Of a stretch of 64,000 nucleotides of DNA, positions 1 to 64,000 are shown piece after piece. The DNA is taken from the NCBI RefSeq assembly GCF_024699965.1, contig NZ_JAJOMZ010000004.1:2230001-2294000 (forward strand). Reading direction: 5' to 3'. Both the position numbers and the translations under genes were made by a program. Below the pieces are notes generated by a model. The model was given only the letters and a program-made list of their open reading frames with translations. It was not told the origin of the DNA and did not search any database. The DNA is from Flavobacterium sp. J372. Lineage in GTDB: Bacteria; Bacteroidota; Bacteroidia; Flavobacteriales; Flavobacteriaceae. Position 1 is the first letter of the stretch, and each line of letters opens with the position of its first letter.

Positions 1-906
1 GACTGCTGCTGCTACAGGGTTACCCCCGAAAGTTGATCCGTGCTGGCCTGGCTTGATTACATTCATAATTTCGTCATTTGCCAGTACGGCCGACACAGGG
101 TATGCTCCGCCCGACAATGCCTTGCCCAGTATCAGGATATCCGGCTGTACATCTTCATGGTTAACAGCCAATAGTTTACCTGTGCGTGCAATACCGGTTT
201 GTACTTCATCAGCTATAAATAACACATTATGATTTTCGCATAGCTGTTTTGCTTTTGCAAGGTAACCTTCAGAAGGTACGTAAACACCGGCCTCGCCCTG
301 TATAGGTTCTACAAGGAATCCTGCGATGTTTTCCTCAGATTTCAACACATTTTCAAGCGCATCAAGGTCATCATACGCAATTTTGATAAATCCGGCAGTA
401 TATGGCCCGAAGTTTTTTCTTGCGTTTTCATCATTGCTGAACGATATGATTGTGGTTGTACGCCCATGGAAATTATTTTCGCAAACAATGATTTTCGCTT
501 CCTGTTCAGCAATGCCTTTACGTTCATAAGCCCATTTACGGCAAATCTTTATTGCGGTTTCAACGGCTTCAGCTCCGGTATTCATTGGCAGCACTTTGTC
601 AAACCCAAAATATTTGGTGATATATTCTTCATAAACCCCAAGCTGGTCATTGTAAAATGCACGGGATGTAAGCGTAAGCTTTTGGGCCTGTGCAATCATT
701 GCATTAATGATTTTAGGATGGCAATGCCCTTGGTTTACTGCAGAATATGCCGATAAAAAATCGTAATATTTTTTCCCTTCAGCATCCCATACATATACTC
801 CTTCACCCCTGCTTAGCACCACCGGCAGCGGATGGTAATTATGTGCACCGTACTTGTCTTCTAACGCAATTGCATCTTTTGAACCCAATGTTTCTAAAAC
901 CGACAT
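1..906 (-). CDS. rocD: Ornithine aminotransferase, 3' part beyond window edge
   Basis: A PLP-dependent class III aminotransferase that converts ornithine plus 2-oxoglutarate to glutamate semialdehyde plus glutamate. The reading frame is open from an ATG at 904-906 to base 1, giving 302 codons of a family usually near 410, so the C-terminal quarter lies outside the window. Visible marks are the N-terminal substrate region ([14 protein letters not shown]), the FHGRT motif, the IADEVQTG motif, the PLP-lysine segment [11 protein letters not shown] (Lys near residue 262) and GSTFGGNP. The choice of ornithine rather than another omega-amino acid rests on overall resemblance to bacterial RocD. No frameshift is seen in the visible part. 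Confidence 0.9.
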
Positions 907-1027
907 TCTAAAATAATTTTTATTCTTTGTATTAGCAATTCCTGCTTTTGGAGAGAAATCATCCGTATATGGTGCAAATTAATAAAAATTAAATTAAGCA
1001 TTGTTTATTTTATATTAAATGCAATAA

Positions 1028-1048
1028 AAACCCCAACTAATGGGGTTT
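1028..1048 (-). terminator. Rho-independent terminator of the DinB-family gene
   Basis: On the minus strand this is a short GC-rich hairpin (AACCCC / GGGGTT arms) followed by a T-run. It lies just beyond the stop codon of the gene at 1054-1566 and before rocD. Confidence 0.6.
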
Positions 1049-1053
1049 GCAAA

Positions 1054-1566
1054 TCAAAAGGCAATATCATCGGCACTTGGGCCGTAACTGCCGGGAATAG
1101 GCACATCAAGCAGCCTGAGGTAAACTCCGAGCTGTGCCCTGTGGTGTATCGTTTGTGATATTGACATACGTATCACCTCATATTTAGTCTCCCTGCTATG
1201 GATGATGTCTCCGCTACGCAGTACCCATTCTTTACTAAGAAATTCTTCATCGGCAGTTTCAAGCGCTGCTTTTCCTTCTGCCAGGCAAGTTTCAAAAAAG
1301 TCAAGCAATTCACCCGTGCTGGCAACCTGCCTATGTTCGTATGGATTGTTTTCAAAATCAAGTCCATCTGTAGTCATCGTCATGGCAACCCAACCAGGAA
1401 GTTCTGCAAGGTGTACTGCAAGCCTCATTAGGCTCATGCTTTTCGGGTGCGGCTGCCAGTCAAACTTTTCTGCAGGAACGCGCGCCAGCATTTTACGGGT
1501 TGTTTTGGCTTCCTGCTCCAGTTCATTTAGCAATAATGCAACAATTTCAAAATTGGTAGTTTCCAT
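1054..1566 (-). CDS. DinB superfamily protein
   Basis: A 170-residue protein of the DinB/YfiT four-helix-bundle superfamily. Members are putative metal-dependent enzymes, some of which are thiol transferases, but the substrate here cannot be told. The family's metal-binding histidines are visible: His52 in AVHLAELPGW and the pair at 141-142 in TIHHRAQLGVYL. The C-terminal PIPGSYGPSADD is typical of the Bacteroidota subgroup. The ATG at 1564-1566 follows a short spacer from the WYL regulator gene upstream on the same strand, so co-transcription with it is possible. Confidence 0.8.
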   Translation of the reverse strand: METTNFEIVALLLNELEQEAKTTRKMLARVPAEKFDWQPHPKSMSLMRLAVHLAELPGWVAMTMTTDGLDFENNPYEHRQVASTGELLDFFETCLAEGKAALETADEEFLSKEWVLRSGDIIHSRETKYEVIRMSISQTIHHRAQLGVYLRLLDVPIPGSYGPSADDIAF

Positions 1567-1588
1567 AATATCAGTAGTTTATTTGTTA

Positions 1589-2592
1589 TTATGGAACAAA
1601 GTTGCAACCGCGTAGTGACAACCCTATGTCAGCAGTTTTTGAAAGTGCATTTTTTTGCAGCATTTTTTCCAGAAGTTCTGCAACACGAATTTTAAGTGAC
1701 TCAGGTTCAACTATTTCTCCATAATCAGCAAACATCATAAAATAGCGTGCAAGCCCGTCTTCAATGTGTTGGGATAAAAATGTCATCTCAACATAATCAC
1801 CATCAATTCTTTCAGATACAAAACCGTGTCGGTGGCGACTTTCCTGCATGTATAAAGCCACTTTTTTTCAAGGCGTATTACTGCTTTCTGCATGGAAAGT
1901 GTTGATTTTTGTTTACTTTGGAGGTCATAATATGCTGACAGTGAAGTATCCTGGCTATGCGAAATTGAAGTTAACTGCACGCTCACAATCCTGTCGGCGC
2001 GGAACTGCCGGTATTCATTGCGAAGATGGCACCACGCAACAGTATACCAGTTTTCATATTCATGGAAAATCCCAATAGGCTCAACTAGCCGCTGACTGTC
2101 TTTTTCATTTCCAAACGCACGATATATAAGCTTTACAGCCCTTTTTTCAGCAATACCTTTAAGCAGAACATCCAAAACATTTACAGGAGGAGAATTATCA
2201 CGCCTTTTGTTGTTAACGATTATATTGCTATCGAGATTTTCAAGCAGGTCTTTTTCTGTTCCGCGCAACACGGCTTTTATTTTAAACATAGCAGATGTGT
2301 AATGCTCTCCCAGCGTTTCATCTGTAAATTTTTCCATGAGCTTTTCTGCTGTAAGGAATGCCATTGCCTCTTCACGGGTAAACATTACAGGGGGCAGCCT
2401 GTAACCATCTACTAATGAATATCCTATACCTGCTTCGCCATACAGCGGAACTCCGGCTTCTTCAAGCGTACGTATGTCGCGATACACCGTCCGCAAGCTT
2501 ATATCAAATCTCTCAGCCAAATCCTGAGCTTTTACAACTCGCTTGGATTGTAACTGGATAAGTATAGCGGTAATGCGGTCAAAGCGGTTCAT
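1589..2592 (-). CDS. HTH-WYL (YafY-type) transcriptional regulator, frameshifted
   Basis: The N-terminus is a DeoR-like HTH (FDISLRTVYRDIRTLEEAGV), followed by a WYL ligand-sensing domain (WYTVAWCHLR, FRADRIVSV) and a C-terminal WCX region. The intact reading runs from ATG 2592 and breaks at the seven-base T/A homopolymer at 1862-1868. One extra base there restores LEKKVALYMQESRHRHG and continues to the stop at 1589. The longer frame starting at 2670 overlaps the upstream terminator, so MNRFDRITAI is the better start. Such proteins usually repress or activate stress genes, and the flanking OsmC and DinB genes are plausible targets. The break is either a real mutation or, more likely, a homopolymer sequencing error. 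Confidence 0.8.
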
Positions 2593-2620
2593 TATTTTAA
2601 GAAAATTGATTCTCAAATAT

Positions 2621-2657
2621 AAAATAAAATCCCGACGGAAAGCCGGGATTTTATTTT
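2621..2657 (-). terminator. Terminator after the OsmC gene
   Basis: A long hairpin with arms AAAATAAAATCCCG and its complement and a short loop, ending in a T-rich tract on both strands. It separates the OsmC gene from the WYL regulator start. Confidence 0.75.
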
Positions 2658-2673
2658 TGCAATGTATCAAAAA

Positions 2674-3084
2674 TTAAGCAAGTGTAGCGCTTGAAGATAT
2701 CTCGGTATTTAATAACCTGGATATAGGGCAATTTTTTTCTGCTTTAGTTACAAGCTCCTGGAATTCAGAATCTTCAATCCTTTCAACTTTTGCTGTAAGG
2801 GTAAGATGAGAGCTCACAACCGAGCCATCCTTAAAATCAACATCACATTTAGTAGAAATTTCACCAACTTCATAGCCGGCCTCATTGATATATGCCGTAA
2901 GCTGCATGGTGAAACATCCTGCGTGTGCAGCAGCGATAAGTTCCTCAGGATTAGTGCCTACGCCCGATTCAAAACGTGTTTTAAACGAATATTGGGTATT
3001 ATCAAGTACACCGCTTTGTGTTGATATTTTACCTGCGCCTTCTTTCAGAGAGCCGTTCCAAACGGCTGTAGCGTTTCTTTTCAT
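2674..3084 (-). CDS. OsmC/Ohr-family peroxiredoxin
   Basis: A 136-residue cytoplasmic OsmC-family protein that reduces organic hydroperoxides with a reactive cysteine pair. Both family cysteines are visible: Cys57 in AAHAGCFTM and Cys119 in [10 protein letters not shown]. The N-terminal [13 protein letters not shown] and [18 protein letters not shown] are OsmC rather than Ohr hallmarks. Length is normal. It lies upstream of the WYL regulator but is separated from it by a strong hairpin. Confidence 0.9.
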
Positions 3085-3199
3085 GATATAATGTTGATTA
3101 AGTTTTGCGGCAAAACTGCCAAGGATAAAGTTACCGAATTATGAAACCCGCAAGAAGGCAAGTGATAACAATTAACAAAATATTAATACGTTGTTTCGT

Positions 3200-3757
3200 T
3201 CAGGAATTTACCCTCAAAAGGTCAAGCAGTTTTAGTGTGACATTCCAGTTTCGGGTTGTCGCTTTCACCTTAAGTTTATTTTCAATAAGATTATTTGACA
3301 ATTTAGATTCAGATGCTTTTGATTCCAATTTAAAATACAGCACATCTTCATATAATGAAATCAAATCATCGCCAATCGGGGCCTGCATCAGTTTTTCAAT
3401 ATTTTCTGCTGTCGGAATTTCGGACAAAAACGTTACATACAGCTTTTTGCTCCCCTGCCCTTCCGGTTCGCGGCCATCGGTGTAAGGCATATTGTCAATA
3501 GCTTTTTCAACTTGCTGTGAATCAAGAACAAAAACCGTTACATCAAAGCCGTATTCAGCTAATATCATCTTTTCAATTTGAGAAGCAACTTCTTGTTTTG
3601 ATGATGATTTAGCTTTGAATATCACATTTCCGCTTTGTATATAGGTCTTTACATCAGTAAATCCTGCCGCTTCAAAAAGTGTACGCAGGGCCTCCATTTT
3701 AATTATCTTCTTTCCGCTCACGTTGATGCCGCGAAGCAAGGCCAGGTATGTATTCAT
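3200..3757 (-). CDS. DUF1697 domain protein
   Basis: A 185-residue DUF1697 protein beginning MNTYLALLRGINVSGKK, the family's conserved opening. The later motifs TYIQSGNVIFKA and the C-terminal ATTRNWNVTLKLLDL are also diagnostic. The ten codons before MNTYL (to 3787) are not conserved, so the ATG at 3757 is preferred. The function of the family is unknown. It stands alone, divergent from rlmD. Confidence 0.85.
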   Translation of the reverse strand: MNTYLALLRGINVSGKKIIKMEALRTLFEAAGFTDVKTYIQSGNVIFKAKSSSKQEVASQIEKMILAEYGFDVTVFVLDSQQVEKAIDNMPYTDGREPEGQGSKKLYVTFLSEIPTAENIEKLMQAPIGDDLISLYEDVLYFKLESKASESKLSNNLIENKLKVKATTRNWNVTLKLLDLLRVNS

Positions 3758-3829
3758 AGCGAAATTGATTGGAATACGAAGGTACAAAAGCCACTTTAAA
3801 TTAATTCAGTGAAATTCACTGCAAAGCCT

Positions 3830-3837
3830 TATTTTTG
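3830..3837 (+). promoter_or_regulatory. TAnnTTTG -7 box for rlmD
   Basis: TATTTTTG exactly matches the Bacteroidota primary-sigma -7 consensus and ends only four bases before the rlmD ATG at 3842. The transcript is probably leaderless or nearly so. No TTG was found at the -33 position. Confidence 0.55.
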
Positions 3838-3841
3838 CCGC

Positions 3842-5260
3842 ATGGGAAGAAAAAGGACAGACAAGATTATTTTTGAAAATATACGTGTGCTTGATGCCGG
3901 CGCCAAGGGCGTATCGGTAGCCAAGGCGCCGGACGGTAAAGTGATATTTATACCAAACGTAGTGCCGGGTGATGTTATTGATGTGCAGACATTTAAAAAG
4001 CGTAAGGCATATTACGAAGGAAAAGCCGTCCACTTCCATCAATACAGCGAAGACAGGATTGAGCCGCGTTGCCCACATTTCGGTTCGTGCGGTGGCTGCA
4101 AATGGCAGAACATGGACTATAAAAAGCAGCTGTTTTATAAAAATCAGGAAGTGTACAACAACCTGAAGCGCATTGGCAAGATTGACCTGCCCGAATTTGA
4201 GCCTATTGCCGGGCCGGAAGAGCAATTCTTCTACCGTAATAAAATGGAGTTCTCCTTCAGCAATGCCCGCTGGATGACCGAAGCTGAAATACAAAGCGGT
4301 GTTGAGTATGAAAACCGCAACGCGTTGGGCTTCCATATCCCGAAGATGTGGGATAAAATTCTTGACATTACAGATTGCTACCTGCAGGAAGACCCAAGCA
4401 ACGCCATACGTAACGAGATACGCGATTTTGCCAACGCCAATAACCTGGCGTTCTTCAATCCGCGTGAACATTCGGGGTTATTGCGTACACTGATGATACG
4501 TACCGCTTCAACGGGCGAGATCATGGTGCTTATTCAATTCTTTGAAGATGATAAGGCGGCGCGTGAGTTGGTGCTTGACCATCTGATTGCGAAATTCCCG
4601 CAGATAACATCGCTGCAATACGTTATCAACAGCAAGGCAAACGATACGCTGTATGACCAGGACGTGATTCTGTATAAAGGCCGTGACTATATTCTCGAGG
4701 AAATGGAAGGCCTGAAGTTCAGTATAAATGCCAAATCATTCTACCAAACCAACTCAGCCCAGGCATATGAGCTGTACAAAATAACCCGCGAGTTTGCAGG
4801 ACTCACCGGTAAAGAACTGGTATATGATCTTTATACCGGCACAGGCACTATTGCACAATTTGTTTCAAAAATGGCCGGGAAAGTAATTGGTGTAGAGGCT
4901 GTGCCTGAAGCCATTGCCGACGCTAAAGTAAACGCAGAGCGCAATAATATAACTAACTGCGAGTTTTTTGTGGGAGACATGAAGGTTGTGTTTAATGACG
5001 AATTCATTTCGACACACGGCCACCCAGATGTTATCATTACCGACCCGCCGCGTGATGGTATGCATAAAGATGTGGTTGACCAGATACTGAAGATTGCGCC
5101 ACAAAAAGTGGTTTATGTAAGCTGTAATTCAGCTACACAGGCACGGGACCTTGCCCTCATGGATGCTGATTATGAAGTTACCCGCGTGCGCCCTGTGGAT
5201 ATGTTCCCGCAGACGCACCATGTGGAAAATGTTGTACTTTTGGAAAAAAGAAAGAAATAA
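3842..5260 (+). CDS. rlmD: 23S rRNA (uracil-C5)-methyltransferase RlmD
   Basis: A SAM-dependent RumA/RlmD-type enzyme that makes m5U1939 in 23S rRNA. It has an N-terminal TRAM domain (about residues 5-65), Fe-S cysteines in CPHFGSCGGCKWQ with a further candidate in ITDCYLQ, then the Rossmann methyltransferase fold: YDLYTGTGTIAQF (SAM loop), TDPPRDG, and the catalytic cysteine in VSCNSATQARDL. At about 472 residues it has normal length. The GTG at 3809 overlaps the promoter box, so MGRKRTDK at 3842 is chosen. Five bases separate it from the following lipoprotein gene. RlmD versus RlmCD/TrmA cannot be settled by eye, but the iron-sulphur cluster favours RlmD. Confidence 0.9.
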   Translation: MGRKRTDKIIFENIRVLDAGAKGVSVAKAPDGKVIFIPNVVPGDVIDVQTFKKRKAYYEGKAVHFHQYSEDRIEPRCPHFGSCGGCKWQNMDYKKQLFYKNQEVYNNLKRIGKIDLPEFEPIAGPEEQFFYRNKMEFSFSNARWMTEAEIQSGVEYENRNALGFHIPKMWDKILDITDCYLQEDPSNAIRNEIRDFANANNLAFFNPREHSGLLRTLMIRTASTGEIMVLIQFFEDDKAARELVLDHLIAKFPQITSLQYVINSKANDTLYDQDVILYKGRDYILEEMEGLKFSINAKSFYQTNSAQAYELYKITREFAGLTGKELVYDLYTGTGTIAQFVSKMAGKVIGVEAVPEAIADAKVNAERNNITNCEFFVGDMKVVFNDEFISTHGHPDVIITDPPRDGMHKDVVDQILKIAPQKVVYVSCNSATQARDLALMDADYEVTRVRPVDMFPQTHHVENVVLLEKRKK

Positions 5261-5265
5261 CCGCT

Positions 5266-5805
5266 ATGAAAAAAGCCCTTGTGCTTACTGCTGTACTTCT
5301 TGCAGGCAGCTTTTACCTCAGCTGCGAGAAAGATGATATATGTGCCGAAGACACACCTACTACACCGAGTGTAGTGGTTGAATTTTATAATAAAGATAAC
5401 GCAACAGTACTTAGAACAGTTGATGACTTAGCCATAATTGCGATAAATGAAACCGACACCCTTCCGCTTAATGATACCGGTACGCTGGTTGGTACTGTAA
5501 GCAGGGTGCTGCTGCCGCTTCGCACAAATCAGGATGTTACAGAATACAGGCTTATATACCGCTCACGTGCTACAGACGGCACACGAAATGAAGATTTACT
5601 GAAGTTGGACTATACCCGTACTGAAACTTATGTATCACGCGCCTGTGGGTACAAAACAACGTTTACGCTCATACCCCCCACACCTGTTACAAATATAATT
5701 ACACCCGGCGCAGATGGTACCCGCTGGACTGCGGCAAACGGCATCAGCATAGAAAATACCAGTATAGAAAACGAAACCGAAGCTCATGTCAAAATTTATT
5801 TTTAG
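5266..5805 (+). CDS. DUF6452 family lipoprotein
   Basis: A 179-residue exported lipoprotein. The signal sequence MKKALVLTAVLLAGSFYLSC ends in a lipobox-like cysteine. The rest is beta-rich with no catalytic motif. It matches the flavobacterial DUF6452 family, which is typically found between rlmD and a DUF6048 gene, as here. It overlaps the next gene by 20 bases, so the pair is translationally coupled. Role unknown; a membrane-associated partner of the next protein is a reasonable inference. Confidence 0.75.
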   Translation: MKKALVLTAVLLAGSFYLSCEKDDICAEDTPTTPSVVVEFYNKDNATVLRTVDDLAIIAINETDTLPLNDTGTLVGTVSRVLLPLRTNQDVTEYRLIYRSRATDGTRNEDLLKLDYTRTETYVSRACGYKTTFTLIPPTPVTNIITPGADGTRWTAANGISIENTSIENETEAHVKIYF

Positions 5806-6508
5806 CCTATCGCTTTTACTGGTGAGCATTACCGGCTTTGCCCAGACTGCAAATGATACAACCACTGCTCCAGAGCCTGTTTATAAAGACCGCTATGGCC
5901 TGCGTGTAGGCGCTGACCTGTACCGCCTTACCAGAGGTTTATATAATGATAATTACAGAGGATTTGAAATTGTGGCCGACTACCGACTTACAAAGAAATA
6001 CTATGTGGCGGGAGAAATTGGCAATGAAGATTTTACTGTTGATGATGACCAGCTGAACTTTACCACACAGGGACAGTATATTAAGATTGGTTTTGACTAT
6101 AATGCCTATGAAAACTGGCTCGACATGGAAAATATGATATATGCCGGTGTGCGCTATGGTTTCAGCCGTTATAGCCAAAACCTGAACTCATACCGCATTT
6201 ATGACGCATCTGGATATTTTGATGAAACTATCTTTTATCCTGACCGAAAATTCGATGGGCTTACCGCGCACTGGGCCGAGGTTGTTGGCGGTGTAAAAGC
6301 AGAGATATTTGATAACCTTTTCCTTGGCTTCTCAGTAAGACTCAACTACCTGATCACCGACAAAAAGCCAGAGAATTTTGACAACCTCTACATACCGGGC
6401 TTTAACCGTACGTATGAAGGGAGCTTTGGCGCAGGTTTCAATTACTCATTATCGTATTTTATTCCGCTGTATAAGAAGGATAAAGTACCGAAGGAAGAAA
6501 AGAAGTAA
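5786..6508 (+). CDS. DUF6048 family outer-membrane beta-barrel-like protein
   Basis: A 240-residue protein with a cleavable signal peptide (MSKFIFSLSLLLVSITGFAQ). It has alternating aromatic beta strands typical of a small outer-membrane barrel (YGLRVGADLYRL, YAGVRYGFSRYSQN, GFSVRLNYLITD) and ends in a lysine-rich tail after the last strand. It resembles the DUF6048 family, downstream of and overlapping the DUF6452 gene. Function unknown. Confidence 0.75.
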   Translation: MSKFIFSLSLLLVSITGFAQTANDTTTAPEPVYKDRYGLRVGADLYRLTRGLYNDNYRGFEIVADYRLTKKYYVAGEIGNEDFTVDDDQLNFTTQGQYIKIGFDYNAYENWLDMENMIYAGVRYGFSRYSQNLNSYRIYDASGYFDETIFYPDRKFDGLTAHWAEVVGGVKAEIFDNLFLGFSVRLNYLITDKKPENFDNLYIPGFNRTYEGSFGAGFNYSLSYFIPLYKKDKVPKEEKK

Positions 6509-6509
6509 A

Positions 6510-7129
6510 TCAATTACTTTTCAATTTGATTACCCGATTGATATGCCATGTCAAGCGATCGTATGATCCATTATCAAGTGCTCTCTGTCCTGAAAGCATA
6601 CTTGTAAAAAATACCGGCGTATCTTTCAAAGCACTGTCTTCTATAATTTTGTTGGATCCTATCTCCCTCACAAAATTCATGCTTAAAAGGGAAAAGGCCA
6701 CGGCAAAATGCATTTGCTACGACAATCGCCAATGGCTCGATTTTTTCAATATTTTTTTTGGAAAGAGCGATTTGTGAATCTAAAAATGTCTTCCTTCAAT
6801 ATGATTATAATATATGTGTTTTACGAAGTTTTGATTTGTTTCTCTTAAATAGAGTAAATCAATATGTGACCAATCTTTATTAACCTTCTTTGAAATTTCT
6901 ATAAATTTATTGAAATAACGGTGGCTTTTATCGTTATAAAATAATCTTTCTTCTTTATCTATTGGAGATAATATGATGGGTTAATCCCAACAAACAATAA
7001 TGATTTAGTTTTTGTTTCATCAGGAATTGCATATCCTCGATCATAAAGTGGTATGCTGCGAAATTGCTCAATATTCCATAAGCTGTTAATTTCATCTTCG
7101 AAAATTTCTTTTATACTAAATTTATCCAT
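6510..7129 (-). CDS. Conserved hypothetical protein, broken by three frameshifts
   Basis: The intact reading begins MDKFSIKEIFEDEIN at 7129 and passes KSLLFVGINPSYY. It continues with a one-base shift into SPIDKEERLFYND (around 6970), shifts again at the T-run of EGRHFLDSQIALSKK (around 6788), and a third time at NAFAVAFS (around 6713). It ends SMLSGQRALDNGSYDRLTWHI near 6520. Together these give about 206 residues. The GINPS motif and the C-terminal GQRALD block look conserved, loosely like uracil-DNA-glycosylase-fold proteins, but I do not assign a function. The ATG overlaps the permease stop by eight bases. With three breaks it could be decaying, although the breaks resemble those in essential genes nearby. 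Confidence 0.6.
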
Positions 7130-9041
7130 TAGCTTCAACATTAAGTTTACTGTTTCTCCTGCTGTACCCAAAGTATATAGCCAGGCCTATCAATAGCCAG
7201 ATAGTGAAGTAAATCCAGTTCCAAACGCTAAGTTCTGCCATCATGTAAAGACAGCAGATAAGCCCCAGCAATGGTATAAGAGAAAGGTTTTTCCTGTAAG
7301 CCCAAACAGCCAACCCAACCAGCGTGAATAAAAATATCCACATAGGTATCTTGTGTTTGAAGAGTTCAAAACCGCTTTCGTATTTTTGAGCATCAGGTAT
7401 GGGCATGTTTTCAATCAATGAGTTATAATTGCCGGGGGCATTTTCCTGCTTGTGCAACAGTATCCGGGTAAGGTCGTCAAGGCTGCCCCTGTCATTTGGC
7501 ACAAGGTAAGCATGAACATCAGCAATCTGTTCATCGTGCAAAGATGTCACTATTTCTTCGGGCGATTTTACCCTTGTCTCATTTGTAAGGAATGCCATGG
7601 TGGATTCTTTAAACTGGGTAAAAAGTATAACTAATCCTGCAACCAGCCCCAATGGCATGATATATTTGGCATTTACATATGGTGTGCGGAATTTACCTCG
7701 TGGTACATCAGGCCTGTTCTGCAACACTAATACTCCTGCACAAACAAGCACAAAAGCGAACAGCGTACCAATACTGCACAGGTCTGTCACTATGGTAAGG
7801 TTCAGGAAAAGCGCCGGCACAGCCACCACAAATCCGGTAACTATTGTAGCGTATGACGGTGTTTTAAACTTCGGGTGCACTTTAGAGTAGCGCTTTGGCA
7901 GCAGGCCGTCGCGGCTCATGCTCATCCATATACGTGGCTGCCCCATCTGGAAAACCAGCAGCACACTCGCCATGGCAACAACCGCACTAACTGCTATAAT
8001 TCCGCTCATCCATTTCAGGTCAAGTGTATCAAATACAAACGCTAAGGGGTCGCCAACGTTCAGCTGGTTATACTTTACCATACCTGTTAATACTAAGGCA
8101 ATAGCAATGTATAATGTTGTACATATTATAATCGCCCACATCATACCTTTAGGCAGGTCGCGCTGTGGGTTTTTGCATTCTTCCGCAGTAGTAGATATAG
8201 CATCAAAACCAATATAAGCAAAAAACACTGCCGAAACACCTTTAAGCACTCCTGCAGCTCCATTAGGCGCAAACGGATCCCAGTTGCTGGTATCAACATA
8301 AAATATACCCACTGCAATTACAAGCAGTATAATACACAGCTTCACTACTACCATAAGGTTACTGGCATTGCGCGATTCTTTCATGCCGCGGTAAACCAAG
8401 GCTGTTATCAATATTATAATGAAAAGTGCAGGCAGGTCAGCCACAAAGTGAATCGGCCCAAGTGTAGGTGCAGTTGTCCATGCGGTATAAGCAGCCTGCA
8501 TCCCGGCATCAAGGTCAGCAAAAGCTTTACCGCCTTTCATGAGTGCGGTAGCATCGGCAAAGCCGTTTGAAGCTGAAAGGTAATCCATCTGTATCCATTG
8601 CGGAAGATGGAGGCCGCCACTTTCGAGTAATCCGATAAAATAATCGCTCCAGGAAATGGCAACCGTTATATTACCTATGGCATATTCCATGATGAGGGCC
8701 CAGCCAATAATCCAGGCTATCAATTCACCAAAAGCAACATATGAATAAGTGTAGGCACTGCCCGATACCGGAACCATAGAGGCAAATTCGGCATACGCAA
8801 ACGCCGCAAAGCCGCAGGCAAGCGCCGTAAACAGGAACAGGAAAATTACTGCAGGCCCACCATCAGCGCTGGCCTTACCTATGGTACTGAAGATACCTGC
8901 ACCTATTATAGCCGCGATGCCAAATGCAGCCAAGTCTTTAACTGTGAGGTGCCTGCCTAGCGACGGCCCGTGTGATTCGTCATTAACCCGTTGTAAAATA
9001 TCTTCTACCCTTTTTTTCCTGAATAAATTGTTTAGTCCCAT
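7122..9041 (-). CDS. APC-family amino acid permease
   Basis: A 639-residue inner-membrane transporter of the amino acid-polyamine-cation superfamily (YfnA/CAT-like). The N-terminal cytosolic segment is followed by GIAAIIGAGIFSTIGKA, the first helix with the conserved unwound GAGIF substrate site, then about twelve to fourteen hydrophobic segments. FAYIGFDAISTTAEECKNP marks helix 6 and the following loop of CAT-type permeases. There is an unusual soluble insertion of about 70 residues between late helices, followed by two to three more helices. Substrate is probably a cationic or neutral amino acid but cannot be told. It overlaps the next gene by eight bases. Confidence 0.88.
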   Translation of the reverse strand: MGLNNLFRKKRVEDILQRVNDESHGPSLGRHLTVKDLAAFGIAAIIGAGIFSTIGKASADGGPAVIFLFLFTALACGFAAFAYAEFASMVPVSGSAYTYSYVAFGELIAWIIGWALIMEYAIGNITVAISWSDYFIGLLESGGLHLPQWIQMDYLSASNGFADATALMKGGKAFADLDAGMQAAYTAWTTAPTLGPIHFVADLPALFIIILITALVYRGMKESRNASNLMVVVKLCIILLVIAVGIFYVDTSNWDPFAPNGAAGVLKGVSAVFFAYIGFDAISTTAEECKNPQRDLPKGMMWAIIICTTLYIAIALVLTGMVKYNQLNVGDPLAFVFDTLDLKWMSGIIAVSAVVAMASVLLVFQMGQPRIWMSMSRDGLLPKRYSKVHPKFKTPSYATIVTGFVVAVPALFLNLTIVTDLCSIGTLFAFVLVCAGVLVLQNRPDVPRGKFRTPYVNAKYIMPLGLVAGLVILFTQFKESTMAFLTNETRVKSPEEIVTSLHDEQIADVHAYLVPNDRGSLDDLTRILLHKQENAPGNYNSLIENMPIPDAQKYESGFELFKHKIPMWIFLFTLVGLAVWAYRKNLSLIPLLGLICCLYMMAELSVWNWIYFTIWLLIGLAIYFGYSRRNSKLNVEANG

Positions 9042-9074
9042 TTGTTTTATTGCGAGGCATTTTGCACCTTAAAA

Positions 9075-9082
9075 CAAATATA
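9075..9082 (-). promoter_or_regulatory. TAnnTTTG -7 box for the permease
   Basis: Minus-strand TATATTTG lies 33 bases upstream of the permease ATG at 9041. No clear -33 TTG was seen. Confidence 0.45.
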
Positions 9083-9203
9083 AAAAAAGTTGCGGGCATT
9101 TGGTTATTTCTTAAATATTTCCTAAATTCTGTTTAATAAGAATTTTCTATACCACTATAAACATTTACAATCAATAAATACTATAAGCAAAATTGATTAT
9201 ATC

Positions 9204-9211
9204 TAAATTTG
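9204..9211 (+). promoter_or_regulatory. TAnnTTTG -7 box for the peroxiredoxin operon
   Basis: TAAATTTG lies 33 bases before the ATG at 9245. The apparent TTG start at 9209 falls inside this box, which argues against using it as a start codon. Confidence 0.5.
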
Positions 9212-9244
9212 CTATATCAAAATAACACATTAAACCTAAACGAT

Positions 9245-9883
9245 ATGTCATTAGTAGGAAAAAAATTCCCAAACATCTCAGTTGACGCGATTTCAGAAAT
9301 GGGCGACAACATGAAGATAAACATTTTTGAAGAAGCAGTAAACAACAACAAAAAAGTATTGCTTTTCTGGTACCCGAAAGATTTTACTTTTGTTTGCCCT
9401 ACAGAGCTTCACGCTTTCCAGGCTGCGCTTCCTGAATTTGAAAAGAGAAACACAATGGTGATAGGCGCATCATGTGACACTAACGAGGTTCACTTTGCAT
9501 GGCTTAACACTGCAAAGGATAATGGTGGTATTGAAGGCGTAACATACCCGCTTCTTGCTGATACCAACCGTAACCTTTCAAACATCCTTGGCATCCTTGA
9601 TATTGAGTCGACTTCATACAGCGAAGAAACTGACTCTGTAGTAATTGAAGGAAGCAACGTTACGTACCGTGCTACTTACCTGGTAGACGAACAAGGCAAA
9701 ATTTTCCACGAAAGTGTAAATGATATGCCGCTTGGCCGTAATGTGAATGAATATCTTAGGCTGATTGATGCTTATACACACGTACAGGTTAAAGGTGAAG
9801 TTTGCCCGGCTAACTGGGAAGAGGGCAAAGAGGCTATGACGGCTGACCGTAAAGGTGTTGCTTCTTACCTTTCAAACAATTAA
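9245..9883 (+). CDS. 2-Cys peroxiredoxin (AhpC/Prx1 type)
   Basis: A thiol peroxidase of about 212 residues that detoxifies hydrogen peroxide and alkyl hydroperoxides. The peroxidatic cysteine is at position 51 in DFTFVCPTEL and the resolving cysteine near 188 in GEVCPANWEEG, with catalytic Thr and Arg supplied by the usual AhpC positions. The start MSLVGKKFPNI is conserved; the upstream TTG at 9209 lies in the promoter. It is followed 33 bases later by a thioredoxin-like gene and then DUF6952, an operon in which the thioredoxin is the likely electron donor. Confidence 0.92.
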   Translation: MSLVGKKFPNISVDAISEMGDNMKINIFEEAVNNNKKVLLFWYPKDFTFVCPTELHAFQAALPEFEKRNTMVIGASCDTNEVHFAWLNTAKDNGGIEGVTYPLLADTNRNLSNILGILDIESTSYSEETDSVVIEGSNVTYRATYLVDEQGKIFHESVNDMPLGRNVNEYLRLIDAYTHVQVKGEVCPANWEEGKEAMTADRKGVASYLSNN

Positions 9884-9916
9884 TTACTAACACTTTAACA
9901 ACACACCTTAAAAATT

Positions 9917-10231
9917 ATGTTACAGGAATTAGAAAGAGATAATCTTGCGGAAATTGTTGCAGCAGAGCCTGTTGTAGTAGTACAGTACTCAGCCGGATGG
10001 TGTGGCAACTGCAGGATAATGAAGCCAAAATTTAAAAAAATGGCTGGTGAGAATGAAAATGTAACTTTTGTACTGGCTGATGCAGAAAACTTTCCTGAAT
10101 CGCGCAAGCTGGCCAACGTGAGCAACCTGCCAACGTTTGCAACTTTCAGGAATGGTGAGCTTGTAAACCAGATACAAACAAATAAAGTAGAACTTTTAAC
10201 CGACCTTGTAAATGAAGTTACCAGTAATTAA
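9917..10231 (+). CDS. Thioredoxin-family protein
   Basis: A 104-residue single-domain thioredoxin fold with active-site WCGNC (Cys29 and Cys32) and the cis-proline in NLPTFATF. The non-standard Gly-Asn between the cysteines, in place of Gly-Pro, suggests a dedicated partner rather than the housekeeping thioredoxin. Its position directly behind a 2-Cys peroxiredoxin supports a role as that enzyme's reductant. It overlaps the next gene by 20 bases. Confidence 0.88.
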   Translation: MLQELERDNLAEIVAAEPVVVVQYSAGWCGNCRIMKPKFKKMAGENENVTFVLADAENFPESRKLANVSNLPTFATFRNGELVNQIQTNKVELLTDLVNEVTSN

Positions 10232-10472
10232 GCACCTAACGCAGTTTATTGAAGATAACGACCAGGACTACGTTATTGAGGCCCTTGAAGTACTTGAGGC
10301 GCTTACAGAGGTTCCGTCATTAAAAGACGAAGAGCTAGATGTAGTTGGTGAACTTATCTCAAACATGTATGGTGCACTTGAGGTACACAAAATGATAAAG
10401 GACGGTATGGAAAAGAAAGAAGCGCTTAACGCATTTATGATGCGGGTGCTTGGCGCTATAGATAAAGGTTAG
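10212..10472 (+). CDS. DUF6952 family small protein
   Basis: An 86-residue, acidic, helical protein (MKLPVIKHLTQFIEDNDQDY) matching DUF6952, a family repeatedly found behind the peroxiredoxin-thioredoxin pair in flavobacteria. No cysteine or catalytic motif is present. A structural or regulatory role in the peroxidase system is inferred only from the conserved neighbourhood and the 20-base overlap with the thioredoxin gene. Confidence 0.75.
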   Translation: MKLPVIKHLTQFIEDNDQDYVIEALEVLEALTEVPSLKDEELDVVGELISNMYGALEVHKMIKDGMEKKEALNAFMMRVLGAIDKG

Positions 10473-10512
10473 CAGTACGCTTAACTTTGTTTTTCATAAT
10501 TTGGTTATTAAG

Positions 10513-10540
10513 AAAACGCTCCTTAAAAAAGGAGCGTTTT
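10513..10540. terminator. Bidirectional terminator
   Basis: A perfect hairpin of AAAACGCTCC and its complement around a six-base loop, with T-rich tracts on both sides. It lies between the convergent DUF6952 gene and the lipoprotein gene at 10541. Confidence 0.85.
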
Positions 10541-11591
10541 TTATTTAAAATCAAGACGTACAATGCTGTTTTGCCCTGCAGCTATGGCAGATTTATCGTT
10601 AATAAAGCGTATAGTGTGGAATGATTTTTCATCGTGAATCTTTTTCCATGTAGCGCCGCGGTCATAGCTGTACCACACACCGGATGGCCCAACAGTTACC
10701 AGACCATCGCCATCGCTTTTTGGCACAAACTGCACGCACGAAGCATACCCGAATGCTGTACCATCGGCCATCACTTTCCATGACTTCCCACCGTCTTCCG
10801 TGAGTATTTTGTTACCTTTATTTCCTGAAGAGTTGGAATAGTCGCCGCCCACTGCAAAACCGATATTATCATCATAAAAATCTACAGAAAACATTCCGGT
10901 TGGGGCATCCCCCTGCAAGATGGGTGTTTCGGTCACCGACCAGTTTTCGCCTTTGTCTGCAGAATAAAACACGCGCGATTTTTTACCCCCTGAAATGATC
11001 CACGTTTTATTGCCATGAACTACAAGGTTAGTATTGCTTGCCGCAAAACAGGCTTCTCCCTCTTCTACCATAGGGAGTTTAATGCATGACATTTTTTTTC
11101 CATGTATTGCCGCCATCTCGTGTAAAAATTACAGAGAGACATTCATTTACCGGGTCGCCAATGGCTATACCTTCGTCATCATTCCGGAATTTCATGCTGT
11201 CGTAAAACACTTTTTCGCCCGTTTCGGTGTAAACCAGCTTGTTGTGCTTTGTGTCTTTGGTAACTTTATAAAGCAACGCCGGAGTACCTGCATTTAATAA
11301 AAACACAGCATCTTTAGTTTGGGCAATAGAACGGAATTCAGGATAAAGTGTATCTTTTGAGATTACACCGGTCAGGGCTTTACCTCCATTTAATGGTAAT
11401 GCACCAAAATTTCCCATACTGCCGGCATACCATACTTTGTCGCCGTCAATGGTAATGGCACGAACACCTATGTCCTGTTGCTCATGAAGGGTTGTTGTTG
11501 TAACCGTGGTGAATTGTGGCTTGTAGTCTTTCTTTTCTTTAGCGCATGAGAAAAATAACATGGCGCTGAAAAGCCCTGCGAAGTACTTCAT
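10541..11591 (-). CDS. BNR/YCF48-type beta-propeller lipoprotein, frameshifted
   Basis: A lipoprotein signal (AMLFFSC) is followed by a propeller of photosystem-assembly-factor-like repeats: FTRDGGNTWKK, YSADKGENWSV, LTEDGGKSWKV and YSYDRGATWKK, each the Asp-box 'DGGxTW' type. The frame breaks at the eight-base T-run 11092-11099. Removing one base joins NTWKK to MSCIKLPM and gives one protein of about 350 residues ending at 10541. Flavobacterial homologues are often labelled 'oxidoreductase', which the sequence does not support. It is periplasmic or outer-membrane anchored, role unknown. Confidence 0.75.
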
Positions 11592-11664
11592 TAGTGGTTG
11601 GTTTTACGCTAAAGTACTCAAATTTTCAGCTTATGCGAAAGAACTTTATGATTTCATAATGACA

Positions 11665-12024
11665 CTAAACCGTCCTGTCCTTCCCGTCAAGCATATAAAT
11701 CCATATCATACGTGATAGCCTGAAATTGAATGTGCTAAGCAGTACAGCCATAATTGCGATTATCAATAATATCAGTGCATAATTATCTGTAATTAAAAAT
11801 GAAATGATGAACACCGCAATCATTTCTGCTACAGTCAGCCCATAGCTTACGTACATAGAGCCGAAAAAGTAGCCGGGCTCTTTTTCAAATTGGTGACCGC
11901 AAACCGGGCAATGCTCGTTCATGCGTGGCATGGTAAAAAGTAAAGGGTTGCCTTTTTTGTAAAACACTTTTCCTTTTTCACACTTCGGGCATCTTTCGCC
12001 CAGTATTCCTTTAATAGCAGACAT
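11665..12024 (-). CDS. DUF983 membrane protein
   Basis: A 119-residue DUF983 protein. Two zinc-ribbon-like CxxC pairs (ERCPKCEKGK and EHCPVCGHQ) precede two transmembrane helices in about residues 58-105. The start MSAIKGILGERC (12024) is chosen over an upstream ATG at 12042, which overlaps the promoter box. Function is unknown. The gene stands alone between the propeller lipoprotein and a divergent AraC regulator. Confidence 0.82.
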   Translation of the reverse strand: MSAIKGILGERCPKCEKGKVFYKKGNPLLFTMPRMNEHCPVCGHQFEKEPGYFFGSMYVSYGLTVAEMIAVFIISFLITDNYALILLIIAIMAVLLSTFNFRLSRMIWIYMLDGKDRTV

Positions 12025-12039
12025 GGCTTTTATTTTTAC

Positions 12040-12047
12040 CAAAGGTA
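12040..12047 (-). promoter_or_regulatory. TAnnTTTG -7 box for the DUF983 gene
   Basis: Minus-strand TACCTTTG lies about 15 bases upstream of the ATG at 12024, so the leader would be very short. Confidence 0.45.
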
Positions 12048-12105
12048 CAAAGGTTTTACAGTTACAGGGTTACACAAATTTCGCAATAATTTGTACTTTT
12101 AAGAC

Positions 12106-12983
12106 ATGGAAAAAACGGAATTACTTGACATTGAACTTTTCAGCGGAAAAGAAAATCATGACGGTTTCTATATTAACATACTGGAAAATCATCTCGAAGC
12201 TTTCCATAAAGATATTTCTGTACCGCATAAGCATGACTTTTATGTGGCTGTACTTTTCACGCACGGAAGCGGTGTGCATGAAGTTGATTTTACTTCTTAC
12301 GCTGTTTCCCGTGGTGCATTATTTTTCCTAAACCCGGGGCAAACCCACCATTGGGAACTTTCAGATGACATCAGTGGGTACGTTTTCCTCCATACACGTG
12401 CTTTTTATGAGCAGCATTATACGCAGAACCGCCTAAGCCAGTTCCCTTTCTATTATAGTATTCATAATATGCCTGTGGTTATGCTTGATAAAGATGAGAC
12501 ACAATCTGTTGAAGAATTGTTTGCCAATGCACTACATGAAAGCCTGAGTAATGACCTCATGAAAAGGCAAAAGCTCCTCAGCCTGGTTGACCTGATTTAT
12601 ATTGAAAGCACGCGCGAATATCTTAAGATAAATAATGACACTGCCGCTTCCGGCCCTTATTCTGATATCTATATACGTTTTGAGGCTTTGGTTGAGAGAA
12701 ACTTCCTGACGATAAAGTCGCCATCGCAATATGCCGATATGCTCGCCATCAGTGCCAAACACTTAAACAGGATTGCAAAGGCCGTAGCGGGAAAAACCGC
12801 ATCTGATATTATACAAGACAGGGTATTGCTCGAAGCGAAAAAGAATTGCTGCTGCACCGTGATAATTTTGCAGAAATTGCTGCATATCTTGGCTTCGAAG
12901 ACTACGCCTATTTCTCACGCGTGTTTAAAAAACGTACAAGTGAAACGCCGTCGGAGTTTGTGGGGAGGTATCGAACAACTTAA
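12106..12983 (+). CDS. AraC-family transcriptional regulator, frameshifted near the C-terminus
   Basis: An N-terminal cupin-like sensing domain (HKHDFYVAVLFTHGSGVHEVDF, LNPGQTHHW) is followed by a double-HTH AraC domain. The first HTH is AISAKHLNRIAKAVAGKTASD. The second breaks at the five-base A-run 12838-12842; one added A restores LLLHRDNFAEIAAYLGFED and the AraC signature YAYFSRVFKKRTSETPSEF. The corrected stop is at 12981-12983. Without the correction the second HTH is replaced by an unrelated cysteine-rich tail. Target genes are not evident. Confidence 0.82.
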
Positions 12984-12988
12984 CACTT

Positions 12989-13021
12989 AAATGCCCGAGA
13001 AAGAGAAGTTCTCGGGCATTT
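12989..13021. terminator. Bidirectional terminator
   Basis: A 13-base perfect stem (AAATGCCCGAGAA and its complement) with a seven-base loop lies between the convergent AraC and E1 dehydrogenase genes. Confidence 0.85.
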
Positions 13022-13050
13022 GATATTAATTACAATATTAGGTCTTATGC

Positions 13051-15027
13051 TTAATATGCCATCAACTCCTGCAACGCCTCTTCAAAACGTTGTTTCGGCA
13101 GGTATTGGTCTTCAAGTGCCTTGGTGAATGGTATGGCGCTCTCAAGGCTTCCTACACGTTTTACCGGGCCATCAAGCCACTCAAAGCAGTTCTCCATAAT
13201 CATGGCTGATATATCACTGGCCACACCGCCAAACAATGTATCTTCCTGAAGGATTATAATCTTGCCTGTTTTCTTAACCGATTTATAGATAGCCTCTGTA
13301 TCAAGCGGCTGCAGCGTGCGAAGGTCAAGCACATCAGCTTTAATTTCAGGGTTTTTGTCAAGCGTTTCAAGCGCCCAGTGGACACCTGCACCAAATGAAA
13401 TCACCGTAACTGCATCTCCCTCTCTTAAAAGCGCAGCCTGCCCAAATGGTATGGTGTAGTAATCTTTTGGTACATCCTGGTAAACGCTCCGGTACAGAGC
13501 TTTATGCTCAAAGAACATCACCGGATTGGGGTCGTTTATAGCGGTAGCCAGAAGTCCTTTTGCATCATACGGGAAAGCCGGATACACCACTTTCAGTCCC
13601 GGGGTTTTAGTAAACCATGCCTCATTGGTCTGCGAATGGAAAGGCCCTGCCTGTACACCCGCACCGCAAGGCATACGCACCACCACATCAGCATTTTCCT
13701 GCCAGCGATAGTGTACTTTTGCTAAATAGTTTACAATCGGGTTGAAGCCCGTAGAAACGAAATCTGCAAACTGCATCTCGATCACCGACTTATATTTATT
13801 AATGGATAAGCCCATACCTGCCGAAACTACGGCCGACTCACATATTGGTGTGTTTCGAACACGGTCTTTACCGAACTTCGCTACAAAGCCATCGGTAATC
13901 TTGAAAGCGCCACCGTATTCAGCTATGTCCTGGCCCATGATCACAAGATTTTCATGACGCTCCATCGATTGGCTAAGGCCTTGCGAAATTGCATCAATCA
14001 TTCGCACATTCTCAACATCACCTGAAGGCTTAACTTCTTCAAAATTATATGGTTTGTAAACATCATTTAATTCTTCACTTAAGCTGGCTTCAATGGCAGG
14101 CTCGGCAGAAGCACGTTGGTAATGTTCATCAATTTCTGCTTTAAGTTCAGCTCGAAGCGCTTCGTCTTTTTCATCGGTAAGCACACCTTCTTCTTTAAGG
14201 TATTTGCGGTAGTTGTCAACCGGGTCTTTTATCGCCCACATGTCCATCAACTCCTGCGGAACATATTTGGTACCACTCGCCTCTTCATGCCCACGCATAC
14301 GGAACGTCTTGAACTCCAGCAAAACCGGGCGCGGATTGCTGCGCATCGACTCTACAATACCCGTCAGCTGCGTAAAGACCTCAAGTATGTTATTCCCGTC
14401 GATTATATGCGACTCAATGCCATACCCTATGCCTTTATCAGCCAGGTTTTCACAACGATATTGTTCGTTTGTAGGTGTTGACAGCCCATAACCATTATTC
14501 TCGATGATGAAAAGCACCGGAAGTTCCCATACGGCAGCAATATTCAACGCCTCGTGGAAATCCCCCTCACTGGTGGCGCCTTCTCCTGTAAATACAGCAG
14601 TTACTTTGCCTTCGCCGCGAAGTTTGTGAGCTAGTGCAATACCATCGGCCACGCCAAGCTGCGGCCCAAGGTGCGATATCATCCCGATGATCTTAAACTC
14701 CTGCGTACCGAAGTGGAAAGAACGGTCGCGGCCTTTGGTAAACCCGTTAGCCTTACCCTGCCATTGCGAAAACAATCTGTACAGCGGAATATCACGCCCT
14801 GTGAAAACACCCAGGTTACGGTGCATTGGGAGAATGTATTCGTCTTTATCCAGTACGGCAGTAACGCCAACTGAAATAGCCTCCTGCCCTATGCCTGAGA
14901 ACCATTTTGAAACCTTACCCTGGCGGATTAGGATAAGCATCTTTTCCTCTATAAGGCGTGGTTTTATTAATTTCTTATATAAATCAAGTAATTGTTCGTT
15001 GGTAAGCTGTTTCCTGTCGAATTTCAT
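13051..15027 (-). CDS. Fused alpha/beta E1 of a 2-oxoacid (branched-chain) dehydrogenase
   Basis: A 658-residue TPP-dependent decarboxylase with E1-alpha and E1-beta fused in one chain. The alpha half (to about residue 340) contains the TPP-Mg site TGEGATSEGDFHEALN...ENNGYGLST and the RMRGHEEASGT loop. The beta half begins near MIDAISQGLSQSMERHENL and carries GQDIAEYGGAF, MPCGAGVQAGPFHSQ and LQEDTLFGGVASDI. It feeds acyl groups to an E2 lipoyl enzyme encoded elsewhere. Flavobacteria use such fused E1s for branched-chain or related 2-oxoacids, and the exact substrate cannot be read from sequence. The start MKFDRKQLTN at 15027 is preferred over 15084 because a promoter box lies between them. 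Confidence 0.9.
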   Translation of the reverse strand: MKFDRKQLTNEQLLDLYKKLIKPRLIEEKMLILIRQGKVSKWFSGIGQEAISVGVTAVLDKDEYILPMHRNLGVFTGRDIPLYRLFSQWQGKANGFTKGRDRSFHFGTQEFKIIGMISHLGPQLGVADGIALAHKLRGEGKVTAVFTGEGATSEGDFHEALNIAAVWELPVLFIIENNGYGLSTPTNEQYRCENLADKGIGYGIESHIIDGNNILEVFTQLTGIVESMRSNPRPVLLEFKTFRMRGHEEASGTKYVPQELMDMWAIKDPVDNYRKYLKEEGVLTDEKDEALRAELKAEIDEHYQRASAEPAIEASLSEELNDVYKPYNFEEVKPSGDVENVRMIDAISQGLSQSMERHENLVIMGQDIAEYGGAFKITDGFVAKFGKDRVRNTPICESAVVSAGMGLSINKYKSVIEMQFADFVSTGFNPIVNYLAKVHYRWQENADVVVRMPCGAGVQAGPFHSQTNEAWFTKTPGLKVVYPAFPYDAKGLLATAINDPNPVMFFEHKALYRSVYQDVPKDYYTIPFGQAALLREGDAVTVISFGAGVHWALETLDKNPEIKADVLDLRTLQPLDTEAIYKSVKKTGKIIILQEDTLFGGVASDISAMIMENCFEWLDGPVKRVGSLESAIPFTKALEDQYLPKQRFEEALQELMAY

Positions 15028-15064
15028 GGTGATTTTTGAAAAATCGTTAATGTGTTTGCAACGC

Positions 15065-15072
15065 CAAAGGTA
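15065..15072 (-). promoter_or_regulatory. TAnnTTTG -7 box for the E1 gene
   Basis: Minus-strand TACCTTTG gives a leader of about 30 bases to the ATG at 15027. Confidence 0.5.
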
Positions 15073-15133
15073 AAAAAATAACAAGTGAAAGGCACAGTGT
15101 GATAAAAATTTATTTTGACGATTTAGGGCATAA

Positions 15134-15167
15134 AAAAAGGATATCCCAGATCCGGAATATCCTTTTT
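15134..15167 (-). terminator. Terminator of the coiled-coil protein gene
   Basis: Hairpin arms AAAAAGGATAT and complement, followed on the minus strand by a T-run. It lies 19 bases beyond the stop at 15187. Confidence 0.7.
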
Positions 15168-15186
15168 AACTGTAAATTATTTCTCG

Positions 15187-16062
15187 TTAGCGGAGGTTGA
15201 AACTTGAATTAGCAACAAGCACATCCTTATCAAACACATTTACAAAGTAAGTGCCTTTGGCAAAGTCTTTACCCGAAAGTGTCTCGCTTATATCAACTGT
15301 CTTGTTCTGGAAGTTTGCAACAGTTGTAAAGCTGTAGGTAAGGGTGTAGTCTCCAAACACTTCTGTTTTCTTTTCGCCCAGCACATTGTTCTTGCTATCG
15401 ATGATCTGTACATAATACATTCTGTCGCCGGCTTTAGCTACTTCGTTACCTGCAATTGTAAAGCTTATCCTAAGCTTATCAACCCTGCTGGCTTTATCAG
15501 TCGCCACAAGCTTACCTGAACTACGTTCCTTAAATGATTCTGTTTTCAGGTTAAGAATTGTAAGCTTTTGTGCTTTCTCAACAGTTTTGGTAAGATTGTC
15601 ATTTTGCTTCACAAGGGTATCACTGTACCTTCTTGATTCGCCCAATGCAGCAGCAGTTGTATCACGCTGCATCGTAAGGTCGGCATTCTCGCCTTTCAGC
15701 CTGTTATTTTCAGCCATCAGCCTGTCCATGTCACGCTTCAGCCTGCGGTAATCATCACGGAAACGGCTCAGCGTAGCAACATCACCTTTAGATTTCTCTA
15801 CCTGGGCAATCAACTCCTCAATTTTAGCGCGTTCTGCTTCCAGCTCGCCTTTAAGTCCGCTGTTTTCAGCAATGGCTTTGTCATAATCGGCCTTGGCGGC
15901 ATTTAGTTCAGCCAGCAAAGTATCTTTCTCGTTTGTAAGTTTTACTTCAGTCTCTTTGCTGTCAGTGCTCATTTTATACATATACGCCAAACTACCCAAC
16001 AGTAAGATAGACAGTACAATAATGATAGCTTTTAAACTTGAATTGCTTCTTTGATATTCCAT
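15187..16062 (-). CDS. Membrane-anchored coiled-coil protein
   Basis: A 291-residue protein with one N-terminal transmembrane helix (AIIIVLSILLLGSLAYMY, residues 12-29) and a long heptad-rich coiled coil to about residue 165 (KIEELIAQVEKSKGD, RLKRDMDRLMAENNRLKGE). A C-terminal beta-rich domain (about 185-291) contains DRMYYVQIIDSKNNVLGEKK and GTYFVNVFDKDVLVANSSF. The C-terminal domain would lie in the periplasm. No enzymatic motif is visible. A cell-envelope scaffold is possible but unproven. Confidence 0.7.
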   Translation of the reverse strand: MEYQRSNSSLKAIIIVLSILLLGSLAYMYKMSTDSKETEVKLTNEKDTLLAELNAAKADYDKAIAENSGLKGELEAERAKIEELIAQVEKSKGDVATLSRFRDDYRRLKRDMDRLMAENNRLKGENADLTMQRDTTAAALGESRRYSDTLVKQNDNLTKTVEKAQKLTILNLKTESFKERSSGKLVATDKASRVDKLRISFTIAGNEVAKAGDRMYYVQIIDSKNNVLGEKKTEVFGDYTLTYSFTTVANFQNKTVDISETLSGKDFAKGTYFVNVFDKDVLVANSSFNLR

Positions 16063-16140
16063 TGTTGTAAGTTTTTTTTCAAATTTATGGCTTTTTACAT
16101 TTTGCCTTTATCTTTTTTAACGAAAATTAAACTAAAATAG

Positions 16141-16148
16141 TATTTTTG
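16141..16148 (+). promoter_or_regulatory. TAnnTTTG -7 box for the arginase-family gene
   Basis: TATTTTTG ends 17 bases before the ATG at 16166. Confidence 0.5.
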
Positions 16149-16165
16149 GTTACCACAAAATTGCC

Positions 16166-17251
16166 ATGGAAAATATAGTAAGGTTCACAGAAAACAGCCT
16201 ATTGAAGTATACTGCCGAGCGCAGCGGCGAGATTAAATATGGTGAGCGTATACAAGTGCTGCCACCGGGTATTACCATTGAAGAAGGGCTTGCTGCAACC
16301 GATGCTGAATTTGTATTATTAGGAATACCCGAAGATGTAGGCGTACGTGCCAATTATGGCCGTCCCGGCACTGCAACAGCCTGGGAAGGCGCTCTGAAAA
16401 GCATAGTAAACCTACAACATAACAAATTTTTTAAAGCCGGAAGGCTGTTAATACTCGGCTGTGTAGATACTGCCGAAGCCCTGCAGCAGGCTGAAGGCCT
16501 TGACCCTAACGAAAAAGCAGACCGTAAAAAGCTTTCGGCCCTTGTAGAGCAGCTTGATAAAGAGGTATCGCACATAATAACCCTTATTGTGCGTGCAAAG
16601 AAAACACCCATCATTATAGGCGGTGGCCACAACAATGCCTACGGTAATATTAAAGGTACAGCGCTGGCAAAAGGCCGCCCTGTAAATGCTGTTAATTTTG
16701 ATGCGCATACCGACTTCCGCTTGCTTGAAGGGCGCCACAGCGGTAACGGTTTCAGCTACGCTTATGAAGAAGGCTTCCTAAGGAAATACTTTATCTTCGG
16801 GCTGCATGAAAATTATTGCGGCAAAGGTGTAATGGAAACCATTAAGAAAACCGAGGGCCGCGTTAAATACAATACCTACGAACAGATTGCCGTAACGCGT
16901 GAAAAAGGTTTCACTGCCGAAATGCACAACGCCCTTGAGTTTATAAATGATGAACGATACGGTGTTGAGCTTGACCTTGATGCGATTGTAAACGTGGCCA
17001 GCAGTGCCATGACACCTTCAGGCTTTAGCGCTGAAAGGGCAAGGCAGTTTGTTTACTTCTTCGGGAAACAGAAAAATGCGGCATACCTGCACATATGCGA
17101 AGGCGCACCAAGCCTTGATAACGCTGCCAACAGCCATCTTACAGGAAAACTCATTGCTTATCTTGTAACTGATTTTATGAAGGCAAAGACATCATTAGTA
17201 AACAATGCTGCAATAACTGACGAATCTGCTAAAAATTCCGCTAAATATTAA
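16166..17251 (+). CDS. Arginase/agmatinase/formimidoylglutamase-family ureohydrolase
   Basis: A 361-residue dimanganese hydrolase of the arginase superfamily. Metal-ligand motifs are visible: GGGHNNAYG, NFDAHTDFR and ELDLDAIVNV. The N-terminal 60 residues (to GIPEDVGVRANYGRPGT) match the Bacteroidota group usually labelled formimidoylglutamase. The third motif departs from the classical SxDxDxxDP (the proline is missing), so the substrate is uncertain among formimidoylglutamate, agmatine and arginine. No hut genes are adjacent. It stands alone upstream of the helicase gene. Confidence 0.8.
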   Translation: MENIVRFTENSLLKYTAERSGEIKYGERIQVLPPGITIEEGLAATDAEFVLLGIPEDVGVRANYGRPGTATAWEGALKSIVNLQHNKFFKAGRLLILGCVDTAEALQQAEGLDPNEKADRKKLSALVEQLDKEVSHIITLIVRAKKTPIIIGGGHNNAYGNIKGTALAKGRPVNAVNFDAHTDFRLLEGRHSGNGFSYAYEEGFLRKYFIFGLHENYCGKGVMETIKKTEGRVKYNTYEQIAVTREKGFTAEMHNALEFINDERYGVELDLDAIVNVASSAMTPSGFSAERARQFVYFFGKQKNAAYLHICEGAPSLDNAANSHLTGKLIAYLVTDFMKAKTSLVNNAAITDESAKNSAKY

Positions 17252-17256
17252 AAGCG

Positions 17257-17264
17257 TATCTTTG
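17257..17264 (+). promoter_or_regulatory. TAnnTTTG -7 box for the helicase gene
   Basis: TATCTTTG lies just past the upstream gene's stop and 44 bases before the helicase ATG at 17309. Confidence 0.45.
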
Positions 17265-17308
17265 CCGGGCCGCAATACTTATGCTGCGGCTTATTTAGAA
17301 ACGATTAG

Positions 17309-18569
17309 ATGAAATTTGAAGATTTAAACCTGCTGAAAAATATACAGCAGGCCCTGGCCGATGAAGGCTATGAAACCCCCTACCCCTATACAGCAACAGG
17401 CAATACCTGTTATACTTGAGGGGACAGACCTTGTGGGCTGTGCGCAGACCGGTACCGGAAAAACGGCGGCCTTTGCCATACCTATACTTAACAGCCTGCA
17501 CCGTATTGTAGGCAGCGAAAAGAAACGCAAATACATACGCACGCTTGTAATAACACCAACACGTGAACTTGCCCTGCAGATTGGCGCCAGCTTTGACACG
17601 TATGGAAAATATACCAACGTAAGGCAGCTTACCATTTTTGGCGGTGTGAACCAGACATCCCAAACCGACCAGCTTAAAAAAGGCGTTGATGTGCTTATTG
17701 CCACACCTGGCCGACTGCTAGACCTGCACAAGCAGGGCTTTATTGACCTGAACCACATGCACCACCTGGTGCTTGACGAGGCTGACCAGATGCTGGATAT
17801 GGGTTTTATAAATGATGTACGGAAAATCATTAAGCTCACTCCGGATAACAGGCAGACGCTTTTATTCTCTGCTACTATGCCGATGGCAATACGCGAACTG
17901 GCAGATACTTTCTTAACCGACCCTAAGTATGTAGCGGTGGCACCAGTATCATCTACCGCTGAGCGTGTGAAGCAGCAGCTGTACCACGTAGATAAGGGTG
18001 ATAAGCGCAAATTGCTATACCACCTTATCCGGAACGAAAACCTGAGCAATGTGCTCGTATTTACACGTACAAAGCACGGCGCTGACAATGTGGTAAAAGC
18101 ATTGAAAAAGCATGGGGTAAATGCTGAAGCCATTCATGGCGACAAAAGCCAGAATGCCCGTGTGCGCGTGCTTGAGGGCTTTAAGAACAAAGAAGTATCG
18201 GTACTGGTGGCTACAGATATTGCTGCCCGCGGTATTGATATTGAAAGCCTGCCGTATGTGATAAACTTTGACCTGCCGAATATTCCCGAAACTTATGTAC
18301 ACCGTATTGGGCGTACAGGACGTGCGGGTAATGAAGGGCTTGCCATATCTTTTTGCAGTAAAGATGAACTGCCTTACCTTAAAGATATTGAGAAGCTGAT
18401 ACGCATGCAACTTAAAGTTATTGAGGGGCACCCCTACCCAATAGGCAACGCACCTGAACCTAAACCGGATGCAAAACCCGACCTGCGGAATAAAAATAAA
18501 AACCCGAATAATAAGAACAATTCGCGTAAGAGCGATGCTTCAAAAAAGAATAAAAAACGCTGGTACTAA
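17309..18569 (+). CDS. DEAD-box RNA helicase, frameshifted in the Q motif
   Basis: A RhlE-type ATP-dependent RNA helicase. All core motifs are present: AQTGTGKTAAF (I), PTRELALQI (Ia), VLDEADQMLDMGF (II), SATMP (III), VFTRTKHGADN (IV), ATDIAARGIDI (V) and HRIGRTGRAG (VI). A short basic, asparagine-rich tail (about 40 residues) probably binds RNA. The reading starts MKFEDLNLLKNIQQAL at 17309 and breaks at the five-base C-run 17376-17380. Removing one C gives ETPTPIQQQAIP, the canonical Q motif. Without correction the only open frame starts at 17361 and lacks the N-terminal 17 residues. Confidence 0.9.
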
Positions 18570-18579
18570 CCGGCGTTTT
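18554..18579 (+). terminator. Helicase terminator overlapping its stop codon
   Basis: Ten-pair hairpin from AAAACGCTGG to CCGGCGTTTT whose loop contains the helicase TAA, followed by T's. Confidence 0.65.
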
Positions 18580-18590
18580 TAATTTAATTA

Positions 18591-18616
18591 GAAAGGGCTG
18601 CCTAAGCAGCCCTTTC
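18591..18616. terminator. Second hairpin between convergent genes
   Basis: A perfect 11-bp stem (GAAAGGGCTGC and complement) with a CTAA loop lies between the convergent helicase and the lipoprotein gene at 18640. Confidence 0.65.
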
Positions 18617-18639
18617 ATCATATCAGATAAATTTAAAAA

Positions 18640-19609
18640 CTATTCAGTCCAGAAATATGGGCTTTTTGCAGCAACTGAAAATGCAGCTAAAAGCGCTTCT
18701 TTTTCCGTATCATTCAGATTTGAATTTTCAATTTCAGCAACATAAAATTTAATGATAGTTTCAAAATCTTCAAATGATTCAGCCTTATTGTAAACATTTA
18801 AGAATAAATCTAAAACATCATAAAGGTTTTGATTAATCAATTGATCATTAAGCAGGCTTTGTAATAAAACCTTGTAATCAAATTTATCGTCCTGAGAATA
18901 TTTACCAATTGCATTGCTTATACCGCTCTTAACATTTGCCAGTTCACTTGACTGGAAGAGTGTATTCATTAATGATTTACTATCATCTTCACTGGCTGTT
19001 TTCAAAAGATATGAAGTTCCGCTGATAGATTTTGCCGTTAACCAGTCTTTTTGGCTTATACCACCATAATATGACTCTTCAAGGATGCTGTTGTGCAGAT
19101 ATCCTAACTCATTAAGGTTTACAAATTTTGGGTTTGTAATTTCAAAATTAATATCATACCTGTCTTCATATTCAATTAGTTCAGGCATACCTCCCCTGTT
19201 ATTTGCACACGCTCTTGGTTTCACTGTACAATAAGCCATGTATGACCCACCGGCCGCACCAACAACAGCTCCCGCAGCAGAAACCACTGCATAACCTGTA
19301 CCGCTGGTTGCCGCACCTGCAGCAATTGCCAGTTTCTGAACTCCCCATACACCTGCTGCAGCACCTGAAAGGTCTCCTGTTGCAACAGCTGCTACCTGCA
19401 ACACTTTACCCCAAAACCCGCCTCTTTGGCTTGCAGCGCTTTGAGGATGTTTTGTAATGAAGTCATTATTGAATGCCTTAAGATTTTCAAGCATTACAGC
19501 ATGAGAATCCTGCACCTGTACACTTTCATGCTCAGAGCAAGAATATATACCCACTGCCAATACGAATAATCCAATAATTGTAAAAAATCTACTTTTTTAA
19601 AGTTTTCAT
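18640..19609 (-). CDS. Hypothetical lipoprotein with glycine/alanine-rich core, frameshifted in the signal peptide
   Basis: The open frame from 19558 lacks a start. One added A in the six-base run at 19593-19598 joins MKTLKK to SRFFTIIGLFVLAVGIYSCS, a textbook lipoprotein signal, with its ATG at 19607-19609. The mature protein (about 300 residues) has a hydrophobic Ala/Gly-rich stretch (residues about 65-120, GAAAGVWGVQKLAIAAGAAT) resembling a bacteriocin-like or glycine-zipper segment. An acidic helical C-terminal half ends FSVAAKSPYFWTE. I do not recognise the family. Confidence 0.65.
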
Positions 19610-19666
19610 TGTGAATTGATTTTAAATAAAACGAAGTATTATTTCAAACTGGCCAATTTGATAATG

Positions 19667-19674
19667 CAAATATA
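19667..19674 (-). promoter_or_regulatory. TAnnTTTG -7 box for the lipoprotein gene
   Basis: Minus-strand TATATTTG is placed about 58 bases upstream of the corrected ATG at 19609. Confidence 0.45.
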
Positions 19675-19801
19675 AGATTATATTCTTATATAGAAAAAGT
19701 GATATCGACAAAATACGAAAATAATCGATGAATATTTTCTAACAATACGTTGGCTATATTGTCAGGAGTATATATCAATGAAATGTATTCTTTCTAATGT
19801 A

Positions 19802-19809
19802 TATATTTG
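19802..19809 (+). promoter_or_regulatory. TAnnTTTG -7 box for the S41 peptidase
   Basis: TATATTTG ends five bases before the ATG at 19815, implying a leaderless or near-leaderless mRNA. The ATG at 19797 lies upstream of the box and is rejected as start. Confidence 0.5.
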
Positions 19810-19814
19810 CTCTT

Positions 19815-21011
19815 ATGAAATATTTTGGCAAGTACATTGTAATTTTTTGTACCCTTTTAGGAATAAGCGCTTTATCTCAAACAAGATATGAGCAGGATTT
19901 CCTTGAACTGTGGAATGACTATAACGACAACTATGCCTATTTTGAAAAGCAACACATTGACTGGGCAAAGGTTAAAGATATATATCAGCCACAGGCTGCT
20001 GCTATCAAAGACGACGCACAATTTATAACCTTTCTTGAGCAGGTGCTGCAGGAGTTTCATAACGGGCATGTTTCACTTACAACCAATCTGCCATCATCAA
20101 ACAGGATAATTCCCTCAGGTAACGACCTGTTTGCAGAAAAGCGGGGTAACTATTACTTCATTGCAGATGTAAAACCACAATCCGGCGCTGAAGCATGCGG
20201 ACTGAAACCGGGAATGCAGTTACTGAAGTTTAATGGTAAAGCTGTTGGTGAGGAGCTAAAGCGCTTTCTCCCAAAATATATAACATCTTATAATGAAAGC
20301 ATGTATTCTTATGCTTTAAATATGCTGATGGCAGGCACGCATGATACACAGCGTGAAATTACACTCATAGAAAATGGTATTGAAAAAATATACTATCCTG
20401 ATGCGCATAAACCTGTAAGGCCGGAAAAACTTCTTGACTACAAATTACTGCCGGGCAACATAGGCTATATTAAAATAAATAACAGCCTGGGTAATACCGA
20501 TGTTATTGCTGAATTTGATAAAGCGCTGGACGATCTTATAAAAACAAAATCTATAATACTTAACCTTACCGATACTCCCGGCGGTGGCAATACTACTGTG
20601 GCGCGAGGTATAATGGGCAGGTTTACCTGCAGCCCATTGCCTTACCAGAAGCATGTAATCAACGAAAAGCAATATGGCACTGTACGCAGCTGGGTTGAAT
20701 TTGTATCGCCGAGAAAAACAAACTACACAGGAAAACTTGTAGTGATGGCAGGCCATTGGACGGGCAGCATGGGCGAAGGCATGGTAATTGGGTTTGACGC
20801 CATGAGACGCGCAAAAATAACGGGTACGAAAATGGCGGGTCTGCTTGGGGCAATTTACACCTACCGGATGAAAAACACAAACATCGGTTACCAGATTCCC
20901 ATCGAAGGCATGTACCATGTTAATGATACGCCACGAGAAGATTTTATGCCAAAATATATCACAGCCAATTCTTCAGAAACTTTTGCGAAAGCTCTATCAC
21001 TCGCCAGATAG
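19815..21011 (+). CDS. S41-family (C-terminal processing) serine peptidase
   Basis: A 398-residue exported protein. The signal peptide runs to about GISALSQ. An N-terminal helical S41 domain (FLELWNDYNDNYAYF, EFHNGHVSL) is followed by a PDZ-like segment (GLKPGMQLLKFNG). The catalytic core carries IILNLTDTPGGGN and the nucleophile serine in GHWTGSMGEGM, where the Ser is followed by Met-Gly-Glu. A lysine general base is expected after it (TGTKMAG is a candidate). It is a likely periplasmic protease; its substrate is not indicated by its neighbours. Confidence 0.82.
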   Translation: MKYFGKYIVIFCTLLGISALSQTRYEQDFLELWNDYNDNYAYFEKQHIDWAKVKDIYQPQAAAIKDDAQFITFLEQVLQEFHNGHVSLTTNLPSSNRIIPSGNDLFAEKRGNYYFIADVKPQSGAEACGLKPGMQLLKFNGKAVGEELKRFLPKYITSYNESMYSYALNMLMAGTHDTQREITLIENGIEKIYYPDAHKPVRPEKLLDYKLLPGNIGYIKINNSLGNTDVIAEFDKALDDLIKTKSIILNLTDTPGGGNTTVARGIMGRFTCSPLPYQKHVINEKQYGTVRSWVEFVSPRKTNYTGKLVVMAGHWTGSMGEGMVIGFDAMRRAKITGTKMAGLLGAIYTYRMKNTNIGYQIPIEGMYHVNDTPREDFMPKYITANSSETFAKALSLAR

Positions 21012-21334
21012 TTTCTGCAAAACTTGCCGTGATGTCAAAGAACGATTTTGGTTCAAAAATCTTTTGCAAAATTACGATGCCTTTTCAACATCATTGTTAC
21101 AAAACCCTTTCAAAAAAGTGCAGTTCATCGATTTTATTTAACTCGAAATACAAATACTTGTTTTTCAATTATTTAATTAAGACTAAATTGCCTTTTGCAT
21201 GAGAAAATAAATCTTACAGAAAACTAGTAATTCAGACTACTAATTATTTGTTAATTGCTGCACTCGCAAAAAACAATAGTGCAATAAAATTTATGGCCTG
21301 AAAATACGTTGAAGGATTTTAGTAATTTTACCTC
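21012..21334. other. Gene-free stretch of 323 bases
   Basis: No coding frame, RNA gene or clear hairpin is visible. It is AT-rich and contains several short A/T tracts. The last 15 bases hold TAATTTTA, a one-mismatch -7 box close to the next ATG, so the 3' part is probably that gene's promoter. Confidence 0.5.
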
Positions 21335-21859
21335 ATGAAAAAATTAGGATTGCTGCTTGCACTTTTTTGCTTCCAGATAGCATTTGCACAAAAGCCAGCT
21401 GTAAAAAAACAGTCACCAAATGACTGGGATGAACTTGACAAAAACTTCGTTCAGTTAGTTGATGCTTTAGTTAAAGGCGACAAAGCTAAATTTCTTAGCC
21501 TCAGCCTGAAAGAAGTTGATTGCGTTGACTGTGTTGGCGCTATGGACGTAGCTGCTGACGGCACTATGTTTGTACCCGCCGAATTCTTTTTTGCGGTAAT
21601 AGGCCAAAAGTTTACTGAGTCGCCGGTATACAAGGCCATGGCAAAAAAAGGTTACTCATTCAGCTCTATAACCTTAAAAGGTTTCAAGCCCAAAGTAATG
21701 CCTAAAGATTACCCTAAAGACCTGAAGCTGTACGAAGTATGGGTTGAAACATACTACCCGGGCGAGTTCTCAAAAGTTCATAAAGGCACGAGCCATAGCT
21801 TTAGATTTGTGAAAGTAGGTGGCAAATTCAGGTTTTACGGGCTAACATCAATCCCGTAA
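21335..21859 (+). CDS. Secreted hypothetical protein
   Basis: A 174-residue protein with a cleavable signal peptide (MKKLGLLLALFCFQIAFAQ). The mature part is about 155 residues with a DCVDC cysteine pair (residues 67-71 region) and a lysine-rich beta C-terminus (HSFRFVKVGGKFRFYGL) resembling NTF2-like export domains. No family recognised. It is two bases upstream of the endonuclease/exonuclease/phosphatase gene, so the two are probably co-transcribed. Confidence 0.7.
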   Translation: MKKLGLLLALFCFQIAFAQKPAVKKQSPNDWDELDKNFVQLVDALVKGDKAKFLSLSLKEVDCVDCVGAMDVAADGTMFVPAEFFFAVIGQKFTESPVYKAMAKKGYSFSSITLKGFKPKVMPKDYPKDLKLYEVWVETYYPGEFSKVHKGTSHSFRFVKVGGKFRFYGLTSIP

Positions 21860-21861
21860 TT

Positions 21862-22681
21862 ATGCGGGCTCTCTTTGTTGCTATATCATTGATATCGTTT
21901 GCCTTATACTCACAGGTAAAGGTAATGACATATAATATCCGGCTTGATTTGGTAAGCGATGGTGAAAATCGCTGGGACAACAGGAAGGATATGATGGCAA
22001 GCCAAATTTTGTTCTATGAGCCTGATTTTATGGGAGTTCAGGAAGCCCTGCCGAACCAGATGCAGTTTTTAGCAGATAAATTAACCGGATATAATTACAT
22101 TGGCGAAGGCCGCGATGGCAATGGTAGTGGTGAGTACTCGGCTATCTTCTATAATAAGCTCAAGTACAAGCTGGTACAGCAGAAAACATTTTGGTTATCA
22201 CCTACTCCCGATGTTCCTTCAAAAGGATGGGATGCTGCTTATAATCGTATTTGTACCCTATGGTTTGTTTGAAAATATCAGGACAAAAAAGAGGATTTGG
22301 GTTTTCAACACACATTTTGACCATGTTGGAGAATTAGCACGAATTGAAAGTACAAAGTTGATTATCAATAAAATAAACGCAGTAAATACTAAAAACTACT
22401 CAATTATTCTCACGGGCGATTTTAATCTTGAAGATTCTGCCGAAAGTATTAAACTATTGTCGGCACAACTGCATGATTCTAAACTACATGCGTTGCAAAA
22501 GCACGGGCCTGAAGGCACATTTAATGCTTTTAAATTCGATAAACCCGTTATTACGAGGATAGATTACATTTTTACGTCTCCAAATGTAACAGTAAACAAA
22601 TATGCCGTTCTAAGCGATTCAGACCATTGCAGGTATCCAAGCGATCACCTGCCGGTTTATACCGAACTGGATATCAAATAA
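21862..22681 (+). CDS. Endonuclease/exonuclease/phosphatase family protein, frameshifted
   Basis: An exported EEP-fold (DNase I-like) metal-dependent phosphodiesterase. After a signal peptide come KVMTYNIRLDL (metal Asn), MGVQEALPNQM (metal Glu), VFNTHFDHVG, ILTGDFNLEDSAES and the C-terminal SDHCRYPSDHLPVY. The frame breaks at the CCC of 22256-22258; removing one C joins NRICT to YGLFENIRTKKR, giving one protein of about 272 residues. Members of this secreted group act on phosphoesters or nucleic acid outside the cell; the substrate is unknown. Confidence 0.82.
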
Positions 22682-23127
22682 TTATTTAAAATTTATAGAT
22701 TTGGTTGTAGTAATTGATGCAATACAGTAAGGCTGAGATAGCGCCATTGTTGCCATACCTTCAGGCGATTTCTTTTTATTGTAACTGTTACACTTTTGCC
22801 ATCGTCTGTAACATTTTCAATACCGATACTATAGCCACCGCTGTTCTTTTGTCCCATAAACAATGCTATGACAGCCTGTTTTGAAAAGTCAACTACAGGC
22901 GCAGTGCCAATTCCAAGTTGGCTGTATAAACTATTGAGTTCAGCCTGGGTTTTCACAACTACATTACCCTCAATTTCCCTGCCACCGTATTCTTCCTGCT
23001 TCAGAATTTCATAGCTAATAGATGATGCTGCAGACTTATCTGCCTGATTATCTTTTGTTTTAGAATCTTTACCTGCATTGCAGGCAGCAAATAAAATTAC
23101 AGTAAATGCTATAACTAAGTTTTTCAT
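22682..23127 (-). CDS. PrcB-family lipoprotein, frameshifted near the C-terminus
   Basis: A lipoprotein (signal IAFTVILFAAC) of about 148 residues with the PrcB_C fold: VVDFSKQAVIALFMGQK and NSGGYSIGIENVTDDG. At the five-base T-run 22773-22777 one extra base restores KKSPEGMATMALSQPYCIASI and moves the stop to 22682-22684. Spirochaete PrcB stabilises a surface protease complex, but here no protease neighbour is present, so only the fold is claimed. Its ATG overlaps the bshA stop (ATGA). Confidence 0.72.
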
Positions 23128-24263
23128 GCGTGCTGTTGTTGTTTTAGGGCTTTGCGGTAAAGCTGTTCGTACATTGGTAAAATATTCTTTATATCAAACT
23201 CCTGCGCTACTTTTAAAGCATTAGACTTAAATTCATACAGCCTGTTGTCATCTTCAAGTATAGCTATCGCTTTTTTTGCCATACTCTCAACATCGCCTAC
23301 ATCAGCCATATAGCCCGAGTACCCGTCCTTATTTACTTCAGGCAAACCACCGGAATTGCTAGAAATTACAGGTACTCCACAAGCCATAGCCTCAAGCGCA
23401 GCAAGCCCGAAACTTTCTGTTTCAGACGGTAACAGGAACAGGTCACTATAGCATAAAATCTGGTCTATCTCGCTGCTGTTACCAAAGAAAATTACTTTGT
23501 CAGAAATTCCTAATTCACTGCAAAGCTTCTCAGCGGCTGCACGTTCGGGCCCGTCACCTACCATCATAAGTTTGGCAGGCATAACTTTTTGTATCTCGTT
23601 GAATATCTTCACTACGTCAGGAATGCGTTTTACTTTCCTGAAGTTGCTTATATGTGTTATAATCTTTTGCTTATCGGTTGCCATAAGCCCTCTATGACAT
23701 GCAGAAGTTTCATCAACTTTATTCTTGTTAATCTCAATGAAGTTAGGGATTACAACAATATCACGCTTAATGTCAAACAACCTATACGTTTCATCTTTAA
23801 GGTTTTGCGATACCGAGGTTACAACATCACTGTGATTGATACTGAAGCTTACTGCAGGTTTATAAAACGGATGGTTGCCCACCAGTGTGATATCCGTGCC
23901 GTGAAGCGTTGTTACCATTGGTATCCTTATACCCTGCTCTTTCAGCATTTTCTTGGCCATGTAGCCCGCGTAAGCATGCGGAATAGCATAGTGCACATGC
24001 AGCAGTTCAATGTTATGGAGCTTGACCATATCTACCAGTTTGCTTGATAGTGCCAGTTCGTAGGGCTGGTAATGAAACAGCGGATATTCAGGCACATGCA
24101 CTTCGTGGTAATGCACATTTGGGTTAAGCAGCGCAAGGCGAACCGGCTGGCTGTAGGTTATAAAATGTATTTCGTGGCCACGGCGTGCCAGCTCAAGGCC
24201 CAGTTCTGTTGCTACTACCCCGCTTCCTCCAAAGGTTGGGTAGCATACAATAGCTATTTTCAT
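23124..24263 (-). CDS. bshA: BshA, N-acetyl-alpha-glucosaminyl L-malate synthase
   Basis: A 379-residue GT4 glycosyltransferase that joins GlcNAc from UDP-GlcNAc to L-malate, the first step of bacillithiol synthesis. Diagnostic features are the N-terminal CYPTFGGSGVVATELG, HVHYAIPHA, TLHGTDITLVG and the donor-site ESFGLAALEAMACGVPV. Length and motifs agree with Bacillus and flavobacterial BshA. It shows that the host uses bacillithiol, in line with the thiol-peroxidase genes nearby. It is followed with a four-base overlap by the PrcB-like gene. Confidence 0.92.
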   Translation of the reverse strand: MKIAIVCYPTFGGSGVVATELGLELARRGHEIHFITYSQPVRLALLNPNVHYHEVHVPEYPLFHYQPYELALSSKLVDMVKLHNIELLHVHYAIPHAYAGYMAKKMLKEQGIRIPMVTTLHGTDITLVGNHPFYKPAVSFSINHSDVVTSVSQNLKDETYRLFDIKRDIVVIPNFIEINKNKVDETSACHRGLMATDKQKIITHISNFRKVKRIPDVVKIFNEIQKVMPAKLMMVGDGPERAAAEKLCSELGISDKVIFFGNSSEIDQILCYSDLFLLPSETESFGLAALEAMACGVPVISSNSGGLPEVNKDGYSGYMADVGDVESMAKKAIAILEDDNRLYEFKSNALKVAQEFDIKNILPMYEQLYRKALKQQQHA

Positions 24264-24296
24264 CAGGAAACATTAAAGTACGAAATTACATAAAAA

Positions 24297-24318
24297 AAAC
24301 AGGCCTCAACCTGTTTTG
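24297..24318 (-). terminator. Terminator of the DUF1801 gene
   Basis: Hairpin AAAACAGG / CCTGTTTT followed by T's on the minus strand, between bshA and the DUF1801 gene. Confidence 0.65.
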
Positions 24319-24351
24319 TGTATAATTAACGAATGCTTGCCAGCTACATCA

Positions 24352-24810
24352 TCAGCGTTTCAGGTTAGCTTCATATCGGTCTATCCACTGCTGTACAGTC
24401 ATTTTGGTAACAAGTTCGCCTATAAGGTCAAACGGAATACTCTCCGGCTTTTTAAAGCGGATACAGCTCTTACCCATATCAAGCTTAGTCTTCACATATT
24501 TTGGATATTCTCCTACAAACCAATCATGAAGGTCTTTGTCGGCATAAATGCCCATGTGGTACAGTGCAATAAAATTCTTTTGAGATGCTATGCCCAAAAA
24601 AGGCAACGGCTGCTTTGGGTCGCAATGATAACCTGCCGGATAGATTGAATGTGGTACGCCCCAGCCCAGCATGCCATACCCCATGCTCTCGCTAAAGCCC
24701 TCTGGTAGATTTTTTACTATTACTTCCCGCAGTTTTTTCATAGCCGCCCTTCTTTCTTCAGGAATAGCTTCAAAATATTCATCAGCGTTTTTAGCGTCAA
24801 GGTATTGCAT
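24352..24810 (-). CDS. DUF1801 domain protein
   Basis: A 152-residue cytosolic protein of the DUF1801/YdhG superfamily, with KKLREVIVKNLPEGFSESM, GMLGWGVPHSIYP and YHMGIYADKDLHDW. The C-terminal GKSCIRFKKPESIP is the family's conserved beta-hairpin. The start MQYLDAKNADEYF (24810) is conserved; the preceding eleven codons are lysine-rich and probably not translated. A few relatives have been linked to iron handling, but function is unknown here. Confidence 0.82.
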   Translation of the reverse strand: MQYLDAKNADEYFEAIPEERRAAMKKLREVIVKNLPEGFSESMGYGMLGWGVPHSIYPAGYHCDPKQPLPFLGIASQKNFIALYHMGIYADKDLHDWFVGEYPKYVKTKLDMGKSCIRFKKPESIPFDLIGELVTKMTVQQWIDRYEANLKR

Positions 24811-24881
24811 AATTTTTCTTTTAATCTTTATATTTTGAAGCACAAATTCTACTCATGTATTAGCTTGTGCCCAACGGCTGG

Positions 24882-27787
24882 CTACTTGATAATCGCTTCT
24901 TGTAGAACCCGTTGTATATCTTCTCGAATATTTTCTTTTGATAGTTTGTTTTCGCCTGCTTCAGGATAGGTACGGTTACTCAGGAACACATACACAATTC
25001 CGCTCTCCGGGTCAGCCCATGCCATAGTGCCTGTAAAACCGGTATGCCCAAAGCTTGACTTTGAAACACATCCACACGTTGGCCCTGATTTTTCAAGCTG
25101 TGGCTTATCAAAACCAAGCCCGCGCCTGTTACCTGATTTGCATTCCCAGCATGTGTTAAATGTATCAAATGTTTTTGAAGAAAAATACTGCTTATTCCCG
25201 TAGTTACCCTTCTGCAGGTACATTTGCATTATTTTGGCTACATCCATAGCGTTTGAAAAAAGCCCTGCATGCCCGGCAACACCATCCTGCATTGCTGCGG
25301 CCATATCATGTACGTAACCCTGGATCACCTGGTAACGGAAGTAGTTATCTACCTCTGTGGGAGGCATTTCAAACATATCCCACTTACGCAGCGGATTATA
25401 GGTTGTGGCAGCCGCCCCTAATGGTTTATAGAATGAGTCATTAGCAAGCCTGTCAAGCGATTTACCGGTTTTTGCTTCCAGATATTCCTTAAACAGGATA
25501 AATGAAAAGTCACTGTATTTATATTCAGCTTTTGGAAGCAGCTTGCTTTGGGCGATTTTGCTTATGATTATACCAGGATAATCTTCGCGCAGGTAAAGGT
25601 TTTCGGCTACCTGATGTGGAAATTCGGGGCTGTACACCTTGCGGTAATAGGCCGAATCAGGGTGTTTTGTTGCATCAAGTGTTTCCTGGTAAAACGGCAT
25701 CCACGGCTGGAAACGTGCCTGATGCAGCAGCATGTCTTTTACCGTAATATTCTTCTTATCTGTATTAGCAAACTCCGGTAAAATGTTGCCAAGTTTATCG
25801 TCAAGCTTAAGCAGGCCTTTATCATACAACTGCATAATGTTCGGTAGTGTTGCCAGTATCTTTGTCAGCGAAGCCACATCATATACGTCACTGTTCTTCA
25901 CCTTCATATCTCTTTTGTCATAAGTATGGTAGCCAAATGATTTTTGGTAGAATACCTTTCCGTTTCTCGCAGCCAGTATCTGCATACCGGGTGTCATTTT
26001 TTCATTTATCGCCCGGTTAGCAATCATATCAATCTTTGTAAGTATGGCAGGATCCATCCCGGCATTGCGGGGGTTGTAAAGCCAAGCCTGTTAACCGTTT
26101 GCGTAGGCATGCCAAAATTGACTTTATATACATTGCTTATTGAAACCGGCAGTTTACCTTTAGCGGGAACAGCCCCGAATATCACCTCGGCAGCAACTGT
26201 CTGGGCGATAAGATTATTTTGATAGGCCAGTACTACAGAATTAAAGTTCTTATAATTCTTGATGGCATTTAGCGTATACGGCTTGGCAAAAACTGTAAGA
26301 ATGGCTTTCCGGCCTTTAGCGATGCTATCAATCCATACTAACTCTTTATCACTGAAGTTATGTTTCTTCCAGGCTCCGTCAGCTTTATGGAAACCAATTA
26401 TCACAGTTGAAAATTCCTTAAGTTTTGCCGTTACAAGATGAAGGCTGTCTTCCTGCACTTCAGTTACTTCAGCGTATTTTCTCAATGTTTCTAAATATTG
26501 GCTGCCGTCATCATCGCCAAGCTTTACGTAAGCAATTTTTTCGTTTTCAAGCTGCTGTACCGGTAAAATTTCATCATCATTTTTCAAGACCGTCACAGCT
26601 TCTTCGTATAGCTTGTAATTCAGGTCTTCATAGTGTGATGCATTCAGGTCGGCATACAGGTTGGCTGTATCAACAGGAGTATATTTTGTAAGTCCAACCC
26701 TGTGCTTGTAAGCTAAAATCTTCTTCACCGAAAAAGCAAGCCTGTTTTCGCTGAGGATACTGTCGGTATACGCTTCACGAAAACGCTCTATGGCCACCGG
26801 TACATTTTCAGCAAACAATAGTATATCATTACCTGCCAGGAAAGCCTCCAGGTCAATATCTCCTGGCTGCATAAAAGCGCTGGCGCCTTTCATATTAAGC
26901 GCATCAGTAAAAATAAGGCCTTTAAAATCCATTTCACCCTGAACAATATTGGTTATAACATTATACGATAGCGATGTGGGGTAATTTTCTGTAGCTTCGA
27001 TTGAGGGGACATTGAGGTGGGCAACCATTATGCTGCTAAGCCCCTCATCAAATAGTTTTTTGTACGGAAAGAACTCTGTATCATTAAGCCTTTCTTTTGA
27101 AAAATTCAGGAATGGCAACGTGTGGTGACTGTCGTTTGCGGTATCGCCATGGCCTGGAAAGTGCTTGCCGGTAGCGTAAATGCCACCTTTCTGGATTCCT
27201 TTCATAAGTGCCAGTGCCCGGCCGGTTACATTTTCTTTTGTTTCGCCAAAAGACCTGTTCCCGATGATTGGGTTTGCTGCATTTGTATTGATATCAAGCA
27301 CGGGCGCAAAATTGAAATGTATTCCCATCCGTTTTGCCTGCTCTGCCATTTGTTCACCCATCTTTTCAATAAGGTTCATATCCTGTACAGCGCCGAGCGT
27401 CATATTCCACGGATAACGGTAGGTTGAGTCAAGGCGCATGGCGAGGCCCCATTCGGCATCAATACCAACAAAGAGAGGTACTTTGGCCGCAGCCTGGTAA
27501 CGGTTGGTAAGCCTTGCCTGCCTTACCGGCCCGCCCTGGAAGAAAATCACACCACCAATCTTGAAATCTTTAACAAGACGGTCAATGCCTTTTACATGCT
27601 CCATATCTTTATTTGAGTAAGCAGCAACCATAAATAGCTGCCCTACTCTTTCATCAAAAGACATATTTGCATAAACGCTGTCAACCCACTTTTGCTCTGC
27701 AGGGCTTTTATAGTCGCTAAAATTATAAGTGCGCTGTGCATAAACAGTATGCATCAGCAGGAAGCAAATTATCCCAAAAATCCTCAT
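24882..27787 (-). CDS. GH3 beta-N-acetylhexosaminidase fused to a serine beta-lactamase-like hydrolase, frameshifted at the junction
   Basis: The start MRIFGIICFLLMHTVYAQ (27787) is a signal peptide. A NagZ-type GH3 domain (about residues 30-360) has FVGIDAEWGLAMRL and the catalytic loop KHFPGHGDTANDSHHTLP, followed by a GH3 C-terminal alpha/beta domain. The second half is a class C/penicillin-binding-like hydrolase with SLTKI (SxxK nucleophile), KYSDFSF (YxN-like) and FGHTGFTGT (HTG). The G/C-run 26069-26073 breaks the frame; one added base reads GFTTPRNAGMDPAIL and gives one protein of about 968 residues. It probably cleaves GlcNAc-MurNAc-peptide fragments and modifies the peptide in the periplasm, so it is peptidoglycan recycling or remodelling. 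Confidence 0.87.
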
Positions 27788-27871
27788 TGAAACCGTATAT
27801 CTTATTAAATAATAAATCACCATTAGGTTAATAATGATGATTACAATTATGAAGCCATATTTGGCTCCGTT

Positions 27872-28355
27872 TTAAAAAAAGCGGCTGTGCCAGCTTTCTT
27901 CAGCGGGAACTTCCCAAAATTCTTTATATTCACCTATATTATTCACCAGGTTATTGAAAACAATCGTGTTACCTGAAACCGCCTTTTCCTTCGCCATCCT
28001 TTTAAAATCAACCAGCGGCTTGTGCGCAATATGCTCTCCAAGCCTGAAAGTTACATTCATCTTGTCAAGCAGGTCAATACTATATTTTTTCTCTAAATCC
28101 TGGATAAATTGTACGGAGGCATCAATTGAACATCCTGTTGCAGGTTGTACCGCCTGATTTATACCTATAATTATGAACCTGTTATAACGCAATTCAAATG
28201 AAGATTCAAGCGGGGGTCCCGTGTGCAGCCCAACCCTCAAGAAATTGCTTAAGATCACGTTCGATTTCGGCAATCTCATCATCACTCAGCTTGCGGTTTG
28301 CCTGGTAAATCCAAATCCTGCCGTCATCAGGCAGTGTATCAAAAGGTACGTACAT
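27872..28355 (-). CDS. Conserved flavobacterial protein ('ABC transporter ATPase' by name only), frameshifted
   Basis: From ATG 28353-28355 the product begins MYVPFDTLPDDGRIWIYQ and continues to HGTPLESSFELRYNRFIII after removal of one base in the five-base run 28212-28216. It ends WEVPAEESWHSRFF, about 161 residues. Homologues are labelled ABC transporter ATPase in databases, but there is no Walker A or signature motif, so the name is not supported. It lies at the end of the Fe-S/HAD gene run, eight bases after the CCG-domain gene. Confidence 0.68.
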
Positions 28356-28363
28356 AATTTTTC

Positions 28364-29155
28364 TTATAAATCCTGTGCATTTGCAATCAGTTCGGCAACA
28401 TCCATCACCTTCACGTCATGCTCACGGTTTTTTGCTTTAACGCCGTCAGTAAGCATTGTATTGCAGAATGGGCATCCGGCAGCAATAATTTCGGGCTGGG
28501 TTTCAAGAGCTTCTTCAGTCCTTTCCACATTTACATCTTTAAAACCCGGTTCAGGTTCCTTAAACATTTGCGCTCCACCTGCACCACAGCATAATCCGTT
28601 GGCACGTGAGCGTTTCATTTCAACCAGTTCGGCGTCCAGTTTTTCCATCAGGTCACGCGGCGCTTCATAAATGTTGTTGGCGCGACCAAGATAGCACGGG
28701 TCATGAAAGGTTATCTTCTTACCCTTAAACTGCCCGCCTTCAATTGTAAGCCTGCCATCTTCAAGGAGCGATTTAAGAAACTGCGTGTGATGCACCACCT
28801 CATAGTTTCCGCCTAGCCCGGGGTATTCATTCTTAATTGTATTAAAACAGTGCGGACAAGCCGTTACTATCTTCTTAACTTCATAAGCATTCAAAACCTC
28901 AATATTAGCCATTGCCTGCATCTGAAAAAGGAACTCGTTCCCTGCCCTCTTGGCCGGATCACCAGTACAGCTTTCTTCTGTACCTAATACTGCAAACGGC
29001 ACATTCGCCCTGTTAAGTATTTTTACAAAGGCTTTTGTTATTTTCTTGGCGCGATCATCAAAACTGCCAGAGCACCCCACCCAGAATAAAACTTCCGGCT
29101 GTATACCCTGCATCATCATGTCGGCCATTGTCGGCACATTCAGTTCCTGCTGCAT
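28364..29155 (-). CDS. CCG-domain (heterodisulfide reductase/GlpC-type) Fe-S oxidoreductase subunit
   Basis: A 263-residue protein with two cysteine-rich CCG domains. The first reads WVGCSGSFDDR, ESCTGDPAKRAG and TACPHCFNT. The second reads HDPCYLGRANN, GLCCGAGGAQM and AGCPFCNTM. Such domains bind a [4Fe-4S] or non-cubane cluster in HdrB-like subunits. The neighbouring 29611-30936 gene supplies the membrane [4Fe-4S]2 partner, so the two likely form one electron-transfer complex, as in flavobacterial genomes generally. The natural donor and acceptor are unknown. Confidence 0.85.
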   Translation of the reverse strand: MQQELNVPTMADMMMQGIQPEVLFWVGCSGSFDDRAKKITKAFVKILNRANVPFAVLGTEESCTGDPAKRAGNEFLFQMQAMANIEVLNAYEVKKIVTACPHCFNTIKNEYPGLGGNYEVVHHTQFLKSLLEDGRLTIEGGQFKGKKITFHDPCYLGRANNIYEAPRDLMEKLDAELVEMKRSRANGLCCGAGGAQMFKEPEPGFKDVNVERTEEALETQPEIIAAGCPFCNTMLTDGVKAKNREHDVKVMDVAELIANAQDL

Positions 29156-29161
29156 AACTTT

Positions 29162-29608
29162 TTATTCATGCTTACCATCATCAAAAACCTGGATGGTAAC
29201 TTCTTTTTCTATTAAATCTGTAAATTTTCCGCGGTAACGTGTTGCCTTTACGAGGTGGTTGTCAATCCAGTGGTAATTGCCCCCGCGTGGTTTGCCCATT
29301 ACCATACCGTGGTATTTAAATCCGTGCCTGTTCAGCCATTCTTCTGTCACCTCCCTGTGAGCTTCGGTTCGTGATGTAAAGAAGAATATAACATGCCCTT
29401 CATCATACCACTTATTAAGTGTGGCGAGCGCATCAGGGTACACTTCTGCAGTAACCATCCTCTCAGGTTCTTCATTGGGAATATCATCGCAGATAGTCCC
29501 GTCTATATCTATCAGGTAATTTTTTATACCCGGTGGCAATATCGGGCTTATATGTTCGCCGTTTTCGGTTGCAGGCCTTAGTTGCCCTTCTATATCCTCA
29601 ATATTCAT
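29162..29608 (-). CDS. HAD-like hydrolase domain protein
   Basis: A 148-residue protein with the HAD motif I DIDGTICDD, a motif II-like FFFTSRTEAHREV, and a C-terminal KPRGGNYHWIDNH. Homologues carry the misleading label 'phosphoheptose isomerase', for which no sugar-isomerase motif is seen. The gene sits between the two Fe-S genes with spacings of 2-6 bases, so it is clearly in the operon. A phosphatase role on a small metabolite is likely. Confidence 0.75.
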   Translation of the reverse strand: MNIEDIEGQLRPATENGEHISPILPPGIKNYLIDIDGTICDDIPNEEPERMVTAEVYPDALATLNKWYDEGHVIFFFTSRTEAHREVTEEWLNRHGFKYHGMVMGKPRGGNYHWIDNHLVKATRYRGKFTDLIEKEVTIQVFDDGKHE

Positions 29609-29610
29609 AA

Positions 29611-30936
29611 CTATTCATCTTTCCAGTTCAGCCTGTCCATCTGGCTGTATTGCCATGGGGCTCCGTTATTTTCTACATTTGCCATCATACCGTTAAGTTC
29701 TGTAGGTGCGGCGCTTTGCTCCATCACCAAGTATTGCCTTAAATCCATGATGATTGATAGCGGGTCTATATTCACAGGACATGCTTCTACACAGCCGTTA
29801 CACGTGGTACACGCCCAAATTTCCTCAGGTGTAATATAGTCAAAAAGCAACGTTTTGCCATCATCAACAAAAGTACCTTTATTCTTGTCAATATTCCTGC
29901 CTACTTCCTCAAGCCTGTCGCGCGTATCCATCATAATCTTACGTGGCGAAAGCTTCTTGCCGGTAATATTTGCAGGGCAAGACGACGTACACCTTCCGCA
30001 TTCGGTACAGGTATATGCATTCATAAGCTGTACCCAGTTAAGATCCTGCACATCGCTTGCGCCGAATTTAGATGGAGCCGCATTTTCATCAACCGGCTGT
30101 GCGGCAAATGGGTCAGCATTCGGATCCATCATCAGTTTCACCTCATTAGTAACTGTTTCATTATTCCTAAATTTACCTTTAGGCTTCAGGTTTGCGAAAT
30201 AAGTATTAGGAAAAGCAAGCAATATGTGAAGGTGTTTTGAATAATATAAATAATTCATGAACACCAAAATTCCGATAATATGAAGCCACCACGCAATCCT
30301 TTCAATTAGTGCAACGGTGTTATAATCCATGCCTTCAAAAATTCCTGAAATGAGTCCCGACACAGGGAAAGCCCCGGCTTTAGCGTAATGGTCTGCTCCT
30401 ACGCTTTGAAGGTAGCCGTCAGCTGCATTCATCACGAGGAACAATGTCATCAATACTATCTCAAAGTACAGAATGTAATTTGCATCATTCTTTGGCCAGC
30501 CTTTAAGATCGCTGTGGACAAAGCGCCAAAGTTTGATGACATTCCTACGGATTAAGAATGTGATTACCGCAAAAAGTACAAGGAAAGCCAGAATTTCAAA
30601 TGAGCCAATAAGGAAACTGTAAAAGCCTCCCATAAAGCCGAAAAGGCGGTGTGTACCAAAGATACCGTCAATAATTATCTCTAGAAGCTCGATATTAATG
30701 ATGACGAAACCTGCATAAACTATTATATGCAAAAAGCCCGACACCGGGCGTTTTACCATTTTTGACTGGCCGAGAGCTATGAGAGCCATATTCCCCAATC
30801 GTGCTCCGGGATTGTCATACCTGTCTATATCTTTACCCAGCTTTATGTTCCGGATAAGTTTTTTTACGTTGATAGCAAAGTAGCCAAAGCCGGCTGCCAG
30901 AACTATAACAAAAAGAATATTATCTATATACCCCAT
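29611..30936 (-). CDS. Membrane (Fe-S)-binding electron-transfer protein
   Basis: A 441-residue protein with about five to six transmembrane helices in the first 240 residues, a DsrM/NarI-like cytochrome-b-type arrangement with histidines in the helices (FLHIIVYAGFV, WWLHIIGILVF). A C-terminal ferredoxin domain carries two [4Fe-4S] motifs, CTECGRCTSSCP and CTTCNGCVEACP. It is probably the quinone-side partner of the CCG protein encoded downstream. It lies 27 bases after the MCE gene on the same strand. Confidence 0.85.
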   Translation of the reverse strand: MGYIDNILFVIVLAAGFGYFAINVKKLIRNIKLGKDIDRYDNPGARLGNMALIALGQSKMVKRPVSGFLHIIVYAGFVIINIELLEIIIDGIFGTHRLFGFMGGFYSFLIGSFEILAFLVLFAVITFLIRRNVIKLWRFVHSDLKGWPKNDANYILYFEIVLMTLFLVMNAADGYLQSVGADHYAKAGAFPVSGLISGIFEGMDYNTVALIERIAWWLHIIGILVFMNYLYYSKHLHILLAFPNTYFANLKPKGKFRNNETVTNEVKLMMDPNADPFAAQPVDENAAPSKFGASDVQDLNWVQLMNAYTCTECGRCTSSCPANITGKKLSPRKIMMDTRDRLEEVGRNIDKNKGTFVDDGKTLLFDYITPEEIWACTTCNGCVEACPVNIDPLSIIMDLRQYLVMEQSAAPTELNGMMANVENNGAPWQYSQMDRLNWKDE

Positions 30937-30963
30937 ACTACAAAAGCAATGATGCCCCTTGTG

Positions 30964-31950
30964 TTATTGTTTTTCGGTTGTTGTGGTCGTAGTGGTTGTT
31001 GTTTCCTTTTTTACAGCCGTTGTTTCATAAGGTGTGCCCTTCCTGCCAAAAACAGAGAAATGCACATAACGCTTAGGATTATTCTTCACATCAGCCAGTA
31101 ACTCCTTCAGCTCATTTGAAGCGTCCCTAAGGTTATTATACATAGCCTCATCCTTAAGCAATTTGCCTACCGTGCCTTTGCCCGATTGTACGTCATTCAA
31201 AAGCTTATCTACATTAGCAAGCGACTTTTCCAGATCTTTTACTACTTTACCCAGATCAGCCCGGTTAAGCGAATCTGAGATCTTTGCAAAGTTAGAAGAA
31301 GCTACATTAAGATTGGTAAGCGTACCATCAATTTTTGATTTATTTCCTGAAATAATTCCGTTTAATGAACGGGCCGCCACGCTAAATTCCTGCATAGTAG
31401 TACTCAGTTCAGCAATGGCAAGCTGTAAATTAGCCTGTGTGCGCCTGTCAAACACATTATTTAAGTTGTGTAAAAGGCTATCTGCAGTCACTACTGTAGC
31501 CTCTACTTTTGTCTGCAGCGGAGATAATTTCTCTCCCACCACACTTAGCATTCCCGGCTTAAGGCCGCTTAATAGCTGGTCACCGTCTTCCGCTTCCTGA
31601 GTATTCTTTAAGTCCGGTATGATTGCAATCTGCTTACCTCCTAAAAGTCCAGGCTCATACAATGTTGCATGGCTTGTCTTTGATATCGGGAAATCTGTCT
31701 TTACCTGCATCTCTATACGCAGCCTGCCCTCAGCATCAACAAAACTAATATCTGTGACCTTTCCTACCACAAGGCCATTAAGAGTTACAGGAGCAGAAGG
31801 TGAAAGCCCTTCCACATCATTATATATTACATAAAAATTCCTGTAAGAATTAAACAGGTCTCTTCCTTTAAGGAAAAGGTAACCCCATATAAACAATAAT
31901 ATTGCTGCGATTACTAAAATTGCGGTCTTTGCTTCTCTTGTAATTTTCAA
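30964..31950 (-). CDS. MCE/MlaD-family lipid-transport protein
   Basis: A 328-residue protein with one N-terminal transmembrane helix (AILVIAAILLFIWGYLFL) and an MCE domain (YNDVEGLSPSAPVTLNGLVVGKV, YEPGLLGGKQIAIIP). A long helical segment (about 130-290) forms the periplasmic tube or coiled coil. It ends in a threonine run of eight residues encoded by ACA/ACC/ACG repeats. It belongs to the Mla-type phospholipid trafficking system; no permease or ATPase gene is adjacent in the window. The envelope-assembly genes upstream fit this role. Confidence 0.88.
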   Translation of the reverse strand: MKITREAKTAILVIAAILLFIWGYLFLKGRDLFNSYRNFYVIYNDVEGLSPSAPVTLNGLVVGKVTDISFVDAEGRLRIEMQVKTDFPISKTSHATLYEPGLLGGKQIAIIPDLKNTQEAEDGDQLLSGLKPGMLSVVGEKLSPLQTKVEATVVTADSLLHNLNNVFDRRTQANLQLAIAELSTTMQEFSVAARSLNGIISGNKSKIDGTLTNLNVASSNFAKISDSLNRADLGKVVKDLEKSLANVDKLLNDVQSGKGTVGKLLKDEAMYNNLRDASNELKELLADVKNNPKRYVHFSVFGRKGTPYETTAVKKETTTTTTTTTEKQ

Positions 31951-31967
31951 AACGAATAATTTTTTAA

Positions 31968-31975
31968 CAAATGTA
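31968..31975 (-). promoter_or_regulatory. TAnnTTTG -7 box for the MCE operon
   Basis: Minus-strand TACATTTG lies 17 bases before the MCE ATG at 31950. Confidence 0.45.
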
Positions 31976-32029
31976 GGACAATTTAGATTACCGAAATGTG
32001 AATATTATTGTAAAGATTTCCTGTTAATT

Positions 32030-33213
32030 TTACTTTTTTACTGAGAGAGCTTCCTGCACACTAATCTTCTTCCCATCCCTAAATGCCACAACAAACGCAG
32101 AATCATAGCCTTTAGCTTTAGCTTCGGCAAGCAGTTGCTTTGCGTTGCTGTAATCAGCAGTGGCTCCGTAGAAATATTTTATGATAGATGTACTGGTATC
32201 TTTACTGATGTTTGAAAGCCCTTTGAAATTTGAAGGGGTTGTGTCAAGATTTGTACCGCTGGCAGAAATTTGCACCTTAAATACAACATCACCGCCTCCG
32301 GCAGCAATAGCCGGTTCAGCTCTGGGCTTTACAGGTTCCGGCTTAGGCTCAGTTTTTGGCTTTTGTTCAGGTTTAGGTTTATTTTCTGTAGAGGGCTTAT
32401 CTGTGGCAGCAACCTCTGCAGGTTCTGTATACTCGTTTGTACCCGGAACAAAATATTCTTTTTGTATGAAGTTATTGCCTTTGCTATCGCTTCTGCCATT
32501 TCCTGCTGGCCTTTATCAGAATTAAGGTACTCTCCTTCCTGTTTATATGAAATAAAACCAAGTTCTATTAGCACACCGGGCATTGTTATTTTGTTCAGCG
32601 CCCAAAAAGGGCCCTGGCGTACCCCCCTGCTTTTACGCTCGGCATCCTGGGTAAAATTATCCTGTATCTTGCTGGCGAGGTCAATGCTCTGATTGGTAAT
32701 ATTATCAGACACAGGCTTATTTAAAGAAAGCGTTTCGGGAGCCATCGGGTCAAAACCTCCATAAATGGTTTTATAATCTTTCTCAAGCTTAATTACTACG
32801 TTTTCTTTTTTAGCCACTTCAAGATTAGATGCATTCTTTGTAGAACCGAGAACAAAAGTTTCTGCCCCAAATGCTGCTTTTTTGGCTTCACCATTGCAGT
32901 GTATGGAAACAAAAATGTTGGCTTCAGCATTGTTTGCAATGTTTGGCCTTTCCTTTAGCTCTACAAACGCATCGGTCTTACGGGTATAAATCACCTGCAT
33001 TGCGGGGTCTTTTTCGAGTATATCACCAACTTTAAGCGCTACATTAAGTGCAATATTCTTTTCAATAAACCCATGGTATATGGCGCCGTAATCTTTGCCC
33101 CCGTGGCCTGCGTCAAGCACAACCCTGAAACGTGCATTGCCTTGCGCGTTGGATATTGCAGCAGTAAGCATCAAAAAAATTACGGCCAGTCTGGTTGTGA
33201 GGGTGCTTTTCAT
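32030..33213 (-). CDS. N-acetylmuramoyl-L-alanine amidase (copy 1), frameshifted
   Basis: A zinc amidase of the Amidase_3 family that cleaves the peptide from MurNAc in the periplasm. The signal peptide is followed by VVLDAGHGGKDYG (zinc His), FVSIHCNGEAKK and LIELGFISYK with the catalytic Glu. The catalytic domain ends near residue 250, followed by a proline/lysine-rich linker and a SPOR-like domain (PSNFKGLSNISKD). The five-base T-run 32459-32463 breaks the frame; one added base reads SYKKEYFVPGTNEY and joins the linker to the C-terminal domain ending at 32030. It is a tandem paralogue of the gene at 33400-34506. Confidence 0.88.
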
Positions 33214-33281
33214 TGTAAATCAGTTTTTCATTAAATAAAGATGCACATAGCTAAAGCACCTTATTTTACTCGCATGTAGTA

Positions 33282-33311
33282 CAAATTTAAGATTAAATAC
33301 AATGTTTGCAA
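33282..33311 (-). promoter_or_regulatory. Two-part promoter (TTG-N19-TAAATTTG) for amidase copy 1
   Basis: Minus-strand TTG at 33309-33311 and TAAATTTG at 33282-33289 have a 19-base spacer, matching the flavobacterial -33/-7 consensus. The leader to the ATG at 33213 is about 65 bases. Confidence 0.6.
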
Positions 33312-33399
33312 ACTGACTCAAAAATGATTTATTATCATATTTCTTAACAACCTGTAAACCTGAAAATTATACCAGATTATAATGATTATAAATTGCAGG

Positions 33400-34506
33400 C
33401 TAATTGTCAGTTGTAACTATAAAGGCCGATTTATAACCTTTTGCCTTAGCCTCTTCAAGCAGTTTTTTTGCTTCAGCCTGGTCATTGGTGGCACCATAAT
33501 AGTATTTAATGCCCACAGAAGTTTTTTCTTTGGATATATTCTTAAGCCCTTTAAAATTTGACGGTACAAGCTCAAGGCTTTTGCTGCCCGTGGCAATCTG
33601 AACTTTATATACAGGCCCTTTTTCAGGATTTGCCTTTTCATTGTTTGAAACTACAGGGGTAACGGGTTTTACCTCTCTTTCAGGCTGGGTAGCCGAAACC
33701 TTATTTACGGTTGCTGCTATATCACCAAAATCTGTTGGGCTATGATAGGTGTTTTTATAATTAAGAATAGCATTTGCAATAGTAGCTGCCAGTTCATTCT
33801 GGCCCTTTTCAGACACAAGGTATTCCACTTCATCTTTATACGACATAAACCCTAGCTCTATAAGAACACTTGGCATAGCAGTCTGGTGCAGTACCCAAAA
33901 AGGCCCCTGCTTTACGCCACGGTCGCGCCTGTGCAATTCTTTAATTATATTGCTCTGTATCATCCCGGCAAGTTCTATGCTCTGCTGCACATAAGCCTCC
34001 TGCTGCACCATCAGGCCAATAAAAGTTTCAGGTGAGTTAGGGTCAAAACCCTTATACTTGGTCTTATAATTCTCTTCAAGATAAATTACGGAGTTTTCCT
34101 TTTTTGCTACAGCAAAGTTGGCAGCATCTTTTGCACGACCCATAATCCAGGTTTCGGCACCATAAGCAGTCCGCTTTGCATCACCATTACAGTGTATAGA
34201 AACAAAAATGTCGGCATGTGCTTTATTAGCAATGGCCGGGCGGTCTTTCAATTCAATAAACACATCTGTCTTTCTTGTATAAATAACATCAATACCGCTC
34301 TGCCTGTCAAGCAAGGCGCCAACTTTTAGTGCTACGCTAAGCGCAACATCCTTCTCTTTATAGTTGTAATAAGTAGCCCCGGCATCATCGCCACCGTGCC
34401 CGGCGTCAAGCACAACTTTAAACCTGTTGCTGCCCTGGGCCAATGAAACGCTGTAACATACAATAAATACTAATAATGTAAGTTTTGTTTTAAGGTTTGC
34501 TGCCAT
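33400..34506 (-). CDS. N-acetylmuramoyl-L-alanine amidase (copy 2)
   Basis: A 368-residue paralogue of the adjacent amidase, uninterrupted. The signal peptide (MAANLKTKLTLLVFIVCYSVS) is followed by KVVLDAGHGGDDAG, FVSIHCNGDAKR and LIELGFMSYKDEVEYL, then a linker and the SPOR-like block VPSNFKGLKNISKE. The closely similar domain order and motifs to its neighbour indicate a local duplication. It is divergently arranged from lptD, fitting an envelope-assembly cluster. Confidence 0.9.
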   Translation of the reverse strand: MAANLKTKLTLLVFIVCYSVSLAQGSNRFKVVLDAGHGGDDAGATYYNYKEKDVALSVALKVGALLDRQSGIDVIYTRKTDVFIELKDRPAIANKAHADIFVSIHCNGDAKRTAYGAETWIMGRAKDAANFAVAKKENSVIYLEENYKTKYKGFDPNSPETFIGLMVQQEAYVQQSIELAGMIQSNIIKELHRRDRGVKQGPFWVLHQTAMPSVLIELGFMSYKDEVEYLVSEKGQNELAATIANAILNYKNTYHSPTDFGDIAATVNKVSATQPEREVKPVTPVVSNNEKANPEKGPVYKVQIATGSKSLELVPSNFKGLKNISKEKTSVGIKYYYGATNDQAEAKKLLEEAKAKGYKSAFIVTTDN

Positions 34507-34552
34507 AGTAATGTAGTTATTAATAGCCTTAGTATTATTGGTGTGAAGTGTT

Positions 34553-34560
34553 TACTTTTG
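34553..34560 (+). promoter_or_regulatory. TAnnTTTG -7 box for lptD
   Basis: TACTTTTG lies inside the first open-frame codons (GTG at 34548), so the true start must be downstream, most simply the TTG at 34578. Confidence 0.5.
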
Positions 34561-34577
34561 CCGAAAAATATGTAAGT

Positions 34578-37261
34578 TTGACACCTTTAAAAGATAAACG
34601 CATTTTTACAAAAATAGTATCCATACCGTTGCGTACAAACTTACTTCATATCATTTTATCAGCAATGTTTCTAACAATTTTTGCGCCAAATGTATTTGCG
34701 CAGGTTGTACCCGCTGTAAATGACACTGTTAACGTAAAACCCGGCGACTCAATTACGATTAAAACAGATTCGATAAAGCCAAAAAAAGGTGGGCTTGATG
34801 CAATAATTAAGCGTACTGCTGAAGGCTATGAAAAGATAGACCAGCGCAAAAAAGAGCTCACGCTTTATGACCAGGCCGTGTTAACACAAAAAGACATGGA
34901 GCTGAAGAGCGGTGTCATTATCATGAATTATGAAAAAAATGAAGTGTTTGCCGGACGGATGAAAGATTCTACAGGGGTATATTCGCAATACCCTTATTTT
35001 AAGCAGGGCGCTAATGTTATCGAAGCCGACTCTATCCACTTTAATACCAGGTCAAAAAAGGCACGGGTATGGAATTCCCGAAGCGACCAGGGGGAATTTC
35101 GGGTAAAAGGCGAGATTACAAAGAAAGAGAATGACAGCGTATACTTTATAAAAGGAGCGCGTTTCACCACCTCAAAAAACATAGATGACCCTGAATACTA
35201 TTTCTTTACAGATAAGATAAAATTTGTTCCCGGCAAAAAAGTTGTTGTAGGCCTTACCAATCTTGTAATAGCTGATGTACCTACGCCTGTGGCCCTTCCG
35301 TTTGCATTTTTCCCTATGACAGATAAGGCCGAAAGCGGTTTCCTGATACCAACTTTTGGTGAAAACAACAACCAGGGATACTTTTTGCAGAATGGGGGGT
35401 ATTACCTTGCGCTAAGTGATTATTACGACCTTGCTGTTACAGGAGATTATTATACCAATGGCAGTTACGGACTACGGTTTGAATCGAGCTATGCACAGCG
35501 GTATAAATTCAATGGGAACATACACATACGATTTGAAAACCTTGTAGCGAGCGAACGAGGATTACCGGATTATTCGAAAACAAGAAACTATAACATACAA
35601 TGGAGCCACAGCCAGGACTCTAAAGCAAATCCAAATTCACGGTTTTCAGCAAGTGTAAACCTTGGGTCAAGCCAGTATTTTCGCCAGTCTATAAACATGG
35701 CTAATGTCGGCGCATCACTAAACAACAACTTCCAGTCATCCATAAGTTATAATAAAACCTTCCAGACGGTACCTCAGGTCAATTTATCGCTCGCTGCAAC
35801 ACACCAGCAAAACACAAATACCGAGGCAATTAACATGAGCCTGCCAACAATGCAGCTGAGTGTAGACAGGATTTTCCCTTTTGCGCCGGGAGATGCACCC
35901 AAGAAAGGCTTTATAAAAAACCTGAACTTACAATATAACCTTCGCGGTGAAAACAGGATTGCAACCACCGATTCGCTTTTCTTCAAGGCTGGGATGTGGC
36001 GGGATATGCGTTCGGGTTTCCAGCACAGTATACCACTTACAACCAACTTTAAAATTTTTAAGTTTTTCAGTGTATCAGCAGGAACTAATTATCAGGAAAC
36101 ATGGGTCTTTAACACAATAGAGCGGGAATTAGACCCTGATACCAACAGGCCGATAGATTCAGATATACGCGGCTTTGACTCTTTCCGGACCTATAATTTC
36201 AACTCCTCTATAGGTACAACAGTATATGGTAATTTCAACTTTGGTGAGAAGAAAAAATACAGGCTATACGCCACGTGATTCGTCCATCAATAGGTTATAG
36301 CTATACACCCAGCTTTGAGCAATATTATGACACTTATGTAGATAATACTGGCAGATACCAGCAATATACACGTTTTGAAGGTGGGCTATTTGGTATTCCT
36401 GGCCGGACTTATTCAAATAACATTGGTATAGCAGTAAATAATACATTTGAAGCAAAGGTGCGTGATGATGAAAGCGAAACCGAAGAGCCTAAAAAAATCA
36501 TGCTGCTTAATAATCTGAATTTCACTACATCTTATGATATGACTGCTGATTCACTGGCATGGGCGCCGTTGCGAATATCAGCCGGGACAAACCTGCTAAA
36601 AGACAAAATGAATGTGAATTTCGGCACCACGCTAAATCCGTATGCGGTAGACAATAATGGCCGCACAATCAATATGTGGAATATTGATAACGGCGGCAGT
36701 CTTTTCAGGATGACCAGTGCCAATATTACTGTAAACTATGCCCTATCAAGTGAAGACGGGGATTCAGGAAAAAAGGATGGGCCTGATAGCCAGACTGCAC
36801 GTAACGGCGGCCGTGAGGATGACCTTTTTGGTACCGGTGTTAATATGGGAGACCAGCGCAACAGTATGTTTAATGATGAGGAAGACGATACCAAGAAAAA
36901 GCCTTTTGATGGCTTTTATAATGCAAAATTACCCTGGGATATGCGCCTTGCCTACTCCCTCACCTATTCAAATAATGCGCGAGAGAAAAAGATAACAGGC
37001 AACTCAATCATGTTGTCCGGTAATCTTGACATAACTCCTAAATGGAAGCTGGGCTTCTCCTCAGGGTATGATTTTGTACAGCAGGGTGTTACTTATACTC
37101 AGCTACGTTTTGAGCGTGACTTGTTAAGCTGGCGGATGGACTTCAACTGGATTCCGTTTGGTGATAACTCGTTCTGGGGCTTCTTCATAGGAATAAAATC
37201 ATCTGTTCTCCAGGACATCAAGTGGGAAAAACGCCGTGTACCGGACAGGACAATCAGGTAA
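34578..37261 (+). CDS. lptD: LPS-assembly outer-membrane protein LptD, frameshifted
   Basis: A large outer-membrane barrel that inserts LPS into the outer leaflet with LptE. An N-terminal signal/anchor (LLHIILSAMFLTIF) is followed by an OstA/LptA-like beta-taco region (about 60-200: VIMNYEKNEVFAGRMKD, EADSIHFNTRSKKA). The C-terminal barrel has many aromatic beta strands to the end (QQGVTYTQLRFERDLLSWRM). The frame breaks at the A6 run 36252-36257; one added A reads KKIQAIRHVIRPSIGYSYTPSF and gives one protein of about 895 residues. The start is TTG at 34578 because the earlier GTG overlaps the promoter. As lptD is essential, the break is probably an error. Confidence 0.85.
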
Positions 37262-37289
37262 TTAGATTTCAGAATAAGAATTCAGATTT

Positions 37290-37670
37290 ATGAAAAAGAT
37301 AATCTTCACAGATAAAGCACCGGCGCCAATCGGTCCATACAGTCAGGCTGTTTTAGTTGGTAACACACTTTACACATCAGGGCAGATTGCACTGCATCCG
37401 GAAACAGGCGAACTGATAATGGATGATATTGAAACCGAAACAGAGCAGGTGATGCAGAACATGAAGGCTGTACTTGATGCTGGCGGAATGACTTTTGAAG
37501 ATGTGGTGAAGGCCACTATCTTTATCAGCAATATGGATGATTTTGCCCGCATAAATTCAGTTTACGGGAAATACTTTAACGAAAAGACCGCTCCTGCAAG
37601 AGAAACGGTCCAGGTGGCAAGACTGCCTAAAAGCGTTAATGTTGAAATCTCTATGATTGCTGTGAAATAG
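37290..37670 (+). CDS. ridA: RidA-family reactive intermediate deaminase
   Basis: A 126-residue YjgF/YER057c/UK114-family protein that hydrolyses toxic 2-aminoacrylate/imine intermediates. The conserved features are PIGPYSQAVLVGNTLYTSGQ, the trimer-interface region KATIFISNMDDFARINSVY, and the substrate-carboxylate arginine in APARETVQVARLPK. It follows lptD by 28 bases and converges with mgsA, overlapping it by 20 bases. Confidence 0.92.
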   Translation: MKKIIFTDKAPAPIGPYSQAVLVGNTLYTSGQIALHPETGELIMDDIETETEQVMQNMKAVLDAGGMTFEDVVKATIFISNMDDFARINSVYGKYFNEKTAPARETVQVARLPKSVNVEISMIAVK

Positions 37671-38025
37671 CCAAAAGCAGCAATTCTGCCGAAGCAGGGT
37701 TTGTGGCCAGCGGCACATTGTGCACATCACAAATCCTGATAAGCATGTTTATGTCAGCTTCGTGTGCATGGCTTGACATAGGGTCTTTAAAAAAGAAAAC
37801 CATCTTAGTTTTTCCTTCAGCAACACGGGCTGCAATCTGTGCATCGCCGCCAAGTGGCCCTGATAGCATTTTCTTTACTTTAAACCCTGCTGCTACTGCT
37901 TTACTGCCGGTTGTGCCGGTAGCAATGAGTTTTATATTTTCTTTGATGAGGATATCTTTATGCTTGTTGAGGAACTGCACCATTTCGGCTTTCATCCCAT
38001 CATGGGCAATCACGGCAATTTCCAT
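37651..38025 (-). CDS. mgsA: Methylglyoxal synthase
   Basis: A 124-residue MgsA, which converts dihydroxyacetone phosphate to methylglyoxal. Motifs IAHDGMK, ATGTTG and SGPLGGDAQIAARV (phosphate site and the catalytic Asp of GGD), with KDPMSSHAHEAD, are all present. It is shorter than the E. coli enzyme (152) but typical of the short bacterial type. It is last in a minus-strand run pfkA-gapA-kinase-mgsA, linking it to triose-phosphate overflow. Five bases separate it from the kinase gene. Confidence 0.92.
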   Translation of the reverse strand: MEIAVIAHDGMKAEMVQFLNKHKDILIKENIKLIATGTTGSKAVAAGFKVKKMLSGPLGGDAQIAARVAEGKTKMVFFFKDPMSSHAHEADINMLIRICDVHNVPLATNPASAELLLLAISQQS

Positions 38026-38030
38026 AGCTC

Positions 38031-38879
38031 TTAGTTTAATTCGTGGTATTCAATTAGCCCGTCGATAGGCCTGCGCAGTACGTTACCAAGCTTCAGGTTG
38101 TTTTTTTCCAAAACCTCGGCAAGCTCAGCCTTCAGGTAAAAAGCTATTGAACCTACAAAATGTACGGGTACATCATGCGCATTGTCATATTGCGTAATAT
38201 AATTATCTACAAAAGTCTGCATAGCATCATATATAAGGCCTTTTATAAAAGTATCATCTTTGTGCTGTATAAGGAATTTCGCAAACGTAGCCAGATAGGC
38301 ATTTGGGTTCGGCTCTTTGTACAAGTTGTGCTTAATGGTATCAGGCTCGAGGTTATACTCATCCTGGAATATCTTAGCCAGGTGTTCAGGCATTTTACCA
38401 AAGTAATAAGCACGTATTAAATCACGGCCGAAACGGTTGCCACTGCAATCATCCATTGCAATATAGCCAAGAGACTGGACCTTTTGATGAAGCTCTTTAC
38501 CATCAAAATAGCTGCAGTTTGAGCCGGTACCTAAAATGCAGATAATAGCTTTCTCATTACTTGGGTTTGTAGCATAAGCTGCAGCATAGGTGTCTTCCTT
38601 TACTGAAACCTGTGCATTAGGGAAGAATTCTTCAAAAATTTCCTTCATGTACTTCTTCATCCTGTCTGTACCACAGCCGGCGCCGTAAAAATAAAGGCTT
38701 GTTACTTCTTTTCTGTTGTTTGATATATCAAAACGTGCTTCAAGGCGCTCGAGTGCCTCTTTCCTGTCAATTACTTCAGGGCTAAGGCCAAGGGTTTGTG
38801 TGGTGAAAAGCCTGTTGCCCTGCTCATCAAGGGCAATCCAGTCGGCTTTTGTAGCGCCACTGTCTACTAATAGTTTCAT
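38031..38879 (-). CDS. BadF/BadG/BcrA/BcrD-type N-acetylglucosamine-kinase-like ATPase
   Basis: A 282-residue ASKHA-fold sugar kinase with the phosphate-1 motif LLVDSGATKADW, the GCGTDRM segment, ICILGTGSNCSYF (phosphate-2) and YIAMDDCSGNRFGRDLI. The family phosphorylates N-acetylglucosamine (NagK-like) or is labelled BadF ATPase. No NagA/NagB gene is adjacent. It lies between gapA and mgsA, so the product would feed glycolysis. Confidence 0.85.
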   Translation of the reverse strand: MKLLVDSGATKADWIALDEQGNRLFTTQTLGLSPEVIDRKEALERLEARFDISNNRKEVTSLYFYGAGCGTDRMKKYMKEIFEEFFPNAQVSVKEDTYAAAYATNPSNEKAIICILGTGSNCSYFDGKELHQKVQSLGYIAMDDCSGNRFGRDLIRAYYFGKMPEHLAKIFQDEYNLEPDTIKHNLYKEPNPNAYLATFAKFLIQHKDDTFIKGLIYDAMQTFVDNYITQYDNAHDVPVHFVGSIAFYLKAELAEVLEKNNLKLGNVLRRPIDGLIEYHELN

Positions 38880-38931
38880 TGAGTTGAGTTAGTTTAAGTT
38901 TGCTTGTAAGCCAATAAGGCTAAATAAAAAA

Positions 38932-38958
38932 TCCCGCCTTTTGCTTCCAAAAAACGGG
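38932..38958 (-). terminator. Possible terminator behind gapA
   Basis: TCCCG/CGGGA stem with a long A/T-rich loop, followed on the minus strand by T's. The loop is long, so this is only tentative. Confidence 0.4.
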
Positions 38959-38974
38959 ACAAGTTAAAAAAATA

Positions 38975-39979
<1,005 letters not shown>

Positions 39980-40000
39980 TTATGTTATTTGTTGTTTAAA

Positions 40001-40988
40001 TTATATTGAAACTATATCAGACACCCTGATAAGCTCTTTATCTACTTGTGACTTCATTTTGATAGCCTGTTCAAGCGGGGTAAGCGCTATCTCATCTTTC
40101 AAGACGCCGGCCATTAAATTTGACTTGCCTTCAAGTAAAGATTCTACAGCCTTGACACCCAGCCTGCTTGCCAGTACCCTGTCATAACATGTTGGCGCAC
40201 CACCACGCTGCATATGCCCGAGGATAGATACACGCACATCATATTCAGGCATGTTTTCCTCAACGTAATCTTTAAGCTCAAATGCGTTCTTCCCTATTTT
40301 ATCTCCTTCGGCAATCACCACTATGCTTGATGACTTGCCCGATGCCTTACTGCGGCGAAGCGATTCAAGAAGCCTGTCAAGGCCCATATCTTCTTCAGGA
40401 ATCAATATTTCCTCCGCACCGGCACCTATACCTGCATTTAGTGCAATATGCCCTGCATCGCGCCCCATTACTTCTATAAAGAAAAGCCTGTTGTGCGAAC
40501 TGGCCGTATCACGTATTTTATCTATTACTTCAACTACTGTATTCAAGGCGGTGTCATAGCCCAAGGTATGGCTTGTACCGTATATGTCATTATCAATGGT
40601 TCCAGGAATACCAATAATAGGGAAGCCAAATTCCTGGTTAAATTTAAGCGCTCCGGTAAAGCTGCCGTTACCACCAATTACAACTAATGCATTAACACCT
40701 GCCTTTACAAGATTGTCATGAGCTTTTTTACGGCCTTCTTCTGTCATAAAATCTTTTGAGCGGGCTGATTTAAGTATAGTACCGCCTTTATTGATAATGT
40801 TATTTACACTACGCGGGCCCATTTCTTTAAAGTCACCTTCTATCATCCCTTGGTATCCCCTGTAAATACCCAAACATTCCACTCCGTGAAATGCGCATGT
40901 ACGCACTACAGCCCTGATGGCGGCATTCATGCCCGGAGAATCCCCCTCCGGAAGTCAGCACACCTATTTTTTTGATATTAACAGACAT
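40001..40988 (-). CDS. pfkA: 6-phosphofructokinase, frameshifted in the N-terminal glycine loop
   Basis: An ATP-dependent PfkA of about 328 residues. From ATG 40986-40988 it reads MSVNIKKIGVLTSGG and breaks at the five-base C-run 40942-40946. Removing one base gives SGGDSPGMNAAIRAVVR, the canonical ATP-site opening. Downstream, GGNGSFTGA, IPGTIDNDIYG (catalytic Asp), MGRDAGHIAL and the C-terminal GHMQRGGAPTCYDRVLAS are intact. The open frame from 40930 lacks only the first 19 residues. It is the first gene of the glycolytic run. Confidence 0.93.
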
Positions 40989-41111
40989 TTTTTAGTATTT
41001 GATTGTAAAATTAATAATTTAATATGTTTTATTTATTTGTTTTTGCATTCCATTAATAAAATCGCAACATTTCAAACGTTTTCGTTAATAAGTTTTTCTT
41101 AAGGAAAATAA

Positions 41112-41148
41112 AAAAGCGGATAAAGTTGACATTTCTTTACCCGCTTTT
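41112..41148. terminator. Terminator downstream of tamB
   Basis: Stem AAAAGCGGATAAAG / CTTTACCCGCTTTT with a short AT loop. It lies between the tamB stop (41187) and the pfkA promoter region, so it terminates the minus-strand tamB transcript. Confidence 0.7.
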
Positions 41149-41186
41149 CTATCAAATATGTTTTTATGAATACCTCAAATTATATT

Positions 41187-44100
41187 TTAATCAGTTTCAG
41201 GTATCCTTTCAGGTTCTTTTTCTTCAGTATTCGTTTTTTTCCTTCTTTCAGTACTAAATTCAAGCCAGTCAGGCGATACATCGCTGTCAGGCACATTATC
41301 GTCGCCATCACCGTTTTTCTCCAGCTTAAGCTTCCTGAAGAATTTCTCCATAAACTCACTAAAAGTATCAAAATCAACTTCATATGTCAAACCCACACCC
41401 TGTGTATACCCTATACCCTCCCCTAAAAAGTTAAGGTCATTCTCCCTGTTAAATACCCTTGCCTTAAGGGAACCGTCTTCATTAAGCCTCAATTGCGCTT
41501 CCACATTACCTACAATAGTACTTTGGTTCACTCCGCCTACAGGCACGCCCAACTGCCCGTTTACGGTTATCCTGTCACTAATTTGTGATGATAGCGTAAG
41601 GCCTACTTGCGAGCTCGTCTCTACAAACGGATTTCGCTCTGCCTGTACGTAATTTACGCCCACCTTTACTTTACTGTCATCCTCGCTGAAAAAGTCTTCA
41701 AACAAGCTGCTGGCGCGCTCAAACAGCGGTGCATATACAGCATTGCCTGCACTTGTAGGGCTAAGGAATGAACGAGAGTATAATAATGACAGTGCCTGTG
41801 TCTGCCTTGTGTCGGCATCACTTAGCCTGTATTCCAGGTCAGATTTAAGCACCGAACTTACATTTGGGAAATTAATCTGGAACTCATGCTCGGGCTGTGC
41901 CAGGTTACCGTTCAGCGCAATAACAACCTCAACAGGTATTACACGGTTAAAAGAGCTTGACTCAAGCAGTACAGCAGGATTTGCCCTTGTAAGATATACA
42001 GCTTCCATGCTAAGGCGCGCCCTTGCAGGGTCACCATCCCACGCGAGATAGCTGCCCGGCCTTAACGAGAGTTCTTTATCAAAAACACCACCGTACCTAA
42101 AGTTATAAACCCCCTCGGTTACCGCAAAGTCACCATTCATATTAAACTTGCCAAGCGTATTAATATTCAGCAAGAGGTTACCATTACCCTTAGCTTTCAT
42201 ACCGTGCCCTGTGTTTTTGTCAATGATAATTTCAAGGCTGGCATCAGGTGTAATGTTCAGGTCAAATTCCATCTCGAGGCCTTTATAAGTCTTCGTTTGC
42301 GTTATTTTGCCCTTGGCAATGTCTGCTACTTCCTGAGGTGAAAGAAAATCAATATAAGGCGTTGAAGCGCCGCTGGCTGATGATGTATTAATAGGTATCT
42401 TAATATCTGTACCAGATACTGATGTTGCATCAACCTTTATATTCAATGCTGTTGTAGGCCCGGTAATGGAAGCGCTACCTTTTATAATTGCCGTGCCGTA
42501 AAATTGTGCTTCATCACTATCTTCTGTATCCAGCACCAAGAGCCTGTCTGACTCCAGCCCAAGGTCAAGAGCCCAGTCTTTAAACACATTATGCTTCACG
42601 CTGCCAAAGAGCCTGCCGGTAGTGTTATACTTTGTGTCTGTAATCATAACATTACGAAAGAATATTTCATCTTCTGTAAGGTCTACGGCAGCATTTTGTT
42701 CAAAATCATACTTAGTATTAAGGTAGCCTACCGTAAGGCCAGCATCTTTCAGGTACAGGCGACCATCAATCTCAGGGCGTTTTGCATTCCCAACTATACT
42801 TGCCCTACCCGATGCAAACCCATGCATTTCAGGGAAAATTGATTTAAGGAAGACCGATAATGGCGCCAGGCTGAAGTTAGAAAATCCTGCATCAAGGTTT
42901 AGGGTGGTTTCTTTATTAATGATATCAACGGTACCGTTAGCAAAGAAGGTTTCTTCACCGTCGCGAATCAGTTCAGTATTTACGTTGAAGGTGCGAATCG
43001 ATTTATCACCTACTATTTGTGCCTGCAGGTTGCCTAACTGGAATTTATTGATCGAGAGACTGTCAATCGTAATATCTGATGCCGGCTGGAAAACCGACCT
43101 GTTCTGCTTCAGGCTTACCTCACCGTTTACTCTTCCGCCAAAAGAGAGGCTGTCAAGCGATGGTGTTATCTTGTGCAGGTCAACATCATCAAAACTCAGT
43201 TTCAGGTCTTTGTAGGTTGAGTCGCGAAGCATACCTGAGAGCTCCATGCGCTGGTCGTTATGCGAAAGGCTTATCCTGTCAATTTCGAAATCGGTAAGTT
43301 TTTTATTAAAGACAATTTTGTTATCCCGGCTGTCATTTTCATTCAGGAACCATAAATAATTTTTAAAGTTAACTTCTGAACGCTTAAGCCCGACTACAGA
43401 TTTGTTGTCTTTACCAATGGTATGGTAAAGATTCAGGTTATAATAATCTTTATCTGTATTGCCTCCTTTAAATTCGGTACGCAGGTAGAGCGTATCATTT
43501 TGAGTTACGTTTACGAGGTTAAAGTCAGATATCTTGTAGTTCTTCACTCGTGCACTATCAATCGTAACGTAGGCATTATACAGCGGGTTTCGATTATTTA
43601 CATCAACCTTAATATTATTGAAAGTATTGTTATAAGCTGTAATATTCGGCGAACTGAATGCAAGCCTGAACTCGCCCTTATCTGCATTGATATTTCCGCG
43701 AACGGTTGTACTGTCTCCCAACACAATATCAGGCGCTATAACCTCGACTATTTGGTTATAAATCGTAAAATCAAAATCAAGAAACTGCCCCGGCCTTACC
43801 CTGTGCTTACTGTAGTTTGTATATAAGCTGCCGAGTGCATTTTCTACAAGTTTTGCTAATTGCTTTGTATCATATTTACCCGTAACCCTACCCTGAATTA
43901 TGTCGGGCGAATTGATTGTAATAGTACGAACATTGGCCGCATCAAAAACCGACTCAACCTGAAAATCTTCAAAGTAATAGCTGTTGCGCCCATTTTGGAA
44001 AGACATTTGTGAAACCTCAAACCTTCCTGCCAGGTCATTGAAGTTACTCCCGCTTGCATTTAGCTTAAAATTACCTTTTACGATGCCTATTGAATCTTTT

Positions 44101-45626
44101 TTGAAAAGATTTAAGTTAAGCGCTTTAAGGTCTGCATAGTCTATCTGGGCTTCAAAATCATAGCGTGCGCGGCGTTTGCTAAGGTCGGCAAGGCCATCAA
44201 AAGTCAACATCAGATTAGGATCGTTACTGTTAATGCGCCCCTGGAAATAAGGCCATTTCATCAGCCCGTCAACGGTAATTTTTCTATAAGTGTACCTGTT
44301 ATATGTTGCGGAATAAATTTCGCCTTTCAGTTTTGTGTTTAATGATTCTTTTTTAAAGCCGGCACCGTCAACCTCAAGATTAAGCGTTACGTTACCAATT
44401 GTTTTATCATTCAGGAATTTACCCAGCTGAAAATCATTCAGGTCAATAACGCCGGTATACACTGCAACGTCAGGCTTATTAAAATCCTTTATTGCAATGT
44501 TAGCCACAGCTTCACCAAGTTCAGAAATAATGTTTAAATTAGCATCAAGGTCTTTTTTGGTAAGTACGACATCTCCGGTCATATCAACGCGCCCGAATTT
44601 CTCCAGTTCTTTTGGTAAACTTTTACCCAATATCCCTGGCATGATGCTGCGTAAAACTGTGTAGTTTGAGGTAACACGGTCAAAATTTCCATTCATGTAA
44701 AAGCCCGGCCCCTCCCTGTCAAACAAATGGCGGAAATTTACAGAGCCAATGATTTCGCTTTGCTGTGCATCAAGCAGCTTAAGGTTATGCAATGTGAAAT
44801 TGTTAAGCGGCCCATCTAGCGTTGTAGAGAGGTAATACTTTTGGTTTTTACCAAATTCATTGTAGAAAAGGTTCAATTCATTTGAAGATACCGTGGCGCG
44901 GTCTATTTTAAAATCAAATCTTACCCTATTTACAAAGTCCTTCATATCCTCCTTTGTGTACGTAAGTTTCACGGCTCCGCGCAAAGCCGATTCCTTAGTC
45001 GCCAATTCCAGTTCGTTTAAAATGATATTGGTCTTGGTGTACATAAATGCTGCTTTCAGGTTTTGTACCTGCAGCCCGCGATGGTCAAGCAAAGACAGCT
45101 TTTGTATATTAGCTGAAACGTCACTGCCTTTAATATAGAAATCTTTCAGCTCACCATTCAGGTTTTTAAAATCAAGCACACGCGGCGTTACAGCATTCTC
45201 ATTCGTAAGACGGAAACGCCCGCCGGTAACGGCAAGGTCATCTGCCCGCAAGCGAAACTTACCTGAACCCGGTTTGCCATTATCAAAAGCTTTTACAAAA
45301 ACATCAAGGTTAGATGTTTTTTCGCCTTTGTAAGTTTTCATGTGGAAGGTAAGCGCATCTGCTTTAAGCGTACCAAACTGAAGGTTGCTGTTAGCGATAT
45401 TCTTAAAGCTGAGCACATTGGTTTGTAAGCGATTGGCTGATATTAACGTATCGCCGTGATGGTCAAGCACCAGCACACCCTTAAGTTTTACGCTGCCAAA
45501 TATTGAAACAGCAACTTTGTCTATGCTAATATTTGTGCCAAAATCTTCATTAAGTGTGTTTGTAAAATATCGTGCAATTTTTGTTTGCACAAAAGGCAGC
45601 GAGAGCGCAATGCCAAGCAGTAACAA
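41187..45626 (-). CDS. TamB-like translocation/assembly module (DUF490)
   Basis: A giant periplasm-spanning protein (1479 residues in the open frame) that bridges inner and outer membranes and aids lipid or outer-membrane protein delivery. The N-terminal anchor (LLLLGIALSLPFVQTKIARYF) is followed by repeated beta-taco segments and the C-terminal DUF490 domain (about 1100-1440: GFMKAKGNGNLLLNINTLGKF, GVYNFRYGG, PARARLSMEAVY). No start codon precedes the anchor in frame. Removing one T from the five-base run at 45673-45677 joins it to MIFSVGTNLNISQYQKF from ATG 45718-45720, which is the likely true start. It is divergent from tsaD, the usual flavobacterial arrangement. Confidence 0.87.
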   Translation of the reverse strand: MLLLGIALSLPFVQTKIARYFTNTLNEDFGTNISIDKVAVSIFGSVKLKGVLVLDHHGDTLISANRLQTNVLSFKNIANSNLQFGTLKADALTFHMKTYKGEKTSNLDVFVKAFDNGKPGSGKFRLRADDLAVTGGRFRLTNENAVTPRVLDFKNLNGELKDFYIKGSDVSANIQKLSLLDHRGLQVQNLKAAFMYTKTNIILNELELATKESALRGAVKLTYTKEDMKDFVNRVRFDFKIDRATVSSNELNLFYNEFGKNQKYYLSTTLDGPLNNFTLHNLKLLDAQQSEIIGSVNFRHLFDREGPGFYMNGNFDRVTSNYTVLRSIMPGILGKSLPKELEKFGRVDMTGDVVLTKKDLDANLNIISELGEAVANIAIKDFNKPDVAVYTGVIDLNDFQLGKFLNDKTIGNVTLNLEVDGAGFKKESLNTKLKGEIYSATYNRYTYRKITVDGLMKWPYFQGRINSNDPNLMLTFDGLADLSKRRARYDFEAQIDYADLKALNLNLFKKDSIGIVKGNFKLNASGSNFNDLAGRFEVSQMSFQNGRNSYYFEDFQVESVFDAANVRTITINSPDIIQGRVTGKYDTKQLAKLVENALGSLYTNYSKHRVRPGQFLDFDFTIYNQIVEVIAPDIVLGDSTTVRGNINADKGEFRLAFSSPNITAYNNTFNNIKVDVNNRNPLYNAYVTIDSARVKNYKISDFNLVNVTQNDTLYLRTEFKGGNTDKDYYNLNLYHTIGKDNKSVVGLKRSEVNFKNYLWFLNENDSRDNKIVFNKKLTDFEIDRISLSHNDQRMELSGMLRDSTYKDLKLSFDDVDLHKITPSLDSLSFGGRVNGEVSLKQNRSVFQPASDITIDSLSINKFQLGNLQAQIVGDKSIRTFNVNTELIRDGEETFFANGTVDIINKETTLNLDAGFSNFSLAPLSVFLKSIFPEMHGFASGRASIVGNAKRPEIDGRLYLKDAGLTVGYLNTKYDFEQNAAVDLTEDEIFFRNVMITDTKYNTTGRLFGSVKHNVFKDWALDLGLESDRLLVLDTEDSDEAQFYGTAIIKGSASITGPTTALNIKVDATSVSGTDIKIPINTSSASGASTPYIDFLSPQEVADIAKGKITQTKTYKGLEMEFDLNITPDASLEIIIDKNTGHGMKAKGNGNLLLNINTLGKFNMNGDFAVTEGVYNFRYGGVFDKELSLRPGSYLAWDGDPARARLSMEAVYLTRANPAVLLESSSFNRVIPVEVVIALNGNLAQPEHEFQINFPNVSSVLKSDLEYRLSDADTRQTQALSLLYSRSFLSPTSAGNAVYAPLFERASSLFEDFFSEDDSKVKVGVNYVQAERNPFVETSSQVGLTLSSQISDRITVNGQLGVPVGGVNQSTIVGNVEAQLRLNEDGSLKARVFNRENDLNFLGEGIGYTQGVGLTYEVDFDTFSEFMEKFFRKLKLEKNGDGDDNVPDSDVSPDWLEFSTERRKKTNTEEKEPERIPETD

Positions 45627-45758
45627 AAACAGGATAATTCCTATTATCGTGCGTATAAGTATTTTTTTAAACTTTTTGATACTGCGAAATGTTTAAATTT
45701 GTGCCTACGGAAAAAATCATAGCAAATTGTAGCAAAAGTAGGAATTTTTATACTCTGT

Positions 45759-45766
45759 TAAATTTG
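45759..45766 (+). promoter_or_regulatory. TAnnTTTG -7 box for tsaD
   Basis: TAAATTTG lies 38 bases upstream of the tsaD ATG at 45805. Confidence 0.5.
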
Positions 45767-45804
45767 CTTTTAACTTTTTATTATTCAAATTCCGTGCCTT
45801 AATT

Positions 45805-46828
45805 ATGGCAGAAAATTCTGTATATATTTTAGCTATTGAAAGTTCGTGTGACGATACTGCCGCCGCTGTACTTTGCAACGATAAAGTGCTGAGCAATATT
45901 GTGGCAAGGCAGGCTGTACATGAAGAATTTGGAGGTGTCGTGCCGGAGCTTGCATCGCGCGCCCACCAGCAGAATATTGTTCCTGTGGTTGATGTTGCCC
46001 TGAAAAAAGCCGGAGTTGATAAATCGCAGCTTAGCGCTATCGCTTTTACACAGGGGCCGGGACTAATGGGGTCGCTGCTTGTTGGCACTAGTTTTGCCAA
46101 ATCACTAGCCTTGGCTTTAAATATTCCTTTAATTGCTGTTAACCACATGCAGGGACATATACTGGCGCATTTTATTGACGAGGAAGGCTATGACAAGCCG
46201 GAGTTCCCTTTTCTTGCAATGACCATAAGTGGCGGGCATACACAAATAATCAGGGTTGATGATTACTTCAAGATGGAAGTGATAGGTGAAACCACCGATG
46301 ATGCTGTAGGTGAAGCGTTTGACAAAAGCGCTAAGATTCTTGGGCTGCCTTATCCCGGCGGGTCCGCTTATCGACAAATATGCTAGAGAAGGCAACCCGA
46401 AAGCTTTTCCTTTTACAAAACCAAAGGTACCGGGGCTTGACTTCAGTTTTAGCGGGCTGAAAACGCAGATACTTTATTTCGTCCAGAAAAATACAGCACA
46501 AAATCAGGAATTCGTTCACCAAAACATAAACGACATTTGTGCCTCCATACAGCATACTATTATCAACATACTGATGGACAAACTGAAACTGGCTGTGGCG
46601 CAAACCGGCATAAAGCAGGTGGCTATAGGTGGCGGCGTGTCAGCCAACAGCGGAATACGCCAGGCGCTAAAAGATGCTGAAAGCAAATACGGGTGGAAAA
46701 CATTTGTACCTAAATTTGAGTACACAACCGACAATGCTGCTATGATTGGCATTACAGGTTACTACAAATTTTTGACGAAAGACTTTGAAAATGCGGCAGT
46801 AACATCAAAAGCCCGGATTGCAATATGA
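45805..46828 (+). CDS. tsaD: tRNA N6-threonylcarbamoyladenosine synthase TsaD, frameshifted
   Basis: An essential Kae1/TsaD protein transferring the threonylcarbamoyl group to A37 of ANN-decoding tRNAs, with TsaB, TsaE and TsaC. The N-terminus IESSCDDTAAAV, metal-binding NHMQGHILA, ISGGHTQIIRV and TDDAVGEAFDKSAKILGLPYPGG are intact. An extra T at about 46363 then shifts the frame; its removal reads GGPLIDKYAREGNPKAF and continues to GGGVSANSGIRQAL and FEYTTDNAAMIG. The corrected protein is about 340 residues. Its TGA overlaps the next ATG (ATGA). Confidence 0.93.
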
Positions 46829-47793
46829 GGATACTGATATTATTATTTTTGCTGCTAACTATTTCTGCTTCATCTCAAAAAAAACCGGAAGATTTTGGCT
46901 GGAGGCAGATTGACTTTCCGTATAAAAATTCGGTAGCCAAAGTAATTGTGCGTTCAAAAGCTGGTGAAGAATCTAAGCCAAAGCCAATTTTTTTCTGGTG
47001 CCAGGGCTCTATGCCGCAACCGCTTATAAAGTACGAAGATGACGGCGTTTACGGAATTCTTCCCTTTGATGAAAAAGATTTCCTGGATAATTACCATATT
47101 GTGATCGTCAGCAAGCCCGGAGTTCCTGTGTCAGCACATGTGTCTACGCTCAGTAAAAGTCTTTCTTATCTTGAGAACGGAAACTTCACAAAAGAGTATG
47201 CTGTGAACAACCACCTTGCCTTTTATGTTGAGCGCAACAACTTCATTGTAAAACAACTTCTTAAAGAGCCATGGGTAATGAAATCAGGATTCGTGGCGGC
47301 AGGACATTCTGAAGGAACATACATCGCTGCAAAGATGGCGGCAACAAATAAGAAGGTTACAAAGCTTATTTACTCGGGTGGAAATCCGTACGGGAGAATA
47401 CTGAGCATATTATCGCAAGACCGTTATAAGAATACTGATACCACAACTATTGATAACTGGAAAAGTGTTGTAGCTGATAAAGACAATATCATTGCCCAAG
47501 GCAACAGCGACAGCAATAAAACAACGTATAGCTTCTCACTACCAATTGCTGAGGATATTTTAAAACTTAAAATTCCTGTTCTGATAAGTTACGGCACAAA
47601 AGACTGGAGCACACCTTACAATGACCTGTTGCAGACTGAGGCAATCCGCAGGGGCAACAAAAATATCACCTTGCTGGCTTATCACAACACAGAGCATAAT
47701 TACTTTCCTGTAGACGATAAAATGCAACCCGATCATAATGTGTATAATTGGGAAAAAGTTGGCGCCGACTGGGCAAAATGGCTAAAGCAATAA
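46825..47793 (+). CDS. Secreted alpha/beta-hydrolase
   Basis: A 322-residue protein with a signal peptide (MRILILLFLLLTISASSQ) and an alpha/beta-hydrolase fold. The nucleophile elbow is GHSEG, the acid Asp lies in SYGTKDWSTP and the base His in YHNTEHNYF. Exported hydrolases of this flavobacterial type act as esterases or peptidases; the substrate is unknown. It overlaps tsaD by four bases and precedes rsmE by three. Confidence 0.82.
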   Translation: MRILILLFLLLTISASSQKKPEDFGWRQIDFPYKNSVAKVIVRSKAGEESKPKPIFFWCQGSMPQPLIKYEDDGVYGILPFDEKDFLDNYHIVIVSKPGVPVSAHVSTLSKSLSYLENGNFTKEYAVNNHLAFYVERNNFIVKQLLKEPWVMKSGFVAAGHSEGTYIAAKMAATNKKVTKLIYSGGNPYGRILSILSQDRYKNTDTTTIDNWKSVVADKDNIIAQGNSDSNKTTYSFSLPIAEDILKLKIPVLISYGTKDWSTPYNDLLQTEAIRRGNKNITLLAYHNTEHNYFPVDDKMQPDHNVYNWEKVGADWAKWLKQ

Positions 47794-47796
47794 AAG

Positions 47797-48504
47797 ATGC
47801 AACTATTTTATAATCCCGACATACAACAGGGCGACAGCAGCTTTATTTTTGATAAAGAAGAAAGCCGCCACATTGTTAAAGTACTGCGTAAAAAGGAAGG
47901 TGACATCATACACATTTCTAATGGTAAAGGCTCACTTTTTACTTCGGAAATCATATTTGCTTCGGAGAAGAAATGCGAAGTGAATATTACCGGCGTAGAA
48001 AATTTTGACCCACTTCAATATTACCTTCACCTTGCAGTAGCGCCGACTAAAATGAACGACCGTTACGAGTGGTTTTTGGAGAAAGCGACAGAAATAGGCA
48101 TTAGTGAAATAACGCCGCTTATCTGTGAACACAGCGAACGCACCATCTTCAAAGCAGACCGGTTTGAGAAAATTCTTCAAAGCGCGATGAAACAATCTTT
48201 GCAATATTACCTGCCGAAATTGAACGAGCCGGTGCCATTCAAAAATTTCATTGCCGATAAAAAAGAAGGCCAGCTATTCATAGCCCATTGCGAAGAAACC
48301 GATAAAAAACTTTTGAAAACCGAATTGCAGCCGAAGCAGAAAGTAACCATTCTAATAGGCCCTGAGGGCGATTTTTCAACCAAGGAGATAGAACTGGCAC
48401 TGTCGAACAATTATATACCCGTATCTTTAGGCAATACCCGCCTGCGTACAGAAACAGCTGCAGTCGTGGCAGCTCACAGCGTAGCATTTGTGAACGAAGA
48501 ATAA
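47797..48504 (+). CDS. rsmE: 16S rRNA (uracil-1498-N3)-methyltransferase RsmE
   Basis: A 235-residue SPOUT methyltransferase that makes m3U1498 in 16S rRNA. It has an N-terminal PUA-like part ([34 protein letters not shown]) and a C-terminal knotted domain with [27 protein letters not shown] and [15 protein letters not shown]. Length is usual. It is part of the tsaD-hydrolase-rsmE-DUF2200 run. Confidence 0.93.
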
Positions 48505-48523
48505 TTGCGAATTACAATTACAC

Positions 48524-48880
48524 ATGAACGATAAGAATAACGACCGCGTACGCAAAATGTCCTTCGCAGTTGTGTACCCACACTATATAACTAAGGCTGA
48601 GAAGAAAGGCCGCAACAAGGCAGAGGTTGATGAGATCATTGAATGGCTTACAGGTTATGATGGTAAGGCACTGCAGGAAATCCTTGACAATAAAACCAAC
48701 TTTGGAGATTTCTTTGCCAATGCAAAACTGCATCCGAATGCTTCAATGATTACAGGCGTGATCTGCGGTTATCGCGTTGAAGATATTGAGGATACATTTA
48801 TGCAGCAGGTTCGCTATCTTGATAAACTGGTAGATGAGCTGGCAAAAGGCAAAGCAATGGAGAAGATACTACGCAAATAA
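48524..48880 (+). CDS. DUF2200 domain protein
   Basis: A 118-residue cytosolic protein matching DUF2200 throughout: [29 protein letters not shown] and [20 protein letters not shown]. It is a helical protein of unknown function found across bacteria. It is 19 bases downstream of rsmE. Confidence 0.85.
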
Positions 48881-48928
48881 TTATGAATTACGCTTATATT
48901 TACATTCCAATTTCTGCGTTATCATAAA

Positions 48929-49567
48929 ATGAAAAAACTCCACTACATACTCCTTCTTTCTCCTGCCCTGCTTTTGGCGCAGGAAATCGCTGTGCTCAAA
49001 TATTCAGGCGGCGGCGACTGGTACGGCAATCCTACTGCCCTGCCCAACCTGGCGAAATTCTGCAACCAGAATATCAATACAAAAATTCCGGCAAAGACCG
49101 CAACAGTTGAGGTTGGAAGCCCTGACCTCTTCTCTTATGCCTTTGTACATATGACAGGCCATGGCAACGTGGTTTTCAGTGATAATGATGTCATCAACCT
49201 GCGCAATTACCTAACATCCGGTGGATTTTTGCATGTAGATGATAATTATGGGATGGACAAGTACATTCGACGTGAGTTGAAACGAATTTTCCCCGACAAG
49301 GAACTTGTAGAAGTGCCTGCAAACCATAAAATATTCCAGGGTCCATTCTTGTTTTCAGGCGGTTTACCGAAGATTCATGAGCACGACAACCAAAGGCCCC
49401 AAGCGTTTGCAATAATCCTTGAGGGGCGCATTGTATGCCTCTACACCGTAGAAACTGACCTTGGTGACGGGTGGGAAGACCAGGAAGTACATAACGACCC
49501 GCGTGAAGTTCGCGAGAAAGCCCTGAAAATGGGTGCCAACATTTTACACTACGCATTTACGAACTAG
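48929..49567 (+). CDS. DUF4159 family secreted protein
   Basis: A 212-residue exported protein (signal MKKLHYILLLSPALLLAQ) of the DUF4159 family, a glutamine-amidotransferase-like fold. Conserved blocks are YSGGGDWYGNPTAL, FVHMTGHGNVVFSD, GGFLHVDDNYGMD and FQGPFLFSGGLPKIHEHD. A catalytic cysteine is not evident, so it is probably non-enzymatic. Relatives are often near MoxR/BatA operons, but none is visible here. Confidence 0.83.
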   Translation: MKKLHYILLLSPALLLAQEIAVLKYSGGGDWYGNPTALPNLAKFCNQNINTKIPAKTATVEVGSPDLFSYAFVHMTGHGNVVFSDNDVINLRNYLTSGGFLHVDDNYGMDKYIRRELKRIFPDKELVEVPANHKIFQGPFLFSGGLPKIHEHDNQRPQAFAIILEGRIVCLYTVETDLGDGWEDQEVHNDPREVREKALKMGANILHYAFTN

Positions 49568-49668
49568 ATTACTTGTTACATGTTTCAACCTTTCTTAATC
49601 TTATATTAAAGGCAACAGCATTAGTAATTTTTTTCATACATTCGATAAAGTTTTAACACTTATACCGA

Positions 49669-50751
49669 ATGGTAACTTCAAAAATTATTGCTAACGGAAT
49701 TGTTCGTGCCGTACTTATAATAGCTGCTATTTATGTAGGCCTGATTTTCCTTTTCAAAATACAAAATGTGCTGCTATATCTTTTTGTAGCGCTTATTGTA
49801 AGCATGATAGCCAGCCCTATTGTTTATTTCCTTAAGCGCAGGCTGCGCTTTCCGCACGTTGTAGCCGTTATTGTAACACTTGTTTTTTTATTGTCTTTAC
49901 TTGCCGGCTTCATCTATTTGTTTGTTCCCTTGATAATTACGCAAAGCGAGAACTTATCTTTACTTGATACTGCCAAACTTCAGCAGGATCTCAATACACT
50001 TATTGCACAGGTAAACGATTATTTCGGGATTGATACAGAGAAATTACTTAAGGAAAGTGACCTCACCTCTAAACTCGACTTTAATTTTATCCCGAACCTG
50101 GTTAACTCCATACTCGGCATAGTAAGCGGTTTTGGTGTAGGGTTAGCCTCGGTTTTATTCATAACTTTCTTTTTCCTTAAAGACCGTAAACTATTTACAA
50201 TCGGAGCTAAAAAGATACTTCCCGAAGCCCATGAAGATAAGATAATCAATTCTTTCAGAAAGATAAATCATCTGCTAAGCCGTTATTTTATAGGACTTAT
50301 AGTGCAGATGTCAATACTGTTTGTATTGTACCTGATTGTATTACTTATTTTTGGTGTAGAAAACGCCTTTATCATAGCCTTTGTAACAGCACTGCTAAAC
50401 ATAATTCCATACATAGGTCCGTTGATTGCTACAGCTTTAGTGCTTATCCTTACAATGCTCGGCCACATTGGGCCTGAATCTCAGGGAGAAATGTTCTCAA
50501 CTACATTGTATGTATTTATAGGTTATTGCGTGGCACAGTTTATTGATAATAATATAACTACACCACTTGTATTCAGCAATAGCGTAAACTCTCACCCGCT
50601 AGAAATATTTATAGTAATTTTGGCCAGCGGCTTTGTGTTTGGGGTACTCGGCATGATCGTTGCGGTTCCGCTTTATACAGCCATAAAGGTAGTAGCCAAA
50701 GAATTCTGGCCGCGCAACCCTGTTGTGAGAATACTTACTAAAGATATTTAA
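49669..50751 (+). CDS. AI-2E-family transporter (PerM-like)
   Basis: A 360-residue integral membrane protein with about eight hydrophobic helices and a soluble loop between helices 3 and 4. FFLKDRK and the IPYIGPLIATALVLIL and FVFGVLGMIVAVPLYTAIKV blocks are the AI-2E transporter hallmarks. The substrate is unknown; the AI-2 name comes from a single E. coli member. Two bases separate it from the next gene, which is probably co-transcribed. Confidence 0.87.
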   Translation: MVTSKIIANGIVRAVLIIAAIYVGLIFLFKIQNVLLYLFVALIVSMIASPIVYFLKRRLRFPHVVAVIVTLVFLLSLLAGFIYLFVPLIITQSENLSLLDTAKLQQDLNTLIAQVNDYFGIDTEKLLKESDLTSKLDFNFIPNLVNSILGIVSGFGVGLASVLFITFFFLKDRKLFTIGAKKILPEAHEDKIINSFRKINHLLSRYFIGLIVQMSILFVLYLIVLLIFGVENAFIIAFVTALLNIIPYIGPLIATALVLILTMLGHIGPESQGEMFSTTLYVFIGYCVAQFIDNNITTPLVFSNSVNSHPLEIFIVILASGFVFGVLGMIVAVPLYTAIKVVAKEFWPRNPVVRILTKDI

Positions 50752-50753
50752 GC

Positions 50754-51929
50754 TTGTTTGAAAATTTACTAGCGCCCGAAATACAAGAATTTATCCGGGA
50801 AAACTCAGGGCAAAATCCCTCCTCCCTTGCCCTGAAGAAAAATCCTTTTCCCGGCAACGATTGGCAAGCTATTATTAGCCAGATTGCCGCTCGTGAGAAG
50901 GCGAAAGATAAGCTGCCAACATGGTACGATGCGGAAAATATTATTTACCCTTCAAAAATTTCTGTAGAGCAGACATCATCTGAAACAACGGCTCAGTTTA
51001 AGGCCAAACTGGTTTCAGGTGAAAACCTGATAGACCTTACAGGTGGCTTTGGTGTTGACGATCAATACTTTGCCAAAGTTGTAAATCATGTTACTCATTG
51101 TGAACTTAACCCTGAATTATCAGCAATAGCAGCACATAATTTTAAAATTCTCGGGGCGGACAACATTACCTGCATTACCGGAGACAGTTTTGAAACACTT
51201 AAAAATTCAGGGCAAAAATGGGACTGGATATACATTGACCCATCACGCCGCAGTGATGCAAAAGGTAAAGTCTTTATGCTAAAAGACTGCCTGCCTAATG
51301 TGCCTGAACTGCTTGACATATATTTAACTTATAGCAACAACATCCTGATAAAGACCGCACCCATTCTCGACATTTCAGCCGGATTTAGTGAACTTAGTTA
51401 TGTAAAGTCCGTTTACATTGTTGCGCTGAATAATGAAGTAAAAGAGCTTTTATGGCACATAGAACGAGGTTTTAATGATGAACCTGCCTTACATAGTATT
51501 AACCTTGAAAAAGGCCGTACAGACAGCTTTACAGCCCCGTTGCAAAGTGATGCGGTTGTCCACTACGCTAACCCGTTAAAATACTTATACGAGCCTAATG
51601 CTGCAATTATGAAATCGGGTGCATTTGCAGAAGTTGCCGAACAGTTTGATGTGAAAAAACTACACCCCCATTCACATCTTTATACTTCAGATATGATAAT
51701 TGATTTCCCCGGAAGGAGATTTGAAGTACAGCAGGTTATTCCCTATTCAAAAAAGGAAATGAAAGAATTTATACAGGCAAAAAAAATGAACGTTACCGTT
51801 CGAAACTTTCCGCAAACTGTAGAAGACATCCGCAAAAAATGGAAAATAAGCGATGGCGGTGAGACTTATACATTTTTCACAACTCGTATGAACAATGAGA
51901 AAATTGTGGTACTTTGCGCCAAAATTTAA
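50754..51929 (+). CDS. Class I SAM-dependent methyltransferase with THUMP-like domain
   Basis: A 391-residue protein with a Rossmann methyltransferase core (LIDLTGGFGVDDQYF, the SAM-binding loop; CELNPELSAIAAHNF; WIYIDPSRRSDAKGKVF) and a C-terminal THUMP-like domain (about 300-391). The start is TTG at 50754, two bases after the AI-2E stop; no ATG lies near. An RNA-modification role is likely but untested. The gene overlaps neither neighbour. Confidence 0.83.
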   Translation: MFENLLAPEIQEFIRENSGQNPSSLALKKNPFPGNDWQAIISQIAAREKAKDKLPTWYDAENIIYPSKISVEQTSSETTAQFKAKLVSGENLIDLTGGFGVDDQYFAKVVNHVTHCELNPELSAIAAHNFKILGADNITCITGDSFETLKNSGQKWDWIYIDPSRRSDAKGKVFMLKDCLPNVPELLDIYLTYSNNILIKTAPILDISAGFSELSYVKSVYIVALNNEVKELLWHIERGFNDEPALHSINLEKGRTDSFTAPLQSDAVVHYANPLKYLYEPNAAIMKSGAFAEVAEQFDVKKLHPHSHLYTSDMIIDFPGRRFEVQQVIPYSKKEMKEFIQAKKMNVTVRNFPQTVEDIRKKWKISDGGETYTFFTTRMNNEKIVVLCAKI

Positions 51930-51935
51930 TGATTG

Positions 51936-52508
51936 ATGAAGAAGATTTTATTGCTGCTGATGCTGGGAGTAACCATTAGCAGTATTGCACAAAAAGAATG
52001 TGACTATGCCATGAATGCCAAAGAAGATGGCAAGATGATAAAAAGCACAAAAGAATATATGATGTATGAGCGTGTATTTGGCGGCACAAGCACGTTTGTT
52101 TTCTTTTCTCTCACAAGTTCAGACGGATTGCCGATGCTTAATTTCCAGATGCTTGCAAAAAGTAAGGAATTCCCCAAAGCGCAATGTTTAGACAAAGCCT
52201 CAAAAATATACCTGCAACTTGAAAATAATAAAGTTGTAACCCTCATAAATGCACTTGAAACAGAAAATTGTGCCGGGCTTATGTATGATGCTGATAACAA
52301 AAACAACATCAGGGTGCTATCTGGGACGTTTCTATTTACTAAAGGCAGTCTTGAAGAACTGGAGAAAAGCCGCGTAACCATGATGCGAGTAAAGTATGCT
52401 ACGGAAATGGTTGACTACAGTATAAAAAAAGAACTTACAAGCGAAACCAATACAGTTAAATACTCACCCGAAAATTATTTTATTAATAACCTGAAGTGTA
52501 TACAATAG
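51936..52508 (+). CDS. Secreted hypothetical protein
   Basis: A 190-residue protein with a signal peptide (MKKILLLLMLGVTISSIAQ) and a mature part of about 170 residues without recognisable catalytic motifs. Cysteines occur at ECDYAM, AQCLDKASK, ENCAGLMYD and NLKCIQ. The open frame begins one codon earlier with TTG (51933); the ATG at 51936 is preferred. It lies just downstream of the methyltransferase and is the last core gene before the tRNAs. Confidence 0.7.
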   Translation: MKKILLLLMLGVTISSIAQKECDYAMNAKEDGKMIKSTKEYMMYERVFGGTSTFVFFSLTSSDGLPMLNFQMLAKSKEFPKAQCLDKASKIYLQLENNKVVTLINALETENCAGLMYDADNKNNIRVLSGTFLFTKGSLEELEKSRVTMMRVKYATEMVDYSIKKELTSETNTVKYSPENYFINNLKCIQ

Positions 52509-52587
52509 ATTGCAAATGCTATATTGTTGAGGCTTAAAGACTTTAACAATGTAGTTCAAAAAAAAATTAAAAAACCTTAAAAAATAG

Positions 52588-52618
52588 TTGCAGATAATAG
52601 AATTGAAAGTTACATTTG
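52588..52618 (+). promoter_or_regulatory. Two-part promoter for the tRNA operon (TTG-N20-TACATTTG)
   Basis: TTG at 52588-52590 and TACATTTG at 52611-52618, with a 20-base spacer, fit the flavobacterial -33/-7 consensus. It is placed 33 bases before tRNA-Ser. Confidence 0.65.
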
Positions 52619-52651
52619 CAACCGCAAAAGGCTAATGCCTTGGCGCAAGCA

Positions 52652-52735
52652 GGAGAGGTGCCGGAGTGGTAACGGAGCAGATTGCTAATCTGTCGGCGAG
52701 CAATCGTCGCCAGGGTTCGAGTCCCTGTCTCTCCG
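52652..52735 (+). tRNA. tRNA-Ser (GCT)
   Basis: A class II tRNA of 84 bases with a GGAGAGG acceptor, long variable arm (GGCGAGCAATCGTCGCC), TTCGAGTCC T-loop and the anticodon loop TTGCTAA. CCA is not encoded. It decodes AGC/AGU serine codons. Confidence 0.92.
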
Positions 52736-52742
52736 CTTCTTT

Positions 52743-52817
52743 CGGGGTGTAGCGTAGCCCGGTCATCGCGCCTGGTTTGGGACCAGGAGGTCGCAGGTTC
52801 GAATCCTGCCACCCCGA
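52743..52817 (+). tRNA. tRNA-Pro (TGG)
   Basis: A tRNA of 75 bases with CGGGGTG acceptor, anticodon loop TTTGGGA (anticodon TGG) and T-arm GCAGGTTCGAATCCTGC. CCA is not encoded. Its 3' end directly precedes the integrase-bearing island, the usual attachment-site position. Confidence 0.92.
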
Positions 52818-52842
52818 CTAAAAAGCCTTCAAAGGCAGTCAA

Positions 52843-52876
52843 AAACCCGCAAATCATTAGTATTTGCGGGTTTTTT
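52843..52876 (+). terminator. tRNA operon terminator
   Basis: Hairpin AAACCCGCAAAT / ATTTGCGGGTTT followed by a run of T's. Confidence 0.85.
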
Positions 52877-53112
52877 GTTTTTTTTATATCAAAAAACACC
52901 AAAGAATATCAATCTAAATGTGAGCAATTGCGTGAGCGAATTTCATAGTTTAATTTTACTCACCTATTAGCAGATAAGTAATTGAAAACAATGTTTTGCA
53001 TCAATTATTTTGAGGCTTCTTATTGCAGTTTGATACCCTTATGATCCGTTTCCCGTGAGCAGTTTTCTGGAACGAATACAAAATGTATCTGTTTAACACA
53101 AAATGTATTGGT

Positions 53113-54345
53113 ATGAGAAGCAAAAACACCTTTGGTATCCAGTTTATTATCAGGATGCCAAAACCACAGAAAAGTAATCAGGCAACGGTATATGCCCGCA
53201 TTACCGTTAACGGTCGCAGGGCTGAAATTTCCTTAAAGCAGAAAGTAGAACCTAAAGATTGGGATGATGTGAGGGGGCGTGCAAAGGGGAAGCGTGAAGA
53301 GATAATAAAACTCAATAGCCATATTGAGCGTGTGCGCGTAATCATAGCCGACGGCTATAATGACCTTGTTCAACAACGTAAAGCCGTAACGGTAGATAGA
53401 GTTAAGTCATTATTTGTTGGCGGCGAGGCAGATACAATGACATTGAGTAAACTTGTTGCGTATCATAATCAGGAAGCAACCTACAAGCTTGCACTGGGTA
53501 CAATAAAGAATTATCACACTACGCAAAAGTACATAGAAAGGTTCCTTAAGGAGAAATACAAAAGAAATGATATTGCCCTCTCAGAGCTTAATTACCGCTT
53601 TGTAATGGACTTTGAAAGCTATCTTGCGGCCTATGTCCCCCAAGACCACCAAAAGCCCCTTAAGAACAATGGTATCATGAAACACATTGAGCGGCTTCGT
53701 AAGATGGTCAACCTTGCAATTACATTAGATTGGCTATCCAAAGATCCATTCGCGAGTTACAAAAAGCATTTTGACAAAGTGGAACGCGAATGCCTAAGCA
53801 GTGAGGAATTGTCTAATCTTATAAAAAAACAGTTTACCATTCAACGCCTGCAACAAGTTCGTGATATGTTTCTGTTTAGCTGTTATACAGGACTTGCCTA
53901 TATTGATTTAGTGGAACTGACCAATGATAATATTGTTAAAGGTATTGATGGCGGACTTTGGATATCAATTAGCAGGGCGAAAACCGATACATGTGTTCGT
54001 GTGCCGCTTTTACCCCAAGCAGAGGTACTTATTGAAAAATATCGGGATGATCCGAGAGCGCAACATAGCGGAACAGCATTTCCTGTGATTTCCAATCAGC
54101 GTATGAACGGTTACCTAAAGGAAATTGCGGATATTTGCGGTATAACGAAAAAGCTAACATTCCACATCGCCCGTCATACTTTTGCCACTACTGTAACATT
54201 AAGCAACGGTGTGCCAATTGAAAGTGTTTCAAAAATGCTTGGACATACCAGTATTCGCACCACACAGATTTATGCCAAAGTAATAGAAAGTAAACTGAGT
54301 GAGGATATGGGCAAGCTCTGTGCTCGATTAGGAAATGGAATTTAA
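53113..54345 (+). CDS. CTn/phage-type tyrosine integrase
   Basis: A 410-residue Bacteroidota integrase with an N-terminal arm-binding domain (FGIQFIIRMPKPQK, VYARITVNGRRAEIS), a SAM-like core-binding domain (about 110-215) and a catalytic domain. Catalytic residues Lys (SRAKTD), HxxR (HIARHTFAT), His (LGHTS) and Tyr (TTQIYAKV) are present. The first Arg is replaced (TGLAYIDL where many families have TGLR), as in the CTnDOT group. It begins about 295 bases after tRNA-Pro, facing away from it. The start MRSKNTFG (53113) is preferred over an ATG at 53083. It marks the left end of an integrated element. Confidence 0.88.
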   Translation: MRSKNTFGIQFIIRMPKPQKSNQATVYARITVNGRRAEISLKQKVEPKDWDDVRGRAKGKREEIIKLNSHIERVRVIIADGYNDLVQQRKAVTVDRVKSLFVGGEADTMTLSKLVAYHNQEATYKLALGTIKNYHTTQKYIERFLKEKYKRNDIALSELNYRFVMDFESYLAAYVPQDHQKPLKNNGIMKHIERLRKMVNLAITLDWLSKDPFASYKKHFDKVERECLSSEELSNLIKKQFTIQRLQQVRDMFLFSCYTGLAYIDLVELTNDNIVKGIDGGLWISISRAKTDTCVRVPLLPQAEVLIEKYRDDPRAQHSGTAFPVISNQRMNGYLKEIADICGITKKLTFHIARHTFATTVTLSNGVPIESVSKMLGHTSIRTTQIYAKVIESKLSEDMGKLCARLGNGI

Positions 54346-54391
54346 GTCAAGGTAAATGCAAAGTGTTCGAATTCCTTATTACTCTAATTAA

Positions 54392-55487
54392 ATGGAAAAA
54401 CGTAAAACGTACGACCGTAATTTTAAATTTAACGCCGTCAAATTAGGGGTTGAAAGAGGTCTCCATAAAGTTTCAAAAGAGTTAGGTATACCATCTTCAA
54501 ATATATACAGCTGGCAAAAGGAACTCCAAGAATTTGGAACGGGAAGTTTTTGCGGAAGTGGTTATTTTAAAAACCCCGAGCAAAAAGAATTTTCGACCTT
54601 AAAAAAAACTGGAAGAATTGAAACTTCAAATTGAAATTTTTAAGAACGCAAATAAGCATATCGCTGCGGGGGAAACCTATGATCTTCCACTTTATTGAGA
54701 ACAATCTGGACAGGTACCCATTATGGAAAATGTGTAAAGCATTAGGAATATTGACAGGAACCTATCATAAATGGAAAAGCCAGGCAAAATCTCCAAGGCA
54801 ACGACAGAGTCTTTTATTGGAACAAGAAGTAACTGCAATATTTTATGAGTACAAACAGCGCTATGGCAATATAAGAATTTCGGAAGAATTAAAAAGCCGG
54901 GGCATTAAATTATCACCGGCTCAGGTTACCTTTACATGAAAAAATTAGGCCTTGTGAGTAAGCTAAGCACCAGCAATAAATCCAAGTATAGTTCACCATT
55001 TATTCCTTACAATCCCTGTATTTTTCCTAACATTCTAAACCGGCAATTTAACGCTGAAAAACCTGATCAGGTTTGGGTCTCGGCTATAACGAGCATTCAA
55101 ACAGTAACAGGACTTTTATTCCTAACAATTATCATGGACTTATATGACCGGAACATTATTGGATGGAGCCTCAGCGACAGACTAATGATAAAAGAAACGT
55201 CGATGCCAGCTTGGGAAATGGCCGTTCAGGATCGTACAATAAAGAAAGAATTACTATTCCATTCAGACAGAGGACCACAGTATGCGAATAAAGCATTTAC
55301 CCGTAAACTAGCCTCATATAAATGTATTAAGCGCAGTATGAGCCGGAAGGGAAATTATTTAGATAATGCTATACCAAGGAACTTTTTTACCTCCCTTAAG
55401 TCTGAACTTGTACAATCAGACGATCCTGTGACAAAAAAACAAATTGAAGAAGCATTGATAGCCTCCTCCAGAAATTGCTCCAAATAA
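54392..55487 (+). pseudogene. Dead IS3-family transposase (orfA/orfB relic)
   Basis: OrfA (54392-54634; MEKRKTYDRNFKFNAVKLGV) breaks at an A-run near 54601, and orfB is split again near 54937, leaving three frames. The integrase core is recognisable (PDQVWVSAITSIQT, LFHSDRGPQYAN, KRSMSRKGNYLDNA). The first catalytic Asp is Ala (VSAIT instead of VSDIT) and the catalytic Glu after DNA(V/I) is lost (AIPRNFF instead of AVCESFF). So this copy cannot transpose even if frames were corrected. It resembles the intact element that follows it by 30 bases. Confidence 0.85.
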
Positions 55488-55517
55488 ACTTATAGGGTAT
55501 AAATCAACACCTTTCAG

Positions 55518-56681
55518 ATGATAAAAAAATATGACCGTGCTTTTAAGGAGCATGCTGTTAAATTAAGTTATGAACGAGGCAAGGGACAAATTGTCGTTAT
55601 TGAACGAGAACTCGGAATTACACCGAGTTGCCTGAACAGATGGCGGCAGGATTTTGAAAAATATGGGGCAGGAAGTTTCTGCGGGACAGGTTATTTAAAA
55701 TTAACACCCAACCAATCTGTAATTACTGAACTCGAAAATAAAATTAAAGACTCAGAAGTTGCTCTGGAAATTTTAAAGCGAGGCACCGGATCTGTTACTC
55801 AGGGAAAAATAGCAACCAAACAATTCATTGAAGAAAATAAAGGTAAATTTTCAATTTTAAAAATGTGTGCTGTATTGGGCGTGTCGAGAACTACCTATTA
55901 CCGCAGGAAGAAACAGGAATTATCAGATACAGAATCCCGAATAATTTTACTCAAACAAGAGATTGTCTCCATATTTAATGAACATAAGCAAACTTATGGA
56001 TGCAGAAAAATTACAAAAGAGCTTCACAAACGGGGATTTAAGATACAGAGTGCGCAGGTCACCAGTTATATGAGAATGCTTGGCCTACGTTGTAAAACCA
56101 AGAGGAAGTATAAGCCGACCACCGATTCAAATCACAACCATTATACATTTCCTAATGTTTTAAACAGGCAATTTACTGTTGATGCGCCCGCCAAGGCATG
56201 GGTTTCAGACATCACATATATCCAAACGGTGAGAGGTTTCGTATATCTAACTATTATTATGGACTTGTTTGATAGAAAAATTATTGGATGGAATCTAAGT
56301 AATAGAATGAAGACTAAAGAAACTACTTTGCCTGCTTGGGAAATGGCGGTTAAAAACAGAAAAATTACGAAGGATTTGATTTTTCATTCCGATAAAGGGG
56401 TTCAATATGCCAATAAGATTTTCTGTAAGGCTTTAAATGCTCACAAGTTCGTCAGGCAGAGTATGAGCCGCAAACAAAACCATAATGATAATGCCGTCTG
56501 CGAAAGTTTTTTCAGGTCTTTTAAGTTGGAATTACTTAATGGAAGTACACTTTTGGCAAGAAAACAAATGAAAGTCGAAGTAGATGATTATATCGAAAAT
56601 TGGTACAATAAAAAAAGAAGGCATTCATTTTTGGACTACAAGACCATCGAAGAATTTGATCGAATCAATAATTTAATCTGA
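55518..56681 (+). mobile_element. IS3-family transposase, intact and in one frame
   Basis: A 387-residue transposase with an N-terminal HTH (residues 5-45, DRAFKEHAVKLSYERGKGQ), a short linker where IS3 elements usually shift frame, then an rve-type DDE domain. The triad is Asp231 (VSDITYI), Asp292 (HSDKGVQY) and Glu329 (VCESFFRSF). Most IS3 members split orfA and orfB with a programmed -1 shift; here they are continuous. Terminal inverted repeats were not located by eye in the flanks. Its relation to the dead copy upstream (similar throughout) suggests a tandem insertion pair. Confidence 0.87.
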
Positions 56682-56753
56682 ATCAATACTATTAGTTAAT
56701 GCAAAATTTGCCTTTCGGTATAAAAGATTATGACATAAATCCACTTATAAAGT

Positions 56754-56790
56754 AAGGACAAGGATGTGTATTTCATCTTTGTCCTTTTTT
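56754..56790 (+). terminator. Hairpin between the IS element and the recombinase
   Basis: AAGGACAAGGATG / CATCTTTGTCCTT stem followed by a T-run on the plus strand. Confidence 0.65.
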
Positions 56791-56804
56791 AAATTCAGTT
56801 TATC

Positions 56805-57725
56805 TTAAAGCTTTGAACATTTGTTCAATTGCTTTCTTTTTTGTTCCATATTAGGATGAACATAAAGATTTAAAGTTGTACTTATGTTAGAATGGCCCAA
56901 TAAAACACTAACTGTTTTGTAATCACAATTGCTTTCTATACATCTGGTTGCAAAACTATGTCTTAGTCCATGAAATTTAAGATCTGGCATGCCTAAGTCT
57001 TTCATAAGAGTTTTATAGTAACTTCTATAGGTTCTTGGTTCAGTCGGTTTAGCATCATTTGTCAAGACAAAAAATGAAGGGTTAACTATCTTCTTGAAAG
57101 GCTTAAGTATTTTTAAAAGATCTTTATTTAAAGGTATGTCGCGAATCGAGTTTTTAGTTTTTGGAGTGTCCAAAATCAACTCTGTTTTCCGTAAACCATC
57201 ATCTATATTATAAATTCGTTGTATCGTTCGCCTGACGTTAATTATTCCGTTATCAGTATCAATATCCTCCCATGTGAGAGCGCAGATTTCTCCAATACGA
57301 ATACCGGCACTTAAACAAATATAAACTCCCAGATTTCGAAATGTGAAGTGTTCTTGAATATAGTTCATTATTTTTTTCTGGTCACTTCGACTCAAAACGT
57401 CAATACTTTGTTTTTCACGATCTGTGGGAAATTGAATATCGAAAGGTGTGTAATTTAAAAATTTTCTTTTTGCTCCGAATTTTAAGATCATTTTTAATAC
57501 AATCAAAATATCTTTGATTGTCTTTTGACTTAAACCATTATTCAATTTCTGAAACACAAATAATTGTACATCAGCCTCCTGTACTTCCCTTTTATCACCA
57601 AAATTAGGCAATAAATGGTTTTCAATTAATAGTATGTAGGCTGAAAAACTTGATTTCTTTACATACTGCTTTTTGTCTGCTTTCCACAGATCAATTACTT
57701 CGAAAATTTGCTTTTGTTGATTCAT
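56805..57725 (-). CDS. Tyrosine recombinase of the hsdS shufflon
   Basis: A 306-residue XerC/phage-integrase-type recombinase. It has an N-terminal core-binding domain (about 1-100) and a catalytic domain with Arg143 (GIRIGEIC), Lys near 191 (TPKTKNS), His252 and Arg255 (HGLRHSF), His278 (LLGHSN) and nucleophile Tyr288 (LNLYVHP), so all catalytic residues are present. Its ATG is 72 bases from the 44-bp inverted repeat that bounds the hsdS cassettes, and it reads away from them. Such recombinases next to hsdS invert specificity domains in Bacteroides and Streptococcus Type I systems, and it is the obvious agent for the repeats here. Confidence 0.88.
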   Translation of the reverse strand: MNQQKQIFEVIDLWKADKKQYVKKSSFSAYILLIENHLLPNFGDKREVQEADVQLFVFQKLNNGLSQKTIKDILIVLKMILKFGAKRKFLNYTPFDIQFPTDREKQSIDVLSRSDQKKIMNYIQEHFTFRNLGVYICLSAGIRIGEICALTWEDIDTDNGIINVRRTIQRIYNIDDGLRKTELILDTPKTKNSIRDIPLNKDLLKILKPFKKIVNPSFFVLTNDAKPTEPRTYRSYYKTLMKDLGMPDLKFHGLRHSFATRCIESNCDYKTVSVLLGHSNISTTLNLYVHPNMEQKRKQLNKCSKL

Positions 57726-57797
57726 ATAAGTTAATTTTTACAAACTGTTCAAAGAAAAGAAATACACACAAAACCTTTAGGATTTAAAAGAACGAAT

Positions 57798-57841
57798 GTT
57801 CCCAATTTGAGATTCCCTGGGTTTGAGGGGGAATGGGAAGT
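57798..57841. repeat. 44-bp inverted repeat, copy 1 (5' hsdS repeat)
   Basis: Exact reverse complement of 61294-61337. In the hsdS frame it encodes VPNLRFPGFEGEWEV, the shared N-terminus of both specificity genes. The pair brackets 3.5 kb of hsdS cassettes, and inversion would exchange which hsdS body follows the expressed start codon. Confidence 0.95.
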
Positions 57842-58961
57842 GAAAAAATTGGTAGATGTTGCAAAAATTATTGGAGGCGGAACTCCAGACACAAACATTG
57901 AAGAATATTGGAATGGCAACATCCAATGGTTTACACCAAGCGAGATAAAATCGAGTTTTGTTACAAAAAGCAACAGGACAATTACAGAATTAGGTTTAAA
58001 AAGGTCATCTGCAAAATTATTGCCCAAGGGAACAATTCTGTTAACAACAAGGGCTACAATTGGCGAAGTTGCTATTGCCAATGAACAGTGCTCTACGAAC
58101 CAAGGATTTCAATCTTTGATAGTGAACGATACAACAAATAATATTTTCATATCTAATTGGATTAAACATAATAAAAATGAGTTCATTAAACGAGCTAATG
58201 GTTCTACTTTTTCAGAAATAAGTAGATCAGAGATAGAAGATATCGAGGTGTTTATTCCATCAATTAATGAGCAGGAAAAAATAGCGAGCCTTTTATCATT
58301 AATTGACGAAAGAATCCAAACCCAAAGCAAAATAATTGAACAATTAGAAACCTTAATTAAAGGGCTAAGTGAAAAGCTGTTTTCTCAGAAACTGAGGCTA
58401 CGAGGATTTACGCAAGAATGGACGACGAAAAGCGGAGATGAAATATTTACAAATATTTCAAATAAAAATCATGATTCAGACCTACCCATTCTAGCTGTAA
58501 CACAAGAATATGGGGCAATTCCAAGAAACTTAATTGACTACAATGTAACTGTCACAGAAGAAAGTGTTAGTGGCTACAAAGTTGTTGAAAAAGGAGATTT
58601 CATTATTAGCCTAAGATCTTTTCAAGGAGGTATAGAATATTCTGAATATGACGGAATTTGTAGCCCTGCATATGTTATCTTACGCCCTGTAATTCCTGTA
58701 GACAGAACTTTTTATAAATATTACTTAAAAACTGGTAGTTACATAATAAATCTTAATAAGAGGTTGGAAGGAATCAGGGATGGGAAGATGATAAGTTATA
58801 AATATTTCTCAGAAATACTATTACCTTTTCCATCTCACAAAGAACAAACAGCTATAGCCAAATTTCTTTCTTCAATCGACGGTAAAAGGCGGATGGAGAA
58901 AAGTTTGTTAGATGGATATCAATCTCAAAAGCGATATTTATTACAAAACCTATTTATATAA
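57807..58961 (+). CDS. Silent hsdS cassette (S2), two recognition domains, no start codon
   Basis: A Type I specificity subunit body of about 385 residues: first target-recognition domain (about residues 12-150; VDVAKIIGGGTPDT), central conserved helix (INEQEKIASLLSLIDERI, then the 38-bp repeat encoding LIKGLSEKLFSQ), second domain (190-340) and a terminal helix (KEQTAIAKFLSSIDG, YLLQNLFI). Upstream the frame is open back to a stop at 57732-57734 but contains no ATG or plausible leader, and the nominal TTG lies inside the 44-bp repeat. So it cannot be expressed in this orientation and is a storage cassette for inversion. Confidence 0.88.
   Translation: MRFPGFEGEWEVKKLVDVAKIIGGGTPDTNIEEYWNGNIQWFTPSEIKSSFVTKSNRTITELGLKRSSAKLLPKGTILLTTRATIGEVAIANEQCSTNQGFQSLIVNDTTNNIFISNWIKHNKNEFIKRANGSTFSEISRSEIEDIEVFIPSINEQEKIASLLSLIDERIQTQSKIIEQLETLIKGLSEKLFSQKLRLRGFTQEWTTKSGDEIFTNISNKNHDSDLPILAVTQEYGAIPRNLIDYNVTVTEESVSGYKVVEKGDFIISLRSFQGGIEYSEYDGICSPAYVILRPVIPVDRTFYKYYLKTGSYIINLNKRLEGIRDGKMISYKYFSEILLPFPSHKEQTAIAKFLSSIDGKRRMEKSLLDGYQSQKRYLLQNLFI
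58353..58390. repeat. 38-bp inverted repeat, copy 1 (central hsdS repeat)
   Basis: Exact reverse complement of 59562-59599. It encodes LIKGLSEKLFSQ in the central conserved region between the two recognition domains of S2. The pair brackets a 1.2-kb segment; inversion would swap the second recognition domain behind S2's first. Confidence 0.95.
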
Positions 58962-58972
58962 ACAAGTTTTGT
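58943..58972. repeat. Near-palindrome at convergent hsdS 3' ends (site 1)
   Basis: Imperfect 30-bp palindrome with core TTTATATAAA and arms ACAAAAC/GTTTTGT, lying where S2 and cassette C converge and share their stop region by eight bases. It may act as a terminator or recombination site. Confidence 0.6.
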
Positions 58973-59599
58973 AGGAGGTGCAGTTTTTGCATTTGATAAT
59001 TTTGCAGTAATTTTTTTTCAATAATTATTCTTTCATCAATAGAGGAAAGAAATTGGGCGATGATAATTTGCTCTTTTGGCAAGGCAATAATATGTGCAAT
59101 TTCATTAATCCCCCTTAGAAATATTATATCGGGTACTCCCTTGTGCCAACCTAACTATTTGTTTTCTGAATACTGAATTTCTAAAAAGATAACTAGCAAA
59201 AAGGGGATTAAGAATTTGTAGTGAAAATGCTCTAAATCCAAAACAAAAACTATTTAAATACATTTCGTTTACTTCTTCTAATAAAACTGAGGACATTCCT
59301 ATTTCATAAGGGGTTTCTGATGAAATAGTAAAAAAAGCATCCCCATACTTTACACTATTTTGACTTTCATTTTCTATAATTTCTACAAGGCCACAATTTT
59401 CTATTTGAACTTTAGAAGAATCAAAAATTTGTTTGTATTGAATATAGGGTTTACCTTTTCCAAAATTATCTTTCGTTTTTCCTGACAGACCGTTAAAAGG
59501 TTGTCCTATCTCTCCCAAGTTCCTCAATTCCCATTCATGCCTAAATTCTTTAAATCTAATATTCTGAGAAAACAGCTTTTCACTTAGCCCTTTAATTAA
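58954..59599 (-). CDS. hsdS half-cassette C (second recognition domain), silent
   Basis: Reads from the 38-bp repeat (LIKGLSEKLFSQNIRFKEF) through a distinct recognition domain (LRNLGEIGQPFNGLSGKTKD, QYKQIFDSSKVQIENCG) to the shared C-terminal helix (LPKEQIIIAQFLSSIDERI, LHLLQNLFI). No start codon; it is an alternative second half for S2. The frame breaks at the five-base run 59110-59114: four G's on the minus strand read NISKGINEIAHII and restore the C-terminus. The shared tail and repeat mark it as a shufflon cassette, not a decayed gene. Confidence 0.83.
59562..59599. repeat. 38-bp inverted repeat, copy 2
   Basis: Minus-strand copy of the central hsdS repeat, heading cassette C. Confidence 0.95.
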
Positions 59600-59615
59600 A
59601 GATTTATTTTCCTCT

Positions 59616-60170
59616 GTGAATACGATTCGCTATCGGCTTTATACACAGACTCATAATGAAAGGAATGAATTGGTACAGATTAGAGATATTTTAAATTATG
59701 AACAACCGACGAAATATTTGGTTACAAATACAGATTACTCTTTTAATATTGAGTCAACACCTGTTTTGACTGCAAATAAAGCCTTTATATTAGGATATAC
59801 AGATGAAGATTTCGGAATTTATGATAAAGGAGAGAATATTATTTTTGATGATTTTACCATGGATATGAAATTTGTTGATTTTCCTTTTAAAGTAAAATCT
59901 TCTGCTATAAAAATACTAACAGCTAAACGAAATGTGGATTTGAAATTTATGTTTGAATATTTGTTCTTCTTAGATTTATCATCTAATGAACATAAGCGTC
60001 ATTATATTTCAGAAATTGAGCCAATGAAAATTTCACTGCCAGATTTCAACCAACAGAAGCAGATTTCAATCGTTTTATCTAGTATTGACAAAAAACTAAA
60101 AACTGAATCTGAAATTCGTATGTTATTGATAAAACAAAAACAATATTTGTTGGCTAATTTATTTATATAA
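59616..60170 (+). CDS. hsdS half-cassette D (recognition domain and C-terminal helix), silent
   Basis: A third body with no ATG start (nominal GTG at 59616 within NTIRYRLYTQTHNERNEL). It has one complete recognition domain (LVQIRDILNYEQPTKYLVTN, VLTANKAFILGYTDED, IFDDFTMDMKFVDFPFKV) and the shared tail (QQKQISIVLSSIDKK, QYLLANLFI). It is back-to-back with cassette C and convergent with the expressed hsdS. Unlike C it lacks the 38-bp repeat, so how it enters the expressed gene is unclear; only a short AATACG match to the central region of the expressed hsdS is seen. Confidence 0.82.
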   Translation: MNTIRYRLYTQTHNERNELVQIRDILNYEQPTKYLVTNTDYSFNIESTPVLTANKAFILGYTDEDFGIYDKGENIIFDDFTMDMKFVDFPFKVKSSAIKILTAKRNVDLKFMFEYLFFLDLSSNEHKRHYISEIEPMKISLPDFNQQKQISIVLSSIDKKLKTESEIRMLLIKQKQYLLANLFI

Positions 60171-60179
60171 ACAAATTAG
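60154..60179. repeat. Near-palindrome at convergent hsdS 3' ends (site 2)
   Basis: CTAATTT-TTTATATAAA-AAATTAG, an almost perfect 26-bp palindrome spanning the overlapping stops of D and the expressed hsdS. It shares the core with site 1. Confidence 0.6.
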
Positions 60180-61367
60180 TTAGTAAGTATTTTTCTCTAC
60201 TTCTAATTTTTGTAAAAGCTGAAGTTCAATATTAATTTTTGAGTCAAAAGATGAAAGGAAATTAGCGATTTTCAATTGTTCTTCCGGTGGAGGAATTGAA
60301 ATTTTAAACTTTGAAAACTCTGTTTTGTTAATAATAGGCATTGTAGATGAGGCTTGGATAGATTTTATAAATCCTGAAATGTTTGCAATCGCATAGAACA
60401 CAAATTCATTATTAAAATCTGAATTAGGGATAAGGGAATTAATTTGTTGGTTTGTCACACAAGGTTTTAATGATAAACTCATCTTACCAATTGAAGCTAT
60501 ACAAGTAAACATTATGCTCTTAGGTGGTAAAATTTTTAACTTGTCAGTTTTTTTAATTGTCCTTTCAGTTGTATATTGATACTTATCTAGACGTATGTCT
60601 GTTGGTGTTACAAACTGTATATCTCCATCCCACAAGTCTAGATCTGCGGTACTTGGCGTTTTTCCTGTAATTATTTGGCCAATATCTCCGAGCATTATGT
60701 TTTTCCAATCACCAAAGGAATAATCATTATCATCTTTAAATCTCAATTCACGTGAGAATAACTGCTTGTTAAGCGTATTCTTTAGCAATTTAAGTTCCTC
60801 AATTATTTTGTTTTGAGTTTGAATACGAAGGTCTAATAGCGATAAAAAATCAGCTATTTTCTTTTGCTCTTCTTTACTTGGCAAAGCAATAGAGAAGCTT
60901 TTCAAATCGCCTCCATTTATTGAGTTTATAGTAGCTCCTAAGTTTTTATTTACAGTTTCTTTATATTTTTGAGTATCAAACCATTGAAAAATAAATTGAT
61001 TAAAGGGACTTCTATAAACCGACATAAACGCACCAAACGCAAGACCTTCATTTTCTTTTTTTATGAGTGCATTTTTACCTATTAAATTTTTGCTGCCATT
61101 TCTGACGCATATTAAAATATCATTTTCCTTCACCTGATTATAATTCAAAACTTTTACATACACATTATCATCAAAAACTATGTTTCTATTTTGAACATTG
61201 GAAGACCTTAGAACTAATACACCATTTTCATTAATATCATTAGGATTATAAGTTAGTCCATTTACAATCTCTCCAATTTCCCCTAACTTCTTTACTTCCC
61301 ATTCCCCCTCAAACCCAGGGAATCTCAAATTGGGAACGTTACCTACTTTTAATTCTTTATTAGCCAT
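60163..61367 (-). CDS. hsdS: Expressed Type I specificity subunit HsdS (S1), frameshifted in the last codons
   Basis: The only specificity gene with an ATG (61365-61367) and a leader (MANKELKVGN) before the 44-bp repeat. First recognition domain about 20-160 (LGEIGEIVNGLTYNPND), central helix (EEQKKIADFLSLLDLRI, LKNTLNKQLFSREL), second domain about 225-355 (LGDIGQIITGKTPST) and C-terminal helix. One base is missing in the five-base T-run 60190-60194; restored it reads LEVEKKYLLTNLFI with stop at 60163-60165, matching the tail of the other cassettes. 44 bases downstream of hsdM on the same strand. It determines the DNA target of the HsdM/HsdR complex. Confidence 0.9.
61294..61337. repeat. 44-bp inverted repeat, copy 2
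   Basis: Reverse complement of 57798-57841, ten codons inside the expressed hsdS. The start codon and leader lie outside it, so inversion would put S2's body behind them. Confidence 0.95.
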
Positions 61368-61411
61368 CTCAATAATTCAAATTTCGTTAGTAAAAGCATT
61401 AAGGATATAAA

Positions 61412-63038
61412 TTAGAAAGTTAGTCCCAATTCCTTAAAATATCCTTCTATTTCTTTGTCCAATTCTGCCCGTTTGGCTTCCAAGGATTTGATTTCCTGCA
61501 TTACCGCCTGAATATCTACAGGCTCTTCTTCTACATGTGTACTTATATATCGCGAAATATTAAGATTGTAGCCGTTTTCCTCAATCTCTCTTATTGGAAC
61601 TCTACGTGAATAGCGCTCTTCTTCATTTCGGAACTGATATGTTTCTACTATTTTGTCTATGTCATTTGGCTCCCCGTTATCTCCCTCACGTAAACGGTTT
61701 TGCCGTTTGTCCTTTTTATAGCATTCACTTGCATTGATAAACAATACATCGTCAAATCTCTTGCATTTTTTTAATATAAGAATGCAAACCGGAATACCTG
61801 TAGAAAAGAACAGATTTGAAGGCAGTCCAATTACAGTATCTATATGATTATCTTTTAGTAACTTGGTGCGAATCCGTTCTTCGGCACCGCTTCGGAACAA
61901 TACTCCATGCGGAAGTATAATTGCCATCGTTCCTTCATTAGAAAGATAATGAAAGCCATGAATTAAAAAAGCAAAATCGGCTGCTGATTTTGGTGCCAAA
62001 CCGTAACTTTTGAAGCGGAAATCATCTGCCAGCCTATCATTAGGTTCCCATTTCAAACTGAAAGGAGGATTGGCAACAATACCATCAAATTCAATTTTCT
62101 TAGCAGGATTCATTTCATTAAGCATATCCCAATCATTCAAAAGTGTATCTCCATGATGAATCTCAAATTCGGTGTCTTTTACTCCGTGAAGTAACATATT
62201 CATACGAGCAAGGTTATATGTGGTAATGTTCTTCTCTTGTCCGTATATCTTTCCTATATGACCACCGCTTTCCTCTAATTGTCGGCGTACATTCAACAAT
62301 AATGATCCCGAACCACAGGCGAAATCCAGTACCCTATCTAATTTTTTTCTTTTCTCCTAAAGAAGGGTTCTGACTATCTAAGATCACAATTTTTGATAAG
62401 ATGGTAGACATCTGCTGCGGTGTATAAAATTCACCTGCTTTTTTGCCTGAGCCTGCTGCAAACTGCCCAATAAGATATTCGTAAGCATCCCCTAAAATAT
62501 CAGTGTCGGTAGAAAAAACAGCAATCCCTTCTGCAATTTTTTGAATGATATTACAAAGTTTTTTATTCCTTTCAGGAGCTGTTTTGCCTAATTTTTCAGA
62601 ATTCAGATTGATTTCAGAAAATAATCCTTGAAAGGTACTTTCAAAAGATTCATTTTCTATATATCTAAAACCCTCTTCAAGTGTAATTAATAAGTCATTG
62701 TTTTGAGTCCTGGCTAACTCTGCAATATTACTCCACAAATGTTGCGGTTTGATGACATAATGAATTTTTCTTCGCATTTGCTTTTCAAAATCAGGCACAT
62801 CTGCTTTGTATGCTGTATACCACAAGCCTAAAGCTGTAAAATTGTCATCTTGCTTTAATTGTGGATAATCTTTCCCTAATTCTTTTTTTGCTGCTTCTTC
62901 GTAGTTATCAGATAAATACCGTAGAAAAAGAAATGAAAGCATATAATCGCGAAAATCATCTGCATTCATTGCTCCGCGTAGTTGATCAGCTATTTCCCAA
63001 AGGGTTTTACCCAATTGTTGTTGTTCTTTTAATGTCAT
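61412..63038 (-). CDS. hsdM: Type I DNA-adenine methyltransferase HsdM, frameshifted
   Basis: A protein of about 541 residues with an N-terminal helical HsdM_N domain (LWEIADQLRGAMNADDFRDYMLSF is split over the start region), AYEYLIGQFAAGSGKKAGEFYTP, the SAM motif DFACGSGSL and catalytic NPPF (VANPPFSLKW), and IVIALPHG-like ILPHGVLFR further on. The seven-base T-run 62342-62348 adds one base; removed, GEKKKLDRVLDFACGSG reads through. Modifies both strands with HsdS. Two bases after the anticodon nuclease stop, so the three genes form one operon. Confidence 0.93.
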
Positions 63039-63040
63039 AA

Positions 63041-64000
63041 TTATTTTATTTCTTCAACAAGTATTTCAGGTAAATAAAATTCATATTTTCTAAGAAACTC
63101 TTGTAATATGTTTTTAAAAAGTTTTTTATTATCCGCACCCATTTCCACTGGTTCATAAATAGAATATTTACCATGGCTCAACAGGTTTAAAGCACGAGCG
63201 TATAATGTTTCGTCATTTATCCCATGAATGCACTTAGAAAAATCATCAAAACCAAAAAAAAGTTGCTGTTTTTTCTAAGGTACTTCGCAACATGTTAAAA
63301 TGATAAGTACTAATTTTATTTGATTCTGCAGCATGTTTTAACTCACTTAAAAGAGCCACATGATGAAAAAAAGGCGTATCATCAGTTGCCCTTAAAGTAT
63401 GCCCATCTGTTCCATTTTTGTGTAGAAAGTATCGCTTATGATTATTCTTTTTCAATTCATTGCAAATCACATTAAAAAATAGATTGTGGTGAGAGGATAT
63501 AATGATTTTTACTTTACCAATTCCTTTTATTAATGTCTTAACTAAATCGCTTGCCACAGCAATTGCATTATTGTCATCCAATGAAGAAATAGGATCGTCT
63601 ATATAAATATACTTTACCCAATTGTAAGCTTCATCACCGTCTATAGTTAATTCACATATTACCAGGAAAATACACCAAATAAAGATATTTTCCTCTCCAC
63701 GAGAGATTTTAATATTATCTTGAACAATATATTCTGGTTCATCTGTATTGGGTTTGTATTTCGGATTTTTAATTCCTTTACGAAATACAACTTGCCATTT
63801 TTCATAATCTATTTTAAAGTCAAATTCAGCATAACGTTCCAAATAAACGAAAATTTTTTCTTCCAAAGCCAGTTCTCTGAAACCATTGAAGAAATTTGAT
63901 TTGGAATTTATTTTAAGGGTACGATCTCTGTCATTATCCAAATCGTTATCCCAATAAAAAAGATCCTCAGTGAAGGCAGTAAAATAAAGTGTATCTGAAC
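63041..64000 (-). CDS. PrrC-like anticodon nuclease, N-terminus beyond window, frameshifted
   Basis: The visible part begins FTEDLFYWDNDL and has the ABC-like ATPase elements ISRGEEN (signature), YIYIDDPISSLDDNN (Walker B) and IIISSHHNLFF (H-loop). The C-terminal nuclease part carries LRSTLEKT and, 33 residues after its Glu, the His of LLSHGKYS. These fit the Arg-x3-Glu...His (spacing 32) catalytic triad of E. coli PrrC, which cuts tRNA-Lys. An extra T/A in the eight-base run 63254-63261 breaks the frame; removed, ATFFGFDDFSKC reads through to a stop at 63041-63043. It is directly upstream of hsdM, the partner that keeps PrrC latent. Confidence 0.83.

What the first reader, a model, noticed from the sequence alone, without database searches (positions are those of the whole stretch)
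56805..61367. Phase-variable Type I restriction-modification shufflon with its own recombinase
Four specificity bodies (S1 expressed, S2, C and D silent) lie in alternating orientation between a start-bearing hsdS and a tyrosine recombinase with a complete catalytic set. Two different perfect inverted repeats fall exactly at the 5' end and the central conserved region of hsdS, the sites used in known inverting Type I systems of Streptococcus and Bacteroides. Recombination would exchange first and second recognition domains, so one cell line could methylate several alternative targets. The order and cassettes appear specific to this strain.
Basis: partly seen in the sequence, partly recalled or inferred. 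Interest (0 to 1): 0.9.

Follow-up and report, generated by a model that had tools for sequence, protein, structure and literature searches.

The report
Shuffling recognition genes of a restriction system
A Flavobacterium-like bacterium keeps spare, mirror-image copies of the recognition part of a DNA-defence enzyme next to a recombinase, so flipping the DNA should let its cells switch between several target sequences; this is a richer version of a switch already known in other bacteria.

Summary
In detail: perfect inverted repeats of 44 and 38 bp, four hsdS bodies in alternating orientation, and a tyrosine recombinase with the full catalytic set. This is an inverting (phase-variable) Type I R-M locus, a known kind, in a genome of the genus of F. 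granuli. Natural rearrangement is supported: a metagenome HsdS joins S2's first to S1's second domain, switching inside site 2, and four related loci hold cassettes of 88-99% DNA identity in different slots. The order is shared across genera, not strain-specific. A PrrC anticodon nuclease lies between hsdR and hsdM. Five frame breaks near homopolymer runs, perhaps assembly errors, leave present activity unproven. No reads were available.

The parts
56805..57725 (-). tyrosine recombinase of the locus (306 aa)
   Evidence: Phage_integrase 104 bits; catalytic residues aligned with 6emy; relatives of 66-86% identity next to hsdS in other species
57807..58961 (+). S2, silent two-domain hsdS body without an own upstream start
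   Evidence: two Methylase_S stretches; first start codon is a TTG inside the 44-bp repeat
58960..59604 (-). C, silent second-domain half with linker A; frame-broken
   Evidence: pieces in separate frames; same slot in L034, L035, L036, L038, L045
59616..60170 (+). D, silent second-domain half with linker B
   Evidence: Methylase_S 30 bits; relatives in the same slot and, in L035, in the expressed gene
60180..61367 (-). S1, hsdS in the expressed position behind hsdM
   Evidence: ATG start, two Methylase_S stretches, 180 bits
57798..57841 (+). 44-bp perfect inverted repeat, S2 copy; its first 20 bp (57798-57817) are site 1
61294..61337 (-). 44-bp perfect inverted repeat, S1 copy; site 1 at 61318-61337
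58317..58339 (+). site 2, S2 copy (21 of 23 bases as in the S1 copy; last 12 identical)
   Evidence: the chimera P0012 switches here
60799..60821 (-). site 2, S1 copy
58353..58390 (+). 38-bp perfect inverted repeat (site A, linker A), S2 copy
59562..59599 (-). 38-bp perfect inverted repeat (site A), C copy
60774..60780 (-). site B core (7 bp, linker B), S1 copy
   Evidence: blastn boundary of S1-slot/D-slot cassettes in relatives
59618..59624 (+). site B core (7 bp), D copy
61412..63038 (-). hsdM, in two ORFs (62334-63038 and 61412-62299)
   Evidence: HsdM_N and N6_Mtase; TIGR00497; one open frame in L036
63246..64000 (-). prrC-like anticodon nuclease gene (starts at 64190, beyond the window), frame-broken near its end
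   Evidence: PADLOC PrrC 376.7 bits over model 11-288 of 372; AAA_13

Best explanation
It is an inverting Type I restriction-modification locus. hsdM is followed by one expressed hsdS (S1); behind it lie, tail to tail and back to back, two silent second-domain halves (D, C) and a silent full body (S2), and then the recombinase. The tyrosine recombinase inverts DNA between like sites in opposite orientation: site 1 (5' end of S1 and S2) swaps whole bodies; site 2 (centre of S1 and S2) joins the first domain of one body to the second of the other; site A swaps second domains between C and the body bearing linker A; site B swaps second domains between D and the body bearing linker B. The expressed HsdS can then be any of 2 first x 4 second domains, so HsdM/HsdR would be aimed at up to 8 targets. 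Shown here: the parts, their order, the sites, and rearranged products in relatives. Inferred: that this recombinase does all four exchanges, that they happen in this strain at useful rates, and that the enzyme is active.
For: Exact repeats and layout. Of 29 loci with a recombinase of 66-86% identity, 21 hold enough DNA to judge; 19 of these have two opposed hsdS bodies between hsdM and recombinase (in L045 the expressed one is broken near its start), 2 do not (L037 insertion, L051 without hsdS); 8 are cut by contig ends. Nine further loci from another search have an hsdS facing the recombinase. Site 1: the two copies agree within a locus at positions 1-20 in 18 of 18 loci (17 of 18 at positions 16 and 19), also at positions 6 and 18, where loci differ from each other (between-locus agreement 0.35 and 0.53); agreement falls to 8 of 18 just before and 12 of 18 just after. 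Codons there (TTG, AGA in 18 of 19 loci) are more uniform than any conserved Leu (39) or Arg (10) column of hsdM. P0012: 97% to S2 over domain 1, 97% to S1 over domain 2, switching inside site 2. Cassettes at 88-99% DNA identity sit in different slots in L034, L035, L038, L045, with match borders at the site A and B cores. Reachable states by simulation: 16, with 8 expressed HsdS.
Against: No reads, so no inversion was seen in this strain. hsdM, hsdR, prrC, C and the end of S1 are frame-broken, so the system may be dead unless these are assembly errors. Site B shares only 7 bp, and the four site classes share no common core beyond chance. The reciprocal product of P0012 was not among the listed hits. 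TRD families also cross between linker A and B slots and between first and second position (families 0, 7, 9, 12), so other exchange happens over longer times. The relatives that show cassette exchange are partly one lineage, so the events are few.
Confidence: 0.8

Rival explanations
1. The recombinase uses only site 1 (and perhaps site 2); exchanges at A and B are rare events by homologous or illegitimate recombination on an evolutionary time scale.
For: Site 1 is the strongly constrained 20-bp site; no common motif links the four classes; site B shares 7 bp; the D/C pair is present in only 5 of 29 relatives, one more has a single half.
Against: In L034/L035/L038/L045 the cassette borders fall at the same short cores, where homologous recombination has little to act on; cores agree within a locus while differing between loci (site B 6 of 6 loci, site A GG[G/A]CT 7 of 7, though four of these loci are near kin and other site A positions differ in L033, L035, L036).
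Confidence: 0.3
2. The locus is a decayed, static remnant: inverted paralogues kept from an active ancestor.
For: Frame breaks in hsdM, hsdR, prrC, C and the S1 end; a broken IS copy lies near.
Against: The recombinase is intact and the 44- and 38-bp repeats are perfect. All five break zones hold a homopolymer run of 5 or more, while 17% of positions in 56801-64000 lie within 5 bp of one (the hsdR zone is 92 bp wide), and the genome has more short TonB-receptor frames than a complete relative (4 of 19 listed under 650 aa against 1 of 23 in G026, a weak test), as expected of an error-prone assembly. L036 has hsdM and prrC open and hsdR open as far as held.
Confidence: 0.2
3. The repeats are only conserved coding sequence of paralogous hsdS genes and no site-specific recombination takes place.
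For: Repeats code for conserved HsdS parts.
Against: Sharp 20-bp limits of within-locus identity, synonymous uniformity above hsdM, the chimera P0012, relocated cassettes, and four held-out loci (L077-L080) whose two copies share just 10-12 bp at site 1.
Confidence: 0.04

Closest known systems
Pneumococcal SpnIII / Spn556II (cod) Type I locus with PsrA/CreX (PMC4948785, PMC6620402, PMC7096588: passages seen)
   Same: Type I hsdR/M, one expressed and silent hsdS in inverted orientation, a locus-borne tyrosine recombinase, several classes of inverted repeat, one as short as 15 bp, exchange of both TRDs; six forms stated in PMC7394358 passages.
   Different: There the three repeats (15, 85, 298-333 bp) share a 10-bp core (PMC6620402 passage); here four site classes share no core above chance. 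Here 2 x 4 domains and two back-to-back second-domain halves; recombinase sequence relation not tested directly.
Bacteroides fragilis Type I R-M shufflons, e.g. HMW615 with a xerC next to R-M genes (PMC5729914: passages seen)
   Same: Same phylum, R-M shufflon with an adjacent tyrosine recombinase gene, carried on transferred DNA.
   Different: Sites and recombinase of that locus were not compared here; sequence not fetched.
Four-way inverting Type I systems with two opposed hsdS (S. suis and others; PMC7394358: passages seen)
   Same: Inverted repeats before the 5' TRD and between the TRDs; most relatives found here have just this two-body form.
   Different: The window adds the D/C pair and site classes A and B.
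EcoprrI with PrrC (PMC3874165, PMC2610378, PMC12707154: passages seen)
   Same: prrC embedded in a Type I locus whose HsdR has the EcoR124_C domain.
   Different: Order hsdR-prrC-hsdM-hsdS; here the specificity gene is shufflable. Silencing of the nuclease by the enzyme was not tested.

Membership tests
Inverting (phase-variable) Type I R-M system | Type I hsdM, hsdS and hsdR in one locus | tested here: met
   (hsdM and hsdR each in two ORFs)
Inverting (phase-variable) Type I R-M system | at least two different hsdS bodies in opposite orientation, only one with an expression start | tested here: met
   expression itself not measured
Inverting (phase-variable) Type I R-M system | inverted repeats before the first TRD and between the TRDs | tested here: met
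   44-bp pair; central site 2, 12 bp identical between S1 and S2; 38-bp pair S2/C
Inverting (phase-variable) Type I R-M system | site-specific recombinase at the locus (frequent, not required) | tested here: met
Inverting (phase-variable) Type I R-M system | alternative orientations or methylation motifs in one clonal population | not testable with these tools
   no reads or methylation data; only rearranged relatives
Pneumococcal cod/SpnIII type | one short core shared by all repeat classes | tested here: not met
   in 5 loci the best 8- or 10-mer over all classes is matched by 6-72 of 100 shuffles
PrrC-linked Type IC R-M | prrC within a Type I locus with a type IC HsdR | tested here: met
   PrrC 376.7 bits; EcoR124_C 205 bits; gene frame-broken near its end, intact in L036
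PrrC-linked Type IC R-M | nuclease held silent by the R-M enzyme | not testable with these tools
   needs an experiment

The most novel reading that the evidence does not exclude
One recombinase lineage of Bacteroidota works on four unrelated short sites (cores of about 7-20 bp) hidden inside coding sequence, without a shared core, to build 8 specificities from 6 recognition domains; and in two genera this changing enzyme carries a PrrC anticodon nuclease as a guard, so the guard must stay silent whichever HsdS is in place.
Probability: 0.3. Interest if true: 0.65.

Novelty: new variant of a known kind. Interest (0 to 1): 0.5.

Why it matters
If true, one cell line can hold subpopulations with different restriction and methylation targets, which matters for phage defence, gene transfer and gene regulation. 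The set of related loci gives mapped, testable sites for a recombinase family that is present in 14 of 395 sampled genomes of the order, the window's own included. The missing shared core poses a clear question about how a tyrosine recombinase picks its sites, and the PrrC link asks how a toxic guard tolerates a partner that changes specificity.

Tried and rejected
Shared core of all site classes: tested in 5 loci, negative. Site 2 codon uniformity: I read the site 2 rows one base out of frame, so those rows are not used; one search is base by base and stands. Viral contigs: 8 stretches matched a pattern, none encodes a relative of the recombinase. Inverted repeats at the far end of the island gave nothing of note. 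Rows dropped: from the site 1 profile L041 (no silent copy within 4 mismatches) and L046 (no copy within 4 mismatches; it has a 66-bp repeat that begins alike), and the loci cut by contig ends; from the site 2 profile L041, L043 and L056. The sites were found by pattern scans allowing 4-5 mismatches, which favours conserved copies. Alternative that tail palindromes (TTTATATAAA at the S2/C and D/S1 joins) are a further recombination site: possible, not needed, not tested. That L045 shows a site 1 rather than a site 2 inversion cannot be told apart. Strain-level comparison: one genome per species is held, so none was possible. Not held: the papers asked for.
Full report
OBSERVATION. Exact search of 52001-64000 finds two long perfect inverted repeats, 44 bp (57798-57841 / 61294-61337) and 38 bp (58353-58390 / 59562-59599); the next is a 16-bp self-palindrome. 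S1 and S2 carry two Methylase_S stretches each, D one; C is frame-broken and gives no match as listed, but its pieces read as a second-domain half. All five Methylase_S matches in the genome lie here. The recombinase has Phage_integrase (104 bits) and aligns over R, K, H-x-x-R, H, Y with the Int protein of 6emy (residue roles recalled).

SURROUNDINGS. The window is G000:C4:2230001-2294000. G017, of the same genus, has the locus on a contig of 251696 bases, which by length and coordinates is the Flavobacterium granuli record of L041, so the genome belongs to that genus (inference). Behind S1 come hsdM (two ORFs), a PrrC-like gene (PADLOC PrrC, 376.7 bits over 11-288 of 372) and, beyond the window, hsdR in two ORFs with EcoR124_C in the second. 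A 15-bp direct repeat at the 3' end of tRNA-Pro (52804-52818) and at 80126-80140 (window numbering continued) brackets about 27 kb with an integrase next to the tRNA (53083-54345) and AbiEii- and NACHT-type genes: probably a mobile defence island (inference). GC is 34% in 52900-64000 and 31% in the shufflon against 42% in 1-52000.

RELATIVES. A scan of genome contigs found 29 loci with a recombinase of 66-86% identity in Flavobacterium, Chryseobacterium, Epilithonimonas, Myroides, Moheibacter, Mucilaginibacter, Carboxylicivirga and others (one record is labelled an Ignatzschineria MAG). Twenty-one hold enough DNA to judge; 19 have two opposed hsdS bodies between hsdM and the recombinase, L037 has unrelated genes there and L051 no hsdS; 8 are cut by contig ends. 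The silent D/C pair is present in L034, L035, L036, L038 and L045, a single half in L033. An order-wide sample finds the recombinase (E <= 1e-80) in 14 of 395 genomes, own included, in 4 of 108 genera. Of its 13 loci with DNA beyond the window's own, 4 repeat earlier ones and 9 are new; all 9 have an hsdS facing the recombinase.

SITES. Site 1 is a 20-bp stretch, GTTCCNAATTTGAGATTYCC. Over 18 loci (window included) the two copies agree within a locus at all 20 positions except one locus each at positions 16 and 19; at positions 6 and 18 loci differ from each other (between-locus agreement 0.35 and 0.53) yet the two copies match in 18 of 18; just outside, agreement is 8 of 18 and 12 of 18. Its Leu and Arg codons are TTG and AGA in 18 of 19 loci (pairwise codon identity 0.89), above every one of 39 Leu and 10 Arg conserved columns of hsdM from 20 loci; the two Pro codons are ordinary. 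In eight loci fetched later with the expressed copy in hand (L074 was cut), L072, L073 and L075 share 32 to over 100 bp and L076-L080 share 10-12 bp (TTTCCNAATT; in L076 the aligned stretch was checked), which narrows the core; the expressed hsdS of L073 and L076 is broken. Site 2 (QTQNKIIE) has a block near-identical in all copies; in the window 12 bp are identical between S1 and S2. After site 2 there are two linkers: A (S2 and C) and B (S1 and D). S2 and C share the 38-bp repeat; S1 and D share 7 bp, GAATACG. In six loci with the pair the B core is the same in both copies although it is GAATACG in two loci and GATTACG in four; for A the GG[G/A]CT end agrees in 7 of 7 loci, other positions differ in L033, L035 and L036. 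Four of these loci are near kin, so this is few independent cases. No common motif joins the four classes: in 5 loci, 6 to 72 of 100 shuffles do as well. This differs from the pneumococcal locus, whose three repeats share 10 bp (PMC6620402, passages).

REARRANGED RELATIVES. Of 237 proteins from two searches, P0012 (389 aa, ENA) is 97% identical to S2 over domain 1 and 97% to S1 over domain 2; the change falls within QTQSKIIE, that is in site 2. Like S2 it lacks the usual N-terminus. The longest contig given for it and for the nearest recombinase relative (P0238, 97%) is 9535 bases in both cases, so they probably lie on one contig (inference). The reciprocal product was not among the listed hits. 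At DNA level, one second-domain cassette is in the expressed gene of L034 and L038, in slot D of L035 and in the silent body of L045 (97-99%); a second is in slot D of L034, L038, L045 and in the expressed gene of L035 (96-99%); a third is in the silent body of L034 and L038 and in slot C of L035 and L045 (88-99%); a fourth is in slot C of L034 and in the expressed gene of L045 (99%). The match borders lie at the site A and B cores. L045 also has the C/D block in the other order, as expected after a site 1 or site 2 inversion. Over longer distances TRD families cross between linker classes and between first and second position (families 0, 7, 9, 12), so slots are not absolute.

MECHANISM. Shown: parts, sites, rearranged relatives. 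Inferred: catalysis by this recombinase at all four, activity in this strain, target change.

FRAME BREAKS. hsdR, prrC, hsdM, C and the end of S1 are broken. Each break zone contains a run of 5 or more equal bases (the hsdR zone is 92 bp wide), where 17% of positions lie within 5 bp of one. TonB-receptor frames under 650 aa: 4 of 19 listed in G000, 1 of 23 in the complete genome G026 (weak, lists capped). Assembly error is likely but unproven. L036 has hsdM (546 aa frame) and prrC (376 aa frame) open, and 81-95% identical hsdR, PrrC and hsdM: intact copies exist.

PRRC. Among all loci held, only L036 also has PrrC at the locus (held flanks only). PrrC is described as invariably linked to type IC systems (PMC2610378, passage). 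A search for PrrC with hsdS and phase-variable listed 4 papers; passages of two (PMC12707154, PMC3874165) do not link PrrC with hsdS inversion, the other two I saw as listing only.

LITERATURE. Inversion between hsdS genes is called a well-known phenomenon (PMC5903667, passages); a REBASE survey gives 3.9% of Type I systems (PMC7394358, passages); PsrA was first tied to IR1 only (PMC4948785, passages) and later to all three repeats (PMC7096588, passages). B. fragilis and Prevotella intermedia have such loci (PMC5729914, PMC5608340, passages). In the listings I saw no paper titled on hsdS inversion in Flavobacterium or Chryseobacterium; that is no proof of absence, and two likely sources were not held.

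VERDICT. A real, well-formed member of a known kind, with an extended 2 x 4 layout, mapped sites and a PrrC neighbour: new variant of a known kind, interest 0.5.

Noticed in passing
63246-64190 (window numbering continued beyond 64000): PrrC-like anticodon nuclease gene between hsdR and hsdM, frame-broken near its end; 89% identical intact relative in L036.
   Followed up: partly
52804-52818 and 80126-80140 (continued numbering): 15-bp direct repeat at the tRNA-Pro 3' end and 27 kb further, with integrase 53083-54345 beside it: likely borders of a mobile island that carries the R-M locus, an AbiEii-type and a NACHT-type gene.
   Followed up: partly
54392-56681: Two IS3-like transposase copies in tandem (family name recalled), the first broken into several ORFs, the second open (387 aa), between the island integrase and the recombinase.
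   Followed up: no
58951-58965 and 60160-60174: The tail-to-tail hsdS joins share TATTTATATAAACAA; in relatives these joins are perfect palindromes of 42-48 bp. Possible two-way terminator or further site.
   Followed up: no
L051:8084-10828: hsdM, a single site 1 and a recombinase lacking its first 29 residues, with no hsdS between: looks like a deletion of the shufflon.
   Followed up: no
L037: Silent hsdS is followed by unrelated ORFs; other hsdS matches of that genome lie about 13 kb away: large insertion or rearrangement.
   Followed up: no
L031, L032, L044, L047, L050: Contigs end about 100-225 bp from the recombinase start, that is near site 1; this could be assembly breakage at the repeats or at mixed orientations.
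   Followed up: no
L036, L038, L041, L045: Other genes stand between hsdM and hsdS in some relatives; not identified by search.
   Followed up: no
P0005, P0021, P0025: HsdS proteins in which relatives of S2's two domains occur in swapped order (S2's second domain first): domains move between first and second position.
   Followed up: no
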